From NCBI GenBank assembly GCA_964019425.1, contig OZ025829.1, positions 496,001-560,000 of the forward strand: DNA of 64,000 bases, in the 5' to 3' direction. Below, in pieces: positions 1-64,000 of the stretch. The notes below the pieces were generated by a model. It saw only the letters and a program-made list of their open reading frames with translations, was not told the origin of the DNA and searched no databases. Each line of letters opens with the position of its first letter. Positions within the stretch are counted from its first letter, which is position 1. The stretch comes from Flectonema sp. DT1601 (lineage: Eukaryota > Euglenozoa > Diplonemea > Diplonemida > Diplonemidae). The position numbers and the translations under genes are program-made.

Positions 1-990
1 CTCTTATTCTCAATCTCTAAGATGCCCGGAAACATAGTTGAAACTCAACCTGCTGCCACTGAAACTCAGCCTGCCTCAGCTTTGGCTGACAAAGACCTAG
101 TATTGAGGGAACCTTTCAATCCTTTGATGCACTTCGCGCGAGGGTAACCCTCGCTTCTTGTTCTTCGGGAAGGGGGTTTAAGACAAGCCACGTAGTGGGG
201 AAAAGGGTGAACATTCACCTGCACAAACGCATGTGGGTGGAAAGTATGTGCCACAGCAACAGACGAAGGTTGCTACCACATAACGCGTGTGGTTCTCCGG
301 CACGACAGCACGTGTGCTGCTGGAGAAAGCAGCTCCTACGGTATGAAGAATACTGTCTCATACCTTGCTGCTGAAAAGTGTAGGTATGCCTGCCTGCCTC
401 ATAATTGTATTCTGGTTGGTTACTATTAGTTTTTGCCACAACACTAAACATAGGTCTCTAGGAGAGAAATACACCGCGGCGTGTTTAATCGCAGACATGA
501 AGGAGAAGGGGGTCGTGATAAAGAAGGACACCGCCTATCGCGCGCTGCAGAAGGCGGATAGGGAGATCAACGGGGATCCCCACGACGGGTACAAATTCTT
601 AGAGTCGTGGTGCCGCGCAGCGGAGGTGGCAAACCCTGGGACTAAGTGGCACATTGCGGACAAGGACGGACGATTTTGTCATTTGTTCCTCGCCCTTTCG
701 CAAAACATTGTCCCCAAGGTTTTGGGGTGACCGATGGGTGCTCCCTGAAAGGGTACTATGTCGGGAACTTTCTAACGTTGTTGGGCATGGATGCTTCTGG
801 GCGAGAGTTCCCAGTTGCCTTTGCCATCACAGGAAACGAGAGCAAAAAAACCTGGGGATGGTTTTTTGACAAGTGTAGCAGCACGCTTGGTGAAGATTTT
901 TTCGACGGGTATGCACTGATGTCAGACCAGCAGAAAGGCCTCGACACAGCGATGAAAAAGTCGTTCCAACCTGGCGGAGAGCTTTAACGC
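1..990 (+). mobile_element. Broken Mutator-like (MULE) transposase fragment
   Basis: This is a remnant of a MULE-superfamily DNA transposon transposase, cut by the left edge of the window. The segment at about 432-730 reads like the region before the catalytic core: a run of small helices, then the family hallmark NPGTKWHIADKDGRF and a hydrophobic FLAL. The frame then shifts near 720-735, and a second frame (about 727-987) carries the catalytic start VTDGCSLKGYYVG, the strand LLGMDASGREFPVAFAI, and SDQQKGL. These match the usual MULE order DGTFLKG, GLD..PLAFAI and SDRQKGI. A further stop lies upstream, and a 41-codon open frame at 22-147 may belong to the same element. The C-terminal half with the last acidic residue and the SWIM finger is missing after 987. 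The element cannot encode a working transposase. I saw no terminal inverted repeats. The homology call is from family motifs only. Confidence 0.8.
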
Positions 991-1108
991 CTCCTTATTT
1001 TTTTCCATTTATTCACAGATTTGTATGAAAATGTTCAAGGATATTTTGGTGGCAAAAAAAGTGTCAATTTTTTTTTTTTTTTTTTTTGAATTTTTTTTTT
1101 TTTTTTTT

Positions 1109-1290
1109 TTTTCATGAACAGCGAAAAATTTTTTTTTTTTGTTACTGAATGGAGAAAAAAAATTATCACATTCAGTGAATAGCGAAAAAAAATTATCACA
1201 TTCAGTGAACAGCGAAAAAAAAAAAAATTCTTTTACTGAATAGCGAAAATGGAATTATTGGACCCCCCAATAGCGAAAATCTCTTTTTTT
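1109..1290. repeat. Degenerate tandem repeat (GAAYAGCGAAAA units)
   Basis: About six copies of a short unit centred on GAAYAGCGAAAA alternate with ATTCAGTG and AATTATCAC segments and A or T runs. Spacing is about 36 to 40 bp where the copies are best preserved (about 1157-1230). It directly follows the MULE remnant and may be part of its non-coding end, but nothing proves that. Confidence 0.6.
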
Positions 1291-2203
1291 TTTTGTTTTT
1301 CCATTAATGGAATGAGTCAAAAAAAAAAAAAAACAAAAAAAATAATAATAATTTGTGTCCTCTCTGATATTATCTTCGGAGAGTGAACGGAAACCTCTGT
1401 CGGGACAGTCTCGCCAAAGAAGTCGAACTACGTGAAAACAGATACTGGCAGGACCGACGTGAGGTGAGGAAAGAAAAAAAAAAAAAAAAAAAAAAACAAG
1501 CTTTTTTGTTTTTGCATGTGGGAAATTGTCTTTTGTTGTCCTTTTTTTTTTCTTTTCTCCCCACTACTGAGCTTAAACACGCAGTATCAAATTACCCATC
1601 CCGTTTTTTTTTTGTGTTGTTATTCAGCTTCCATTGCGTGACAAAAGGTGTTCCATGGCATGTGCTTTGTCGCGCGCACGTCAGTCTTCATTCCAGAAGA
1701 AAAGGCAAAAAAAAAAAAAAAAAAAAAAAAAAACACACGACCATAATTAAAAAAAAAAAAAAAAAATAAATTGGTGCACCATGTATGTTACAAAGAATTG
1801 TTGCTATTATTCTCAGGGAAAGGTGCTTTTTTTTTTAAAATCGCTTGAAATCTTGCACTCTCCTTGTTGTTGCTTCAATTCTCGCCGCATTCCCTTCTTT
1901 AAAGTGAAAGAACTTGTAATCTTTTTTTTTCCCCGGGCAGTTGACTGACCTCTTCCTCATTGGGGGATTTATTTCCTCTGTGCATCCGGCATCTTACGAC
2001 ATCCCTGCTGGATATATACGAGTTTTTTTTTTTTTTACTACTTGATTTTTTTTTTTTAATTGTTAGAAATTATTATTTTCACATTTTCGTCAGTACAGGT
2101 AACCAAAAAAAAAAAAAAAAAAAAAACACACGGTAAAAAAATGATTTCTTTACATCATTGGATGGTTACTAAACTATTATTACATATTTTTTTCCAACTC
2201 CAG
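1291..2203. other. AT-rich spacer with a dispersed repeat
   Basis: No convincing gene. Long A and T runs dominate. A segment near 1567-1595 (GAGCTTAA, then GCAGTATCAAATTACCC) recurs near 9423-9452, and a CAGTTGACTGACC motif near 1937 recurs near 9510. This suggests two decayed copies of one interspersed repeat. The spacer ends with a pyrimidine-rich stretch and an acceptor-like CAG at 2201-2203, just before the phosphodiesterase start. Confidence 0.5.
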
Positions 2204-2219
2204 GTAGCCGACCCCGTTG

Positions 2220-4533
2220 ATGGGGTGCGGCAGCTCTTCACAAACAGAACGAAAAACAGAAGAGAATTCATATGTGGTAACGAAAAATGGGGCGTCAGAT
2301 GATGACGTCATAGTCAAACAGGTTGACAACACCAATAATTCAAACGCTAAACCGAGCAGTGATAAAAATGTAAAACGAGCCCCGGAATCACTATCAGAAG
2401 AAAGCGGATTACCATTTAGAGAGAAGCACATGGGCACTACCACCCTGAGAAGGGGAATAGACGATCACCAACGTGTTTGGATAATTGCCGTATCCCCAAT
2501 GAATGTAGCAACGTATTCTGGATTAATTGTTTCGATGTGGTGTCAAAGTCACTCGTTGTTGAGGTCTGTTAGACTGACCGATTCGCAACTCTCTCATCTA
2601 AAGGAAACTCAACGGGTTAAATTAAGCTCTTGGTCGTCATTTTGGAAATCACTAAACACAACTTTAACCCGCGATGATTATCCAATATTTATAACCAGCG
2701 ATGGTGAAACATTGGAAATACCGTTGAGGCAAAAGGAAAGTAAGGAAATTAGTAATTTAACACTCACTCTTGAAAGCCGATCTACTACTTCAGAGGTTAT
2801 CTTTGAGCTATTCATAGCACCGGCTGTTCATATTGAAAGGTTTCATGCTGATAGGGTCTTGGAAGATGATAAAAAATCAAACTCAAAAAGAGATGACGTC
2901 CGTCATATGGAATCACAAATTTCAATGCAAGAATCACAACTAACAGCGGCAATAGAAACTCAACAACAAATTATGAAGAAAACAGAACCGTTGCGTGTAG
3001 TTTACGTGGAACACGTAAAACGACTTGAACAACTAGAACATCAATTAAACAACACGGTAAGGTCTATACTAAATAATAAATTGGGTTGTCACGCCTTGGA
3101 CGGAATTTATTCTCAAGGAGGTGCAAGAGGCTTCCAACACATAGGTTGGGCTCAGCCATACATCCCTGATCCGATGTCTATAGATGAGAAAATATCACTT
3201 TTGACGGAAGTAAAATTTAAAGAAGCATCAGACACAGTTCCAGGATCAACCGAATGGGCTGCGGCTTTACTGATACCGGTACGCGATCCCGAGACGGCTA
3301 AACTACTTGAGGGACTTGATAATGATACGAGTGAAAAGATGATGGCGTGTTTTGGAAAGTTAAACAGCTGGGGATATGACGTATTTCAAATTGATAAATT
3401 AACAGGTGGAAACTCACTATTCCACACAGCACACGCTTTAATGCAATACTACGACATTCCAAGATCACTTGGTCTCGATGGTACGATTATGAAAAAGTTT
3501 TGGACCCATGTTCAAGCAGGTTATCATCCTAACGCATATCACAATGCTCGGCATGCAGCAGATGTTATGCAAATCACTCACTTCATTCTGTCACATGGTC
3601 ATATGGGCAAGATGCTTCGCCTTAGTAAAGAAGATTGTTTCTCTGCAATTCTTGCTGCTGGAATCCACGACTATAATCACCCTGGATATAATAATAATTT
3701 CCACACTCGAACATCAGCTTACTTAGCAACTCTCTATAATGATCGTTCTGTACTTGAAAATCATCACGTTTCGTGTATTTTTGAAATGTGTCGACGTGAC
3801 GAATTCGACATCTTTTCTGCTCTCTCTGAAGAACAAAAAAAAGACATTCGCGACATCGTTGTTGAGATGGTCCTCAGTACTGATATGGGTAATCACGCTA
3901 GGATCTTTTCCGTCTTCCGTCGTCGCTTAGCAGAATCACAAGACTGGTGTACAAAACGTGAGGATACAAAGATTGCGCTTATCATGGCTATAAAGGTTTG
4001 TGTTTTTTTTTTTTATATATTTATTTTTATACCAAGTTCATACCAGACCCAAACAACACAAAAAACAGACTGCTGACATTAGTAATTGTGGACGTCCTTT
4101 AGAAATCTACAAACAATGGGCTGAAAGTATCTCTGTGGAGTTTTACTCACAGGGTGATGTAGAGCTAGCCTTGCGTGTATGTAGTGAACTTTGTTTTTTC
4201 CATTTTCTTTTTCTATGACTCATAGTATGGGGGGGGGGGGGGGGGGAAACAACAAAATAATAATAATAACAGCTTCCGGTGTCACCTTTTATGGACCGTC
4301 GCAAACACGATACGGACTTCCCGAAAGGACAGGTATGACATTATTTATTAAAATTACGACGGCATGATACGGTTCCTGCTGACAAAAAGTATTAAAAAAC
4401 AATAAAACAACAGACATCGTTTATTAATTATATCGTGCTTCCTCTCTTCGAGTGCATGGCTGAGTTTCTACCACAGCTGTCATTCACAATCCAGCATTGT
4501 AATGAAAACAGAAACTATTGGGCAACATTGTGA
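2220..4533 (+). CDS. Class I 3',5'-cyclic nucleotide phosphodiesterase, predicted lipid-anchored
   Basis: This enzyme hydrolyses cAMP and/or cGMP to the 5'-nucleotide. Proposed exons are 2220-3995, 4069-4176, 4273-4332 and 4414-4533 (687 aa). All junctions are GT-AG and restore the family reading TADISNCGRPLEIYKQWAES, then EFYSQGD, LPVSPFMDRR and FINYIVLPLFE. Metal-site motifs are present: YHNARHAADV (about residue 440), HDYNHPGYNN (about 483) and LYNDRSVLENHH. I chose the ATG at 2220, giving MGCGSSS, a textbook N-myristoylation plus palmitoylation signal, so membrane location is likely. Residues 80-220 form a beta-rich domain I cannot name, followed by a predicted coiled coil (about 235-285). 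An acceptor-like CAG lies 16 nt before the start. Intron 2 holds an 18-nt G run. Substrate preference cannot be read from the sequence. Confidence 0.93.
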
Positions 4534-5112
4534 GTAGTTGGTTTGTTGTTGTTTCATTTTTTTGATTGAATCAAAACGTTTTCTTTTTTTTTCCCTTTTC
4601 AATGATGAAAAAAAATATATATATAGGAACTGTTTGACGTCGTCTACAACATTATTTCTAGTAGAGGAATGTTTTTGGTTAAAGAAAGTTTGGAAAAAAA
4701 AAAAAAATAAAATAAAATAATTTTGTGAAAACGCTTACCAGTGTTTTTTTCCTCTTCTTTTTTCATTCCTTTCTCACAACATTTGTGCTTCCTTGTTTCT
4801 TCTCGAATCTCATTTTCTTTTCCACACAAAACTAATTTTAATCAAAATTTTTTGAATGTGAGATGAAAATTGGGTGCTTTTATGCCAACGCAAGGTAGGG
4901 CTGGTGATATCATTGTTGATGTTGTTGTTGTTGTTTCTTTTTTTTAAAAAACAACACCAAAAAAAACAAAAAAAAAAATGATAAACAACAATAAGACTCG
5001 TCACGATTCGTGATTATTGCGTGTGAGCAGAAGTTGACAAGAGTTAATTCGTTGTCTTTTGGCTTTCCCTCCATTTATATTTTTCTCTCGTTTGGAATAA
5101 GAAATTTAATAC

Positions 5113-5143
<31 letters not shown>

Positions 5144-5351
5144 AAAAAAACAAATAACAAACAAAACAAACATGGTATTTTAAGAGTGAACAAACAAAAT
5201 CGTTTTTTCTTTTACACGTGTTAGCCATTTATCGATTCTTTTTTTTAAAAAAAAAAAAATTAAAAAAAAAAAAAAGTTTTGGCAAATAAGCCGACTTTTT
5301 ATTATGAAATAGCAGGCTAATAAAGTCATATTTACACTTTTCTATAATCTT

Positions 5352-5385
<34 letters not shown>

Positions 5386-5989
5386 CAATTCCGTCCCTCT
5401 CAAAAAAATAAAAAAAAAAATATTTTTAATCCGTGCGAGTCATATTTACATATACTCACAACGGTTTTATTTTATTTTATTTTATTTTCTTCTTATCCTT
5501 TTCAGAGATGGTGCTATTTATTCAAAAGGGAATAAGGCAAAGACATGGTCGCCGATATTCCTGTCTTTTTCATATCTTTTGCTTGTGAAGAATAGGATGA
5601 AACACTCAAGTGAATAGCAAATGAAGTACACCCTCTGATTAGATTGTATTTCTGATTTGAGAAAAAGTCATCATCCGCTGAAGTAGTAATCAATTTTTTG
5701 TAAGCAGTTTGTTTTTTTTTTTTAAATTATTTTTTTTCCTCTCGTTTCTCCCTCTGGCCCCTTCACTCCCCTACCCATTACTTTATAGGTTTTCTTTATA
5801 ATAGTTGAGAAATATGACTTGTTAAGTGAGTAGACATTTTATTAGATATTTCCTCAGGTTACATTCAAAAAATAGAAAGTCAAGGTTATCGAGTCTTAGT
5901 TGTTTTCTCAGAATTTTTCCCCCTTCTCTTTTTTTTAAATTTTCCATTCAAAAAGAAAACAGCCAGGTAGAACACAAGGCAGGAAAAAG
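4534..5989. other. AT-rich intergenic spacer
   Basis: No gene seen. The spacer holds many A or T runs of 10 to 35 nt, including one T run near 5352-5385. Short open frames here are low-complexity. An acceptor-like AG lies at 5961-5966, about 25 nt before the next start codon. Confidence 0.5.
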
Positions 5990-8929
5990 ATGCCAACCAC
6001 CGACAGGCATTTATGCACTATTTGTATGAATGTGGTGCATAGTAAAGGAAATCACATGGACATCCACAGAGCTGAAGGGGATTGGTTAGACCAATGGAAT
6101 CGACTTCCAAAATTAGAATACAGCGGAGAAGAAGTTGTCGGTCAATGGACTGATTTTATTTCAGAAGCGAATGAAAGCAGGATTACGATTGCTGAAGCAA
6201 AGGTAAAACAACAAGGATTAAAAACTCTTTCAAGACTATTACCTGGTGATATGCTGCTAATCCCATTTGGATCAACAGTCATAGGAACAACTGAGAAAGG
6301 AAGCAGTGATATTGACGTCACCATCAAAGCAATTGGTTGGAGTTCTGAAGTTACAATGCTCCGATCGGCATACGCGAGAGTCATCGGTACACATGGTTCA
6401 GTCAAGAGAGAATTACAGTCGATGTTTGATTCTTGTATTATGGTACCTCCTTTGGGTGATTTAAGTCCCATCAAGGTTAGTGCTGCTTCTCGTTCAGACG
6501 TTATTGATACGATATTATCTATTGAAAAACACCCTCAGATTATGATGAAAGTTACTCACACTGAACCAGTTAGAGACTTAGCAGATGAAGTTGAATTGTT
6601 ATCCAGAACATCAGCAAGACTTCGTACCGTATTAGATAATGTTAATTTGAGTTTATTAACAAAAACAATGGTTCCTATACTTCGATTACAAGAACGAGGA
6701 AGTACCCCAAGAGGGATTTACTTGATATTTAGAACTCCCCCTTTCCGTGAAGAAGGAGCTGCCATCCTACGAAGACATTTCGATTCGATCGTCAGTGAAG
6801 AAGATGATAGAATATACTTCGAGAGTGAGGATGACTGTCTAGACGCATTAATGTTTTTGGAAGAAAATACCGATGCCGAGCTCTCAACGAGACCTAAAAT
6901 GGGTGTTTCTCCTTCTCTGTTAGCTGATTGGGATATTACCGCAAGGCCTCAGTTCGGTCCCCGCAACAGCATTCTTCTCAGAAAAATTCTGGGAAGTGTT
7001 GGGGAATCAGCTCTCGTTGCATGTTGTCTTATAAAGAAATGGGGTAAGCTTCATGGTGTATCTGATGCTAGGAATGGGTTTTTATCATCATACGCGTTGA
7101 CAATAATGCTTTGTTACTATTTGCAGTGTGCTGGGATGGCACCATTTATCGACCCGAAAACTATTGAGCCCTCCTGGAAACAGGAATTTGAAGTTTGTGC
7201 TCCTCCTGAAACACTATCGTCGGAAGAACATATGCGAGCAAGGGAAATCACACTCGGGTTTTATGATTTCTATTCAGATTTTGACTGGGAGAATCGTTCT
7301 GTGTTGTTATCTGACTCACCTGATATCATTCATCCCAAAGATCTCGGATTCTCACTCGACATCCACAGGAAGACTCTGTTAACATGTTCCAAGAAGGATC
7401 ATATTCACAGTAACATGTTGGTGTTGGATCCTTATGATGGATTTAATGCAGCCAGAAGGATATCAAAGTTTAAATATATATTCATAAAGGGAATCTTTAG
7501 TCTGACCTCATTAGTATTACGTTCACCTAATATGACTCGTATTCTAACACATGCAGTAAAGCTTGGAGACACTATTCCATCTGATCTACTTGAGAACTGT
7601 ATTGAACGAATTGATGAAAGTAATCCAAGTCGGGGTCTTGATGATATGTGGGTCACTGTTCCAGGTACTAATCAACAGTTGAGTATGCAGGTGACGAAAT
7701 GGATGCAGCAACCTATTGCGCAGCAGAGGCAGTTTCCGGGTCAGCAGGTTGGTCTTCAACAGCTTCCATCTTCTTCCCTTCTGCTTCAGCAGCACATTCA
7801 GCAAAACCAGTTACGCTATCAACACGGTCAACAGCAACATCATCAGCAACACCATCAACCCCTCCGACAGCATCAGTCTCACCAACTTCAACATCAGCAT
7901 CAACATCAACATCAACACCAGCATCAGCATCAGCATCAGCACCACCAACGCCATCAGCACAATCAACATCAGCACCAACAACAGCAATTTTATCTTCAAC
8001 AGATTCGACAGCATCAGCAGCACCACCACCTTCATCAACAGCAACAGCAACAACAGCAACAACAGCACCAACATCAGCAACACCAACATAGGCATCACCT
8101 GCAACATCAACAACAACAACAACAACAACAACAACACCAACAGCATCATCAACAACATCACCAGCAAGTTCATCAACTACAGCAGCTCATGCGTGTCTCG
8201 TCACCTCTTCATCCTCCTCAGGGAGCATCTGTGGTTGGTCACTTACAACAACCTCCAAGTGAGGTACAAAGAATTCAGGTACCAGCCTCTAATTACTCGC
8301 AGCTTACTAATAATGTTCAGGGAACACTTGTTAGTCTCTCTCAGGGTCAACAATCGAATAGTGTTCAAGGAGCTCCTGTTGTAGTATTCTCTGGAAGTCA
8401 ACAACCAAATGAAGCTCAACCTGTGGCTGTTAGATTCTCTCAGCAGCAACATCAGCAGTCTGATGGAGTTCATGGAGTGCCTGTTGGGTTTTTACAGCAA
8501 CAACAACCTACTGATGTTTTACCTCCTATTGGGGTAGTGCAACAAGATGATGGAATGCAAACGGGGAGGTTACAAGGAGAACTCCTACCTGGTGAGTTGG
8601 ATGACCTTTCTCGGGATCAGCCTGACGATCTGTTTTCAGGAATTCAAACTTCTGACATGCCTACGTTGGGTATGTTTGATCCAGAGCCTTCTGACATACC
8701 TCAATTGGAAGACCAATTAGATCAAGTGTCAGGTGGTTTATTATTTCAGAGAAAGGGATCTGGTGATCTGTTATTTGAAAGGAAAGAATCGAACACCGAT
8801 TATGATTGTCCTCTCGAAGAACCTGACCTGTTGTTAGAGAGCGTCAGCCCAACGCACGAAGATTCCACAACCGACGAAGTTTGCGACACGAAGTCTCTTG
8901 AAAACCTCTTGAGCCGATTTTTTAAATGA
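5990..8929 (+). CDS. Terminal uridylyltransferase / non-canonical poly(A) polymerase, RET1-like
   Basis: A template-independent nucleotidyltransferase of the DNA polymerase-beta fold, 979 aa in one exon, probably adding U (or A) to RNA 3' ends. Residues 9-26 form a C2H2-type finger (C9, C12, H22, H26). The catalytic core has FGSTVIGTTEKGSSDID (D107, D109). The third Asp is in DWDITARPQFGPRNS (D315). About 200 residues separate D109 from D315 and include an RRM-like stretch (about 241-292). Kinetoplastid RET1/RET2 TUTases carry their middle domain in the same place, and RET1 also has an N-terminal zinc finger. The helical domain GFLSSYALTIMLCYYLQ and the PAP-associated motif FYDFYSDFDW follow. 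Residues 560-740 are almost pure His/Gln. The C-terminal third is acidic and disordered. UTP specificity and mitochondrial location are inference; no clear targeting peptide is seen. Confidence 0.85.
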   Translation: MPTTDRHLCTICMNVVHSKGNHMDIHRAEGDWLDQWNRLPKLEYSGEEVVGQWTDFISEANESRITIAEAKVKQQGLKTLSRLLPGDMLLIPFGSTVIGTTEKGSSDIDVTIKAIGWSSEVTMLRSAYARVIGTHGSVKRELQSMFDSCIMVPPLGDLSPIKVSAASRSDVIDTILSIEKHPQIMMKVTHTEPVRDLADEVELLSRTSARLRTVLDNVNLSLLTKTMVPILRLQERGSTPRGIYLIFRTPPFREEGAAILRRHFDSIVSEEDDRIYFESEDDCLDALMFLEENTDAELSTRPKMGVSPSLLADWDITARPQFGPRNSILLRKILGSVGESALVACCLIKKWGKLHGVSDARNGFLSSYALTIMLCYYLQCAGMAPFIDPKTIEPSWKQEFEVCAPPETLSSEEHMRAREITLGFYDFYSDFDWENRSVLLSDSPDIIHPKDLGFSLDIHRKTLLTCSKKDHIHSNMLVLDPYDGFNAARRISKFKYIFIKGIFSLTSLVLRSPNMTRILTHAVKLGDTIPSDLLENCIERIDESNPSRGLDDMWVTVPGTNQQLSMQVTKWMQQPIAQQRQFPGQQVGLQQLPSSSLLLQQHIQQNQLRYQHGQQQHHQQHHQPLRQHQSHQLQHQHQHQHQHQHQHQHQHHQRHQHNQHQHQQQQFYLQQIRQHQQHHHLHQQQQQQQQQQHQHQQHQHRHHLQHQQQQQQQQQHQQHHQQHHQQVHQLQQLMRVSSPLHPPQGASVVGHLQQPPSEVQRIQVPASNYSQLTNNVQGTLVSLSQGQQSNSVQGAPVVVFSGSQQPNEAQPVAVRFSQQQHQQSDGVHGVPVGFLQQQQPTDVLPPIGVVQQDDGMQTGRLQGELLPGELDDLSRDQPDDLFSGIQTSDMPTLGMFDPEPSDIPQLEDQLDQVSGGLLFQRKGSGDLLFERKESNTDYDCPLEEPDLLLESVSPTHEDSTTDEVCDTKSLENLLSRFFK
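7660..8200 (+). repeat. CAN-rich low-complexity tract (His/Gln) inside the TUTase gene
   Basis: About 540 bp built almost only from CAA, CAG, CAT and CAC codons, with short exact hexamer runs (CATCAA, CAGCAT). It encodes a poly-His/Gln segment of roughly 180 residues. The reading frame stays open through the whole tract, so it is maintained. Long open frames here in other frames and on the other strand (poly-Leu, poly-Ser/Thr, poly-Asn) are by-products of the repeat. Confidence 0.9.
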
Positions 8930-10436
8930 GTTTCGTCTTTTCCCTTCCCCCCATTCCCTTTTTTTTTTTTTATAATTTATGTTTCTTCTTATGGTAACGA
9001 CAGACGTTTTCTTTCCTCTTAAATATCTTGTTGGTTTCTTATGTCGTAGCTCTTATTTTGGTAAACACTTTCACATAATTCTTATTTTAGAAGGTGGGAT
9101 GCTATGCTTCCTGTGTTCCTTTCCATACAAGCCCGCATTTTTAATTTCTTAATAAAGTATGCGTTTGTTTTTTCTTCTATTTTTATTTTTTAATTTTTAT
9201 ATTTAGATTTATTTAGAAAATTTATTTTTCAAAAAAAAAAAAAAAAAATTTATAGCCTTTTATTCCCCCCTTTTGAGTTTTATAAAAATTGTTACGGTAA
9301 CATAGGCAAGTGGCGCTCAACTATGTTCACGTGGCCTCCAAGTGGTATTATTTATTTATTTGCAGTCATTTACTACGCTGCCGCTGACAGTCAAGATTGT
9401 CGGAGAAATTGTTGTTCCTTTTGAGCTTAAGAATGCAGTATCAAATTACCCCCCCTTTGCTTTGTTTTTATTACGAACGCGATGGGAAAGTAAACTGTGG
9501 CTCCAGTTAGCAGTTGACTGACTGACTGACTGGCTTCTACACCATAACTAATGAATGCTGATGAGAATAGGTAAGTTAAGCATCACCATTGTTCACTGTA
9601 TTGTTTATGTTAAGTGTACTTTGCGGTTCGTATTTTATATAATTATCCCCCCTGTCTTTTGTTGTTTATGATACAATACATTTGTATTTTACGTACAAAC
9701 TCGAACAGTTAACCCCCCTGTCTTTACAAGTGCGTCAATTGCAGAGTGTTAGCCTGTATTAACATTTCAGTCACTGTGTCATGAGTTTTTTAATTTTATT
9801 ATTGAGTTCTGATACAATACAAGAGATTTATATTCGTATGAACCTAATCAAACAGTCTTCCCCCCTGTCTTTACTCTCGAAACCTAATGGTTACTTTAAA
9901 AGGCTAAGTTACGCATCGCACCTAGTCACTGTATCTAAAACTAATGTTAAATTATCGTTATGTTGTTTTATGATACAATACATTTGTATTTTACGTACAA
10001 AATCAAACAGTCAACCCCCCTGTCTTTTTTTTAAAACCAGCACCTTAGATTCTATGCGGTAGTAACAATTTGACGAAGTATCAAAAAAAAAAAAAAAAAA
10101 AAAACATCTGCGATTTTCATTCTCTTTTTCATTCTTTTTTTTTAATTTTTTAGAAAAAAAAAAGTAAAATTTAGGTTGTGTTGATCACATTCTTGTAGGC
10201 TATTTCTTCATAAGTATTAATCTGTGATTAAAAAATATGCGTTCTTCTTCTTTTTTTATTTTGTTGAGTAAAAAAAACACTAACTAACTATTTTTTTTTT
10301 TTTTTTTTTTTTTTTTCTCCAAACAGCCATTTTTTTTAAAAAAAATTATCAACTTACCCATCGTCAATTAATATCCGAGAATTTTTTTTGAAAAAAAAAT
10401 AAATAAATAAATATTTTTCACTCACTCAGGGTAGGC
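8930..10436. other. Intergenic spacer with tandem and dispersed repeats
   Basis: No gene seen. It holds a decayed copy of the repeat also found near 1567 (here about 9423-9540). A block near 9560-9640 resembles 18675-18750 (shared AAGTTAA.CATCACCATT and TTCACTGTA). A tandem series is listed separately. The right end is rich in A and T runs and finishes with an acceptor-like CTCACTCAG at 10421-10429, 7 nt before the next ATG. Confidence 0.5.
9645..10030. repeat. Tandem repeat ending in CCCCCCTGTCTTT
   Basis: Three units of about 60 bp lie at about 9667-9727, 9810-9872 and 9966-10026, with a partial unit near 9645. Each reads TGATACAATAC, a palindrome-like TTTGTATTTTACGTACAAA (altered in the middle unit), AACAGT, and ends CCCCCCTGTCTTT. 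Units are 140 to 160 bp apart. Units one and three are the most alike. The function is unknown; the sharply conserved C-run end looks like an element boundary. Confidence 0.7.
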
Positions 10437-11957
10437 ATGTCGGACCTAATCAAATCAAAACGGAAAGGAACAAATGACGAATTGCCCATGACGCGTTCTG
10501 GTAGAAGAAGATCACTAGCGCAATTAAAATTATCAGGAGAAAGAAAAGGGTCTGACATATCACAAGTTCAAAGGAGGATATCAAGGACAACCGATGCGAC
10601 GGAAGAGACAGTGTTTGGATCGAGAAAAACATCTAAAATTAGTAGTAAAGCATCTGATGATCAGCCATTTGGTACCAGAACTACTTCAATAACTGTTGAG
10701 AGGAAAGACAAGAAGAGATCAACAAGTCAATCCGATAGCAATTTTAGAATCAATTCCAGAAAATCGTCTCAACAACTTCGAAGAGGATCTCGTGAACGAA
10801 CCTCCTCAAGAGAAAGTTCAGCAGGTCCTTCTAAACGCTTATCAGGTTTCTCACAAAAAGGATCTGGCCCATCAGTCGACATAAAAGAATCCTTATTCGG
10901 ACCACGAAAACTAACTAAAGAAACAGCATTAAAGAAGACTACCTCAACAGGAGATAATTCTGGTCAAAGAAAATCATCGGACTCATCGTCAGTTGGTCTA
11001 AAAAAGAAATCTTTTTCTGACATCACATCCCTACCAACATCGAAGAAAACTGATCCTGGCATTGGAGACGCTAAACAACTTAGAAAGGACTCCGTGACAT
11101 CAGGTAAGAGAATGACTTCACCAAAAAGAAGAACCAGGTCTATGTCGAGTGATGCTCCGCTTAGCAGGTCTCGAAAGGATTCTAATATGAAATCTAAGTC
11201 GGAACGTCCTCGGGACAGTCTTGATAGTCAAACAGGGATACGATCACGCAATCGTTCAACTGAAAAAACCAGCACAACTTCACCTGTTTTATCTGATCAA
11301 CATTATGATATTCAACAAGAGACTGATGGTATTCGTTTAGAGAACTCAACTGGTGGCGGTAGTTCTGAAGAAAATGATTTTGAACTGACGATGGACAGAT
11401 TGACGGATAAAATAACTTCTGATCTTATTAGACCCAAAGCTTCACCAGTTTGGAAACCATCAAGTAATCCGGTTCCTGACATAGCAAGCGTTGCTTTATC
11501 GTCATCGGGAAGTACCCGCAGTAGTGATGTTACATTTCGTTCTCGGAATTCGTCTGCGTTTGTGTCCATACCTCAAAGACAGACGACCCATGAAGTGACA
11601 GTGTTAGATGCTGCTGCTGCTCATCGTGAAATTGTAACTAAGTATACTGACATCAAACGAAGAGAGGAAATTGCTTTTTTACAAGTTGAAGAAGAAGTCT
11701 CTCGGGATAGTATCCTGTCACAAGAATGGCAGGCATCGTCTTCTCAGGTGCTTCCTTCTGCAATATTCGATTCGATTTCTCGTGGTCGATCACGAGTGGC
11801 TGATGATAAATATTTATCACCGAAGCGAAGTCGGACTAGGTCAGCTGCAAATACGCGACATCCGAAACCTGTTTCTCCACGATACCACCAGCAGGCATAT
11901 CCAATGGTTGGACATACAGATTTATGGATTAACAATAACCTTGTCCATGTTGGGTGA
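10437..11957 (+). CDS. Disordered Ser/Arg/Lys-rich protein, function unknown
   Basis: A single-exon frame of 506 aa with no domain I recognise. It is rich in Ser, Arg, Lys and Thr with many RxxS-like phosphorylation sites. A loose motif recurs: TVFGSRKTSK, QPFGTRTTS and SLFGPRKLTK (about residues 58, 76 and 152). Residues 305-330 are acidic. Residues 390-425 may form a short helix. The end (MVGHTDLWINNNLVHVG) is less biased. Codon use and the long open frame favour a real gene. A charge pattern of this kind is common in cytoskeletal or RNA-associated proteins, but no role can be assigned. The start was chosen because the ATG lies 7 nt after an acceptor-like CAG; the frame ends in a double stop (TGA TAG). 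Confidence 0.72.
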   Translation: MSDLIKSKRKGTNDELPMTRSGRRRSLAQLKLSGERKGSDISQVQRRISRTTDATEETVFGSRKTSKISSKASDDQPFGTRTTSITVERKDKKRSTSQSDSNFRINSRKSSQQLRRGSRERTSSRESSAGPSKRLSGFSQKGSGPSVDIKESLFGPRKLTKETALKKTTSTGDNSGQRKSSDSSSVGLKKKSFSDITSLPTSKKTDPGIGDAKQLRKDSVTSGKRMTSPKRRTRSMSSDAPLSRSRKDSNMKSKSERPRDSLDSQTGIRSRNRSTEKTSTTSPVLSDQHYDIQQETDGIRLENSTGGGSSEENDFELTMDRLTDKITSDLIRPKASPVWKPSSNPVPDIASVALSSSGSTRSSDVTFRSRNSSAFVSIPQRQTTHEVTVLDAAAAHREIVTKYTDIKRREEIAFLQVEEEVSRDSILSQEWQASSSQVLPSAIFDSISRGRSRVADDKYLSPKRSRTRSAANTRHPKPVSPRYHQQAYPMVGHTDLWINNNLVHVG

Positions 11958-12063
11958 TAGTTTTTCTTTTTATATTATTTTCCTTAATTGGTATTATCAC
12001 CTGCTGCTCTGACATCCTCCACGCTCATATAATAAAGTAGTATTAGTTTCGGCTTCTTAATCC

Positions 12064-12097
<34 letters not shown>

Positions 12098-12776
12098 CGT
12101 TTGTGTCATGAAACCGTGAACTGACTTGAACTGATAAAGCTAAATGAAGTTTACGTGTGCTGCCAAACATTATTTTTCGTTCTTACAACACTTGCTTTAT
12201 GTGCAAAAAAAAAAGATAAAAACAAAAAAAAAAAATAATTTGTTCTTATACTTTCTCTTGGCTACTATTTTTTCTCGTGAAATCCTTTTTTATTTTATTT
12301 TATTTTTTATATTTTGTTCCGACGACGCGTTAGCAGAACAGCATTCCACAGAGTAGCCTTGCCTACTTTTAAAAAAAAAACAAAAAAAACAAAAGTTGAA
12401 ATACTCGTGTTGAAATTGCTGAGTTTATATGTCTGTTATTTTATTATTTTTTCCTTCTTTTTCTGGGGTCGAAAATGCTACACAAGGCCGTGACCGTAGT
12501 ATACGTTTCCCCAAACCTTGGGGTAGGTTTTCCCATTTTGTTACTACTATACACGATTTTTAGAAGGTAAAAAACCACTGCAATCGTTACTTTTTTTAAC
12601 CATGTGTGTACACACCGGGATGATTCCCGTCATAGACGCATATGAGATACTGCATTGTAATCTTATATACGATTGCTGTTGTTATTTATTTTTCGATTCT
12701 ACAGGTTCAACTCACTTGGGATAACATGTATTGCTGTTGAACAACTTTAAGACTAATTTACAGGTGATCTTTTTCA
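11958..12776. other. Intergenic spacer with one stem-loop region
   Basis: No gene seen. At 12496-12547 the arms GTAGTA (12496-12501) and TACTAC (12542-12547) enclose a tight hairpin CCCCAA-ACC-TTGGGG (12509-12523). This could be part of a small structured RNA or chance. The remainder is T- and A-rich. Confidence 0.4.
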
Positions 12777-13072
12777 TAATGAGGAGTTGAACCTGCGACT
12801 TGAAAGTAAAAAAGAAAGGCAACCGTTGAAGTGAAAACAATGAACAAAGAAGGCGGTTGCATCCAGTGTAACCAATAAATAAAAAGTCTTTTTCCCGTGT
12901 TTCTTGTCAGACTTTTACCAAAAGAAAGTGAAAAAGAAAGGCAAACATTGAAGTGAAAAACAACAATGAACAAAGAAGACGGTTGCACCCAGGAGTGCAA
13001 CCAGAAAAAAATAAAAATAAAAAAGTCTTAATAAATAAAAAGTCTTTATATTATTAATAATAAATAGTCTTT
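12777..13072 (+). repeat. Nested remnants of LINE 3' tails
   Basis: At least two diverged, 5'-truncated tails related to the LINE downstream. Both share a segment reading GAAAG..AAAAAGAAAGGCAA, then GAAGTGAAAA and a GTTGCA..CCAG block, ending in an A-rich tail followed by AAAAAGTCTT (12881, about 13019, about 13036). The second also holds CCGTGTTTCTTGTCAGACTT, seen again in the newer copies. The series of tails, each ended by the same AGTCTTT junction, indicates repeated insertion at one preferred site. Confidence 0.65.
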
Positions 13073-13341
13073 TGTTTTTCCTTATCGATGGTACAAATGG
13101 TTACCGAATTAGCTTCATGTGTCCAATTTCAAGGACGCGTGACCATTTATTTTTTTCCGTTGCCGCTCTTCTTACGTCCTCAGGCGGAGCCTACCTATGT
13201 TTCCCGTGTTTTCCAATTTGTCAGACTTAAGTCAAAAGAAAGTATTAAAGAAAGACAAAACATAGAAGTGAAAAGAACAAAAACAAAGAGTCTGGAAGCA
13301 CAGACGAGTGTAACCAAAAAAAAAATAATAAAAAGTCTTTT
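13073..13341 (+). repeat. 5'-truncated LINE copy (3' UTR only)
   Basis: About 257 bp nearly identical to 18237-18490, the 3' UTR of the complete-looking LINE. Shared landmarks are CCTTATCGATGG, CCGAATTAGCTTCATGTGTC, GGACGCGTGACC, AGGCGGAGCCTACCTATG and GGAAGCACAGACGAGTGTAA, then an A-rich tail. It is bounded by AGTCTTTT on the left (about 13062) and AAAAAGTCTTTT on the right (13330-13341). High identity means it inserted recently, by reverse transcription that stopped early. Confidence 0.85.
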
Positions 13342-14096
13342 CACACAAACCCAAGAATGTCTTTTTCAGAAACCCGAGTTGGTCGAACGGAAGTGACGTT
13401 TGGCCAACGTTGCAATTCAAAAACGACCTTGGCTTCCTGGCAGCGAAGTCCGAGACTTCTGCACTTGATGAATTCAAAGGAAAATTCTACATGTGCAGGT
13501 TTAAAAGCTGTTTTGGACTCCGAGTCCACCCTGACTGTAATATCAGGGTCAGCATTAAGCTCAACGCGGCAATCAAGCCTGCACTGCCCTCGGGCGACAG
13601 GTTTGTTATAAATTCGATGGCGATTCGTAAGTACTCGACAGCGCAGATCAGCGACTTCTTGAAGTCCTCACACAACTGGGAACACACAGTTGTTGCTTCT
13701 TTCCATAAAGGAGGGAGTACTACAATTGTTGCAATTGCGAAATCTCAACCGCCCAACTTCGTAAGCATAGGTACTAATGAATACCTTGTGATAAACAAAG
13801 AAGTTAGACGAACTGACAGAAAACCGCTAGGCCCAACCTACAACCCAGGCGACGCGGCTCAAAAACTAACGGGAACCCTGAAGAGACAAAAAACAACTCC
13901 TCAACCACAACAACCAACTCAGCAGCCGACATCAGCACCAACACCAGCGCCAGCACCATCAGCACCAACACCAACGCCAGCACCAGCAACAGCACAAGCG
14001 ACAACACCGCCCACCGAATCTGCTGCTAAGCAGGATAGTGATAAAAACCGTGACGTAGAAATGGAAAGTAACGATTCGGACTTTGATCTCAACTGA
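13332..14096 (+). CDS. LINE ORF1 protein
   Basis: The frame is open from 13332; the first in-frame AUG is 13491 (201 aa from there). An AUG at 13357 is in another frame. The region before 13491 still reads like protein (LQFKNDLGFLAAK, then EFKGKFYMCRFKSCFGL), so the true start is probably lost by 5' truncation or lies in a frame broken near the start. The N-terminal part (to about 13850) is a compact mixed domain I do not recognise. It is followed by a Pro/Thr/Gln/Ala linker (about 13890-14010) and an acidic tail ending SDFDLN. No CCHC knuckles are seen. In LINEs ORF1 binds the element RNA; here that is inferred from position. It ends at UGA (14094-14096) in the same frame as ORF2. Confidence 0.75.
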   Translation, partial: KVFSHKPKNVFFRNPSWSNGSDVWPTLQFKNDLGFLAAKSETSALDEFKGKFYMCRFKSCFGLRVHPDCNIRVSIKLNAAIKPALPSGDRFVINSMAIRKYSTAQISDFLKSSHNWEHTVVASFHKGGSTTIVAIAKSQPPNFVSIGTNEYLVINKEVRRTDRKPLGPTYNPGDAAQKLTGTLKRQKTTPQPQQPTQQPTSAPTPAPAPSAPTPTPAPATAQATTPPTESAAKQDSDKNRDVEMESNDSDFDLN

Positions 14097-14100
14097 CTAG
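14094..14100 (+). promoter_or_regulatory. Putative stop-codon read-through site UGA-CUA-G
   Basis: The ORF1 stop reads TGACTAG. UGA followed by CUA (and CUAG) is an established efficient read-through context in alphaviruses and some animal mRNAs. ORF1 and ORF2 are in the same frame across it, with only this stop between them. UGA is a true stop in host genes here (4531, 8927, 60210), so code reassignment is unlikely. Whether read-through occurs in this host is untested. Confidence 0.7.
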
Positions 14101-17100
14101 ATGACGATGAGGATGAACTCAGTCCAACCAACTCACTTGTGGAAAAGGATACGGCTCGAGAACTGCTGCTAAAGGCAGGCGACGTCGAACGCAACCCTGG
14201 CCCTGACAACTCTCTCATATCTCTACTGAGCTGGAACTGTCGATCGATGGGGAACAAAGGCGCTTATATTCACAAGCTGCTAAATGCCTATGCGCCTGAC
14301 GTACTGTGCCTACAGGAGACTTGGACGAATGATGTAATTTCGCACACGGACTATTTCACCTATCGGAATGATAGGGCAACACGAGGTGGAGGGGTTATTT
14401 CTATGGTGAAAAAATGCCACACTCAGCAGCGTTTGAACATGGAGCTTCCGCCACACTTAAATGATGTCGAGGTCGTGAAGGTCAACATAGGTGGAAAGAT
14501 TGACATCATCAATGTTTATGCTCCCCCGGGATGCATGATCAGAGAGTCAGATCTTCCAGTCTCAACGAAAGCAATCGTCGCGGGTGACTTTAATGCCCAT
14601 CATCCGGTGTGGTCACTTAAATCGACGAGAGCAGGTTCAACTCTACATGCATGGGCAGCTCAAAATGATCTACTGGTTGCTAACAAGATGGGGTCAATCA
14701 CAAGGCCTTTTCCTGACGTCCCGGGGGGTGGTACCTCGCCAGATGTAGTATTCTTTTCAAACTCGATGGTTCTTGAAGAATTTAGTGCAATTGAAGAAGA
14801 TAATAAACATGGGTCAGATCATCGACCTCTCTACACCGTACTGGATCCCATGTGCCAACTTGCACGGGCCACGATAGGTTCGAAGAAACGCGTTGTATGG
14901 GACTTCAAGTCTACGGACTGGAACTGCTTTGGGACCATGCTCGAAAAGAGAATTAGAAAATCAAGACTCTCCGATGATGCAACTGCGAATGCCAAGCTCT
15001 TTAACAACATACTGCATGAAGTGGCGGCTAAATTCATTCGTCGACGTCTCCTTTTCAAAGGGAAACGGAGACGAAAGTGGAAGACGTCAACCCCTGATTC
15101 TACCAAATCGAAGGGTGTCCACCTACGTGATCAACTTGACAAGGGTAACAACTTTGCCTTTGCGTTTAAGAAGATCAAAGAACTGCAGCAAGATGCTGGT
15201 AAAGATATCAGTGTCAACAACATCTCTGACTGCGATCTACCATCAGCATTCTTGGACCTGTTTGTCTCGAAATCGGAAATATTATCGCTAGAGGCCCCCG
15301 CACTCTCAGAAGGTGATAATGAAATAGATATTTGCTGTGATTTCACAATGGCTGAAATTAAAGCTGCGATTAAGAACCTGAAGACCCGCAAGGCTGCAGG
15401 ACCTGATGGAGTTCACAATGAGATGATCAAAAACTTCACTCCGGCAACAGTGGAATACCTCTTGAGAATTATTAACACTTCCTGGAAGACTTCAAAAGTA
15501 CCGTACCAATGGAAACAGGGACTAATCAAGCCCATGTTCAAGGCAGGGAAACCTCGTAATGAACCAAAGAGTTTCAGACCAATAACGCTCACCTCGGTTG
15601 TTGGGAAACTTGCGGAGAGGCTCGTGTATGACCGACTCATGCACTGGCTCACAAAACATTCGTCGCTCAGCCCACTACAGGCTGGATTCAGAAAGGGGAG
15701 AAATACCTGCGAGCAGATCACCGTTCTAGTAGATGCTATCGTAAGGAGCCACATGGAAGAAAAGAGATCAGTGTTCTTGTCATTCGACTTTACTGCTGCG
15801 TTTGACAGGATCAACCATAAGATACTTTTATTAAAATTAGTAAAGATGGGTGTTCCGAATGTTATTATCAGATGGATCACAGACTTTCTTACAAACAGGA
15901 AGGTTAGAGTTGAAGCGAATGGGTATTTTAGCGAATTCCGTACTCTGGCTAAGGGGGTTCCCCAGGGATCGATCCTGGGTCCTCTTCTCTATCTTATCTA
16001 CGTTGATGACCTCTGCAAGATTTTGGAACTAGAGAAGGAAACAACGACGTCTGCTCTGTATGCGGATGACACAGCATGTGTGGTGTCAGGATCAAACATG
16101 GAAGAAGCTCTTTCGAATGCTCAGTTAGTACTCGACAAAGTGGATCAATGGTGTTTTGAAAACGACATGGCCTTATCAGTCTCCAAAACCTGTGCGCTTA
16201 AGATGAATGTTCGCTCGAAGGGCATAGTACTAAACGATACGTGTAATCGCGAACTGCTTTTCTCTAGATCTGTTGAGGAACGCATGCTTAAACTCGACTA
16301 TGGTGACATCGAGAAGCATATCAATCTCAAATCACCCAGACCCATGCTTCAAAGTGGCGAAACGATTCTTGAAATTGGAGGAATCCCAATCAAGACACAA
16401 GAAGAACTCGACAACTTGATGCTGCAATACGTCGTTCGTGAGGACAGCATTATGGTTGTGAGAGCAATATTCAAAACTGCCTTTCTGTTACCGATAGTCG
16501 ACTCAGTAAAATACCTCGGGGTTCACATCGACGACAGGCTCACCTTCCACAAACAAGTAGGCAAGATTCACGAAGAATTAAAGAGGGGGATATCACTTCT
16601 GCAGTGCCTCCAGCCGTACGAACTGGACTACAAGACTCTTAACATGGTTAAGAACCTTTATGTAACCGCGAGAATCTCGTATGCGCTTGACAGTTTTGGT
16701 TGGCTGATAAGCAGCAGCGTTGACAGCATCGACTTCGAACTGAGGAAGGTCGCCAGACTGGTTACTGGATGCAGCAAGTGTACGCCAAGAGAGTTACTGT
16801 TGTGGGAGTCTGACATGTATCCTTTTAAACGTCAGATTGAAAAGCAGACAAAAATTGCGTACTACCGGTATAAAGCCATGACTTGGATACCTAATACAAA
16901 CAGACTCGCCTCAACACAAAGCTACTGGGCTGGCCTAATCCCTGGCACTGATAGTCAGCGAGAAAGCCAGTGCCTTGTGCAGCCTGACTCGATGGAACCC
17001 TGGGTATCTCCGACGAACCTTAGGATTAGCAACAGCTGCGGATTTCCGAAGTCCGCGAACCCTGCGGTGGACAAAGAAAAGTTCATGTCGTACATTGGAA

Positions 17101-18008
17101 CGTTGCCTCCTGTCGACATGGTAATCAACTGCGATGGCTCCTACTCTGCTTCCGGCGCGGCCGGTGCGGCTCATATTGCCAAGTCACGTAGCGGCCTTCG
17201 ATCTGCTTACGCGTCTAGGCTTTATCAAGCTGACTGCAGCTACAGGGCTGAACAACATGCTCTGAAGAACGCGGCTAGACATCTGAGAACAGTGTTTAGC
17301 AAAGATCGTTCAATGAAATCTGTGAGGATATTCACGGACTCAAAATCCCTTCTGGATGAACTGCTGGGTGGAAGGTGCAGACAGAGGAATACCGAGTCCC
17401 TCAAGATACTGGAATACCTGCGCATGTGTGAGATGAAAGTGCATTTGCAATTCATCCCCTCGCACATTGGAATCGAGTTTCACGATGAAGTTGACGCGCT
17501 TGCAAAGGAAGCAGCGCACAACAAGAACATCCGACCTGTGCTAGTCAAAGGCACGTACTTCTCGCGCTCGTCACATGTTAAGCGCTGCATCAAAAAGGAT
17601 CTGCTTAACGTGAGTGGTTACACCTGCTACAAACACCTCATCAGAGGCCGTTCCGTAAAATACCCTCCTGGGATGGAAAGAGCCGACGAGATACGGATAG
17701 CGAACTTCCGGACAGGATGTCACCCGCTAATTCAGAACTGGCGCAAGACGATCGACTGCCCATTTTGTGGCGAACCGTCCTCACAGGTTCACCTGCTGCA
17801 GGGATGTCAATCTCCCAAACTCGACTCTGCCAGGTTCAAAATCCTGGGCTTCTCAACACTGACCGGCAAGTGGGATCGCGATCGAGAACTTATTATTGCC
17901 AACGAAATTCCTAACCTTGAAGCTCTCTTCACTTTGGCGTGGCTTCCATCACTCGCGTTGATCATAAGGTGGATGGAACAAACATCTAACCTTAGACTTT
18001 GGAAGTAA
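14097..18008 (+). CDS. LINE ORF2: 2A - AP endonuclease - reverse transcriptase - RNase H polyprotein
   Basis: 1,303 codons open after the UGA. The 2A motif comes first (14154-14204). Endonuclease motifs: SWNCRS, CLQETW, AGDFNAHHPVW, SPDVVF and GSDHRPL. Reverse transcriptase motifs: RKAAGPDGV, SFRPITLTSV, QAGFRKGRN, SFDFTAAFD, GVPQGSILGPLLY, YADD (in LYADDTAC) and YLGVHIDD. RNase H: NCDGSYS, YRAEQHAL, IFTDSKS and FIPSHIG with VDALAKEA supply the acidic and His residues. A CCHC-like motif (CPFCGE, then HLLQGC) follows near 17758-17800. No AUG occurs in frame before the endonuclease: the first is in CRSM, at about 14248. About 90 extra residues sit between YADD and the thumb motif and look PDZ-like. 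The protein would nick target DNA and prime reverse transcription there. Confidence 0.93.
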   Translation, partial: LDDDEDELSPTNSLVEKDTARELLLKAGDVERNPGPDNSLISLLSWNCRSMGNKGAYIHKLLNAYAPDVLCLQETWTNDVISHTDYFTYRNDRATRGGGVISMVKKCHTQQRLNMELPPHLNDVEVVKVNIGGKIDIINVYAPPGCMIRESDLPVSTKAIVAGDFNAHHPVWSLKSTRAGSTLHAWAAQNDLLVANKMGSITRPFPDVPGGGTSPDVVFFSNSMVLEEFSAIEEDNKHGSDHRPLYTVLDPMCQLARATIGSKKRVVWDFKSTDWNCFGTMLEKRIRKSRLSDDATANAKLFNNILHEVAAKFIRRRLLFKGKRRRKWKTSTPDSTKSKGVHLRDQLDKGNNFAFAFKKIKELQQDAGKDISVNNISDCDLPSAFLDLFVSKSEILSLEAPALSEGDNEIDICCDFTMAEIKAAIKNLKTRKAAGPDGVHNEMIKNFTPATVEYLLRIINTSWKTSKVPYQWKQGLIKPMFKAGKPRNEPKSFRPITLTSVVGKLAERLVYDRLMHWLTKHSSLSPLQAGFRKGRNTCEQITVLVDAIVRSHMEEKRSVFLSFDFTAAFDRINHKILLLKLVKMGVPNVIIRWITDFLTNRKVRVEANGYFSEFRTLAKGVPQGSILGPLLYLIYVDDLCKILELEKETTTSALYADDTACVVSGSNMEEALSNAQLVLDKVDQWCFENDMALSVSKTCALKMNVRSKGIVLNDTCNRELLFSRSVEERMLKLDYGDIEKHINLKSPRPMLQSGETILEIGGIPIKTQEELDNLMLQYVVREDSIMVVRAIFKTAFLLPIVDSVKYLGVHIDDRLTFHKQVGKIHEELKRGISLLQCLQPYELDYKTLNMVKNLYVTARISYALDSFGWLISSSVDSIDFELRKVARLVTGCSKCTPRELLLWESDMYPFKRQIEKQTKIAYYRYKAMTWIPNTNRLASTQSYWAGLIPGTDSQRESQCLVQPDSMEPWVSPTNLRISNSCGFPKSANPAVDKEKFMSYIGTLPPVDMVINCDGSYSASGAAGAAHIAKSRSGLRSAYASRLYQADCSYRAEQHALKNAARHLRTVFSKDRSMKSVRIFTDSKSLLDELLGGRCRQRNTESLKILEYLRMCEMKVHLQFIPSHIGIEFHDEVDALAKEAAHNKNIRPVLVKGTYFSRSSHVKRCIKKDLLNVSGYTCYKHLIRGRSVKYPPGMERADEIRIANFRTGCHPLIQNWRKTIDCPFCGEPSSQVHLLQGCQSPKLDSARFKILGFSTLTGKWDRDRELIIANEIPNLEALFTLAWLPSLALIIRWMEQTSNLRLWK
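14154..14204 (+). other. 2A ribosome-skipping peptide motif
   Basis: The encoded peptide ARELLLKAGDVERNPGP contains the canonical 2A core D-V-E-x-N-P-G-P with the usual preceding LLxxAG helix. Skipping would occur between Gly (14199-14201) and Pro (14202-14204), releasing ORF2 with an N-terminal Pro right at the endonuclease. 2A at this place is known in trypanosome L1Tc and several other non-LTR elements. Confidence 0.93.
16219..16497 (+). other. PDZ-like insertion in the LINE reverse transcriptase
   Basis: Between the palm (SVSKTCALKMNV) and the thumb motif (VKYLGVHIDD) lies an extra segment of about 90 residues. Its second half reads GETILEIGGIPIKTQEELDN and ends in IMVVRA, the pattern of a PDZ domain's GD-x-I-L-x-I-N-G-x-x-I...L strand-helix-strand. 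The first half is less clear. The frame stays open across it. The likeness is by eye only and the fold is unproven. Confidence 0.45.
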
Positions 18009-18236
18009 AGTAGGTGACATGTAGTCGCCAATATCAATTTGTTATTATTTTTAGTATTTTCATCATTATCAATCATCTCCTGGTTGGGTAACTGTACATC
18101 ACCTTCAGTGTTGTCGCAGTGTCTCTTCCAACACTCCTGTCTCCTTCTTCTCCTATTCTCCTTATTAATTTCTCTTGAGGGCAGGCCTTCGGGCTGTTCA
18201 AGTGGTCTTTGACCACCGCTCTAGTTATATGCTCGA

Positions 18237-18490
18237 TTCTTTGTTTTCCTTATCGATGGTAGGAATGGTAACCGAATTAGCTTCATGTGTCCAATTTCAA
18301 GGACGCGTGACCATTTATTTTTCCGTTGCCGCTCTTCTTACGTCCTCAGGCGGAGCCTACCTATGTTTCCCGTGTTTTCCAATTTGTCAGACTTAAACCA
18401 AAAGAAAGTAAAAAAAGAAAGACAAAACAAAGAAGTGAAAAGAACAAAAACAAAGAGTCTGGAAGCACAGACGAGTGTAACCAAAAAAAA
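18237..18490 (+). repeat. LINE 3' UTR end segment, second copy of the 13073 repeat
   Basis: Matches 13073-13329 almost base for base and ends in a 13-nt A run. It lies within the 3' UTR (18009-18490) of the LINE. Recombination between the two copies could delete the whole element. Confidence 0.85.
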
Positions 18491-18511
18491 AAAAAGTCTT
18501 TTTCCACCACG

Positions 18512-18582
18512 GCGCCCATGGTGTAACGGCAGCATTCCCTACATACCGTTGGGAGGACCTGGTTCGACTCCGGGTGGGTGCA
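18512..18582 (+). tRNA. tRNA-like gene, isotype unresolved (possibly decayed)
   Basis: A 71-nt cloverleaf. Acceptor GCGCCCA pairs with TGGGTGC (one G-U). D arm is GTGT/GCAT with loop AACGGCA (G18, G19 and A21 present). T arm is CCTGG/CCGGG with loop TTCGACT. The A box (TGGTGTAACGGC) and B box (GGTTCGACTCC) fit Pol III consensus, and a T6 terminator follows. The anticodon arm is faulty: CCCTA/TTGGG has a U-U mismatch and the loop CATACCG has A instead of U at position 33. The anticodon would read UAC (Val) if functional. A tRNA pseudogene or the head of a SINE is equally possible. It begins only 9 nt after the LINE's flanking repeat. Confidence 0.6.
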
Positions 18583-18583
18583 A

Positions 18584-18589
18584 TTTTTT
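18584..18589 (+). terminator. Pol III T6 terminator
   Basis: Six T residues directly after the discriminator base of the tRNA-like gene, the normal Pol III stop signal. Confidence 0.55.
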
Positions 18590-18929
18590 CTTAAAATGCA
18601 CAGTAAATGCGTTTCGGTCTCTCTCTGTCTCTTTTACTTCTGCATGGTGATTGAATTTGTTTACATACTCGGCAACACTCCTCCGCTGATAAGTTAACCA
18701 TCACCATTAATGCTCACTGTAAGTTATGTTGCGATACATTTATATTTTACAAATTAGGGTTGTTACCGATTGGTGGAGGTGACCATGTGAACTTATTATT
18801 ATTTCCTACTTCTGAGTGTTTTAAGAACTCCTTAGGAAGATGCCAATCGTGACAATTGATCTTACGTGTGTTTGTAAGAAAAAGAGAACTCTAAATTAAT
18901 AATTTGAACGTCAGACACCACAATAGAAC
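18590..18929. other. Spacer with a dispersed repeat
   Basis: No gene seen. The block 18675-18750 (AAGTTAACCATCACCATT, then TTTATATTTTAC) resembles 9560-9640 and the tandem units near 9667, so it is a further copy of that interspersed family. An acceptor-like CGTCAG (18909-18914) precedes the next ATG by 15 nt. Confidence 0.45.
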
Positions 18930-19910
18930 ATGCCGGGTGTTAAGATTCTAGTTTCTGGCATGCCCTTCGATAGCTCAGAGGACGATTACAAAAACGTTCT
19001 TGGAACAGCAGGAGAAATCAGTCACGTATGGCCTCTTGACAAACAACGAGGAAGACAAGCCGTAGTTAAATTTAAAAACGTGATTGAAGCGGTATGCGGT
19101 GGAATATTCACTAAGAAATTTAGAGACAAAATGGGTGGAGAAATCAACTGCAAGATGTACCTTGCCCAGAGAAAAGGAAAAACAGTAAGACCGAAATATG
19201 ACGTTGAATCGACAGCTATATTAGTATCAAACCTTGACCCAAGCAGTACTAAGGAAGCGATTGAAATACACTTTAGAGCTTTTGGTAGCATCTTAACAGT
19301 CTTGGTAGATGCAACTGAAGAGATAAATCCAGAAGCAATATGCCAAGCTATAGTAGTGTTTGCAAACGGAAAAGACTCTCAAGCTGCTGTTAACATTCCG
19401 TTAATCCATGAGATCGATGGCATGATACTCGATATTCAATACCTAGCAAGATCTTATTATCATCTGTTACCACCAGAGGCAACCCAAGCCTCTCGATTAA
19501 GACAAGCCAGTACAACACATTACGCTGGTCCAAATGGAGAGGTAAGAGATGTTCATATTAACTCGGAGTATTTAGTTACTGTGATACGCCTTCCAGAATT
19601 AGCTGCCGTGGATAGTATTAAAAATTCTCTTACGACTTATGGTGTGATAAAGCAATGTACTAGAAACAGAGATGACACAGCGACGGTTGAATTTGAGCGT
19701 GCTGAAGATGCTTCGTTTGCCTGTGAAATTGGTTGGTGCTATCTTCATAATACTTGTTGTGAACTTGTTCAATTGGGGAAACGTGCTGTTAAAAAGCGTG
19801 ATCGAGAACGAGATCGCGACCGCGACCGCGACCGTGAACGAGACTGGGATCGCAACAAAGAAAATAGAGAGCGGGACCGAAGTCCTTCAAAATACCAGCG
19901 ACCTGATTAA
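18930..19910 (+). CDS. RRM-type RNA-binding protein with Arg/Asp-rich tail
   Basis: A single-exon protein of 326 aa. It looks like three tandem RNA-recognition-like folds: residues 4-75 (VKILVSGMPF as RNP2-like strand, then GRQAVVKFKNV as RNP1-like), 95-172 (AILVSNLDPS, then CQAIVVFANG) and 217-285 (LVTVIRLPEL, then TATVEFERAE). RNP1 aromatic residues are partly replaced, so RNA contact may be atypical. Residues 288-326 are an Arg-Asp/Glu alternating tail (RDRERDRDRDRDRERD), as in U1-70K-like and other splicing factors, and predict nuclear location and protein contacts. The frame is ordinary for the region. A precise ortholog cannot be named; a PTB/hnRNP-L-like protein is one option because such proteins also have degenerate RNP motifs. 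Confidence 0.82.
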   Translation: MPGVKILVSGMPFDSSEDDYKNVLGTAGEISHVWPLDKQRGRQAVVKFKNVIEAVCGGIFTKKFRDKMGGEINCKMYLAQRKGKTVRPKYDVESTAILVSNLDPSSTKEAIEIHFRAFGSILTVLVDATEEINPEAICQAIVVFANGKDSQAAVNIPLIHEIDGMILDIQYLARSYYHLLPPEATQASRLRQASTTHYAGPNGEVRDVHINSEYLVTVIRLPELAAVDSIKNSLTTYGVIKQCTRNRDDTATVEFERAEDASFACEIGWCYLHNTCCELVQLGKRAVKKRDRERDRDRDRDRERDWDRNKENRERDRSPSKYQRPD

Positions 19911-20188
19911 CCAAATCTACGTATCACATTGTACCTGTTATCTTCGTTTAACTTTCTTTGCCGATCAGGCAAAAATAGCCACAACGACAATCTATATAAA
20001 GCATTATGCTTACACATTTCTAAGCCATCCGACTTCGTGTAATAAGAGTAGTAATAATTTATACCACATTAATTCCTTTTTTTAAGGTCACCCACAAAAC
20101 ACGCATATGAGGTGATCCTTTTTTTCAAATTTTCTCTTCTTTTCTAATTGTCGTTCAACATACACATTTTTTTTTTTAACTTAAAAGA

Positions 20189-21784
20189 ATGTACAGATTA
20201 TCGAATAAGAATTGTATTCGGTACTTGAGTTCCATGAGCTCTGTACAGGACTTGTTAAAGACGAGTGACAATTCATTTATAAGGGAGCTATCAGAAGATA
20301 AGAGTGGGTTAGAGCAGCACATACCAAGACAATTAGACGATCACTACGCCAGAGTGATTCCTGATAAACCACCAAATGCTAAGACTGTGATCATAAGTGA
20401 TGAACTGTGCGATGAGATGAACTTGTTAAAAAATGAAAGTCAATTTGAACAGTTTTTAACGGGAGTTGAAATTGGTGAGGGATGCCATCCATGGGCTACA
20501 GCATATGGTTGTCATCATAGAGGGTCGTACATGGGTCAAATGGGTGATGGAAGAGCAATGTCTCTGTGTGAGGTTTCACCAAAAGGACACAAACTTGAAA
20601 TTCAACTCAAAGGTGCCGGTCGAACTCCTTTCAATCGAACCTTCGACGGAAAGTGTGTCATTCGATCATGTGTACGTGAGTTTCTAATGTCTGAGCACCT
20701 TCATGCTTTAGGCATTCCAACGACACGTGCTCTGGCTGTGTTTTATACAGGTGACTCAGTTATAAGACAATGGTATAATCACAACTCTGACAGACAAGAA
20801 GTTAAAAGAGAAGATGGAGCTCTAACCGTGAGAGTTGCTTCAAGTTTTTTAAGATTTGGACACTTTGAATTGTTTTGGAGAAAAGAATCATACGATGACT
20901 TAGTACAACTCGCTGACTATGCTGCTGTGAGAAATTTCAACTTACCAAAAGGAGAAGTGAATTCTTATATAAAAATGTTTGAAAATATCGTAACCAAATC
21001 TGCTAAATTAGTAGCTTCTTGGATGGGCGTTGGATACGTCCATGGGAACATGAACAGCGACAATATGAGCATCGACGGACTCACTTTAGATTTTGGTCCA
21101 TTCGGAATGATGGAAGACTACAAACCATTTTGGAATTCCTGGGTAGCAACTCCTCACTACGGTTATTCCTTACAACCGACTTGCATGGAGAGAAACTGCA
21201 CTGTTTTATCAAATTGTTTTAAAGACTTATTGGAACATGTTGGAGCATCTACTACAGAAATCCAACAGATTGCAGACATTCAAAGTCGGTTCTACGAAAT
21301 ATTCACAAACGAATGGAATGATATTATCCGTAAGAAACTTGGTCTGCGAGAATACAATACCGAAATTGGAAATTTATGGAGTTCCCTAACGACTTTGATG
21401 GAGGAAGACAGCGTTGACTTCACTACTCTATTCAGAACCCTTTGTGATATTGGGGATTCTGTTGAGGGAGGTATCGATAAACTAATAGCATCGAACATCT
21501 TCAGGGATGGTCATCCCAATAATGAGTTGGAATGGAAATCTTGGTTAGAAAAATACATAAAACTACCGAGAGACGTTGAGTTACAGAAATCAGTCAATCC
21601 TTCGATTGTGTTAAGAAATTACTTTGCTCTTGAAGCGTACACTACTCTACCTGAAACGATGGTATTGAAATCAATTCATGAAGTGCTGAAGACACCTTAT
21701 TCTGATTCACACATGTCATCGAAGTACTACGGACCTACTCCAGACTGGGCGGTCACCAAGCCAGGTGTCCATCAGACTACTTGA
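20189..21784 (+). CDS. selO: SelO-type protein adenylyltransferase (AMPylase)
   Basis: Member of the SelO/YdiU family, a kinase-fold enzyme that transfers AMP from ATP to Ser, Thr or Tyr of target proteins; eukaryotic members are mitochondrial redox regulators. The 531-aa single exon has the family signatures GDGRAMSLCE (119), LKGAGRTPFNR (140), IRSCVREFLMSEHLHALGIP (158), VHGNMNSDNMSIDGLTLDFG (284) and QPTCMERN. The catalytic/metal Asp and Asn (D291, N292) and the DFG-like Asp (D301) are present. The N-terminus MYRLSNKNCIRYLSSMSS is basic and hydroxylated with few acids, like a mitochondrial presequence. The C-terminal redox motif (CxxU/C, or VSCSS in bacteria) is absent: the protein ends in PDWAVTKPGVHQTT. 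The ATG follows an AG acceptor-like site by 1 nt. Confidence 0.95.
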   Translation: MYRLSNKNCIRYLSSMSSVQDLLKTSDNSFIRELSEDKSGLEQHIPRQLDDHYARVIPDKPPNAKTVIISDELCDEMNLLKNESQFEQFLTGVEIGEGCHPWATAYGCHHRGSYMGQMGDGRAMSLCEVSPKGHKLEIQLKGAGRTPFNRTFDGKCVIRSCVREFLMSEHLHALGIPTTRALAVFYTGDSVIRQWYNHNSDRQEVKREDGALTVRVASSFLRFGHFELFWRKESYDDLVQLADYAAVRNFNLPKGEVNSYIKMFENIVTKSAKLVASWMGVGYVHGNMNSDNMSIDGLTLDFGPFGMMEDYKPFWNSWVATPHYGYSLQPTCMERNCTVLSNCFKDLLEHVGASTTEIQQIADIQSRFYEIFTNEWNDIIRKKLGLREYNTEIGNLWSSLTTLMEEDSVDFTTLFRTLCDIGDSVEGGIDKLIASNIFRDGHPNNELEWKSWLEKYIKLPRDVELQKSVNPSIVLRNYFALEAYTTLPETMVLKSIHEVLKTPYSDSHMSSKYYGPTPDWAVTKPGVHQTT

Positions 21785-22285
21785 AGTTCGTAGTGTCTGC
21801 GATTGATATAGTATCATGTCATCGTAGACAGCTTTGCTTCATTTCAAATCCTTTAAAAAAAAACTACCCCATGCTGTGACGCGCAGACATTCTCAATAAC
21901 AAGACAATCAATAATCTTTTGAGAGTCTGTGCTGAGCTACGGGAATTTTTTTTTTTTTTAAATTTCTTTTTTTTTAAAGGAAAATCTCCTCTAACCCTTC
22001 TTTACACTTTCTTTTTTGTTTAATTAAACAGAATTGGTAAAAAAAAACCATTTTCTTTTTTAATATAAACATGTCAATCAAAGTGTAGTTATTTCTTGTT
22101 TTTCTTTATATGCGTTTGAAGACTGTTGTACTCACGTGAGCATTAAAATAACTCTAGCCATTGTATGGTGTTTGGTGATTATTATTATTATTATTATTAT
22201 TATTTTTTTAATGTCTCATTTTCACAGAACCCCTCAGGGAGGGTTATTTACCAAAAAAAAATAATTAAAAAAATAATAATTAATC
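21785..22285. other. AT-rich spacer
   Basis: No gene seen. Contains T/A runs and an ATT microsatellite (about 22180-22203). A good 3' splice site (TCTCATTTTCACAG, ending 22227) stands 58 nt before the next ATG. Confidence 0.5.
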
Positions 22286-23294
22286 ATGCTCGCGTGTTGT
22301 ATAAGAAATCCATCTACTGAAAAGGGAACAGATGTGCTCCTCCGAAGAGAAGAATTCCGACAGCCGGAAATGAGAGATGCCGGTGAAAAGGATCTTGACG
22401 TTGATTTGACATATGAAACCCTGAGAATAAATGGTGATCCCAGCAGGGTATTTAAACTAACAAGGTATATGGGATCGCTTCATGTTTTTGAAATATGGGA
22501 AGGTGAAGACGTCAGGGATCACAAGAAGGTAATGGTTAAATTAATGACTAAAAATACACAAAATCACGAAAAATCACAACGACAAGAAGACGCAATCAGT
22601 GCTATGTCAGTCTATAATCTTGACTGCAGTGGGAATGGGGTGAGCAATATGTTTGGATTGTTCGAGCAGTTTCCTGTCAGAGTTGGATTGAATTTTTTAG
22701 CAACAAAAATTTGGTACATTCAAGACTTTCCAGGAGGATTGACATTGTCTGAATTTTTAGTAGCAAATTATCCTCATCCAAAGCAACACCACATCTCATC
22801 TGGAATCCCCTCGGAAGAGTTGATTGCAAAAATAATGAGACAAATCATAATGGGAGTCAATGAGTGTCATGGAGCTGAGGTAATACTTCGAAACATCTGC
22901 AGCAACAATTTAAATATTTCACCCTCTGCTGACATTCTTCGGATTCATGATTTTTGGTATTGCGTTGAGGTACCTGAAGATGATCATGAAAACTGTTATA
23001 AAACTACTGTTTGGGCGGGTTATCCTTCGTACTTAGCACCTGAGTCGTTACTAGGATCGTATTACCAAACAAGTGATATTTGGTCTTGTGGAGTCATCGC
23101 GGCGGAATTAGCCCTGGGAGTTAATCCGTTCACGGCAATAGCAGTTGATTGTTTGAAAGATGGAATCAGTCTTCATACGGCTCAGAAACTACGCAAAAAC
23201 ATATCAGATGCGGCTTTATCTTTGGAACTGCAACCGAAGCAGTATGGAAAGCCATGGTCTGCTGAGTTCTTAGGATTTATTAGGGTATGTGATT

Positions 23295-23325
<31 letters not shown>

Positions 23326-23454
23326 GCACTACTTTTTTTTCTTCTAAAAAAAAAAAAAAAAAAAAAAAAACAGATGATCCTCAACCCCTGTCATAAAATG
23401 AGACCAACAGCAGCTGTATTATTAAAGCAACCATTTCTAATGAATAATCAGTAA
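22286..23454 (+). CDS. Protein kinase-like pseudokinase
   Basis: Exons 22286-23284 and 23374-23454 (359 aa). The intron joins LGFIR to MILNPCHKMRPTAAVLLKQ, restoring the typical kinase C-lobe end. The fold is plain: VMVKLM supplies the lysine (K85), YLAPES is the APE motif and SDIWSCGV is the DxW motif. Catalytic positions are altered. HRDLKPEN reads LRNICSNN, so the catalytic Asp is Asn (203) and the Lys is Cys. DFG reads DFW (222-224), although its Asp is kept, as is N208. The glycine loop is not recognisable. It could bind nucleotide but phosphotransfer is doubtful, so a scaffold or regulator role is likely. The N-terminal MLACCIRN could be palmitoylated. It follows a SelO gene, another atypical kinase fold. 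Confidence 0.88.
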
Positions 23455-23734
23455 TATAACTTTTTTTCGTTGTGTTTTTTTTTGGAAAGCAAAAAAAGAA
23501 AACTATTCGACGATCGAATTGACCAACTCACAGACAGTTATAAAATATCTATTACACGGACCTATCATAACACAGTCGAGGTATTTTGTTAACATTGCTG
23601 TTCGGGTTTTGTCATTGGCTGAAACTTACTAGTCAGATGCTCAGGTTATTCATTTATTGTCCTGCTGTCGTACACGAGCAGAATTAATTTTATTTCAAAG
23701 TTTCTTTCGGTGTCTAATTTCACCCTCAAAGGAG

Positions 23735-23765
<31 letters not shown>

Positions 23766-24151
23766 GAGGTTCAGTTTCTTACACGAACAGGAACCGAATT
23801 TAAAAAGAAAAGGGACAAAAATGGGTCAGAATTTTACAGCTGAAAAAAAAAAGAAAAAAAAGAAAAAAAAAATGAGAGAAAAGGTTTTTATTACACGAAT
23901 TCCATCCCATCCCTACTCCCCGCTACCCTTTAAGTTCGGAACGCTTTGTTGTGCTCTTGAGTACTCTGTGTGATAAACTGATTGTAAAATAATAATTCTT
24001 ACTCTCAGGCTATGCTACCTGCTGTGTTCAGATCATATAATTGCGACTCAAAAAAAAATAGGTTGTTATCAACCCATGATGTAAAAGTGTTAACAATAAT
24101 TTATTTATTATTATTATTTTTTATAAAAAAAAAAAAGTTCGGAACATCAAA
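23455..24151. other. AT-rich spacer with long A runs
   Basis: No gene seen. Two long A-rich blocks (about 23732-23763 and 23841-23872) flank GAACCGAATTTAAAAAG. An AG acceptor-like site at 24136-24137 precedes the next ATG by 14 nt. Confidence 0.5.
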
Positions 24152-27100
24152 ATGAAGTTCAAAAGTGGAGATAAGATAGTTGGAATTGGGTTATCAGACA
24201 TCGCAGGCATTGAGGGTGTTGTATTAGGATACAAAGATGAAAGACTACGAGTAAATTTCACTGGAATGGGAAAACGAAGAGTCCAAGAAGACGATGTCAT
24301 GGCTGCACCGGGACCAGCACCAAAAGCAACAAACGTACAAATATCACTACCAAGTAATCTTGATGGTGCTGCGCTTGACCTACTATACAAAGATCAGAAT
24401 ATGGGTACTACCGAATATAAAGGCCATGATATTGACGGAACATGGATTGTACCAAATCCAACGGAACTTCACAGCGAATCAATGCAAAGCACATCAAATA
24501 AAGCTAGATGGTTCAGAGATGGATCGAAAGACGGAGGTCAATTCTTCAAACACGCAAAAAAATTTGGAGACAAAGAATTTTCAAAAATTCTTGAAAAAGT
24601 AAACAATGCAAGAGAGACTTACGCAGCGACACCGATCAATCCAGGTATCAGTATAAGAAATTTAATAGACGGTTTGCAAGACAGCTCCACAGTTGAGAAA
24701 CTTTCTCCTCTGTACATATATCATGAACGAGCATGGAAGAAATGTCTTGTTTTTAGAAAAGAAGATGAAGAAAGTGACAAGTATCCTATCTGGTTATTAC
24801 TAAAAGGAGATCTCGGGTGGGAACCTGACATTCGAACTGGTGTCATATATGTTAGACGTGAAGAACTTCATTCAAGGGAATCAAAAGTCATGGAAGAAGA
24901 TATGAAACAAGCCGAAATAGCTGAAGTGACCAGAGTAGCTCTTACTGCTGGAGACATGTTTAACTCACCTGTAGCATTAGAACAGGCTTTAACTTATTTT
25001 CCTCAATGTTTTGCACCTCAAAACACCGACAACATCCTCAAAACATACGACGCTATCACACATAAGTCATCTGGAACGAATTCATTCCCAACAAAGAGAT
25101 TCGCAGTCAGACAGGAAATACCTCAAGCACCACTGGAGCAGTTTGGACATAGTCCAGCTTGGAAAGAAGGTTCTTACATTATTAGAAATGATCAAAATGT
25201 TGTTTTTAAACCTGACACGCCAACTGGTGGTCCACTATTAGGGTCTCCATGCTGGCCAACAAACGCTGTTTGCGTTGAATGTGGTCTCCGTATTGATGAG
25301 ACTCAACCAGGTGGAGTTTTGGGAGGTACAATTCTTCCTTCGTTTGTTGGTCGAACAGACCCAACGGATCCAACAAATAAAAAAAAAGAATTCATTCACG
25401 TTAGGAGTTGTATGTTTGCCAGAAAAGAAAGAGACCAACTCTGCTCAATTGAGTTTCTGTTTCGTCATCCGAAACAAAAGGATCCGAGTAAACTACAAAA
25501 GATGGTTTTACCAATTGATTACAAAAGGGGTATCAGTCCTGAGAAGCAACCATCAGGTGAATGGTGGGTTGGTGAGAAAGGAATAATCCACGTTGAGATG
25601 AAAGGAAAACCGATGACTTTCCTCCATTTTCCTTCGAGAAAATTGGTATTTCAGCTTACGGAAGACGGTAAACCCGTTTCTGAAAAGAACGCACCATTTG
25701 AAGAAGGAAGCCGACCACTTGGATACGTTACGAGAGCGAGATACGCTCAACCTGGATCTGCTGAATATCTACTGATGATATACGAACAACGTGAGGAGAG
25801 AAAACAAGCAGCAAAAGCTCTCGCAAAACAACAAGAAGACGATGAAAAGAAGAAAATCGAAGATGCTGAAACCGCTGCGAACACAAAAGAGATCGTTGCT
25901 GACGACTTACTAGAAGATTTAAAATCAGAAACAATCTCAATCTTAGATGAGTATTCGTATGTTCTTGAAGACAGAAGATGGAATGATGACTCAGCTATTA
26001 GAAAAGCAGTCAGTCTTTCAAGTGACAGTGATGACGAATCTCAACACGATGATGAACATGAAAAGAGTTCTGAATCCTCGTCTAACAGCGATGAAGAAGA
26101 CTCCTCTGCTACTGATGAAGAAGAACTAGAAACTCAACGAGTTATGAAAAGAGATGCAGAAGATGATGGAGACATGTCTATCGATTCCAACCAAGTCGAT
26201 ATCGAAGATCGTCAGTATACTTCTCGATCAACTCGTATATTCGAACCAATCGGACGTTCTCCAAAAGATCTACTTCCTTACATCTACGCCTTGAAGAGAT
26301 TATCATCATTGGCAGGTGATCGTACTGATAAGAAGTTAAAGGCAATGTTGGATAATCCAACTGACTACATTGCTCAGTTGAATGCTTATTTCTGTACCTT
26401 TCAAGATGATGAATCGAAATCTGAGATGATTAAGAAAGGATGTGAGACTTCATTCCCTCCTCTAAAATCTATTAATAGAGATGATGAATGGACATCTCTT
26501 CAAAGAGAATGGGGTGCTGGTCTTCCATCGTCTCATTTCACAAGAAGATTTATGACTGAACCATACAAAAGAGTAAAGGGACCAGACAGGGGTATTTACA
26601 AAGCAATTAGTCGTCTTTCTCGTGAAGATCATCAGAAATTTGTTCTTATTGAATGTCTCCTCCTCTCAAGAAGTATTTATCGCAGATCTAACGGACTGTT
26701 GGCATCTAAAGTAGCGCATTGTACTGACAAGGATATCACTGAACTGAGTCCTGATTTACAAAAACTATACTACGATGAGTCAATCTGGTTGAATACGGCA
26801 AAGAGATTTGGTGGAAGTGCTACTGATCTTCTTCAACAAGCATCAGCACAATTGTTAATTCCAGAACACAGGATCTCAGCTACGAGTAGCGGGGTAGTTA
26901 GAATCCACGGCATTCAAGAAACACGTCGTTCACTCGGCAGTTCAACACATCTAAAAGTCTGCAATGAAATTACTTCAGAACAGACCAACCAACTTCTTCA
27001 AGTCTATCACTTTGGTAAAACTATTAAGGAATTAGGTGTTCACAGAGGTCGTCGTGGTCGCTGGATTGGATGCGTCGGTCCAGCCGTAACTGAATTGAAC

Positions 27101-30100
27101 TTCGTACTCAGAGGAATATACGTTCCATTTAAGGGTAAAGCCGCAGCGACAATTGACAGTCTCATGGCTGACAGAGGACAATGGGTTTACGAGACTAAAG
27201 ATCCAAACACTGAACAGGTTAAACAAACACCTGTTGAATGTTTACTCGGTGAGAAGGTTGATTTAAATGTTTCTCAAGAGGGGACTGCATACGTTCCAAT
27301 ATCGAAAATTGAAAATTTCTTGGGGATTTCAGACGACTCTTCAGACGAAGACATCTCCGATTGGAGAAATCAAAACAATTCGAAATCTTCTCAAGTCAAG
27401 GTTCAGTATACTTTTACTGAATACCATCAATACTGTAAAATGAGACTTGAAATACTATCAGGTCAACACGAAGGAGTGACTACAACACTCGCTGTCTACA
27501 TGAAATCAGCTGTTCAAAGACTCTTATGGGAAAGTGGAGTCAGAGATGATCACTTAATCGAAGTGATTCAGTCTGTTTGTAAACCTTCACCAGAACGACC
27601 AGCACGAGTATCATTTCTTTATTGGTTATTACTAGAAAGTGATTATGACAGAAGAGATGATTCGTACCCATGGAGATTTCACTGTTTGTTTAGACGATTT
27701 GGTCTTACAAAAGATCAATGCACTTCATTGAAAGAAATGGTTGTCACTCACATAAATAGTAAACTATCAGTCCAAGATAGCATTGAAGTTCAGAGAAAAT
27801 GGAGAAACAACGTTCGGTTTAAATGCTACGAAGCTTGGAACTATCTCACTGTGATGTACCCTCCTAACTACGATAGTGAATCAATGGATGAAGATGACTT
27901 GAATGAAGTTGATGATTTTGATGATGATGAAAAGCAACTCTTCGATGATAACAGCTCTGATGAACACAAAAAGAAAGACAGCTACGAAGAACCAACTGAA
28001 TCAGCAGCACACGGTGTTGATATTCACGTCAACTCTGAATTCAACAGACTAGTCCAAGAAATCATGGATGAAGATCCAATCGGAAGAGTAGCAATCCTCC
28101 GCGCTCTTCACAGCATCAGAGGTCAAAACGGAGAACAACGTTACAACATTGAAGATGGAATGTTAATTGACAACAGTCAAGAGATTCATATGACTCAAGG
28201 AATAGCTGGAAAGCTAGCTCGTAGAATAAGAAAGGAAGTTCGTAAATACGACAGCAACATGGATCACGACTACGACAGTAGTGACTCAGAAAGTTCTAAT
28301 TGGGATGAGGTTTCTGAAATAAGTTCCGAAGACAGCTTCGATGCCCGCGGAGTTGATCGTAAAATATCAGAAGACCCATCCGATCCCTTTTCACGACCAA
28401 CAATGGAACGACTACTTCGTCTTCCAGGTACCTACTCAGGAAACTGTCGTCGTTGTAATGTAACAATTCAGAATCTCTATCGCTTTGCTGAAACCGTAGC
28501 TGACTTGCTTGGATCAGTTCCGGAATTCTGTTTTGAACTTTGCCCTCCTGCAGACAGTTCTCTTGAATGTGAATTAAATAAAAAGTCATCGATGGACGTA
28601 GACGACATTGAGAACTCTCCTCTCTTCCTTCTCGATAGGGTTATTAGTAGTGCAGTCGCTTGGTCGAAATTGAAAAATAATATCAACCCGCGAACTGGAA
28701 ATAAATATCCTCCGGCAGCAACACACGAAGCTAAGCAGAACTATCTGAATGCTGTGGTACAACTTTGGGAAGGTTTTCCTGAAGAAGATGAATATGAGAA
28801 TGAAAGTGAAGCCGTGACATATGAAAACAGTGAAGCTGACGAAGACGAACCAGAAGTGCTACTCGCAAAGTGGAGAGCTGAAGAGACCTGCAGATGTAAA
28901 TCAGGTCTGTGCAAGGCTTGGGATGCTATGTCTTGTGTTTATGAAGAAATGACGTGTTTGGATACGGCAGTGAAGTCTAACACTACTTTTAAATTCTCAC
29001 TACTCCAAGCCATGAGTCACCTCGGATCTATCCCTGCTACGACTGTTGCGAAGATTGATACCTTACCTTATCATATTGCTTTGAAATTCCATCGAAACTT
29101 TGACTCGAGAATGCTTCTTCCAATGTTTTCACACGCACCAGTCTCAGCTGCTTTTGCTTCTCTTTTAAAGAGAACGAGTGCATTTGTCCCTCAAGGAGTT
29201 GTCTTAAATAGATTAAGTGAATGTAATCAAAACCCTTCATTCACAGAGCGTTTGGTTGCTATTTCATGTTCTCCGTTAAAGTACGGAGGTGCTAAATCTG
29301 TTTCATTAACACACGTGTTAAGACCATTTGAATATCTCTATCACGGAGTCACAGCTGGTACAGTTATCGATCAATGCTCATGTTCTTCTTTTGAACACGC
29401 ACTTGCTGTGGCAAGACAGAAAGAAGCATCTCACTTTAGCTTTGATCCTGTGGAAGGACAACTTCAACTCCGAACATTTTCATCAAAGAACATTTCACTT
29501 GAGAAGTTAACCGAAAAGAACAAAGATAAAATGATATTCTGCACTGTTAATGAAGAACGTTTGGACGAACAAGGTGATTGGGTCACATACGACAACTACA
29601 GTAAGAAATATCTTGAAGATGATCACCCAGACATTGCTTGGGATGCATCACCAGAAGCACGTCGAGACCCAACTAACAATCACTTCTACATTCTAAAAGA
29701 CTTTAAAATCAAGCATCCAGATGACTGGGACGAGGCTTGGAAAGAGGCTGAACCTCGTCGTTATGAGCCTGACTCTAAATTAATATATTCGTACACCTTA
29801 CGCAAGTCATCGACTGGTCAAACTTGGGAAGATATGATTGAACTACGCAGAGCACCTACGATCGGATTTCCAGACTTTGCGAAATGGAAATTATACTCAA
29901 AACGTGATGAGAAAGGTCAGCTAGATGGTAAGTGGCTCACTCAGGCAGAGTTCATCCGTCGATTTGGTTTGAAGAGTGGTACTCGTCGTTGGGCTGAAGC
30001 TGAGTCACAGAGATACGTCAAACAATATGGAAAACTATTAACATTTAATGAGTTTGTTGACAAGTCGAAGCGTTCGATGACACAAATTTGGAGCAAATTA

Positions 30101-33100
30101 TCAAAGCCATCCATCCAACTTGAAAGCACTGAAGACACTTCGATTCTCTATGAGATAACACCTTCATACGATCTGCTTAACTTATTAGGTAAAGAAGATC
30201 ATGATACTGCTGTTCAGTTCTGTTCATTCGCAAACATGAAGTACAGTTGGATTATTGAGTATCAATCAGCAATGCAACCTTATGCTATATTCATTCCAAA
30301 GTTAGGTGACTTTTCAACAGAGGCACAGTTTACTGTAACTCTTAGATCTGGTGTGCTCAAGAAAGACTTTGAAAATCATTCAAGAAAATACTTCGGAAAA
30401 TGTTTGGAACTTAAAGAAATCATCGGAAGGCAAATCACCGTACAAGATTACAAAAAGGGTCTGATTTGGGATAACTTCTTTTCTATCGGAAAGTGTGAAG
30501 TCACTGAAACTCGCATGGAGGACATGCTCAACGGATTAAGTCAGCTTCGATTAATCGCCGACAAGTCAAAGAGTTTACAAAAAGCATTCAAAATTAGAGA
30601 AGCAGCCTTCCCAAAAGCTGTCTTTACTACTGTTAGACTTCTTCATATTAGTTTGTATGAGGGAAAAAAGACTATATCGGGAACCGAACTTGTTGATTTT
30701 AACACGAAATTATCCGATGCTGGTTGTAGACGACTGATGACCACTGCAATCAGAGGTCTTGGTTATGAAACATGGGAAGAATCTGTAGCTGCTGCTGAGG
30801 AAGGAACACTTCAACTTTCACGTCTACTGGACCAGTTCTCTGCTCAATTGAGTACCAATTGGGCAAAACCAATCCAGCCTGTTTCTATTTCATACGCAGA
30901 AAAACTCGCATCTGGTATGGGATACATCCTTACTGATGAAAACTACGCTCACATATCTTCCGTATTAAACCTTGAAGGAGCGTCTGGTATTCTCGACTGG
31001 GCAATTAAGTCATCCATGCACAGCCACGTTCCACTTCCTATGACGATGAGAAAGGTTAGTAAGATGGTAAATGTTATTATATTCTTACCAACTGAAATTA
31101 GACATCCGACTGTAGAGTTTTACGAAGAGATTGACACGGGAAGAGCAGACTGGGATATTGAATTGTTTAATGATACTTTACCTTTTGAATTGGAAGATGC
31201 TTCGAAATCAGAAACTCGACAGGAATTCAACTCCTCGATGTATTCTGGTTATCAAGTACGTCCAGATAGAATTCGTAGAAAGTACACTTCAGAAGAGTCA
31301 GAGACGAAGATCATTGCTGGTTTCAAAGAACGTTTAGGAATCTGTAAAATCAGACCAATCGTATTGGTGACTGAAATGCCAATCAGTTTTCACTCATACA
31401 GATTGAAATCTAATAAATTAATGCAACCTGTTGCTTGGGAAGTTCGTGCGGCACTTGTACCCCACGCATTAGCAAAACAACAATACACTGACACGAAAGA
31501 TATTATTGACGTAGGACATGTTGGTTCTACTTATGAATTCACATACATCCACAGACATACTGAACGTTGGTCTCCAGCTGTGACTGAAGATGATTTCGCT
31601 CCTGGTCATGCGAAGTGGGCTCCTGGTCGTTGGTTGCCTGGTGATAGAGTTGAAACGTTTAATGGAAAGAATGGACTTTGGACTCAAAGTTTTGTTACTT
31701 CTGTGTCGTCAGAAAATATTCCAAAGATTGAGAACAGAGATGGGATCATCATACCGACATGTGCAGCTCACATCAGACATGCAACACCTAAAGGATCACT
31801 TTGGTATAATCAAGTACCATATACTCCAAAGCAATGGTCACCAAGGTTTGAAATAGCAGATCAAGTATCGACGTTATTCACATGTGAGGTTAGCCCAACA
31901 GTAGAAGACCCTCATCCTGCTATTACTAATTGGTGTGAAGTCGTTGAGTATAATCCTCACCCTTCAGAGTTAGATAGACTCTCCGATGATGACATCCCTT
32001 TTAGAAGATTAAAGCTAGCTAATAACGGAACATTCCTCGCTACTCGAACCACTGATGAACTTCATTGGGAATGGGGTGACTACTACCGTCAAGGAGATTG
32101 CTTTAATTTCACTTGTACAAAACAAGGTCTTCCAGGACGTTCAAAACGCCCAAGTGTTAAATCATTCGCAGCCATGTTAGAGGATCGAACTGGACAGTCA
32201 ATGATGGTTTCCGGTCGTAAGTATGTTAGAAAGAATCCAAAACGTCTTTTTATCATCGCTGATGAAGACCACCCAGAGAGTGATGATAACAACTGGTCAT
32301 ACCTCGGGGCTTATGATCTCTACAGTCAGAAATATAATAATCAACCTGTTTGGGTTTCTACAGATGAAATGTCCTGGATGTTCGCTGACAAGACTGGTAA
32401 ATGGGCAATCAGTATGCTATTAGGAGGACCACCGTTATTGAAATCAAAACAATACTCTGACACACTTCCAGCAGTCTGTACATACGTCATGGCAGATGAT
32501 CAAAAAGGATGGGTTGATTGTGAATCTATCTTCATGGTAACAACTCTAACAAAGTATGAAAACGTTCACGTTCACAATCAACTATCCCGACTTGGTGTTA
32601 GTAGACGTACAATGAACGAACTCGGTTTTGATGGAGATGATGAAGAAGAAGCCACTAGAGAACTTCACAACCAACTTGAGCAACGTCGAGTTGGTGAATC
32701 AGCACTTTGTGATCTCTGGGATGGTGTTCGTTGTCTTCATTCTCAATTACTTCATTCATTGTCACAATGGAAGAGACTGTCACGTGCTAATACAAAAGAT
32801 GCTGCCATCACTCAAGTTGTTAGAATTGCATGCGAAGAGTTCATCGATAGAACAGCTGAAATGATCTCTGAAGATAACAAACTCTCAGAATACGAACTGG
32901 AACGTGATGAAGATGATTGTATTCACAATGCTGCCATCGCTCTTGAAAAGTTCGGATACTCTGAAGAGACTTGCGCACACTGGGCTCGTCAAATCCGAAT
33001 AGTCGAAGGCTCTCTTTACAATCCATCCAGACAGAAAATTCTATCAAAATACTACGACTCTATTGGTCTATCTGATCGCAGTCAAACTGCAAACGCGCAA

Positions 33101-34748
33101 TTCCGAAACCGCGCAGAGCTTTGCCTCCGTAATGAAGAAGCAACACTTTGGTCATCTGACCGTTGGATTAATAAATTATTCTCAATGAGTCATTCTGTTA
33201 TACTACGTGACTTTGACTGTGCTGCAAGACACGAAGCTAGGAAGTCTGATCACCAATTCTTATTGTCAGCCCATCATGCTAGTAAAAACAGACAAGACTT
33301 ATCAACAATATGTCGTATTATAAGGGAACGTATTATGCAATTATCAGGACCCCTACAGACCCATCCTTGGTGGCCGTTGATATCTGAGGCATACCACTAT
33401 CCAAGAGCTGCATTTGTTAACCGTGTTTGTAAACACTTCGACAGTTCTGGTCACGTTGATGTTGTTTTAAAGTCTTTGAAAGCTGTTGAGTCAAAGTCAT
33501 TCCCACACACTAGACATGAAGATCTTTGGGAAGATATAAAGAAATGTAATTATTTCTTAACGTCGATGGTTCCTAAGAAATGGGATGTTCAAAACATTGA
33601 CTGGGATGAAGGTGAAGCTGGAACACGTCTCCCAACTCCAATCTGCTTCGATCCTCGTGTTAGCAACGCACGTGATAGACTTGCGATTAGATGGCCTGCG
33701 AACTTTGTTCCAAATAAGTTCTGTGGTGTTCAAGGAATTGGTTGTCTTCCTGTTCTCGTATCTCGCTGGATGCAAGAATTCCTTGACGGGTTTCAACACT
33801 CTAGCGATCTAATCGAAGCTGGTAAGACTGCTCTTGGAAAGTATGTTTTTTTTTTGATTTTTCTTTTTAAAAGTTACTTACGACTATGTGTATAATTAAA
33901 CAACAAAAAACAGACTCCGTCAACGTGACTACCATCGCCACAGACAACTCGCTCTCAAGGCAACTGGCAATGCGAATGACGGGATTAGCAAGTCGGCCTA
34001 CGAGTATGTGATTTATTACGATTGATAGATCTGTTTATCTTCTTATCAATTCCTTCAGTAAGTTGTTGTTATCATTAATCAGTAAAGTACTAATAAAACA
34101 ATCAGCCGCTCAACATTCAAAAAGAGACTCCGACGTGCATACCAAAAGACTGAAGTCGCGAAGAAAGCGAAGGCAAAGTGGAGGTCATCTGAAGCAGCCA
34201 AGAAAGCTAAAGGGGAATACAAGAAGTCTGACAGGGCTAAGGAATCCAGAAGAGAATACAACAAGACAATGCGAGGAAGGGAAGCAAGGAGACGTTGGAA
34301 TGAAAGTGAAGTAGCTCGTAAGGCAAAACAGGCTTACAATATGAGCGATAAGGTGAAGGAGATGAAAAAGGCGTACCGTCAGTCTGAAGCAGCTGTGGAC
34401 AAAAAGAAGACCTACAACCAAACACAAGAAGTAAGGGATCAAAAGAAGGCCTACCGCCAAACACAAGAAGCAAAGGACAAAAAGAAGGCCTACAGCCAAA
34501 CACAAGAAGCAAAGGACAAAAAGAAGGCCCATCGTCAAACGGATACCGCGAAGGCAGCAAAGAAAGCCTGGCGTCAGAGCGAAGCTGGCAAAGCAGCAAA
34601 GTATGTACTTCCCCACTTCTCATTCTTCTTTTACACAAACAAAAGTAACAATAAACACTCAACACAATACAGAATAAGAGAAAACCAAAAGCGTAAAGAC
34701 AAGAGGGCATCGGACCAACAACAGAAAGTTCAAAAGACTGAAGAATAG
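24152..34748 (+). CDS. Giant protein of about 3,449 residues, function unknown
   Basis: Proposed exons 24152-33840, 33914-34003, 34106-34600 and 34673-34748, all GT-AG. The first exon is 9.7 kb without a stop. I do not recognise the protein. Residues 3-50 look like a small beta-barrel module (FKSGDKIVGIG, then RLRVNFTGMGKRRV and EDDVM). Acidic Ser/Asp/Glu linkers lie near 617-686, 1243-1280, 1367-1403 and 1543-1570 and divide it into large Trp-rich blocks. Residues about 2487-2525 (WAPGRWLPGDRVETF, then LWTQSFVTSV) resemble a Tudor/Agenet-type barrel. Near 2689-2755 there is a GAYDLYS..YNNQPVWVS..GKWAIS pattern. The C-terminus (3268-3425) is a Lys-rich repeat. No signal peptide or membrane span is obvious. 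A nuclear or scaffold role is a guess from the acidic tracts and basic tail. Confidence 0.85.
34107..34600 (+). repeat. Lys-rich 11-14-residue repeats at the end of the giant protein
   Basis: About 12 coding repeats of the form (A/E)Y-x-Q/K-(S/T)-E/Q-x-A-K-x-K-K-A. Clear units are AYRQSEAAVDKKK, TYNQTQEVRDQKK, AYRQTQEAKDKKK, AYSQTQEAKDKKK and AHRQTDTAKAAKK. Three neighbouring units (about 34405-34525) are nearly identical in DNA, so the array expands by slippage or unequal exchange. The peptide probably forms a long basic helix. Similar arrays occur in scattered protist and giant-virus proteins. Confidence 0.8.
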
Positions 34749-35772
34749 ATTCGCTTCTCCTGTTGTTGTAGTTCTCTTCTCAGATGTGTTACAAAAGTCT
34801 ATAATAAATTCCATCATCAGGGAGTAGTATTTCTATTTCCAATTTCCGACCTTTTAAAGTTTTCAAGGATGCTCATTGTGGCATTTCTTTCCTTGGTGTT
34901 AAACTTGTTTTTTTCTCTTCTTTTTTTACCTTCAAAAAAAAAATAATAAATCAGTAACGAAATAATTGCGCCCATATAAGTTTTGTTTGTGTTGTTGTTC
35001 CTTCAATGGATGTTTTAATCATAATTACCTTACGATATCAATATTGTGTGTTGTTTTTTATATTTTTTCACCCCTCTTTTTTTTTTTCATTTTTTTTTAA
35101 AAAAAATCAGGTAAGTACTTGTAGCTTTAGTTACAAAAAAAGTTTTTTTCTATCGTAATATTTTACGACTGTAGTCAAATGGGTGTCAATGTTCTCCCGT
35201 TAAGAAAAAAAAAAAAATAAAAAAAAAAATAGTCCTTTTGTTAGTTTGGTGATGGTTGTTTTTTAAAAAGATAGTTGAAAACCATTTCTATTGTTGTTGT
35301 TAATAAGAAATGTGACCCTCTCAACCTTCATTAGAGTTATTTGGTTACCATCGTAATTTTAGAAACCTTCTTATCGCCATCAACGTATCAAAGTTGTTGA
35401 CATCAGTTGGTGTAATTCACACCAAGTATTGTGCTGTTTTTGGGAAAACAGAAAAAAAAAAAAAAAAAAAATCATAATTTGTGTTCCTTTTTTTTTCACC
35501 CCCCTTTTTCTCTTCTGAAAACTCAATCCTCCCTTCACATTCCGATTCCTCAAAAGAGAAATAACAACTTCTTTTATCAGTGTGTGTTGCATCATTATTT
35601 TTATTCATCGAAAAAACAACAAATCGATTACTTCAGTTGATTTTATTTTGACAATAATTGTTATTATCTACTTCATTCAATACAGTACAGGTGAATGGAG
35701 ATTTATTTCGTTAACAAGACGTCGTATTTTATAATTTTATTCCCTTTTTTTATCAAAACAGGGGGCGTATAG
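34749..35772. other. AT-rich spacer
   Basis: No gene seen. Low-complexity A and T runs only. TATCAAAACAG ending at 35761 is an acceptor-like site 11 nt before the next ATG. Confidence 0.5.
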
Positions 35773-37335
35773 ATGGAACCCCGGCTCTCAAACTCCTCCA
35801 ACAGGGGGAGATATTCCCTTACTAAAAGAGCGCGTGGGGAACATGCTGATGAAGCGAAGTTAAAACGAGCAAAAGCAGCTTCGCAAAAGAATGCGAAAAC
35901 AGCGGTTTCGCAGTTATTTTCACCAGGGGCTTTGATTAGTCCTCCTTTTGGTGAGGGGAGGTCTTCACGAACTGTATTAAATAGAGAACTTGTAGACATT
36001 GATGTTGCGAGAATGAACTTCTTCGATCGTGGAGGTGACGTCTACTCTGACGCCTTAGCCAGTACGATCTTCCCAACTGAGGGGTGTCAACAATCAAAGA
36101 AAGTTCTTCAGGTAATTCAACAAGAGAAAATAGTAAAATCAGCAGTTGTAGCAACCCTACCAATTAGAAGAAATAGAAAAGTTGCTTCTGTGAAACAAGT
36201 CACAGCAAGAGCACCACAAGTTGCTGAGAGAGTGCTAGACGCTCCTTGTATTGTTGATGACTATCACTTATGTCTTATAGATTGGAGTACTTGGGCGAAT
36301 ACACTCGCTGTTTCGTTGAATGACACAGTTTATACTTGGGATGCTGCTACTGGTGTTTCTAATGAACTGTTATCTCTTGAAGACGACTCAAATCCAATAA
36401 GTTGTGTTAAATGGATTCAAGAAGGAGGTGTCATCGGATTAGGAACATCAAACAACGGTCTCGTTAAACTCTGGGACGCAACACGTGGAAAACGACTTCG
36501 TCAAATGACTGGTCACACTGATAGGGTTTGTACTATGGAATGGAATCAACATATCATCACAACTGGTTCTAGAGATGGTACCATCCTTCATCATGATGTT
36601 AGAGTTAAGAAACAAGTTGTTGGAAGAATTGCTCCGGGTTTTCACAAATCAGAAATATGCACCGTAACATATAATCAAGACTACAGTCAATTTGCTTCCA
36701 CTGATGATGATGGTGTGGTTTGTATTTGGGATGCCTCACCTGCATCTCGCGCAACTCCAATAACAAAGTTTCAGGCTCATTCAGGACCAGTGAAGGCTAT
36801 TGATTGGTATCCTCGAAAGAGACATGTTTTGTGTACGGGTGGCTTTTCTGATCAAAATATTAATTTGTGGAAAACTAACTCTGCCGCACCTACACTCCTG
36901 TCACAGGTATCTGCTGAGGCTGAACTCACTTCTTTACGGTGGTCGCAAAATACCAACGAACTCGTCACTTCATCTGGACACCCATCAAACTTACTAGCGA
37001 TATGGTCACATCATAAGGATAAATTAAAGCGTACAGCTACTTACAAAGGCCACAGGTATGTTTATTAAAGTTATTGTTTAGGATGCCAGGGGGGGAATGA
37101 GATTGAAATAACTAATCACATACAAAAAACAGTGAAAAGATCCTCCATACTTCTTTGTCACCTGATGGTCAGACAGTCGTCACCTGTTCAGCAGACGAAA
37201 CTATTCGGTATGTTATTTATTTTTTTTCCCCCCCGACCTTTTTGAAAGAAAAAAAATCTTAAAAAACACAGATTTTGGAAACTTTTTGACGAACCAAAGA
37301 AAAGCAAAGCCACAATTCAACTGGCTGTACGTTAA
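35773..37335 (+). CDS. Cdc20/Cdh1-family activator of the anaphase-promoting complex
   Basis: WD40 adaptor that brings substrates to the APC/C ubiquitin ligase. Exons 35773-37055, 37133-37207 and 37272-37335 (473 aa). The joins give EKILHTSLSPDGQTVVTCSA, then DETIRFWKLF, the classic last blade. Family-specific sequence: ERVLDAPCIVDDYHLCLIDW, YTWDAATG, LGTSNNGLVKLWD, TGSRDGTILHHDVR, and the last-but-one blade with GGFSDQNINLWK. The C-box, normally DRFIPxR, appears only as FFDRGGDVYSDALA (about 84-96), so it is degenerate. The C-terminal Ile-Arg tail that docks on the APC/C is Val-Arg here. Cdc20 versus Cdh1 cannot be settled by eye. The N-terminus (1-50) is basic and disordered. Confidence 0.93.
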
Positions 37336-38452
37336 AAATTGTTTCTGCTAAGGAAGTTCTTTCTTCGTGTTTCGTATATTATTTTATTCTTTTTTTTTTC
37401 TCTTTTAATTAGATAATTTCCCTCGTAGATTTTTTTCCCCCTCCTTCCCATTATTTATTCCCCCTCATCCCTTCACTTCCCTAATGTCTTCTCTTTTTTA
37501 GATTCTTTTTTATTGTCGTGTTGGGGATGGCTGATTTTGGGTTTTTTTGTTCCTTCAAAATGTTGACCCTCTTTTTCTTTTTAGATATGTGCAAAGGGAG
37601 TTCTCTCCTGGTTTTAAAAAAAAAAAAATAAATAAAAAATAAATCTCGACTATCGTTTCTTTCTTTCTTTGTTTCTTTCTTTTCGTGTTTGAAGTTTATG
37701 CAGGCGATTTATTTAAGATTCAGAACTGCTTCTCTTTTTGTTGTATACTACTTGCGCGAAGACATGTTGTCTTTTTTTGTTTATATTTGGAGTATGAATC
37801 AAAATGGATAGGCTCTCTTCTGCTTTTAAACTTTCAATATATGTGATTTTTTTTCGTTCTTCTTTTTTGAAGAACAGATTGAGATAAATTCTTTTTTTTG
37901 TGTGTGTTTTCAAAAATAGGCAATTCGCGGGGTAGCCCCGGTAGAATGTCATGCATTCATTCATTCATTTTTTTTTTTTTTTTTTTTTTTTTTTTGATTA
38001 TAGGAGAAGAAGAAAAATAATAATAACAATGTGTGTGGTAACTGTCGCAAGCATTCTCTCCTACCAAAATCTTTTTTTTCCCGTCTTAGAACGCTGCCTG
38101 ATTGCAATGCGCAGGAAATGCTGAAGATCGGAATCTGTGATCGTTTCACAAGAGAAGTATAGTCAGGGAAAAGCAAAACGGAACAAACCCATTGTCAGAC
38201 CATTAATTTCACCCCCATTTTTTTTTTATATTAATTCCCCTCCTTTTTTTTTTTTTGATTTTTGATTTTTCTTTTTTCTATTTATTTGTCAAAAAAAAAA
38301 AAACAAAAAAAAAAAAAAGAAAGTATTTATAAAAAAAAAAAAAAAAACTAAAGATAATTGTTTCTTCGGAAGAACAGATCAACAGCCTTGACTCTCAGAT
38401 AATTAATTATTTCTCTTTTTTTTTTTTTTTTTCATCAAGAAATAAAACAAAT
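37336..38452. other. AT-rich spacer
   Basis: No gene seen. A moderately complex stretch (about 38040-38200) lies between homopolymers but gives no long frame. An ATTC microsatellite occurs near 37955. CATCAAG ending at 38439 is an acceptor-like site 13 nt before the next ATG. Confidence 0.5.
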
Positions 38453-39484
38453 ATGGAGTGGTTTAAAAGAGCCCTCGGATTCGTAGAAATGGATTACCTT
38501 GCGACACAACAAAAACTTCTTCATGGAAATTATTACAGTCCTAAGGAAGGAACTTTAGCAGGTTGGGCAATCGGAGATTTTTATTTCAAAGAGCTGAATG
38601 AACTGAGGGAAATGGGAATAGCATCTGTCGGTAAAATAAATAAAATAGGAAAGGTAAACATTGAACATATAACGGGAGAATCGAGAGCATTACACAGCAG
38701 AAGTGAGAATGAGAAAGCAATGTTTCAGGTCGCATCTCAATTTAATTGTTTGGAATTTCCTTCTGCAAGATACACACCAGAAGACGGCGTGACTTCGTAT
38801 GTTAACGACCGGACTCAGGGACCTGCATGTGCTGTTGCATGTGGAGCTGCAGCAGTATTTCGCAACTATCTCGTAAAGAACAATGGTCAAATAGGACAAA
38901 CAAAAAACAATCAACTTAACGCAATGGATAGTGTATTCAACCTTATTGATAACGACAATAGAAAACTTCTATGTATGAAAAATGGATACCTCGATTGCAG
39001 CAGTTCTGAAGCCCTCGAAGAACTCAACAGTTTCTGTTTAAGCAATCCTGACAAAGCCTCTCAAATGACTGATGTTATTAAAGTCGGAGCGCACTTTAAT
39101 TCTCAAGTCACTGATGTTGACAAATCAAAAAAACTATTCGTCGGTCAATGCTACTGTGCTGCTCCAGCAATTAGTTACAGCAGGTGTAGGTCTGGGATAG
39201 CATCGTGGAGTCGTTTTTCACAAATTATACTCAACGCACAGTACGAAGCTTGTCTTTGGTATACCATTTTATATCATGAAAGATGTATCTCTGAAGGTAC
39301 CCAGAGAGAGGTTCCTAAATTGCTTTTAACAAAAGTTGGAGGAGGTGTTTTTGGAAATGAACATTCATGGATTACGTCGGCTATGCAACGGACTATTGAC
39401 ATAGCGAGAAAACACAATATTTCTATAGATATAAAAATAGTACATTACAAAACTATTGATGAACAATACCTGTGTGTTAAATAG
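38453..39484 (+). CDS. Macrodomain-like protein (possible ADP-ribose binding)
   Basis: A single-exon protein of 343 aa. The last 170 residues resemble a macrodomain-type fold. PACAVACGAAAVFRNYLVK is a glycine/alanine helix after a strand (about 125-143), and KLLLTKVGGGVFGNEHSWI (about 288-306) carries the Gly-rich loop followed by an Asn and an amphipathic helix, as in ADP-ribose-binding proteins that end GGG(V/A)FGN..WI. The start of the domain (RYTPEDGVTSYVNDRTQGPA) would form the other side of the pocket. Residues 1-100 are unique. Cysteines are unusually frequent (CYCAAPAISYSRCRSG). ADP-ribose binding or hydrolysis is inferred from the loop alone. Other Rossmann-like folds are possible. 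Confidence 0.62.
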   Translation: MEWFKRALGFVEMDYLATQQKLLHGNYYSPKEGTLAGWAIGDFYFKELNELREMGIASVGKINKIGKVNIEHITGESRALHSRSENEKAMFQVASQFNCLEFPSARYTPEDGVTSYVNDRTQGPACAVACGAAAVFRNYLVKNNGQIGQTKNNQLNAMDSVFNLIDNDNRKLLCMKNGYLDCSSSEALEELNSFCLSNPDKASQMTDVIKVGAHFNSQVTDVDKSKKLFVGQCYCAAPAISYSRCRSGIASWSRFSQIILNAQYEACLWYTILYHERCISEGTQREVPKLLLTKVGGGVFGNEHSWITSAMQRTIDIARKHNISIDIKIVHYKTIDEQYLCVK

Positions 39485-39614
39485 TATCGTATTCACGGGG
39501 TGAGGAAGGCGTGATCAAATCAATGCAAACATATTAACGAGACACGCAAATTCTATTTTTTCAGAGTAGGTTTGGTCTTGTCGTACAAAAAACTTAAAAA
39601 ATGGTCGATTGCCT

Positions 39615-39655
<41 letters not shown>

Positions 39656-39901
39656 CTAAACATGTCTTTCTAACTGACATCATAATTTTGTGAAGAGAAA
39701 CAGAACAGATACGGCATTCTAAGTTGTTTGCCTCTCAAAATCATCCAGTATTTGTGCCAAAGTCTTTTCAGCTTTTCACTGTCACCTATTCCCCTCACAA
39801 CAGTATACTTGCACTTATGTGTTCGCATACTGCTGAATGATTTCCCCCATTTTTCAATTCTTTTTCTTTCGTGTTTATTTATTCTTCTCAATTGATTTTT
39901 T

Positions 39902-39934
<33 letters not shown>

Positions 39935-40454
39935 TACATCCTTTCCTCTCTTTTCTGGTACGTCGGTACCTCACACAAGTGAGGTACTGAGGTAGCATGG
40001 TGGCGCGTTTATTTTTCCCAAAAAGATTAAAGGAAAAAAAAAAAAAAAAAAAAAAAAAAAGGAATTACTGTAAAACCTTACATCTCTTCGAATGTTCTTC
40101 GAAAGAGAAGTTTTCTTTTTTTTTTTATTTTTTTTAGTAAATCGGTGTATACCCCAATGACTGTAAAGTAACCAATGAGAAAAAAAAGTGGAAAAAAAAA
40201 AAAAAAAAAAAATAACAACGATATGAAGAGAACAAGGGAAAAAAGCTTTTTCGTGACTTGCTTCTAACAAAAAATGCAGTCATAAGTGGCTATGAAAAAA
40301 AAAAAAAAAAAAAAAGTTATCTTAATCAGGCTAACAGACTTAAGATGATGACAACCAGAACAAAAGTCAGAAAACACATTTTCAATTCACGATATCTGAA
40401 GAGAGAAATCTTTTTATAAATTAATTTTACATTCCAGAAACAACAACACTCACA
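39485..40454. other. AT-rich spacer with long homopolymers
   Basis: No gene seen. T runs of about 30 nt near 39617 and 39904 and A runs near 40035 and 40190. An apparent minus-strand frame here is mostly lysine from the T runs. TTCCAG ending at 40437 is an acceptor-like site 17 nt before the next ATG. Confidence 0.5.
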
Positions 40455-40625
40455 ATGACGAATCTTGTTCTTGGTGGTAATGGGAGAACTGGAAGAGATC
40501 GAAGCAAACTCTCAAAAGAACTTCAAAATAATAAAAATGTTGAATGCTTTAAGTTTTCTTTTTCTTTTTTTATATATAAACCCTTAAGGGAAACAGTTTA
40601 CTATTATATTAGAATAGCGTACTGA
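40455..40625 (+). pseudogene. N-terminal stub of an NAD(P)-binding (atypical SDR/NmrA-like) protein
   Basis: The frame encodes 56 aa. It starts MTNLVLGGNGRTGRDRSKLS, the first beta strand and GxxGxxG-type dinucleotide loop of a Rossmann fold, then a short helix and NVECFK (second strand). After about residue 33 the sequence turns to T-rich DNA (FSFSFFIY) and ends; no further exon is recognisable. It retains an acceptor-like site in front, like intact genes. I take it as a truncated gene relic just upstream of the SOD array; a gene with a diverged second exon is the alternative. Confidence 0.5.
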
Positions 40626-40855
40626 TGCCAATCAAGGGTTAGAAACGACGCTCTTCGTGTTGTTTCATTTTTAAACATCTATCTCTCACTTTCTTACTTG
40701 GGAGCCTGTACTCTAGTATATACGGATGATTCCAGAAAAAGTAATTTATCCTCACCTTTCATACTTTTTTTTGTTAATCTTTTTTTAAGATGGAAAAACT
40801 GGCAATTGATGCCCTGAATTCCAAAAAAAAAAATAAATTAAATCCCTCAGCGATT

Positions 40856-40930
40856 CATTGCTGAGTCTTCAGAAACAGTTACGGATTGTGTCCTCTGTTG
40901 CTGTGAGTTACCTCCCTTGGAGTGTTCATA
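40856..40930 (+). repeat. Dispersed conserved element, copy 1
   Basis: About 70 bp shared with 63287-63361. Forty-odd bases are identical, from TACGGATTGTGTCCTCTG to CCTCCCTTGGAGT. Flanks differ. No coding frame is obvious. It lies between the SDR stub and the SOD array. Confidence 0.75.
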
Positions 40931-41106
40931 ATGTGCAGTAACGCCGCTAGCTCATACTAACTATCATTTGTTTTTTTAATAAAACGAATGTTCGCAGTTA
41001 TTCCTCTCTATTTAACAACAAGCTCGTTGTTTTGCTTTTTTTTTTGGAGTGCCTTACTGATTTAGTAAAAATATTTTCACACAGCCCACACACACTCTTT
41101 ATTAAG

Positions 41107-41769
41107 ATGACCTTCACCCTTCCAGCTCTTCCATGGGCCATTGACGCTCTCGCCGCCAAGGGAATCTCTGCTGAGCAGGTTGACTTCCACTACAACAAAC
41201 ATCACAAAGGTTACGTCACCAAGTTGAACGCTGCTGCTGAGAGCAGACCAGAACTGAAGGATGCGAAGATTGAGGATCTCATCAACAAGAAGGACGCCAC
41301 CTACAACCTTGCTGCTCAGATCTGGAACCACACTTTCTACTGGAACTGCATGTATGTATTCTTGTTATTCGTTGTTTTGTAGAAGTTAGTTGTGAATACT
41401 CACTACGTAGAAAGCTAATCAAAACTAACTCAAAACAGGTCACCAAATGGTGGAGGAGAACCAACTGGAGCTGTTAAGGATCAGATTACTAAGGACTTCG
41501 GATCATTTGATGAGATGAAGAAGCAATTCTCTGCTGCCGCTGCTGGTCACTTCGGATCTGGATGGGCCTGGTTGGTGAAGGACGGAGACAAGCTCCGTGT
41601 GCACCAGACTCACGATGCTGGATGCCCATTGTCTGAGGGACTGAAGCCTGTTTTGACTTGTGATGTTTGGGAACACGCGTTCTACATTGATTACCGTAAC
41701 GACAAGGCAAAGTACGTTGAGACCTTCTGGAACACCGTGAACTGGGAATTCGTGAACAGCCAGTTGTAA
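41107..41769 (+). CDS. Iron superoxide dismutase, tandem copy 1
   Basis: Converts superoxide to hydrogen peroxide and oxygen. Exons 41107-41351 and 41439-41769 (191 aa). Metal ligands are H in [12 protein letters not shown] in [10 protein letters not shown], and D and H in [11 protein letters not shown]. Gln in the [13 protein letters not shown] motif marks the Fe rather than the Mn type, and [10 protein letters not shown] and [14 protein letters not shown] follow. The closest likeness I know is the trypanosomatid Fe-SOD (LPPLPWGYDGLAAKGLS, ending VNW...QL). There is no targeting peptide, so it is probably cytosolic. The start is preceded by TTTTCACACAG (ending 41084). Upstream flank differs from the other copies beyond about 41070, so this copy heads the array. 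The intron has an ACTAACTC branch-point-like motif. Confidence 0.97.
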
Positions 41770-42253
41770 GTAACTTCTGGTTCTGTATTCCTTATCCTAA
41801 ACAGGCTCCTGGATCACACCAATTTATTTGCTACACGAATAGCCCCGTGGTACAATAACATTGAAGTGAATGGTTCAGAGTTCCTTGTTTGCGATTATTA
41901 TTTTATACAAAATACTCTCTAATTACGATCGTCTAAAAGTAAAAAGATGAAGCTGCTCAACACTGTGGCCCTGATAGTGCATCGCGAAAAGGCCTCTTGT
42001 TTAGTAGTGCTTCTCTGATATGGATGTGATGAATCACAGAAACGAAAAGAGCATAATGAAAAAAACAAAAAAGGGGATTCCTTTCCCCCTCTTGCCACTG
42101 AACTAACTTCATGCTGTTTCGGAAGAAAAGATGATAAAAAAATAGAACTTCTTTCAGATATATATTCTGTGCTTATATTATTATTAATTCATTCGTAAAC
42201 GGAGTGGTAATTAGATTTAATATTTTCACACAGCTCACACACTCTTCATTAAG

Positions 42254-42916
42254 ATGACCTTCACCCTTCCAGCTCTTCCATGGGCCATTGACGCTCTCGC
42301 CGCCAAGGGAATCTCTGCTGAACAGGTTGACTTCCACTACAACAAACATCACAAAGGTTACGTCACCAAGTTGAACGCTGCTGCTGAGAGCAGACCAGAA
42401 CTGAAGGATGCGAAGATTGAGGATCTCATCAACAAGAAGGACGCCACCTACAACCTTGCTGCTCAGATCTGGAACCACACCTTCTACTGGAACTGCATGT
42501 ATGTATTCTTGTTATTCGTTGTTTTGTAGAAGTTAGTTGTGAATACTCACTACGTAGAAATCTACTCAAAACTAACTCAAAACAGGTCACCAAATGGTGG
42601 AGGAGAACCAACTGGAGCTGTTAAGGATCAGATTACTAAGGACTTCGGATCATTTGATGAGATGAAGAAGCAATTCTCTGCTGCCGCTGCTGGTCACTTC
42701 GGATCTGGATGGGCCTGGTTGGTGAAGGACGGAGACAAGCTCCGTGTGCACCAGACTCACGATGCTGGATGCCCATTGTCTGAGGGACTGAAGCCTGTTT
42801 TGACTTGTGATGTTTGGGAACACGCGTTCTACATTGATTACCGTAACGACAAGGCAAAGTACGTTGAGACCTTCTGGAACACCGTGAACTGGGAATTCGT
42901 AAACAGCCAGTTGTAA
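42254..42916 (+). CDS. Iron superoxide dismutase, tandem copy 2
   Basis: Exons 42254-42498 and 42586-42916; the protein is identical to copy 1. Only synonymous and intronic differences are seen, such as GAGCAG to GAACAG at the EQ codons and CTAATCAAAA to CTACTCAAAA in the intron. The spacer before it (41770-42253) carries its own TTTTCACACAG acceptor (ending 42233), as expected if each copy matures as a separate mRNA. Confidence 0.97.
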
Positions 42917-43401
42917 GTAACTTCTTGTTCTGTATTCCTTATCCTAAACAGGCTCCTGGATCTCACCAATTTATTTGCTACACGAATAGCCCCGTGGTAT
43001 AATAACATTGAAGTGAATGGTTCAGAGTTCCTTGTTTGCGATTATTATTTTATACAAAATACTCTCTAATTACGATCGTCTAAAAGTAAAAAGATGAAGC
43101 TGCTCAACACTGTGGCCCTGATAGTGCATCGCGAAAAGGCCTCTTGTTTAGTAGTGCTTCTCTGATATGGATGTGATGAATCACAGAAACGAAAAGAGCA
43201 TAATGAAAAAAACAAAAAAGGGGATTCCTTTCCCCCTCTTGCCACTGAACTAACTTCATGCTGTTTCGGAAGAAAAGATGATAAAAAAATAGAACTTCTT
43301 TCAGATATATATTCTGTGCTTATATTATTATTAATCCATTCGTAAACGGAGTGGTAATTAGATTTATTATTTCACACAGCTCACACACGCTCTTCATTAA
43401 G

Positions 43402-44064
43402 ATGACCTTCACCCTTCCAGCTCTTCCATGGGCCATTGACGCTCTCGCCGCCAAGGGAATCTCTGCTGAACAGGTTGACTTCCACTACAACAAACATCAC
43501 AAAGGTTACGTCACCAAGTTGAACGCTGCTGCTGAGAGCAGACCAGAATTGAAGGATGCGAAGATTGAGGATCTCATCAACAAGAAGGACGCCACCTACA
43601 ACCTTGCTGCTCAGATCTGGAACCACACTTTCTACTGGAACTGCATGTATGTATTCTTGTTATTCGTTGTTTTGTAGAAGTTAGTTGTGAATACTCACTA
43701 CGTAGAAATCTACTCAAAACTAACTCAAAACAGGTCACCAAATGGTGGAGGAGAACCAACTGGAGCTGTTAAGGATCAGATTACTAAGGACTTCGGATCA
43801 TTTGATGAGATGAAGAAGCAATTCTCTGCTGCCGCTGCTGGTCACTTCGGATCTGGATGGGCCTGGTTGGTGAAGGACGGAGACAAGCTCCGTGTGCACC
43901 AGACTCACGATGCTGGATGCCCATTATCTGAGGGACTGAAGCCTGTTTTGACTTGTGATGTTTGGGAACACGCGTTCTACATTGATTACCGTAACGACAA
44001 GGCAAAGTACGTTGAGACCTTCTGGAACACCGTGAACTGGGAATTCGTAAACAGCCAGTTGTAA
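43402..44064 (+). CDS. Iron superoxide dismutase, tandem copy 3
   Basis: Exons 43402-43646 and 43734-44064; same 191-aa protein. It differs from copy 2 by silent changes (for example CTG to TTG at the SRPEL leucine and TTG to TTA in CPLSE) and by a short indel just before the acceptor (ATTTATTATTTCACACAG). The spacer upstream is 485 bp. Confidence 0.97.
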
Positions 44065-44548
44065 GTAACTTCTTGTTCTGTATTCCTTATCCTAAACAGG
44101 CTCCTGGATCTCACCAATTTATTTGCTACACGAATAGCCCCGTGGTACAATAACATTGAAGTGAATGGTTCAGAGTTCCTTGTTTGCGATTATTATTTTA
44201 TACAAAATACTCTCTAATTACGATCGTCTAAAAGTAAAAAGATGAAGCTGCTCAACACTGTGGCCCTGATAGTGCATCGCGAAAAGGCCTCTTGTTTAGT
44301 AGTGCTTCTCTGATATGGATGTGATGAATCACAGAAACGAAAACATAATTACGAAAAAAATAAAAAAGGGGATTCCTTTCCCCCTCTTGCTACTGAACTA
44401 ACTTCATGCTGTTTCGGAAGAAAAGATGATAAAAAAATAGAACTTCTTTCAGATATATATTCTGTGCTTATATTATTATTAATCCATTCGTAAACGGAGT
44501 GGTAATTAGATTTAATATTTTCACACAGCTCACACACTCTTCATTAAG

Positions 44549-45211
44549 ATGACCTTCACCCTTCCAGCTCTTCCATGGGCCATTGACGCTCTCGCCGCCA
44601 AGGGAATCTCTGCTGAGCAGGTTGACTTCCACTACAACAAACATCACAAAGGTTACGTCACCAAGTTGAACGCTGCTGCTGAGAGCAGACCAGAATTGAA
44701 GGATGCGAAGATTGAGGATCTCATCAACAAGAAGGACGCCACCTACAACCTTGCTGCTCAGATCTGGAACCACACCTTCTACTGGAACTGCATGTATGTA
44801 TTCTTGTTATTCGTTGTTTTGTAGAAGTTAGTTGTGAATACTCACTACGTAGAAATCTAATCAAAACTAACTCAAAACAGGTCACCAAATGGTGGAGGAG
44901 AACCAACTGGAGCTGTTAAGGATCAGATTACTAAGGACTTCGGATCATTTGATGAGATGAAAAAGCAATTCTCTGCTGCCGCTGCTGGTCACTTCGGATC
45001 TGGATGGGCCTGGTTGGTGAAGGACGGAGACAAGCTCCGTGTGCACCAGACTCACGATGCTGGATGCCCATTATCTGAGGGACTGAAGCCTGTTCTGACT
45101 TGTGATGTTTGGGAACACGCGTTCTACATTGATTACCGTAACGACAAGGCAAAGTACGTTGAGACCTTCTGGAACACCGTGAACTGGGAATTCGTGAACA
45201 GCCAGTTGTAA
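44549..45211 (+). CDS. Iron superoxide dismutase, tandem copy 4
   Basis: Exons 44549-44793 and 44881-45211; same 191-aa protein. Its 3' flank matches the others for about 45 bp after the stop, then diverges, so this is the last unit. The spacer before it carries a small rearrangement (CATAATTACG in place of GAGCATAATG near 44344). Confidence 0.97.
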
Positions 45212-45974
45212 GTAACTTCTTGTTCTGTATTCCTTATCCTAAACAGGCTCCTGGATCACACGTATGTACCCCAAAATTATTTACTACTGAATAGCCCCGT
45301 AGTGCAATGTGGGTGTGGGAGGTCCTGAGAGTTCTGTTTGAAAGCTAGTGTGAAAAGTACACAGTATTTTGAGATTTATTTTATTTTAATTTCAATGAAT
45401 TGATTATAAAGGTGACCAATGGAAAAAAAAAAAAAAAATTAAAAAAAATAACAACAATAAGAACACGCGTTCGAATTGAGGATGGAGAGAAAAAAAAAAA
45501 AAAAAAAACTTAAGCATCTCTTCCTCATGCATTTAACATTTTTACCTTTCCTTTCCTTTTCGTTTTTTTTTTCCTTTTGCGGTGTGTATACCGCTTCTTT
45601 TTTCGATAAAAAAAAAACTTTTTTTTTTTCTTTCCTCAGAATTTCGGAGCTAAAAAAAGAATGTTTGACTGCACACGTAAACGGTTGACTGTTTCGTGAA
45701 TGAATAAAAATATTTTTTAAAAGTGAATACAACTCTTTATTACCAAAATACCAAAAAAGATAAAAAGAACTTCTGTTTTTGAGCTGCGAACGAAACTCTG
45801 ATGAGTGTTTTATCGTTGTGAAATCACCCAGTTCATTATCTCAGACATGCTCATGAAGAAGTTGTGGTCACTGTTGAAATTTTGTGATCCAAAAAAAAAA
45901 AAATAAATAAAAAACATAATTCCCTTTTTTTTTTTTCACAGTTAGCTTATTTCATAACTTCCATTTTTATTAAA
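45212..45974. other. Spacer after the SOD array
   Basis: No gene seen. After about 45 bp of SOD-unit sequence it becomes ordinary AT-rich spacer with A/T homopolymers. A strong acceptor-like tract (T run, then CACAG, ending 45941) stands 33 nt before the next ATG. Confidence 0.5.
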
Positions 45975-46649
45975 ATGCCACGCAGACAGTCTCAGGCTTG
46001 GCTTAACAGCGGCATCAGCCTTCGCAAACCCGGTGACTGGATTTGCAACTGTGGAACTCGCAACTTTAAATGGAGAGGTTCTTGTTGCAAGTGTGGAGCT
46101 CAAGGTGAAAAGTCATCCACTCCAATCATGACTGGGTGGGACTTAGCTCTCAGGGGATGGAGAAACAACCGTGCTAATCAACCTGCTAAATCAACACCAT
46201 CTTGTAGTACAGGTCCATCAAGTGAGGGTGATCAGTCCCCAAGGTTTATGCCATCTCCTTGTGCTGTACCATCTCAGGTTAGAGAAGCAGAATGTGCATC
46301 ACCGAGGATTATTGAAGCGCCTAAAGAGAAAGGGAATATCAGTAATTGGATTTCACAGCATTTGGCTGATGCGTACCTGTCAGATGAATCAGAGTCTGAG
46401 TCCGAATGTGAATCAGATGATAGCATCCAACTGAGGGGAGATCCGGCAAAGGCTCCGTCACCTGCTTCATATGTTCCATCCATCCCATCAAGTTTTGGAG
46501 AACCAACTCCTGGACCACAAACACCATCTGAAGGAGGAGGGTCTTATGAACATGAAGAAGAAGATCCAACTGAAGTTCTTAGATTGGTAGAAAGATTAAA
46601 ACAACTCCAACAAGAAGAAGACTTCTTATACACGACGGATGATGAATAA
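45975..46649 (+). CDS. Small protein with a RanBP2-type zinc finger
   Basis: A single-exon protein of 224 aa. Residues 18-42 (KPGDWICNCGTRNFKWRGSC, then CKCGA) form a RanBP2-type finger: GDW start, conserved NF and R, and four zinc cysteines. The first pair is spaced C-x-C instead of the usual C-x2-C. Fingers of this type bind single-stranded RNA or ubiquitin; the NF..R residues resemble the ZRANB2/RNA-binding kind. The rest is disordered and Pro/Ser-rich, with an acidic Ser/Glu stretch (SDESESESECESDD, about 136-149) and a short C-terminal helix (TEVLRLVERLKQLQQEED). It is probably an RNA-processing or adaptor protein, but the role is not set by the sequence. Confidence 0.78.
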   Translation: MPRRQSQAWLNSGISLRKPGDWICNCGTRNFKWRGSCCKCGAQGEKSSTPIMTGWDLALRGWRNNRANQPAKSTPSCSTGPSSEGDQSPRFMPSPCAVPSQVREAECASPRIIEAPKEKGNISNWISQHLADAYLSDESESESECESDDSIQLRGDPAKAPSPASYVPSIPSSFGEPTPGPQTPSEGGGSYEHEEEDPTEVLRLVERLKQLQQEEDFLYTTDDE

Positions 46650-49088
46650 AATAATTTTCTGTAGAGTATTTTCAGATTGCTATGACAAAAAAAAAATGCT
46701 TAACATTTACTTGCGTTCTATTTACTGTGGTATATAATTGTTGAGTTGTTACCTCATTGCGACTACTGATATCCTAAAAAAAAAAAAAAAAAAAAAGATT
46801 TTTGTTATCTGGAGGCTTTTCCCCCATTTTCCCCTAATTTGGCTGTGTAGTTGTCTTTCTTTCTTTTTGATTTTCTTTCTCTTTCTTCCTGCTAAGCAAA
46901 ATACCTGAATTTCTTGAACATCGATTCTAAAATAAAAAACATAATAGTATCACCCTCGTTTTTATAGGGGTTGAAATCCTCTTTTTTTTAAAAAAAAAAA
47001 AAAAGAAAAAAAAGGGGGAAAAATAAAAAATAAAATTAAAAAAAAAACTGCTGTGGTGTGCCTGATCGTTTTTTTTTTCTTCTTCTTTTTCTTTCTTCTT
47101 GTTTGTGATAACGACAATATTCTTACTGGCCGAAACGTTCATGTACATATAAAAAAAAAAAAAAAAAAAATAAATAAAGTTGTTGTAGAACAAAAACCTA
47201 CTTGTCGTGCGTCGTTTTTTTTTTCATTGCAGGAAAAAAAATGAGAAAAACCTTCTGATATCATTTATTTAATAGTTCATCGCCGACAGTTTTTCACTCC
47301 CCGTCCCTCGTTGATAATTAGTTGTACAAAAGAGTGCAGTGTAGGAGGAGCCCATGTTTTTTTGTATTTTTTTTTTTTTATATTTTCTTTTGATTGTTTT
47401 TTCGCGTACCAGTTTTGTTCCAGAGGGAGTCATGACCGACTTCAAAAAAACAACTGTCAAACAGCGACTAGACTGGTGCCAATGCAAGGTAACTGGTTGT
47501 AATTTTTATTTTTTATTTTCATCCAAATTCTGTTATGCTGTAGCAGCCTAATGGAAAAAAAAAAAAAAAAAAAAAAAAACCCAGCGTTTTAGTATTTTGG
47601 GGTGCGGCGTGTTATTGCTGCATGTTATTGTTTTTTTATCTTAAACAAACGTTACACGACCTCAAGATGAAGGGTTTTTCAGGTTGATTTTCCTTCCCAA
47701 TAAAAACCCCTAAAAAAAAAAACCCCCCTTTTCGGTATCTGAATAATTATCTCCTCTTTTTTTTTTTTTTTAGTGGGCAAAAAAAAAAAAAAAAAAACAC
47801 ATAATCCCACTATGTAAATAATCACTGCCTGTGTGTTTGTTGTATGGACTTTCTTAGAAGCACTGAAACGAGATAACAAGGTGGTCTGTACGGAAGACTA
47901 TTTCCCACCCGCCTAAAGTTTGCATGGTGTTCGTCATAAAACGAATTTCTATAAAGATCAAAAAAAAAACGTGTATCAGTGAACATTACTCCAAACAAGA
48001 TTTTTTGTCGAAAAAAAAAAAAAAAAAATCGAACTGGCAGAGATTCGAACTTGATTTCCTTTAATTCTCAAAAGATCATAATTATTCAAAAAAAAAAAAA
48101 AAAAAAAAAGGAAATTATATTAGTTCACTGTGTCTCAAAATAGAATCTTATTTTTATTTTATATTTTATATTTTTTATTTGTTATTTCCTCGACTTCCCT
48201 AATTAAGTTAGTGGAAGAGGAACTTATGACACAGCAAACTGATAATCTCACAGAGAACGAACGTGTGTCAATTTTTCATCGTTTCTTTCTTTTCTTTTCT
48301 TCCTTTTTTTTAAATTTATCATCACTTAATAATTGTCATCAAATCGGGAAATTTTTTTAAATATGAGCGATCTACTTTATTGTTGGTTCTCTTGGATAGT
48401 CGTATCGTCCTTTATCAACGAATAAATGATGGATATTGTGTGAACACCCGAAATTTCAACCTCTGTACCTGTAAAAGAAGAGAGGTAGAAAGCAATGGAC
48501 ATGGAATATACTCTAGAATTAAGTTTTTTTCTTCTTTCAACTCTTTTCTTATCCTCGTTTTCTTTTTGATCCAAAAAAAAAAAAAAAAAAAAAAAAATTT
48601 ATAATCTTGCAGGATTGTGAACCTGAAATGTGAATTGAACAAAAAAAACAAAAAAAAAATATGTAGAACACGTGCTTCGCTTTCCCTTTTAGTTGTAGTT
48701 TGAATCTTTCTTGGAGAATGAGGTAGCCGACTAGTGTCCGTGCCTTACCAGAACCCGAAATTCATTTGAATCTGTTCGTTACCATTATCGTATATTAAGA
48801 AGCGCAAAGGCTCCCTCTCAAAACCCTTTAAAAAAAAAAAAAAAAAAAAAAAGGTTACTGTTTACAGTTCACTTTTTAACTCTTTTAAAATTGAACCTTG
48901 TTTCGTTTTTTTTTCCTTCTTCTTCTTCATCCTTCTTTCAGTTTTTTTTTTTTTTAAATTTTTTTTTATTTTTTTTCGAGCCGAACAAATTTCCCGTTGT
49001 AAGCCACGTAGAGGGATATAGGCACACCAGTCTTCTTCTATTCTTGCACTTTGATTGCACTTCAGCAACAGGGATTCATCGATTTTCT

Positions 49089-49123
<35 letters not shown>

Positions 49124-49149
49124 TTTTTTTAATTTTAAAACCATCAACG

Positions 49150-49275
49150 TATAGTTGGATGTAAGTCCAACTTTTGTACACGTTTTACGCAAAAGACCCC
49201 TTTTATGGGTTCTTGGGTAAAGCTTAATGTACATGAACACACCTTATCCTCTTTAACGGTTTAAAAAGAGGCAAC
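49150..49275. ncRNA. Candidate structured RNA with three successive hairpins
   Basis: Three stems stand in a row. AGTTGGA/TCCAACT (49153-49172) has 7 bp. AAGACCC/GGGTTCTT (49193-49214) has 7 bp with one bulge. CCTCTTT/AAAGAGG (49248-49271) has 7 bp. The segment has normal base complexity between homopolymers and no open frame. No family was recognised and the strand is unknown, because hairpins read the same on both. Confidence 0.3.
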
Positions 49276-51556
49276 AACAGTCCTGCAATCGTGCACTTTT
49301 AAGGGAAAAAAAAAAAGGAAAAAAAAAAATGTAGTGTTAGTCGCGTTAGGGGTACTGGGAAATCAACAATGTCGTCTAACTGCTTATATTAGGTAGGATT
49401 GTATCTCTTTATTTCTCATGGTCGCTCATGTCAGGGAATCATTCCTCATAGCAATATATTTATTTTCCCTCTCTCTGTTCAGTGCAAATACTCATTCGGT
49501 CAGCAAAATATTCTTTATCGAGGCGTATGACTTAATATACGCGCCTTAAGGTATACTACAGAAAGAAAAATAAAATAAAAATAAATGTGTTGATCTCCTT
49601 GAAAGAAATCAACTCGGGAATCGCTCTCGGTTACTGTATTTTCTTATTGCTTCACAGATTGTGTTGTTGTGATTAAGATAAAATTTTAGACAAAAAAAAA
49701 AAAAAAGAAAATGAAAATCTTGTTGTTTCCTTCGATTTTTTTTATTCCCTCTCATGCGTCCCCCCTTGTGGGTATCGTATATGTGTGCGAAAACAAAAAC
49801 AAGAAAAAAAAAAAATAATAATTTTCGTATGAACTTGTTAGCTTAATAAGCTAAACCATGGAAAAAATCCCTACTCTCTCTCTCTCGACATAGGCCCGTT
49901 TATTCGACAGACCTAAGTAGTATCGTTATGTGTATTGCATGCGTAAGTGACTGAATGATAAAAGAAATGGAAGTTGAGCCTCTCTTTTCTGTCTCTCTTG
50001 TTCTTTAAGAACTTTTATCGATTAATTTTTTGTTTTCTCTTTTTCTTCAATCTTTCGTATTATTTCTTATTCGTTTTTTCCTTTAAAGTGGTCGCTAATA
50101 ACAGTGTATCAATCTATATTTTATATTTATAATTTTTTTTTTATATAAAATTATTTTATTTTATGACTATTTCCTTATTCATCCCAAGCTTCGTTAAGCG
50201 ATGAGTAGCGAAGAAGAAAGAAGACAACTACCAGTCATTGCCCCCTCATTTTTTTTTTTACCCCTTATTTTGAACTAACAGAAAAGCCTTCTTGAGGGTA
50301 AACTTCCTATTGAGTGGCGTGTCAACTATGTTATGAAAAAAAAAAAAAGCCGAAATATTTTTTCCAAAGATGAGGAAAAAAAAAAAAAAAAAAAAAAAAA
50401 AAGCCCCCAGATAACAAACAATTTTAGGTAACATGAATTTATACACAAAAAAAAAAGAAAAAAAACATAAAAACAAAAAAAAAAAAATGCAAGCACCAGA
50501 CCTCATTAGAAGAGCTCTTTGGTGGGAGTGATCTCCTAGTCCACTTTTTAACTATTAATTTATCTAATTGGCAAGCGAATATGAGAATGAACTTGTTTTT
50601 AGGAGCTAAAGACAAAAAAAAAAAAAAAAACGAAAAAGGAAAAAAAAAACTCAAGTACTTGTTACTTTGACAGGAACCTACCTAACTTTTCTTTTTTTTT
50701 TTTTTTTTTCCCCTTTTCCCGTTTACCTTCTTGTTAAACAAAACCAACAGAAACAGAATGACATTAAAAAAAAAACATAGTCTTTTTCTCTACAAAAGAT
50801 TCCTTTTTTTTTTTTTGTTTTTTTTTAATTTCAAAACACTGTGTAGCCGCATCTTTATTAGGTTATTGCGGTGGGCCGTTTGGGGTCTCTTTTTCTTCCA
50901 ATTTTTCTCACGTTTCTTTTTGTTTGGTTTCCATACAAACCCCCCTATTACCCCCCACCAACCTCAAAATTATACAAAGAATAATTTGGGTGTTTGATGT
51001 GCCTAATATGACTCTTGGAGAGAATAAAAAACCCATGGTATAATGCACTCGATATGTTTAATGAAATTTGTATCTCGTGTGAAAAATTCTATTTTAAGTG
51101 AATGTTTGCTGTATCCCCCTTGTCCTCCCCAACATCTTTCCCCTGGCCTTCAGCTGATAAAGAAATATAAGGAACTTAGGCATAAAGAACGTTGTGTAGT
51201 ACCGACCGAAGAAATGACATGGATGTCGTAAGCGAAGGGCATCGCATGCACTCCCTCGAATCTCTCATTTTTTCTTTCTCTCTCTCTCTCACTCTCTCTC
51301 TTTCGGATCGACTATGACATGCAGTGGTCTCTGCTCGTCGACACCGTTGTAGCTTAATGGATTTTAAAGGCATCTGGACTGACGATGAAGGGAGTTCTTT
51401 CTGCTGTCCATTCTCTCTTTTTATCTGGAAAAAAAAAAAAATAAATTGCGAAAAAAAAAAAAAAAAGAAAAATTTAATTCTCGTTATGTAAATTCGTCTT
51501 TTCTTAGCAAAACGAATCGTATCCACCTCTGCAGCGTGTAAGCGTCTGTCAATCTT

Positions 51557-51632
51557 AGAAAATTGGCGATAACTGCCTTGTCTCTGACGTCCTTTCATGC
51601 ACGCAGCGGGTTGTTGCTAAGATTGACTTAAA
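51557..51632 (+). repeat. Dispersed element, short copy ending in A run
   Basis: Shares AAAATTGGCG, then GTCTCT and CATGCA.GC.G.GGT with 53030-53100 and ends in an A run. It is probably a decayed short retroelement copy. Confidence 0.4.
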
Positions 51633-53029
51633 AAAAACCCATGGTGATACTTTACTGCTATGCCTTCCAATCAATTATTTATTTACCGCGAACCTTTTTT
51701 TTTTTAATGCAAAAAGGTACAACATGAAGATATATAAGGCTATTTTGTCTGTGGGGGGTTGTACTTTTTTTTTTTTTTTTTTTTTTTTCATTTTTCTTCA
51801 TCTTCGTATCTTCTTTCAAGTATCCGCCTTAAGTTATAGTGTGGTACCAGTTAGATAAACAGTAAGAGATTGTTACAAGATAACCCCTCCTTCCCAGCCA
51901 TTCATAGATTTGCATGATTTGCTCAACGTAAAATCTTCAAAATTCTTAAAAGCTGTAGTATTACTAGTCCGTATTGATTTTTTTAATTTGTTTACTTTAT
52001 TTATAACGTTTCTGTTCATGTACCATGACTGTGTTCAGAAAAGTCTAGGGTTCATTGTATAACTGTCTCCGTCAGCGTTTTTTTGCTGTGAGCGTCTGTC
52101 AGATATATTGAACGTATTAGTAAGGACTTTTCTTGGGCTTTACTTTTCGATCTGAGCAGCTGTGCCAGCAACAAACAATGTTGCGAATATAAGCCAGCGT
52201 CATTCGCCTTTTTTTTTCTTTTGTTTCTTCCTTCCCTTTCCTTTTATATAGTCGTCCATTTTTTTTTTTTTATATATTTTTTTTTTTCGAAAAAAAAAAA
52301 AAATTCTTATTCAGCAAGGTTTACATGGATGTGATTGCACATGTTCTGTGGGAACTTTATTGAAGCTTTCCTCATATTTTAGAATTCTGAGGCAGCGTCA
52401 CATGTTGCTGCAAATGATTCCTTTTTTACAAGCAAAATACTCGTCTTGATTAGACAAGGCAGTATAACCCCTGAAATTGATAACTAGTACTCTCTTTGAT
52501 GCTTTTGCTTTATACATGAACTATCTCTGGAGAGTGTAGCTATTCTTAGCAAGCGGTTGCAACTATAAGTCAGATTTAAAAAAAAAAAAAAAATTATTAT
52601 TATTATTATTTTGATTGAACGATCCATCTTCTTCCTTTATTATATCAAATTGAAAAAAAAAAAAAAAAAAAAAACTTTTCATTTTCTTTCGGAGAAGTGA
52701 TGTAGCTTAACTACACTATTTATTACACTGAATCAGTGGTAGCTAAAACAAATTTTTATATATTTCTTTCTTTCTTTTTTTTTTTTTTTCCAGAAAAAAA
52801 AAAAACCCTCCAAAGTGATCAATTTTTCTGTTCTCCTTATTTTATTTTATTTTCATTCAACTCTCCTCCCCCTAATTTTTTTTTGTGTGATTTTTTTGTG
52901 CGAAAAAAAAAAAAAAAGATAAAAAAATAAAAATGAAAAAGTCTTCGGTAGGTACTACATAATAAAATTAAAAAAAAAAAAAAATTTGCAAAAAAAAAAG
53001 GATTTGAAAATGATTTTATTCCAATGGCG

Positions 53030-53217
53030 AAAAATTGGCGTTATCAGCCGTCTCTCACACTGCCTGTCTCGTGCATGCGGTGGGTCTTGGAAGTCGCTAC
53101 TTCTGGATCAAACTACGTCTCTTCTCGCCTGTGAGAGTCTCACGGTCGTGGTACCGAATTAGTGGTGCCCCGTGGGCTTCCCCAGGGTTTTGACTTCCCT
53201 GGCTTTCAAAAAAAAAA
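53030..53217 (+). repeat. Dispersed element with A tail (SINE-like or LINE-tail-like)
   Basis: A GC-richer island that starts like 51557 (AAAATTGGCGTTATCAG), continues about 110 bp further and ends in 12 A. It contains GGTACCGAATTAG, close to the LINE 3' UTR's GGTAACCGAATTAG. I read it as a short retroelement copy; no A or B box was recognised. Confidence 0.4.
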
Positions 53218-54174
53218 AAATTATTGACCATTGTGAGATCTTGTCAACAATAGATGTGAGGTTGAAAACACTTACCTACATATTATAAATGGTTGAGAAG
53301 GGTTTTTTTTTTTGTTTTTTTTGCAAACTTTAAAAAAAAAAAAAAGAAGTAATAAGCTGTTGGTTAAGTCGGCTACAATAACAAAAACGCAAAATATGAA
53401 TTTTAAAAAAAAACAAACAAACTAACAAGTAGCAAATTGCTCGTGAACAGATCAATGGCAGTAGTTAGTAGTTTTTCTCTTACTTGAACTTGGCATCCCT
53501 CCCGGCCCTTTACTGAGGTTGGTTCTGTTGCAGTCTAAATAATCCGGGAGTTTATTTATTTATTTATTTATTTTTCTCATTATGACAATGAGAAAATTTC
53601 ACAAGTGTGGCTTTTTTTTTTTTTTTTTTTTCATTGTTTTCTGCAGTCGTGGTAAAAAACATACATTTCATATCAGTGAAGGTTTGACACGATTTTGCAA
53701 GCTGGAAAAAAAAAAAAAAAAAACCGCAGGTTTCGGTGTTCCCCCAATTCTCTTCCCCCTTAGGTACCAGCTGCATGGATCGTTATAATAGTATATAAAA
53801 AAAAAACAAAAAAGAACAAACAATAATAAAACAGCAACACACAAAAAAAAAAAAAAAAAAAAAAAATTGTCTTTTATTCATTTCAGATATCCAAAACCCC
53901 TACTGAAATTGAATTATTATTGGTCTACAATTTCTGTCAGTCGGAGGTCTTTGCACTTTCTATAGTATTATATACTACTGACTGGAAGTAAAGAAATAGG
54001 GACCCTAAAAGCCTTAAAGGTCATGAGTCCCTATTTACACTATAAAAGCCCTTTTGTTGCCCTTCTTTTTATTTTTATGTTTTATTTATTACATCAGAAA
54101 AAAAAAAATCACTTGTATACCCTTGTACAGGGGTCGTGGTATGGAATGGGACTCTTTTTATCCCTTTTCCTCTA

Positions 54175-54350
54175 TGGTTTAATGTAGTTCCGTTTATGTC
54201 TTACTTTTGGAGGCCTACCACGTGCTGACACTCTTTTGGCACGTGTGTTTTGTGGCAACGGGTTACGAGATAAACGCGATGCGGCCGAAGGAACTGATGC
54301 ACAGACAAGTGTTCGGAAAACAAAAAAAAAAAAAAAAAAAAAAAAAAAAT
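54175..54350 (-). pseudogene. Possible decayed transposon end on the minus strand
   Basis: The minus strand reads NPLPQNTRAKRVSARGRPPK and then VRHKR before a stop. MULE transposases often end in such a (G)RPxKxR tail, so this may be a MULE C-terminal relic; an AT-hook-like chance match is as likely. On the plus strand GCACAGACAAGTGTTCGG before a long A run resembles the LINE tail GCACAGACGAGTGTAACC. Confidence 0.25.
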
Positions 54351-57300
54351 GAATAGTTTTGTTTTCCACCTTACGTCTAGATTTCCTCAGCCGCTGTGGC
54401 CAATTGCCACTGTTTTTGTTGTCAGTTATTTTCTATTTATTGTGTGAAAAAAAAAAAAAAAAAAAAAAAGTAATGTTGTGAGAAATAGACAGTCTTCACG
54501 AAAAAAAAAAAAAAAAAAAAAAGAATATAATAAAAGAAATTAAGATGTAGTAATGGCGAAGTCGATCGACTGACTGCCACTCCCCCTCCCAATTATTTTT
54601 ATGCATTTTTATTGTCTGTAAGATACTCTATGTTATTATATTTTATTATTAAAATATTTTTTCTTTTCTTTCCTACAATGAGTGGCGGAACCTCCTACTC
54701 GTTTTATTTCCTTTCAGGTTAAATCAAAATAATCGCATTGAAAAGCGAGAATACATGTGAACGAATAAATCCTCATTTTCCCCCCTATAGTAGTAAGAGA
54801 GAGAGGCAATTTTTTTTTTTTTTTTTTTTTTGGAAAAAAATAATTTTTATAAGAAAGGGGAAGAAAATGTCCACCAACAGTGGTCGCCTATGATCATCTT
54901 GTCACGAACAAAAAAACCTTGGTAATCACGCCATTGGACTTCTTGCAATAATGTGTAGAAGAATTTCTCACACGTGTACGTAGGTCCATAGTACCGCTTC
55001 TTTTTTCCCCCTCCCGCTTCTTTTTTTTTTTCCTTCCCCCCGTTGTTCATGTATTTATGCACAAAACTTATTCTTAGGGGGAGGGAAAAAAAAAAAAAAA
55101 AAAATTGCACATGAGATAATTATAAGGGCTTCTCAAGTCCATCTTTCTATGTGCTCTGAAAATTACTTTGCGAATCAGCAGTTTATGGATTGCACTTATA
55201 CATGCTGAGAGACGGGCTGCTTTGATCTGTGAATTTCTTTTTTTTTTTTTGTTTATTCTCCTTACCCATAGAAAAAAACTTTATATTCGTTTTTTTTTTC
55301 CTTTTTTTTCTTCCCTTCCCCTTCTTTTACGCATTGACATTCGTATGTGATAAATGAAGCATGGGAAAAAGAAAAAAAAAAAAAAAAAAAAAAGGCCCCT
55401 TTTATTTTGTATGAGTTCGTCATGCTAGTGGGTGTCTTTTTTTTTTCCAAATTTTTTTTGCTTGTTTAAGAGCACGTAGGGATTACGGTTGGGCCTTCGA
55501 AGGGCCTACTGTTGCTAACTCTTACTTATGAGAAATTATCCTTACGGTTCTATCTTGTTTTAGGTTTTTTTTTTTTCCCTTCATTTTTTTTCTTACCTTA
55601 CCCTTAAAAAAAAAAAAAATAATAATAATTTTAATGAGGTTGGTGGGATCATGGTGCACTGATATAACCAACTAAGTAAAAGAAAAAAAAAAAAAAAAAA
55701 AAAGGAAAAAAAAAAAAAAGGAAAAAGAAAAAGAAATTACTACTTAATTATCACCTATGTTTTTGTATCATAGCGTACGATTAGTCGGGATAATGAAATT
55801 AAAAATTGATCAAGCGCTTGATCTAAACCGGTGATCCACCCACTTCCCTCCCTGCGTCATATTAGGGGGGAGAATTGAATTATCCAAATGAGGCTTAATA
55901 CTGTTTTTTTTTTTACCTACCCGATTTTTTCCCCTTTTCTCATATATAGTTTTGTTTGTGGTAATTCTCATGTGTGTTCTTCCGCAGCTCTGTTGCAGTT
56001 GGAATCCTCCCTCCCTACAGTAGGTAGGGAGGCGAACTTTATTTGTGATTTTCACATTTGCTTAAATAAAATAATTGCCTTTACATACAAAGATGTACCT
56101 TACTATTTTCAAAGAGCAGAGCAAGGCTTGCGATCTGAGTTTTGGTGTAAAGTAGTGTTCAATCCAAGAAGGCATTACCCGCCTCGATTGAATAACATGT
56201 TTTCGTCTCAACGCTCTCTACTCTGTTCTGCTCTTGGCTTCGCTAAGTCAAGGTGACCGCATATTTCTTGCATTTACCATTTTTAAAAAAAAAAAAAAAA
56301 AAAAAAAGGTTTATCGCGTCCTCATTGACAATTGCTCAATACACGGCAGTAGCTTTCTGTCGGCTATAGAATTTTCATTTTGCTGAATTTTCTGTTTTTT
56401 TTTTTTTTTTTTTTTTTTTGTAGTTACTATGCTTCTCCTTCCCCACCCGTTAAAACTCTATACTAAAATCTGCTGGTGCATTAAAGTTGCAACGGTGTGA
56501 CTGATTTATTTTGTTTTTTTTTGGAAAAAAAAAAAAGTACCTATTTTTACTCCATTTTTTTTCGACTTTAACTCGACTAACAGCACGCTCACACACTTGT
56601 TCCTTGCTAAACGTATTGAGTGTAGTGCAGGCAAGGTTGAGATAGAGGTTAAAAAAAAATTAATAACATTTACTGACAACCCACATAGCAAGGTCTTTTT
56701 TTTTTTTGTTTTTTTTTTTTTGTTGAGGTAGCAAAACCTAATTATATTTTCTCTGCTTTCCTATTTTTGCTGCTGCTGATTGATCCTTGCATAATTTTAT
56801 CTCGTTTTTTTTTTTTTTTGCGTTTTTTTTCTCCCCTACATTTATGTATCTCCGGCTTTTGATTTTTAGCAGCTGCGAAAAGAAAAAAAAAGAGATTTAA
56901 AAAAAAAAAAAAAAAAAATTTAGATTTTCCCGTTCTTCACTTGTATGAAAATGCAAATGACTATTAAAATATGCTTAGTAAGTTACACACCTATTAGGCT
57001 CAATGCAAGTGATTGACTGTTGCGTGTGAACATCTGTTAACTGTTGTATATGAAGGCGATCGTGCAAGTCATAATGGCGGTTAAAGAATCTTGGAAAAAA
57101 AAAAGGGAAAAAAAAAAAAAAAAAAAAAAACTCTCCCAAAATGCCCTACCTCATCCCTACGAACGGTAACGCGCTCTGTTATAAAGATCATGCGCGTGAT
57201 AATCGCCGAAAAAAACTTTTGACTGCTTTTTTTCCGCGCGGGGTCTGCGAGCTGCTATGCCTTCGAAAACACGAAGGTTATTCTTCTTGAGGATTAAACT

Positions 57301-57426
57301 AAATCCTACTTGTCGTGCACGTTATGTTATTTATATATAAAGTCTTTCATTCTTAACTTCTTATTACAGAACAGACAAACATTCGATGATATGACAGCCG
57401 CATATCACATCAACAGAATTTGTTAG

Positions 57427-59148
57427 ATGTTATCAGCGAGAGTGGCGGTAGCGTTGCTAGCGCTATTTGCGATACTGCTTTCTGTAGAAAATGCGAAATG
57501 GCTGATGAGAAATGCTGGGAAAGGGAGGGAAGATCCAGATGAAATAGAACGACTTTTACAACTATTACGACATGAAGCAAAGGTAGATTTATCTTCTATT
57601 AAACGACAGAGTACATCACCAGTTCCTGAAGTGAAGCCAACAGACACAGCAAAGCCAAGGGTTATACAAAAAAAAAATATCAACAACACTTCAACACCAA
57701 TACTGTACACCAAACCAAACACAAAATTAGACTTCACTCGGAGTGTTGACATCTCACGGGACATAGCAAAACAGGCAGAGACTTGGGAAATATCGATTCG
57801 GTTGACTGAAAATCCACAACCAGCAACGTGTTCAGCGCCTCCTTCAATGGACAGTTATGAGGAAGGTAAGAAAATGCTTCACGCTCATAAAAAGAAAAGG
57901 AAACATGAATTCACTCCAATAGAACTAGCAGCCAATATAAAACTCCAACAGACCACCGGAGTGCTAGAGTTTTACGAAGTCGATGGGTCTGCGATTCCCA
58001 GCACTGTTAACGACGTTCCGATATTAGACACTCATGGAGGGAAATTCAGCATCTTTAAAAGTTGGGGTGATCGTAAACTCTGGAAAAACCTTCACTGGAT
58101 AGAAGACCCACAGAAACGTCATCACGAAACAAAGTTACCAAACGCTATACCTGAGCAACCTCCATTGTGGGTAGCTGTTGCGTACAATGGATGGACTAAT
58201 CAGGGAAATGTATTTACTTGCGACTATGCTCTAACTACTGGAGCTTGTTTGTGGGAAATGAGTAATTATAAAACACCGAAAAAAAAATTTAAAAAAGTTC
58301 TAGCACTCTGTGATAGTTGGTGCAGAGGTTATTTTCACTTCGCCCACGAACACCTTCCGAGAGTTGCTGTTGTGTATCAAGCGTTGATTGATGACCCAGA
58401 GATTGTAATCACAGTACCCACTAATAGAGATTTTATTGTATCATATTTTCATGACGTACTTGGAATAGACAAGAGCCGATTAGTCGGAACAACGACTGCC
58501 TCAGCAGACGTTCTTCTGTATCCGCAACCACAACCATGTGGGACTATGTGGAGCCATGGTCTCATGTTACTCAGACGTATCGTTTTCAATAAACATTCAA
58601 TCATAGGAACGAATGCTCCTGAAAAGTTTTTAATAGTACTTGCTGAACGAGCAGGTGGAAAAGATGGAAAGTCTCGAAATCCAACAAACTACCAAGCTGT
58701 GAAACAGCAGCTTGCCGATGCGAAATATCCAACCGATCGAGATGTTGTATTCGAATCATCACTTAATAAGGTTTGTTGTTTATTTTGAAGATTATTCATA
58801 CGACGGAATGAGTTCATTTTTTAAAAAAAAACAAAATATAAAAAACAGACAATCCTTGAGCAAATAAAGATCTTCTACAAGGCGGACATAGTTATCGGTC
58901 CTCATGGAGCAAATCTTGCCAACATCATGTGGATGAGAACTGGGACATCAGTTGTTGAATTTATGTCCTACAAATATGGAAATCTTTGTTACTATGTTTG
59001 TGCTCAGAGAGTGGGTCTTGATTTTCATTTTATAATGCAACCAAGTGACAAAGGAGGTTCATACTCACTTGAGTATAACGAGATTAAAAAACACATCGAT
59101 GATGTAATTTTAAGAACTGAAGGCAAACCTGGTCTGGAATTCACATAA
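57427..59148 (+). CDS. GT61-family (EOGT/XYLT-like) glycosyltransferase, type II membrane
   Basis: Exons 57427-58770 and 58849-59148 (547 aa). Residues 5-22 (RVAVALLALFAILLSVEN) form a signal anchor, so this is a Golgi or ER type II protein. The catalytic region starts after about residue 240. WCRGYFHFAHEHLPRV matches the GT61 motif near the donor site. The second exon gives ADIVIGPHGANLANIMWMRT then VVEF, the family hallmark (IGPHGA.L.N..F). GT61 enzymes add xylose, GlcNAc or arabinose to glycoproteins or glycans; the sugar cannot be told here. Residues 45-230 are stem and variable sequence. An acceptor-like TTATTACAG ends at 57369; a second ATG at 57391 is upstream and out of frame, so the start at 57427 is likely but not certain. 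Confidence 0.9.
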
Positions 59149-59682
59149 AGAGAAACAATGTTTCCCTTGATTGACTATTAGATATTCGTCAGCTGAATTA
59201 ACCTAAAAAAAAAAAAAAAACCGACATAATATTTGCCACAACTATTTCAGTTCAGTTTTTTTATTATTATTATTTTTTTTAATATTTTTTTTTTATACTG
59301 GTTCCCTTTCTTTCTCCAAAATATTAATGTCTAACAAGCTCGGATGTTCCTTAATCAGATGACCTTTTTTTTTATTCTTAGAAAAAATAATAATAATAAT
59401 AATTCATGACATCCGACAGGTTGTAAACTATGCGAAGTCAGTCGCCTTCGGAATAGTGTCGAAGAGCAAATGGAATTAGTGTTTTGTTTTATGTTATCGT
59501 GGTGTTCTGTCCGATCATTGAGCATCGTTCATTGCATCTTTAACTGATTGTTATCGTTTTTGGTGTGATGTTTGTATGTTAGTAAATCAGTTGTTCTCAA
59601 AATCATGAAAATGAAAATATATATTTTTGCCTTTTTTTTTTTTTCAGGTTGGGTACCCTCGAAACTCGTAATAATAATAAAA
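59149..59682. other. Spacer before the Cys-rich gene
   Basis: No gene seen. Homopolymers and an ATA/TAA repeat near 59388. It ends with a long T run and CAG (59647), then 35 nt of leader before the ATG. An earlier in-frame ATG at 59572 would only add a Phe-rich stretch read through the T run. Confidence 0.5.
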
Positions 59683-60212
59683 ATGGGCAAATGTCCGAAT
59701 TCTGATGTAATATACCCTGGTGTGTGTGTGAAGGTTGTTGATGAAAAGATAGTAAGATCAACGCTGGGTGAGATTCACTGGAATAAAGATTTATATCCAA
59801 TGTTCTGCAATGGATACCAAAGCGGTGTTGTTAAGAGAATGGTTGGAAGGGGATTGGTTATGGTAAAATTTAATCACAAAGACGAAACCTCAACATCGTT
59901 GACATTCCCAGTTGCAGCTCTCTATCGTTGTGATGAGGTAACGATTAAACCGTCTCCGTTTTCGTCAGAACCACAATTCACTGACACCTGTATTGTTTGT
60001 TGTGAGACAGGAAATCCTGGTCACAACCGTAAGAGAGGATTTAAATGTCAGGGTTGTGTTGGTGTTCGCACCCGATTCAGAATATTTGTATGTCAATTTT
60101 TTTTTTTTTTACGTTTTTTAGTTTAATTTGAGTCTACTGGAAAAAAAAAAAAAAAAATCAGAAAAACTCCTCCTTCGGCAAACCAAAACCGAAGGCTAAT
60201 GAGATGCAATGA
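59683..60212 (+). CDS. Small Cys-rich protein with an SH3-like barrel and a zinc motif, unrecognised
   Basis: Proposed exons 59683-60087 and 60162-60212 (151 aa). The intron is 74 nt, GTATGT to ATCAG. I start at ATG 59683 (MGKCPNSD) because it follows the T-run/CAG acceptor. Residues 10-80 (YPGVCVKVVDEKIV, then GVVKRMVGRGLVMVKF and FPVAALYRCDEV) look like a small five-strand barrel, like the first 50 residues of the giant protein at 24152. Residues 100-125 (CIVCCETGNPGHNRKRGFKC, then QGC) hold C-x2-C pairs and a His, possibly a zinc site. The tail is basic (GKPKPKANEMQ). The function is unknown; a chromatin or peptide-reader role is a guess. The second exon is less certain than the first. Confidence 0.6.
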
Positions 60213-60984
60213 GGTCAAAGGGGGTCCTGCTAGAAAAAAGCTTCTAGCAGCAGAACGAAAAAAAGAAAAAAAAAAAAAAAGAAGAATTAATAATAATAAA
60301 AAGAAATTAGAAAAAAAATAATAAATAACATAACAACTGTTTATCTCAATCACGATACGTACGGTGACTCAATTCGCCTTGCGTGTCTTATCGATGTGTC
60401 ACAAAAATGGAATAAGTGTACAACTATTCACATAAGAGATATTAAAAAGAAAAAAGAATAAAAGACTTGGGAAGCTATCGTTTATATTGCCGTTAGTATT
60501 ATAGTGAGCAGTTTTTTTTTTTTTTTTTTTTTTTTGAAATTTTTTGACTTTAACTTTAGGTTCTGAGAAAAAAAAAAAAATTAAAAAAAAAAAAAAAAAG
60601 TACAGCATATAAATTTATGTTTTGTCTACGGAGTTGCGTGCACTCTTGCCGCAGGTTCTCTCTTTTTCTTTTTTAAAAAGTAATATTTCTGCTAAGAAAC
60701 TAATAATAGCAAGGAGCTTCTCAAAGCTAATTTTACCAAAGCGTGTAAGTAGCCAGTATTGCTGCTGCTGCTGCTGCTTTTTTTTGTTTTGTTGATGACA
60801 ATCGTATCCATGGGGATCTAAGTCTGTTTATCAAAAAAAAAAAAAAAAAAAAAAAAAAAAGAAAGAAAGAAAGAAAACTGCGTTAACACCAGAAAGTAAA
60901 TTTTAGATAAAAGTGAATGAGGTCTTCTATCCAGACTCACGGCTTTATGGCTTTTAAAGATGTTTGCAGCGGTTTTGTTTTCCC

Positions 60985-61021
<37 letters not shown>

Positions 61022-61518
61022 TTTTTTGTTTGTTTTTGCAGCTCTGTCATCAGCTTGCAATTTAAGTAAGAAAATGATTATTTGACAAGTCTATCTTCCT
61101 TTAAATTATTTTTTTTTTAATTTTCGTGAGAATTTTTTTTTGTCTTGTAGAAGAGCACTCTGTTACGAAAAAAAAAAAAAAAAAAAAAAAAAGTCGATCC
61201 ATAAACCCACTTGAAGTTGCTATTCGTTCATAATTAGCTGCTGCCATACGTCTCCCATATTAGTGATTTTGCAATTTTTCCTATAATGCTACATGCAACC
61301 TTCTCTTTTGCTCACTATTTTGATTGCTGTTGGCAGCAGTGAAAAAAAAATAAAAAAACAACTGAAATAAATTTAGCTGAGGCTCTTTTTTTTTTTTTTT
61401 TTTTTTAAAATTATTGTATTCGTATACATGAAATCCCACCATGACTAGTTCTACGTGCGAAGGGTAAGAACACGCGTAAGAACACGTGCTCATAATCTCA
61501 GTTTTGCTCTTGGTGGAA
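60213..61518. other. AT-rich spacer
   Basis: No gene seen. Homopolymers, a GCT trinucleotide repeat (about 60760-60778) and a GAAA run (about 60860). Short islands of complex sequence give no frame. Confidence 0.5.
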
Positions 61519-61810
61519 GAACGCAGACGGGGGGGAGGGGTTTCTTTTATTTTCTAAAAAACCCTCCCTAACTATCTCTGCTATATAGGTTATCAGTGTC
61601 AAGGTTGTGATTTTCTCAGACCTGCGAAGATAGAAGCAGAGATACTTAACAATTTTGGTGAAATAAAACAGAATAAATGTAAAAAAGCTATTCTAGGAAC
61701 GCAGACAGGAGGAGTTTCTTTTTTTTTTTTTGTTATCTAAAAAGAAAAAAAAAAAAAAAACCTCCCTAACCTATCTCTGCCATGTGAGTTTTTCAGACCT
61801 GCAATGAACA
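61519..61810 (+). repeat. Tandem duplication holding a possible Cys-rich exon
   Basis: Two related blocks, about 61519-61630 and 61694-61805. Each has GAACGCAGAC, a G-rich GGAGG..TTTCTTTT, a CCTCCCTAAC segment that can pair back to it, ATCTCTGC, and TTCTCAGACCTGC or TTTTCAGACCTGC. In the first, after ATATAG, the frame at 61588 reads GYQCQGCDFLRPAKIEAEIL and stays open to about 61740. GYQCQGC resembles GFKCQGC in the gene at 59683, so this may be a duplicated or alternative exon fragment of that gene. It is probably not a complete gene. Confidence 0.4.
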
Positions 61811-62415
61811 GCTGGGTTGCTACGCTTTAACTTTTTTTTTGATTTTGCTTTTGTGAAGAATAAGCAAAGAAATGTAAACCTGTGGGAAGGGAATTGAAAC
61901 GATAATTAAAAAAAAAAGAAAAAAAAAGAAAAACAGACAGAAACCTGTCTTGAAAAAAGAAAAAAAAAAAAAAAAAAAAGAACATAAGATACGGATGTCT
62001 GGACTTAAGATTGTTTATAAATTTAAACGAGATCACTTCCTGTGTGTGGGGTTTTTTTTTCTAAAAAAAAAAATCATCGTTGTGAAGGATACAAGTATCT
62101 CTAATAGTATTTTGGTACGTAGTGGCGAAGATTATTATTATTTATTTATTTATTTATTTTTGTTTTTTTATTATGTAAAAATTGGCAGCGTGGATACTAA
62201 TGTTTTGTATTAGCTGAAAAACACGATTAGTTTTTCGGTTGATCATGAGCATCAGTTTTGCAGCCAAAAAAAAAAAAAAAAAAAAGAATACTACAGTAGA
62301 GTATATACATACAGCCGTACAACCCTTATGTGAGTTAAGAAATTAATAGTCCTGCACCGGCCGTTTTTTACATTGGTTAGTCGTGAAGGAAATAATTTGT
62401 TTTTCTTAAAACTGT

Positions 62416-62447
<32 letters not shown>

Positions 62448-63286
62448 CTCCCTTAATGCAGAGATTGCCATCCGTGTTTTTTTTATTTTTATTTTTATTA
62501 TTTTTATACCTATAACAACTTGTCTATATCCTGCTCTCCGAATTTAAAAAAAAAAAAGACCCTCCCATCCGGCCACAGTTGTTTTTTTCTTGGGATCTTC
62601 AGGTTGTAGTACCTTGTATGAATGAAATTAACAGTGTATATGAGCGCGCAACTTCCTCTAATGCTTGTGTCCCAACTCAAGTATCTGTCGTCAAGTTGTT
62701 GTTTGTTTGAGTTCAACCAAGCGAGTCGATAGATTTGGGAGGATTATTCAAATTTTTCCTTTCCTTTTTTTTTTTTTTTTTTTTTTTTGATTACTGCTCG
62801 TTTTTTTTCATTGGATTTCATTCAGTAAAAAATAAAAAATAAAATAAAACTGAAAGTCTCACAATTAGTTATCAATAATTTTGACTTGTGTAGTCATCTT
62901 CCCAGCTGAAGATGAGATCCCCAACCTCGTCTGATGAAAGCGACACTTGCTGGCGTTGAATCGACGGGTTTTTCTTAACACGTTGTTAACTTCACTTATT
63001 TTTTCCCTTCTAGACTTTATATATATATTTTTTTTCCCTCCTCCTCTTTTTTTTCTTAAAAAAAAAAAAAAAGCATTCCCTTCCCTTCCAATTACCCTTT
63101 GTAATCGATTACGTCAACAGGTTGGAATTTTTTTTTTTTTTTTTTTTTTTTAAAGTTGTTCATTGTTTGTATAGTAGTTGTCGATAATTTGTTGAACAAG
63201 ACAAGGTAGAAAGCTGAAGATTAATGTCATTTTTAATTTTTTTTCTTTCTTTTTTTCTATAAAATTAAATTACGTTCCTTCAGTTG
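61811..63286. other. AT-rich spacer
   Basis: No gene seen. T and A runs up to about 33 nt (near 62419) and an ATTT repeat (about 62133-62160). Confidence 0.5.
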
Positions 63287-63361
63287 CATTACTGAGTCTT
63301 TAGAAACGGCTACGGATTGTGTCCTCTGTTGCTGTGAGTTACCTCCCTTGGAGTACTTATA
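63287..63361 (+). repeat. Dispersed conserved element, copy 2
   Basis: Second copy of the element at 40856-40930, with the same forty-odd identical bases. Here a 12-nt arm TGCTGTGAGTTA (63330-63341) has an exact inverted match TAACTCACAGCA at 63456-63467, so a long stem is possible in this copy only. Confidence 0.75.
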
Positions 63362-64000
63362 ATAAACGGTATCATTTGGATTAAATAACTAAACTAGCAA
63401 ACTAGAATCGTTTTTTCCCGCAGCGTCTCGATGATTAGTGCTGGTGAAATACTTATAACTCACAGCATGTTTGAATTAAATAACTAGTTGGCTTTATGAC
63501 AAACCCCACCTGTTGCATATGTTTATCGTTTGTCGCGACTTCCGTCTTCCATCAGTGAGACATCTTTTTTTATTGAAAAAGAACCTCACTGCGATGTGTA
63601 ATGCGACGGAGTTTAAAAAAACAGTTGTTGTTAATTAAAAGAAGGTCAGCAGCGTTTGGGTTTTTTCGCTAGCAACCTCTTTTTTTCTTCTCTCTCTCTT
63701 TTTTTATCTTTATTATTTAATGATATCTTGGCATGATTTTTTAAAACACGTTTTTTTTTACCATCGAAAATTAATTTTTGGGTTGTAGTCGTTCGTCATT
63801 CGTTGTAAGAAATGTAAAATGTAAGTGAGGGCGCTCGTCGCTTAGGTCTTAGGCGTTCTACGTCCTTTTTTCCAAGACAGTGCCGCCCTTCTTAAGGGGA
63901 CTGTGTGCGCCTTCAGCACGCGTAAGAGCGAGCCAATAGCAGGTCTGTGATGCTCCTAAATGTCCTAGGCTGCACGCGCACTACACTGACGCATTAAACG
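63362..64000. other. Right-hand end, no gene recognised
   Basis: The last 180 bp (from about 63825) are clearly richer in G and C than the spacers, with GCGCTCGTCGCTTAGG and GCACGCGTAAGAGCG, and could be the edge of a gene or RNA that continues outside the window. No long frame is visible. Confidence 0.4.

Follow-up and report, generated by a model that had tools for sequence, protein, structure and literature searches.

For few LINEs is it known how the second protein is made, and how its amount is kept so small. The question is raised again by a LINE copy in the window (the whole 64,000-nucleotide stretch of Flectonema sp. DT1601 DNA analysed here), and in this case the sequence gives a readable answer: a leaky stop codon would set the amount of the second protein, and a 2A peptide would free it. 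Judging from sequence comparisons, we consider it very probable that this endonuclease-bearing LINE makes two proteins from one start site via two successive recoding events. Most ribosomes would terminate at the UGA and release the ORF1 protein. A minority would decode this UGA, which stands in an AAN-UGA-C context (AAC-UGA-CUAG in the window), as sense and go on to translate a short spacer, after which the Gly-Pro bond of the 2A peptide would be skipped. The skip would release ORF1 extended at its C-terminus, by about 36 residues in the lineages that we call A and B, and the free ORF2 protein would then be made, beginning with proline.

The junction of the window copy was read directly. As a preliminary description of this DNA had stated, ORF1 is closed at 14094 by a UGA followed by CUAG, and ORF2 continues in that frame. 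It stays open over 1303 codons, from 14097 up to the TAA at 18006-18008 (Table 1). The 2A peptide that the description placed 18 codons past the UGA is indeed there, but it starts at codon 23 past the stop. The copy is 5'-truncated, with the LINE sequence beginning near 13342 and about 300 N-terminal residues of ORF1 missing. The older insertion just upstream consists of 98-, 82- and 79-nt blocks with 96-98% identity to the 3' end of the window LINE (18244-18495).

Table 1. Features of the LINE copy and its surroundings, in window coordinates.
Feature	Position	Strand	Basis or remark
3' end of an older LINE insertion, itself 5'-truncated, just upstream	13076..13333	+	matches the LINE's own 3' end
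Target-site duplication, 5' copy (AGTCTTTT; A runs blur the exact edge)	13334..13341	+	8 bases repeated at 18495-18502
ORF1, 3' portion only	13342..14093	+	alignment of genomic copies
UGA ending ORF1, proposed read-through codon	14094..14096	+	
CUAG, 3' read-through context	14097..14100	+	context as in PMC3542737 and PMC4132726
UGA-to-2A spacer, in-frame ATG absent	14097..14162	+	
2A peptide LLLKAGDVERNPGP (LLLKAGDVERNPG/P)	14163..14204	+	expected skip: Gly 14199-14201 / Pro 14202-14204
Predicted post-skip ORF2 protein, with endonuclease, reverse transcriptase and, by eye, an RNase H-like region	14202..18008	+	Pfam
First in-frame AUG of ORF2	14247..14249	+	within the endonuclease, 3' of the part encoding the LLSWNC strand
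LINE 3' UTR and poly(A) tail	18009..18495	+	
Target-site duplication, 3' copy	18495..18502	+	
tRNA-Val (anticodon TAC)	18512..18582	+	starts 17 bp past the poly(A) end

The window ORF2 carries an AP-type endonuclease (Pfam Exo_endo_phos, E 1e-12) and a reverse transcriptase (RVT_1, E 5e-33) in a single ORF, which identifies the element as an APE-type non-LTR retrotransposon, or LINE. The poly(A) tail and the AGTCTTTT duplication of the window copy are LINE hallmarks, as are the 5'-shortened copies found at other loci (for example L001, L011, L029 and L030). As to the RNase H domain of Ingi/I-like LINEs, the window ORF2 did not match Pfam RNase_H at E <= 1; among relatives, this family scored above the cut-off in P0003 and P0004 and below it in P0005, and was not found in P0002. 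The element may resemble the Ingi/L1Tc clade. A scan of IMG/VR for its relatives returned no match. An uninterrupted full-length ORF1 of 549-553 aa, starting with MRDNL, is present in 20 of the 29 junction-bearing loci fetched. This full ORF1 matches no Pfam family at E <= 1, and its fold model is poor (mean pLDDT 45.6). ORF2 is open over 1303 codons in all 29 A/B copies, and both ORFs have evolved under purifying selection, with a dN/dS between A and B (L002 vs L013) of 0.10 for ORF1 and 0.12 for ORF2.

The A/B elements, which are the ones covered by this part of the analysis, are inserted a short way upstream of tRNA genes or tRNA-like ones. A B box lies no more than 130 bp downstream of 17 of their 27 located 3' ends, compared with 0 of 448 control segments, and a canonical tRNA gene follows directly in 7 of 30 loci, 17-35 bp past the end of the poly(A). 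The tRNA-Val gene next to the window copy is likely its insertion target.

The stop codon was counted over the 89.5 Mb host genome with family patterns in which the stop codon alone was left free. UGA was found at 135/135 pattern-matched junctions in eight lineages, A to H (A/B 39/39, C 27/27, D 17/17, E and H together 30/30, G 15/15, F 7/7), and a sense codon, whose presence in most copies would have spoken against the preliminary description, at 0/135. The counts within families are not independent because most copies there are recent, and it is therefore the comparison across the eight lineages that bears the weight. These lineages have kept the UGA at ORF2 identities as low as 42% and together with two unrelated types of ORF1; in lineage F, an A-type ORF1 is joined to a D-like ORF2 with the junction retained. 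One could also think of the UGA as a recent and functionless nonsense mutation in an element with a fused ORF1-2A-ORF2. There are acidic residues on both sides of the UGA in A/B, as would suit such a fusion, and a one-ORF element with a 2A would look like L1Tc. However, the lack of a sense codon at any junction, and the presence of the UGA in lineages that have diverged heavily at synonymous sites and alongside either type of ORF1, leave this explanation with hardly any probability. Defective copies do exist: a C copy (L038) has a second TGA in its spacer, and each of the two lineage F matches has one in-frame TGA within the stretch matching ORF2. The reassignment of UGA to Trp in the host was considered and rejected. 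A 3271-aa ORF in the window has 68 Trp codons, all TGG, and no TGA, so UGA is not a Trp codon of this host; moreover, 7 of the 15 window frames listed terminate in TGA.

The nucleotides around the UGA are less uniform than the codon itself. At the 70 junctions read directly (29 A/B and 41 others), which rather than the 135 pattern matches are the basis here, the UGA has AAN before it and C after it without exception. The triplet after the UGA is CUA(G) in A, B and F, CUU in C and E, CGG in D, CAU in H and CCG in G. The expectation that UGA-CUAG and the 2A core would both be kept thus holds for the 2A and for a UGA followed by C, but not for CUAG, which is confined to A, B and F. Lineages A, B, F and D have the type II read-through context (UGA then CUA or CGG); the CUU, CAU and CCG of C, E, H and G lie outside the classic type II motif, which counts against read-through. 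A stem-loop about 8 nt downstream of the UGA has been proposed for most, though not all, type II cases. Among seven single sequences folded from A, C, D, E and F, none was clearly better than its shuffles (z -1.75 to +1.40) and no such stem-loop was found, so that a structure of the viral type is unsupported in these lineages. For this reason, our claim is kept to the UGA-CUA/CGG context and does not extend to full type II read-through.

Counted from the UGA to the final Pro of the 2A, the spacer measures 36 codons in A/B, 56 in C, 28 in D and in G, 26 in E and H, and 25 in F, and at every one of these lengths it is in frame with the ORF1 stop. Over the 16 codons that follow the UGA, ten comparisons in D, E, H and G gave 0.21-0.97 synonymous differences per site vs 0-0.10 nonsynonymous ones; in these four lineages the spacer is under strong purifying selection as protein. 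Conservation of the spacer is low in the pairs A-C, A-E and C-D (nonsynonymous 0.39-0.52), which speaks against the proposal. The spacers that vary in length yet stay in frame, and their selection at the protein level, support translation through the UGA, and thereby favour the order of read-through followed by 2A that the preliminary description had put forward.

An AUG ahead of the 2A would have weakened that proposal. It is absent in frame from 29/29 A/B copies and 34/41 others (63/70), but present in the remaining seven (2/10 in C, 4/6 in H and 1/7 in D). These seven copies lend some weight to termination-reinitiation, in which ribosomes would terminate after ORF1 and initiate afresh at a start codon close by to make ORF2, as do the AUGs at 14101-14113 of the window, which adjoin the stop. 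Reinitiation is known in LINEs from silkworm SART1 and has been proposed for mammalian L1 (PMC5972666). The window ATGs at 14101, 14107 and 14113 are, however, out of the ORF2 frame. The earliest AUG in the ORF2 frame comes at codon 51 past the UGA in all 29 A/B copies read, and codon 99 in the E copy checked, and both lie inside the endonuclease. P0006, possibly a truncated copy, had suggested that E has no AUG until the end of the endonuclease, but codon 99 of the E copy contradicts this. Since reinitiation requires neither a common frame nor protein-level selection right past the stop, we regard it as improbable, though the least so of the alternatives.

The 2A motif D(V/I)ExNPGP is found as AGDVERNPGP in A, C, D, E, G and H, and as AGDVETNPGP or AGDVEINPGP in F. 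The core DVExNPGP occurs at 137 sites in the genome, compared with none for a reversed control pattern. This number speaks against the 2A being a relic in an element whose ORF2 begins at a non-AUG codon or by internal initiation, as does the keeping of the ORF1 frame across spacers of 25-56 codons, and such a start seems to us highly unlikely. A fused ORF might instead arise if some of the mRNA lost or circumvented the UGA, either because a short intron is spliced out or because the RNA is edited. The host seems to have introns, judging from broken ORFs, and GT...AG strings that span the UGA can be picked out by eye in A and D. Yet the donor string of A is absent from B, and inspection by eye showed no donor or acceptor common to the families. 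In addition, ORF1 of the EukProt transcript proteins P0124 and P0125 ends in Asn at the homologous place, so that this RNA apparently retains a stop. Splicing or editing is accordingly quite unlikely.

We return to read-through followed by a 2A skip. What can be read in the DNA is a conserved in-frame UGA, a spacer that usually lacks an AUG and is selected at the protein level in four lineages, and a 2A motif; from these we infer that read-through occurs and how efficient it would be, that this 2A is active, and the ORF1:ORF2 ratio that would result. A bolder idea, which we hold about as readily as we doubt it, is that AAN-UGA-C plus 2A is a portable expression junction that outlived the exchange of ORF1 modules and sets a low ORF2:ORF1 ratio across the LINE lineage. 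If that were true, the host would set transposition directly through its control over read-through at UGA. Two recoding devices that are best known from viruses appear here joined in one LINE lineage and kept across deep divergence, and the natural variants after the UGA (CUA, CUU, CGG, CAU and CCG) should be useful for measuring what makes stop codons leak.

The literature searched revealed no LINE that has read-through as well as 2A, in keeping with the suggestion that the arrangement had not been reported in LINEs; it may be mentioned in Odon 2013 or Luke 2014. There are known systems that share parts of the arrangement. The Dictyostelid LINEs TRE5 and NLTR-A/B also insert upstream of tRNA genes, at 40-54 bp for TRE5 and 2-6 bp for NLTR-A as against 17-35 bp here; they are filed under the L1 clade, and the available text does not mention a UGA-2A junction (PMC5911963). 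In the yeast LTR element Tca2, a predicted stop suppression failed in reporters (PMC7175516), which counts against read-through in our element. Read-through has been suggested for Group 3 of the Paramecium germline LINEs, which differ in that no 2A is mentioned in the portion at hand (PMC5405496).

Among viruses, type II read-through at a UGA followed by CUA or CGG is known in alphaviruses, tobraviruses and furoviruses, and most of these sites are thought to carry a stem-loop (PMC3542737). In human cells, UGA-CUA is by itself enough for 1.5% read-through, and there are mammalian genes with UGA-CUAG (PMC4132726). Lineages A, B, F and D share the UGA-CUA or UGA-CGG of these viruses and genes. 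The differences are that C, E, H and G use UGA-C contexts of another kind, that the sequences folded gave no supporting RNA structure, and that a 2A follows. Theilovirus likewise combines two close recoding events, one of them a 2A (StopGo), but it is a virus, and there the 2A comes first and frameshifting second (PMC5009743). 2A peptides are known in L1Tc and other APE-type non-LTR elements (Heras 2006; Odon 2013, as cited in PMC4981915). Like the element described here, L1Tc-type elements are LINEs with an endonuclease, a reverse transcriptase and a 2A of the DVExNPGP form. Their 2A lies near the start of the ORF itself, whereas in the Flectonema lineages a conserved in-frame UGA stands between ORF1 and the 2A, and an AUG belonging to ORF2 is usually missing ahead of the 2A.

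In the window copy of the LINE, ORF2 continues in the frame of ORF1 past UGA-CUAG and meets no other stop before its own TAA, just as the preliminary description had it. The 2A peptide proposed downstream of the UGA is also present, although it begins at codon 23 rather than after the 18 codons first stated. The first in-frame ATG after the UGA lies at 14247, within the endonuclease, and none occurs between the UGA and the 2A. By Pfam, ORF2 encodes an AP-type endonuclease and a reverse transcriptase; its RNase H region was seen by eye, the Pfam score exceeding the cut-off solely in the database relatives P0003 and P0004. This copy is 5'-truncated, with LINE sequence starting near 13342 and about 300 N-terminal residues of ORF1 absent, and its flanking 8-bp duplication is as expected for target-primed insertion.

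Features of the LINE copy in the window and of its upstream flank
Feature	Position	Strand	Remark
ORF1 stop UGA	14094-14096	+	followed by CUAG
ORF2		+	same frame as ORF1, open to TAA at 18006
2A peptide LLLKAGDVERNPGP	14163-14204	+	starts at codon 23 after the UGA
Target-site duplication, 8 bp, AGTCTTTT	13334-13341 and 18495-18502		
3' tail of an earlier LINE insertion	13076-13333		upstream of the window copy

A DNA search of the host genome gave at least 34 matches to this LINE, which fall into group A (98-100%), group B (89-90%) and a single locus, L012, at 91%. The junction is present in 29 of the 30 A/B loci fetched (L001-L030). All 29 carry AAC-TGA-CTA-GAT, with flanking codons that vary between A and B, and all have an ORF2 open over 1303 codons; an uninterrupted ORF1 of 549-553 residues starting MRDNL is found in 20. 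The first in-frame AUG is codon 51 after the UGA in every one of them, and the Pro of the 2A comes earlier, at codon 36. For one A/B pair, L002 and L013, dN/dS is 0.10 in ORF1 (dS 1.18) and 0.12 in ORF2 (dS 0.31); selection therefore maintains both proteins. L012 is an apparent recombinant of A and B, its ORF1 being near A (dS 0.30) and its ORF2 near B (dS 0.04), and the switch probably lies after the ORF2 start. Ahead of the 5' end (TGTACTTTATTG) of the full-length copies L005, L006, L009, L015 and L019 there is a short CTGTACTT-like repeat of variable copy number.

The same arrangement extends to other lineages of the host genome. Protein searches with P0002 and P0005, which are 68% and 42% identical to the A ORF2, identified families C, D, E and F; the 2A core pattern, with 137 genome sites against none for the reversed control, indicated G and H among the matches listed. 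Among 44 junction pieces fetched (10 C loci, 14 D/E/F loci and 20 further 2A sites), three have no junction: L044 (D) is rearranged ahead of it, L056 (G) was fetched as too short a piece, and in the degenerate L069 the 2A frame has a TAG as its nearest stop. The remaining 41, read directly, all have AAN-UGA-C, including L045 (D), whose 2A contains a frameshift, L038 (C), whose spacer carries a further TGA, and L071 (D), whose ORF1 is broken upstream. Apart from L071, the short loci show ORF1 pieces alone, of 44-61 codons, open to the locus edge.

A genome-wide census used the flanks of each family as patterns that allowed any codon at the stop position and two mismatches at most (a single one for G). 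TGA occupied the stop position in all 135 pattern-matched junctions (39 A/B, 17 D, 27 C, 30 E and H, 15 G and 7 F), a sample that amounts effectively to about eight lineages, most same-family copies being recent and near-identical, and from which diverged copies would escape; the bases flanking the stop belonged to the patterns. A sense codon in most copies had been named as evidence against read-through; neither a sense codon nor UAA or UAG occurred at any of the 135. The CUAG context singled out at the outset holds for three of the eight lineages (AAC-UGA-CUAG in A, B and F) and is replaced in the other five, by AAC-UGA-CUUG in C (one copy CUCG), AAG-UGA-CUUG in E, AAG-UGA-CAUG in H, AAA-UGA-CGGC in D and AAU-UGA-CCGG in G. 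What is common is therefore AAN 5' and C 3' of the UGA, with positions +5 and +6 variable.

The spacer keeps the frame of ORF1 throughout; counted from the stop up to the last Pro of the 2A, it measures 36 codons in A/B, 56 in C, 28 in D, 26 in E and H, 28 in G and 25 in F. Sixteen aligned codons (DGR.WAETRRRLLL.A), beginning 1-3 codons past the UGA, are found in D, E (two copies), H and G. Over ten pairwise comparisons they differ at 0.21-0.97 of synonymous but only 0-0.10 of nonsynonymous sites, which we take as the mark of a protein-coding stretch. Nonsynonymous differences reach 0.39-0.52 for A against C, A against E and C against D, so this signal stems from the D/E/H/G group. An in-frame AUG ahead of the 2A, another finding that was to count against the proposal, is absent from 63 of the 70 copies read and present in seven (2/10 C, 4/6 H, 1/7 D, 0/29 A/B, 0/6 E, 0/7 G, 0/5 F), the spacers of L033, L034 and L045 not being traceable as far as the 2A core. 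One E copy has its first in-frame AUG at codon 99, within the endonuclease. Since the spacer is usually without an AUG, ribosomes would reach it most simply via the UGA. Reinitiation for ORF2 in the manner of SART1 (PMC5972666), non-AUG initiation of ORF2 and splicing across the UGA all fit less well.

Programmed read-through of the UGA followed by 2A skipping is the simplest reading, where we infer the read-through, its level and the 2A activity alike. At the UGA most ribosomes would stop and free ORF1; the few that read on would shed an extended ORF1 at the 2A before making an ORF2 protein that begins with Pro. The host itself uses UGA as a stop codon: in a window ORF of 3271 residues all 68 Trp codons are TGG and TGA is absent. 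(Elsewhere in the window, at 7695-8384, a host gene contains a CAN-rich repeat over which a second frame and the opposite strand are also open for long stretches, probably a composition effect.) UGA-CUA and UGA-CGG are described as the classic type II contexts (PMC3542737); UGA-CUA alone gave 1.5% read-through in human cells, and the same source describes stops with a following C as weak (PMC4132726). Most type II sites of viruses are proposed to have an RNA structure downstream (PMC3542737), whereas none of the seven LINE junction sequences folded had downstream RNA clearly stabler than shuffles (lowest z -1.75, in D). Tca2 is a warning case, in which stop suppression was predicted and reporters did not bear it out (PMC7175516).

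The upstream frames, read for a single copy from each of D, E, F and G, point to an exchange of modules. D, E and G have a common ORF1 of at least 610 open codons, its start lying beyond the stretch read, with no significant match to the A ORF1 (E-values 0.14 to 1.3). The F ORF1 (L078, at place C39) does match it, at 32% over 367 residues (E 1e-61), and the F ORF2 (copies at places C54 and C46) is 71% identical to that of D. Family F may accordingly be described as a module exchange around the UGA-2A junction, and this pairing of an A-type ORF1 with a D-like ORF2 means that the junction survived the exchange of ORF1. By eye, and from the ends alone, the ORF1 of C is A-like and that of H is E-like. 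Two EukProt proteins, P0124 and P0125, are 48-49% identical to the A ORF1, and both have Asn as the final residue. P0124 shares its Trinity gene name with the ORF2 homologue P0003, which suggests that the two come from one transcript. Both ORF1 homologues are probably from other species, because the best EukProt match to the host Cdc20 is 56% (next 49%). Besides one match at 100%, these two are the nearest relatives of that Cdc20.

The A/B element, whose copies have a tRNA or tRNA-like (B box) sequence of matching orientation shortly downstream of them (window 18495-18582; L001-L030), looks like a tRNA-gene-targeting LINE. The poly(A) tail of the window copy ends 17 bp upstream of a tRNA-Val gene, and a canonical tRNA lies directly downstream on the same strand at 7 of the 30 A/B loci (L001, L002, L007, L008, L011, L015, L023). 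A B-box-like sequence follows within 130 bp at 17 of the 27 loci with a locatable 3' end (that of L005 probably belonging to an adjacent tail), as against 0 of 448 control segments, taken from one strand of the window. LINEs also occur in head-to-tail stacks, in which the 5' end of one copy directly follows the 3' tail of another (window 13076-13345; L013 and L014 at place C34), as if by repeated insertion at one tRNA site.

In the literature searched, whose coverage was incomplete, we found no LINE with both read-through and 2A. The association with tRNA genes resembles that of the dictyostelid TRE5 and NLTR elements (PMC5911963); 2A in LINE proteins is already known (PMC4981915), read-through of the ORF1 stop has been suggested for a LINE group of Paramecium (PMC5405496), and sequential recoding that includes 2A is known from the theiloviruses (PMC5009743).
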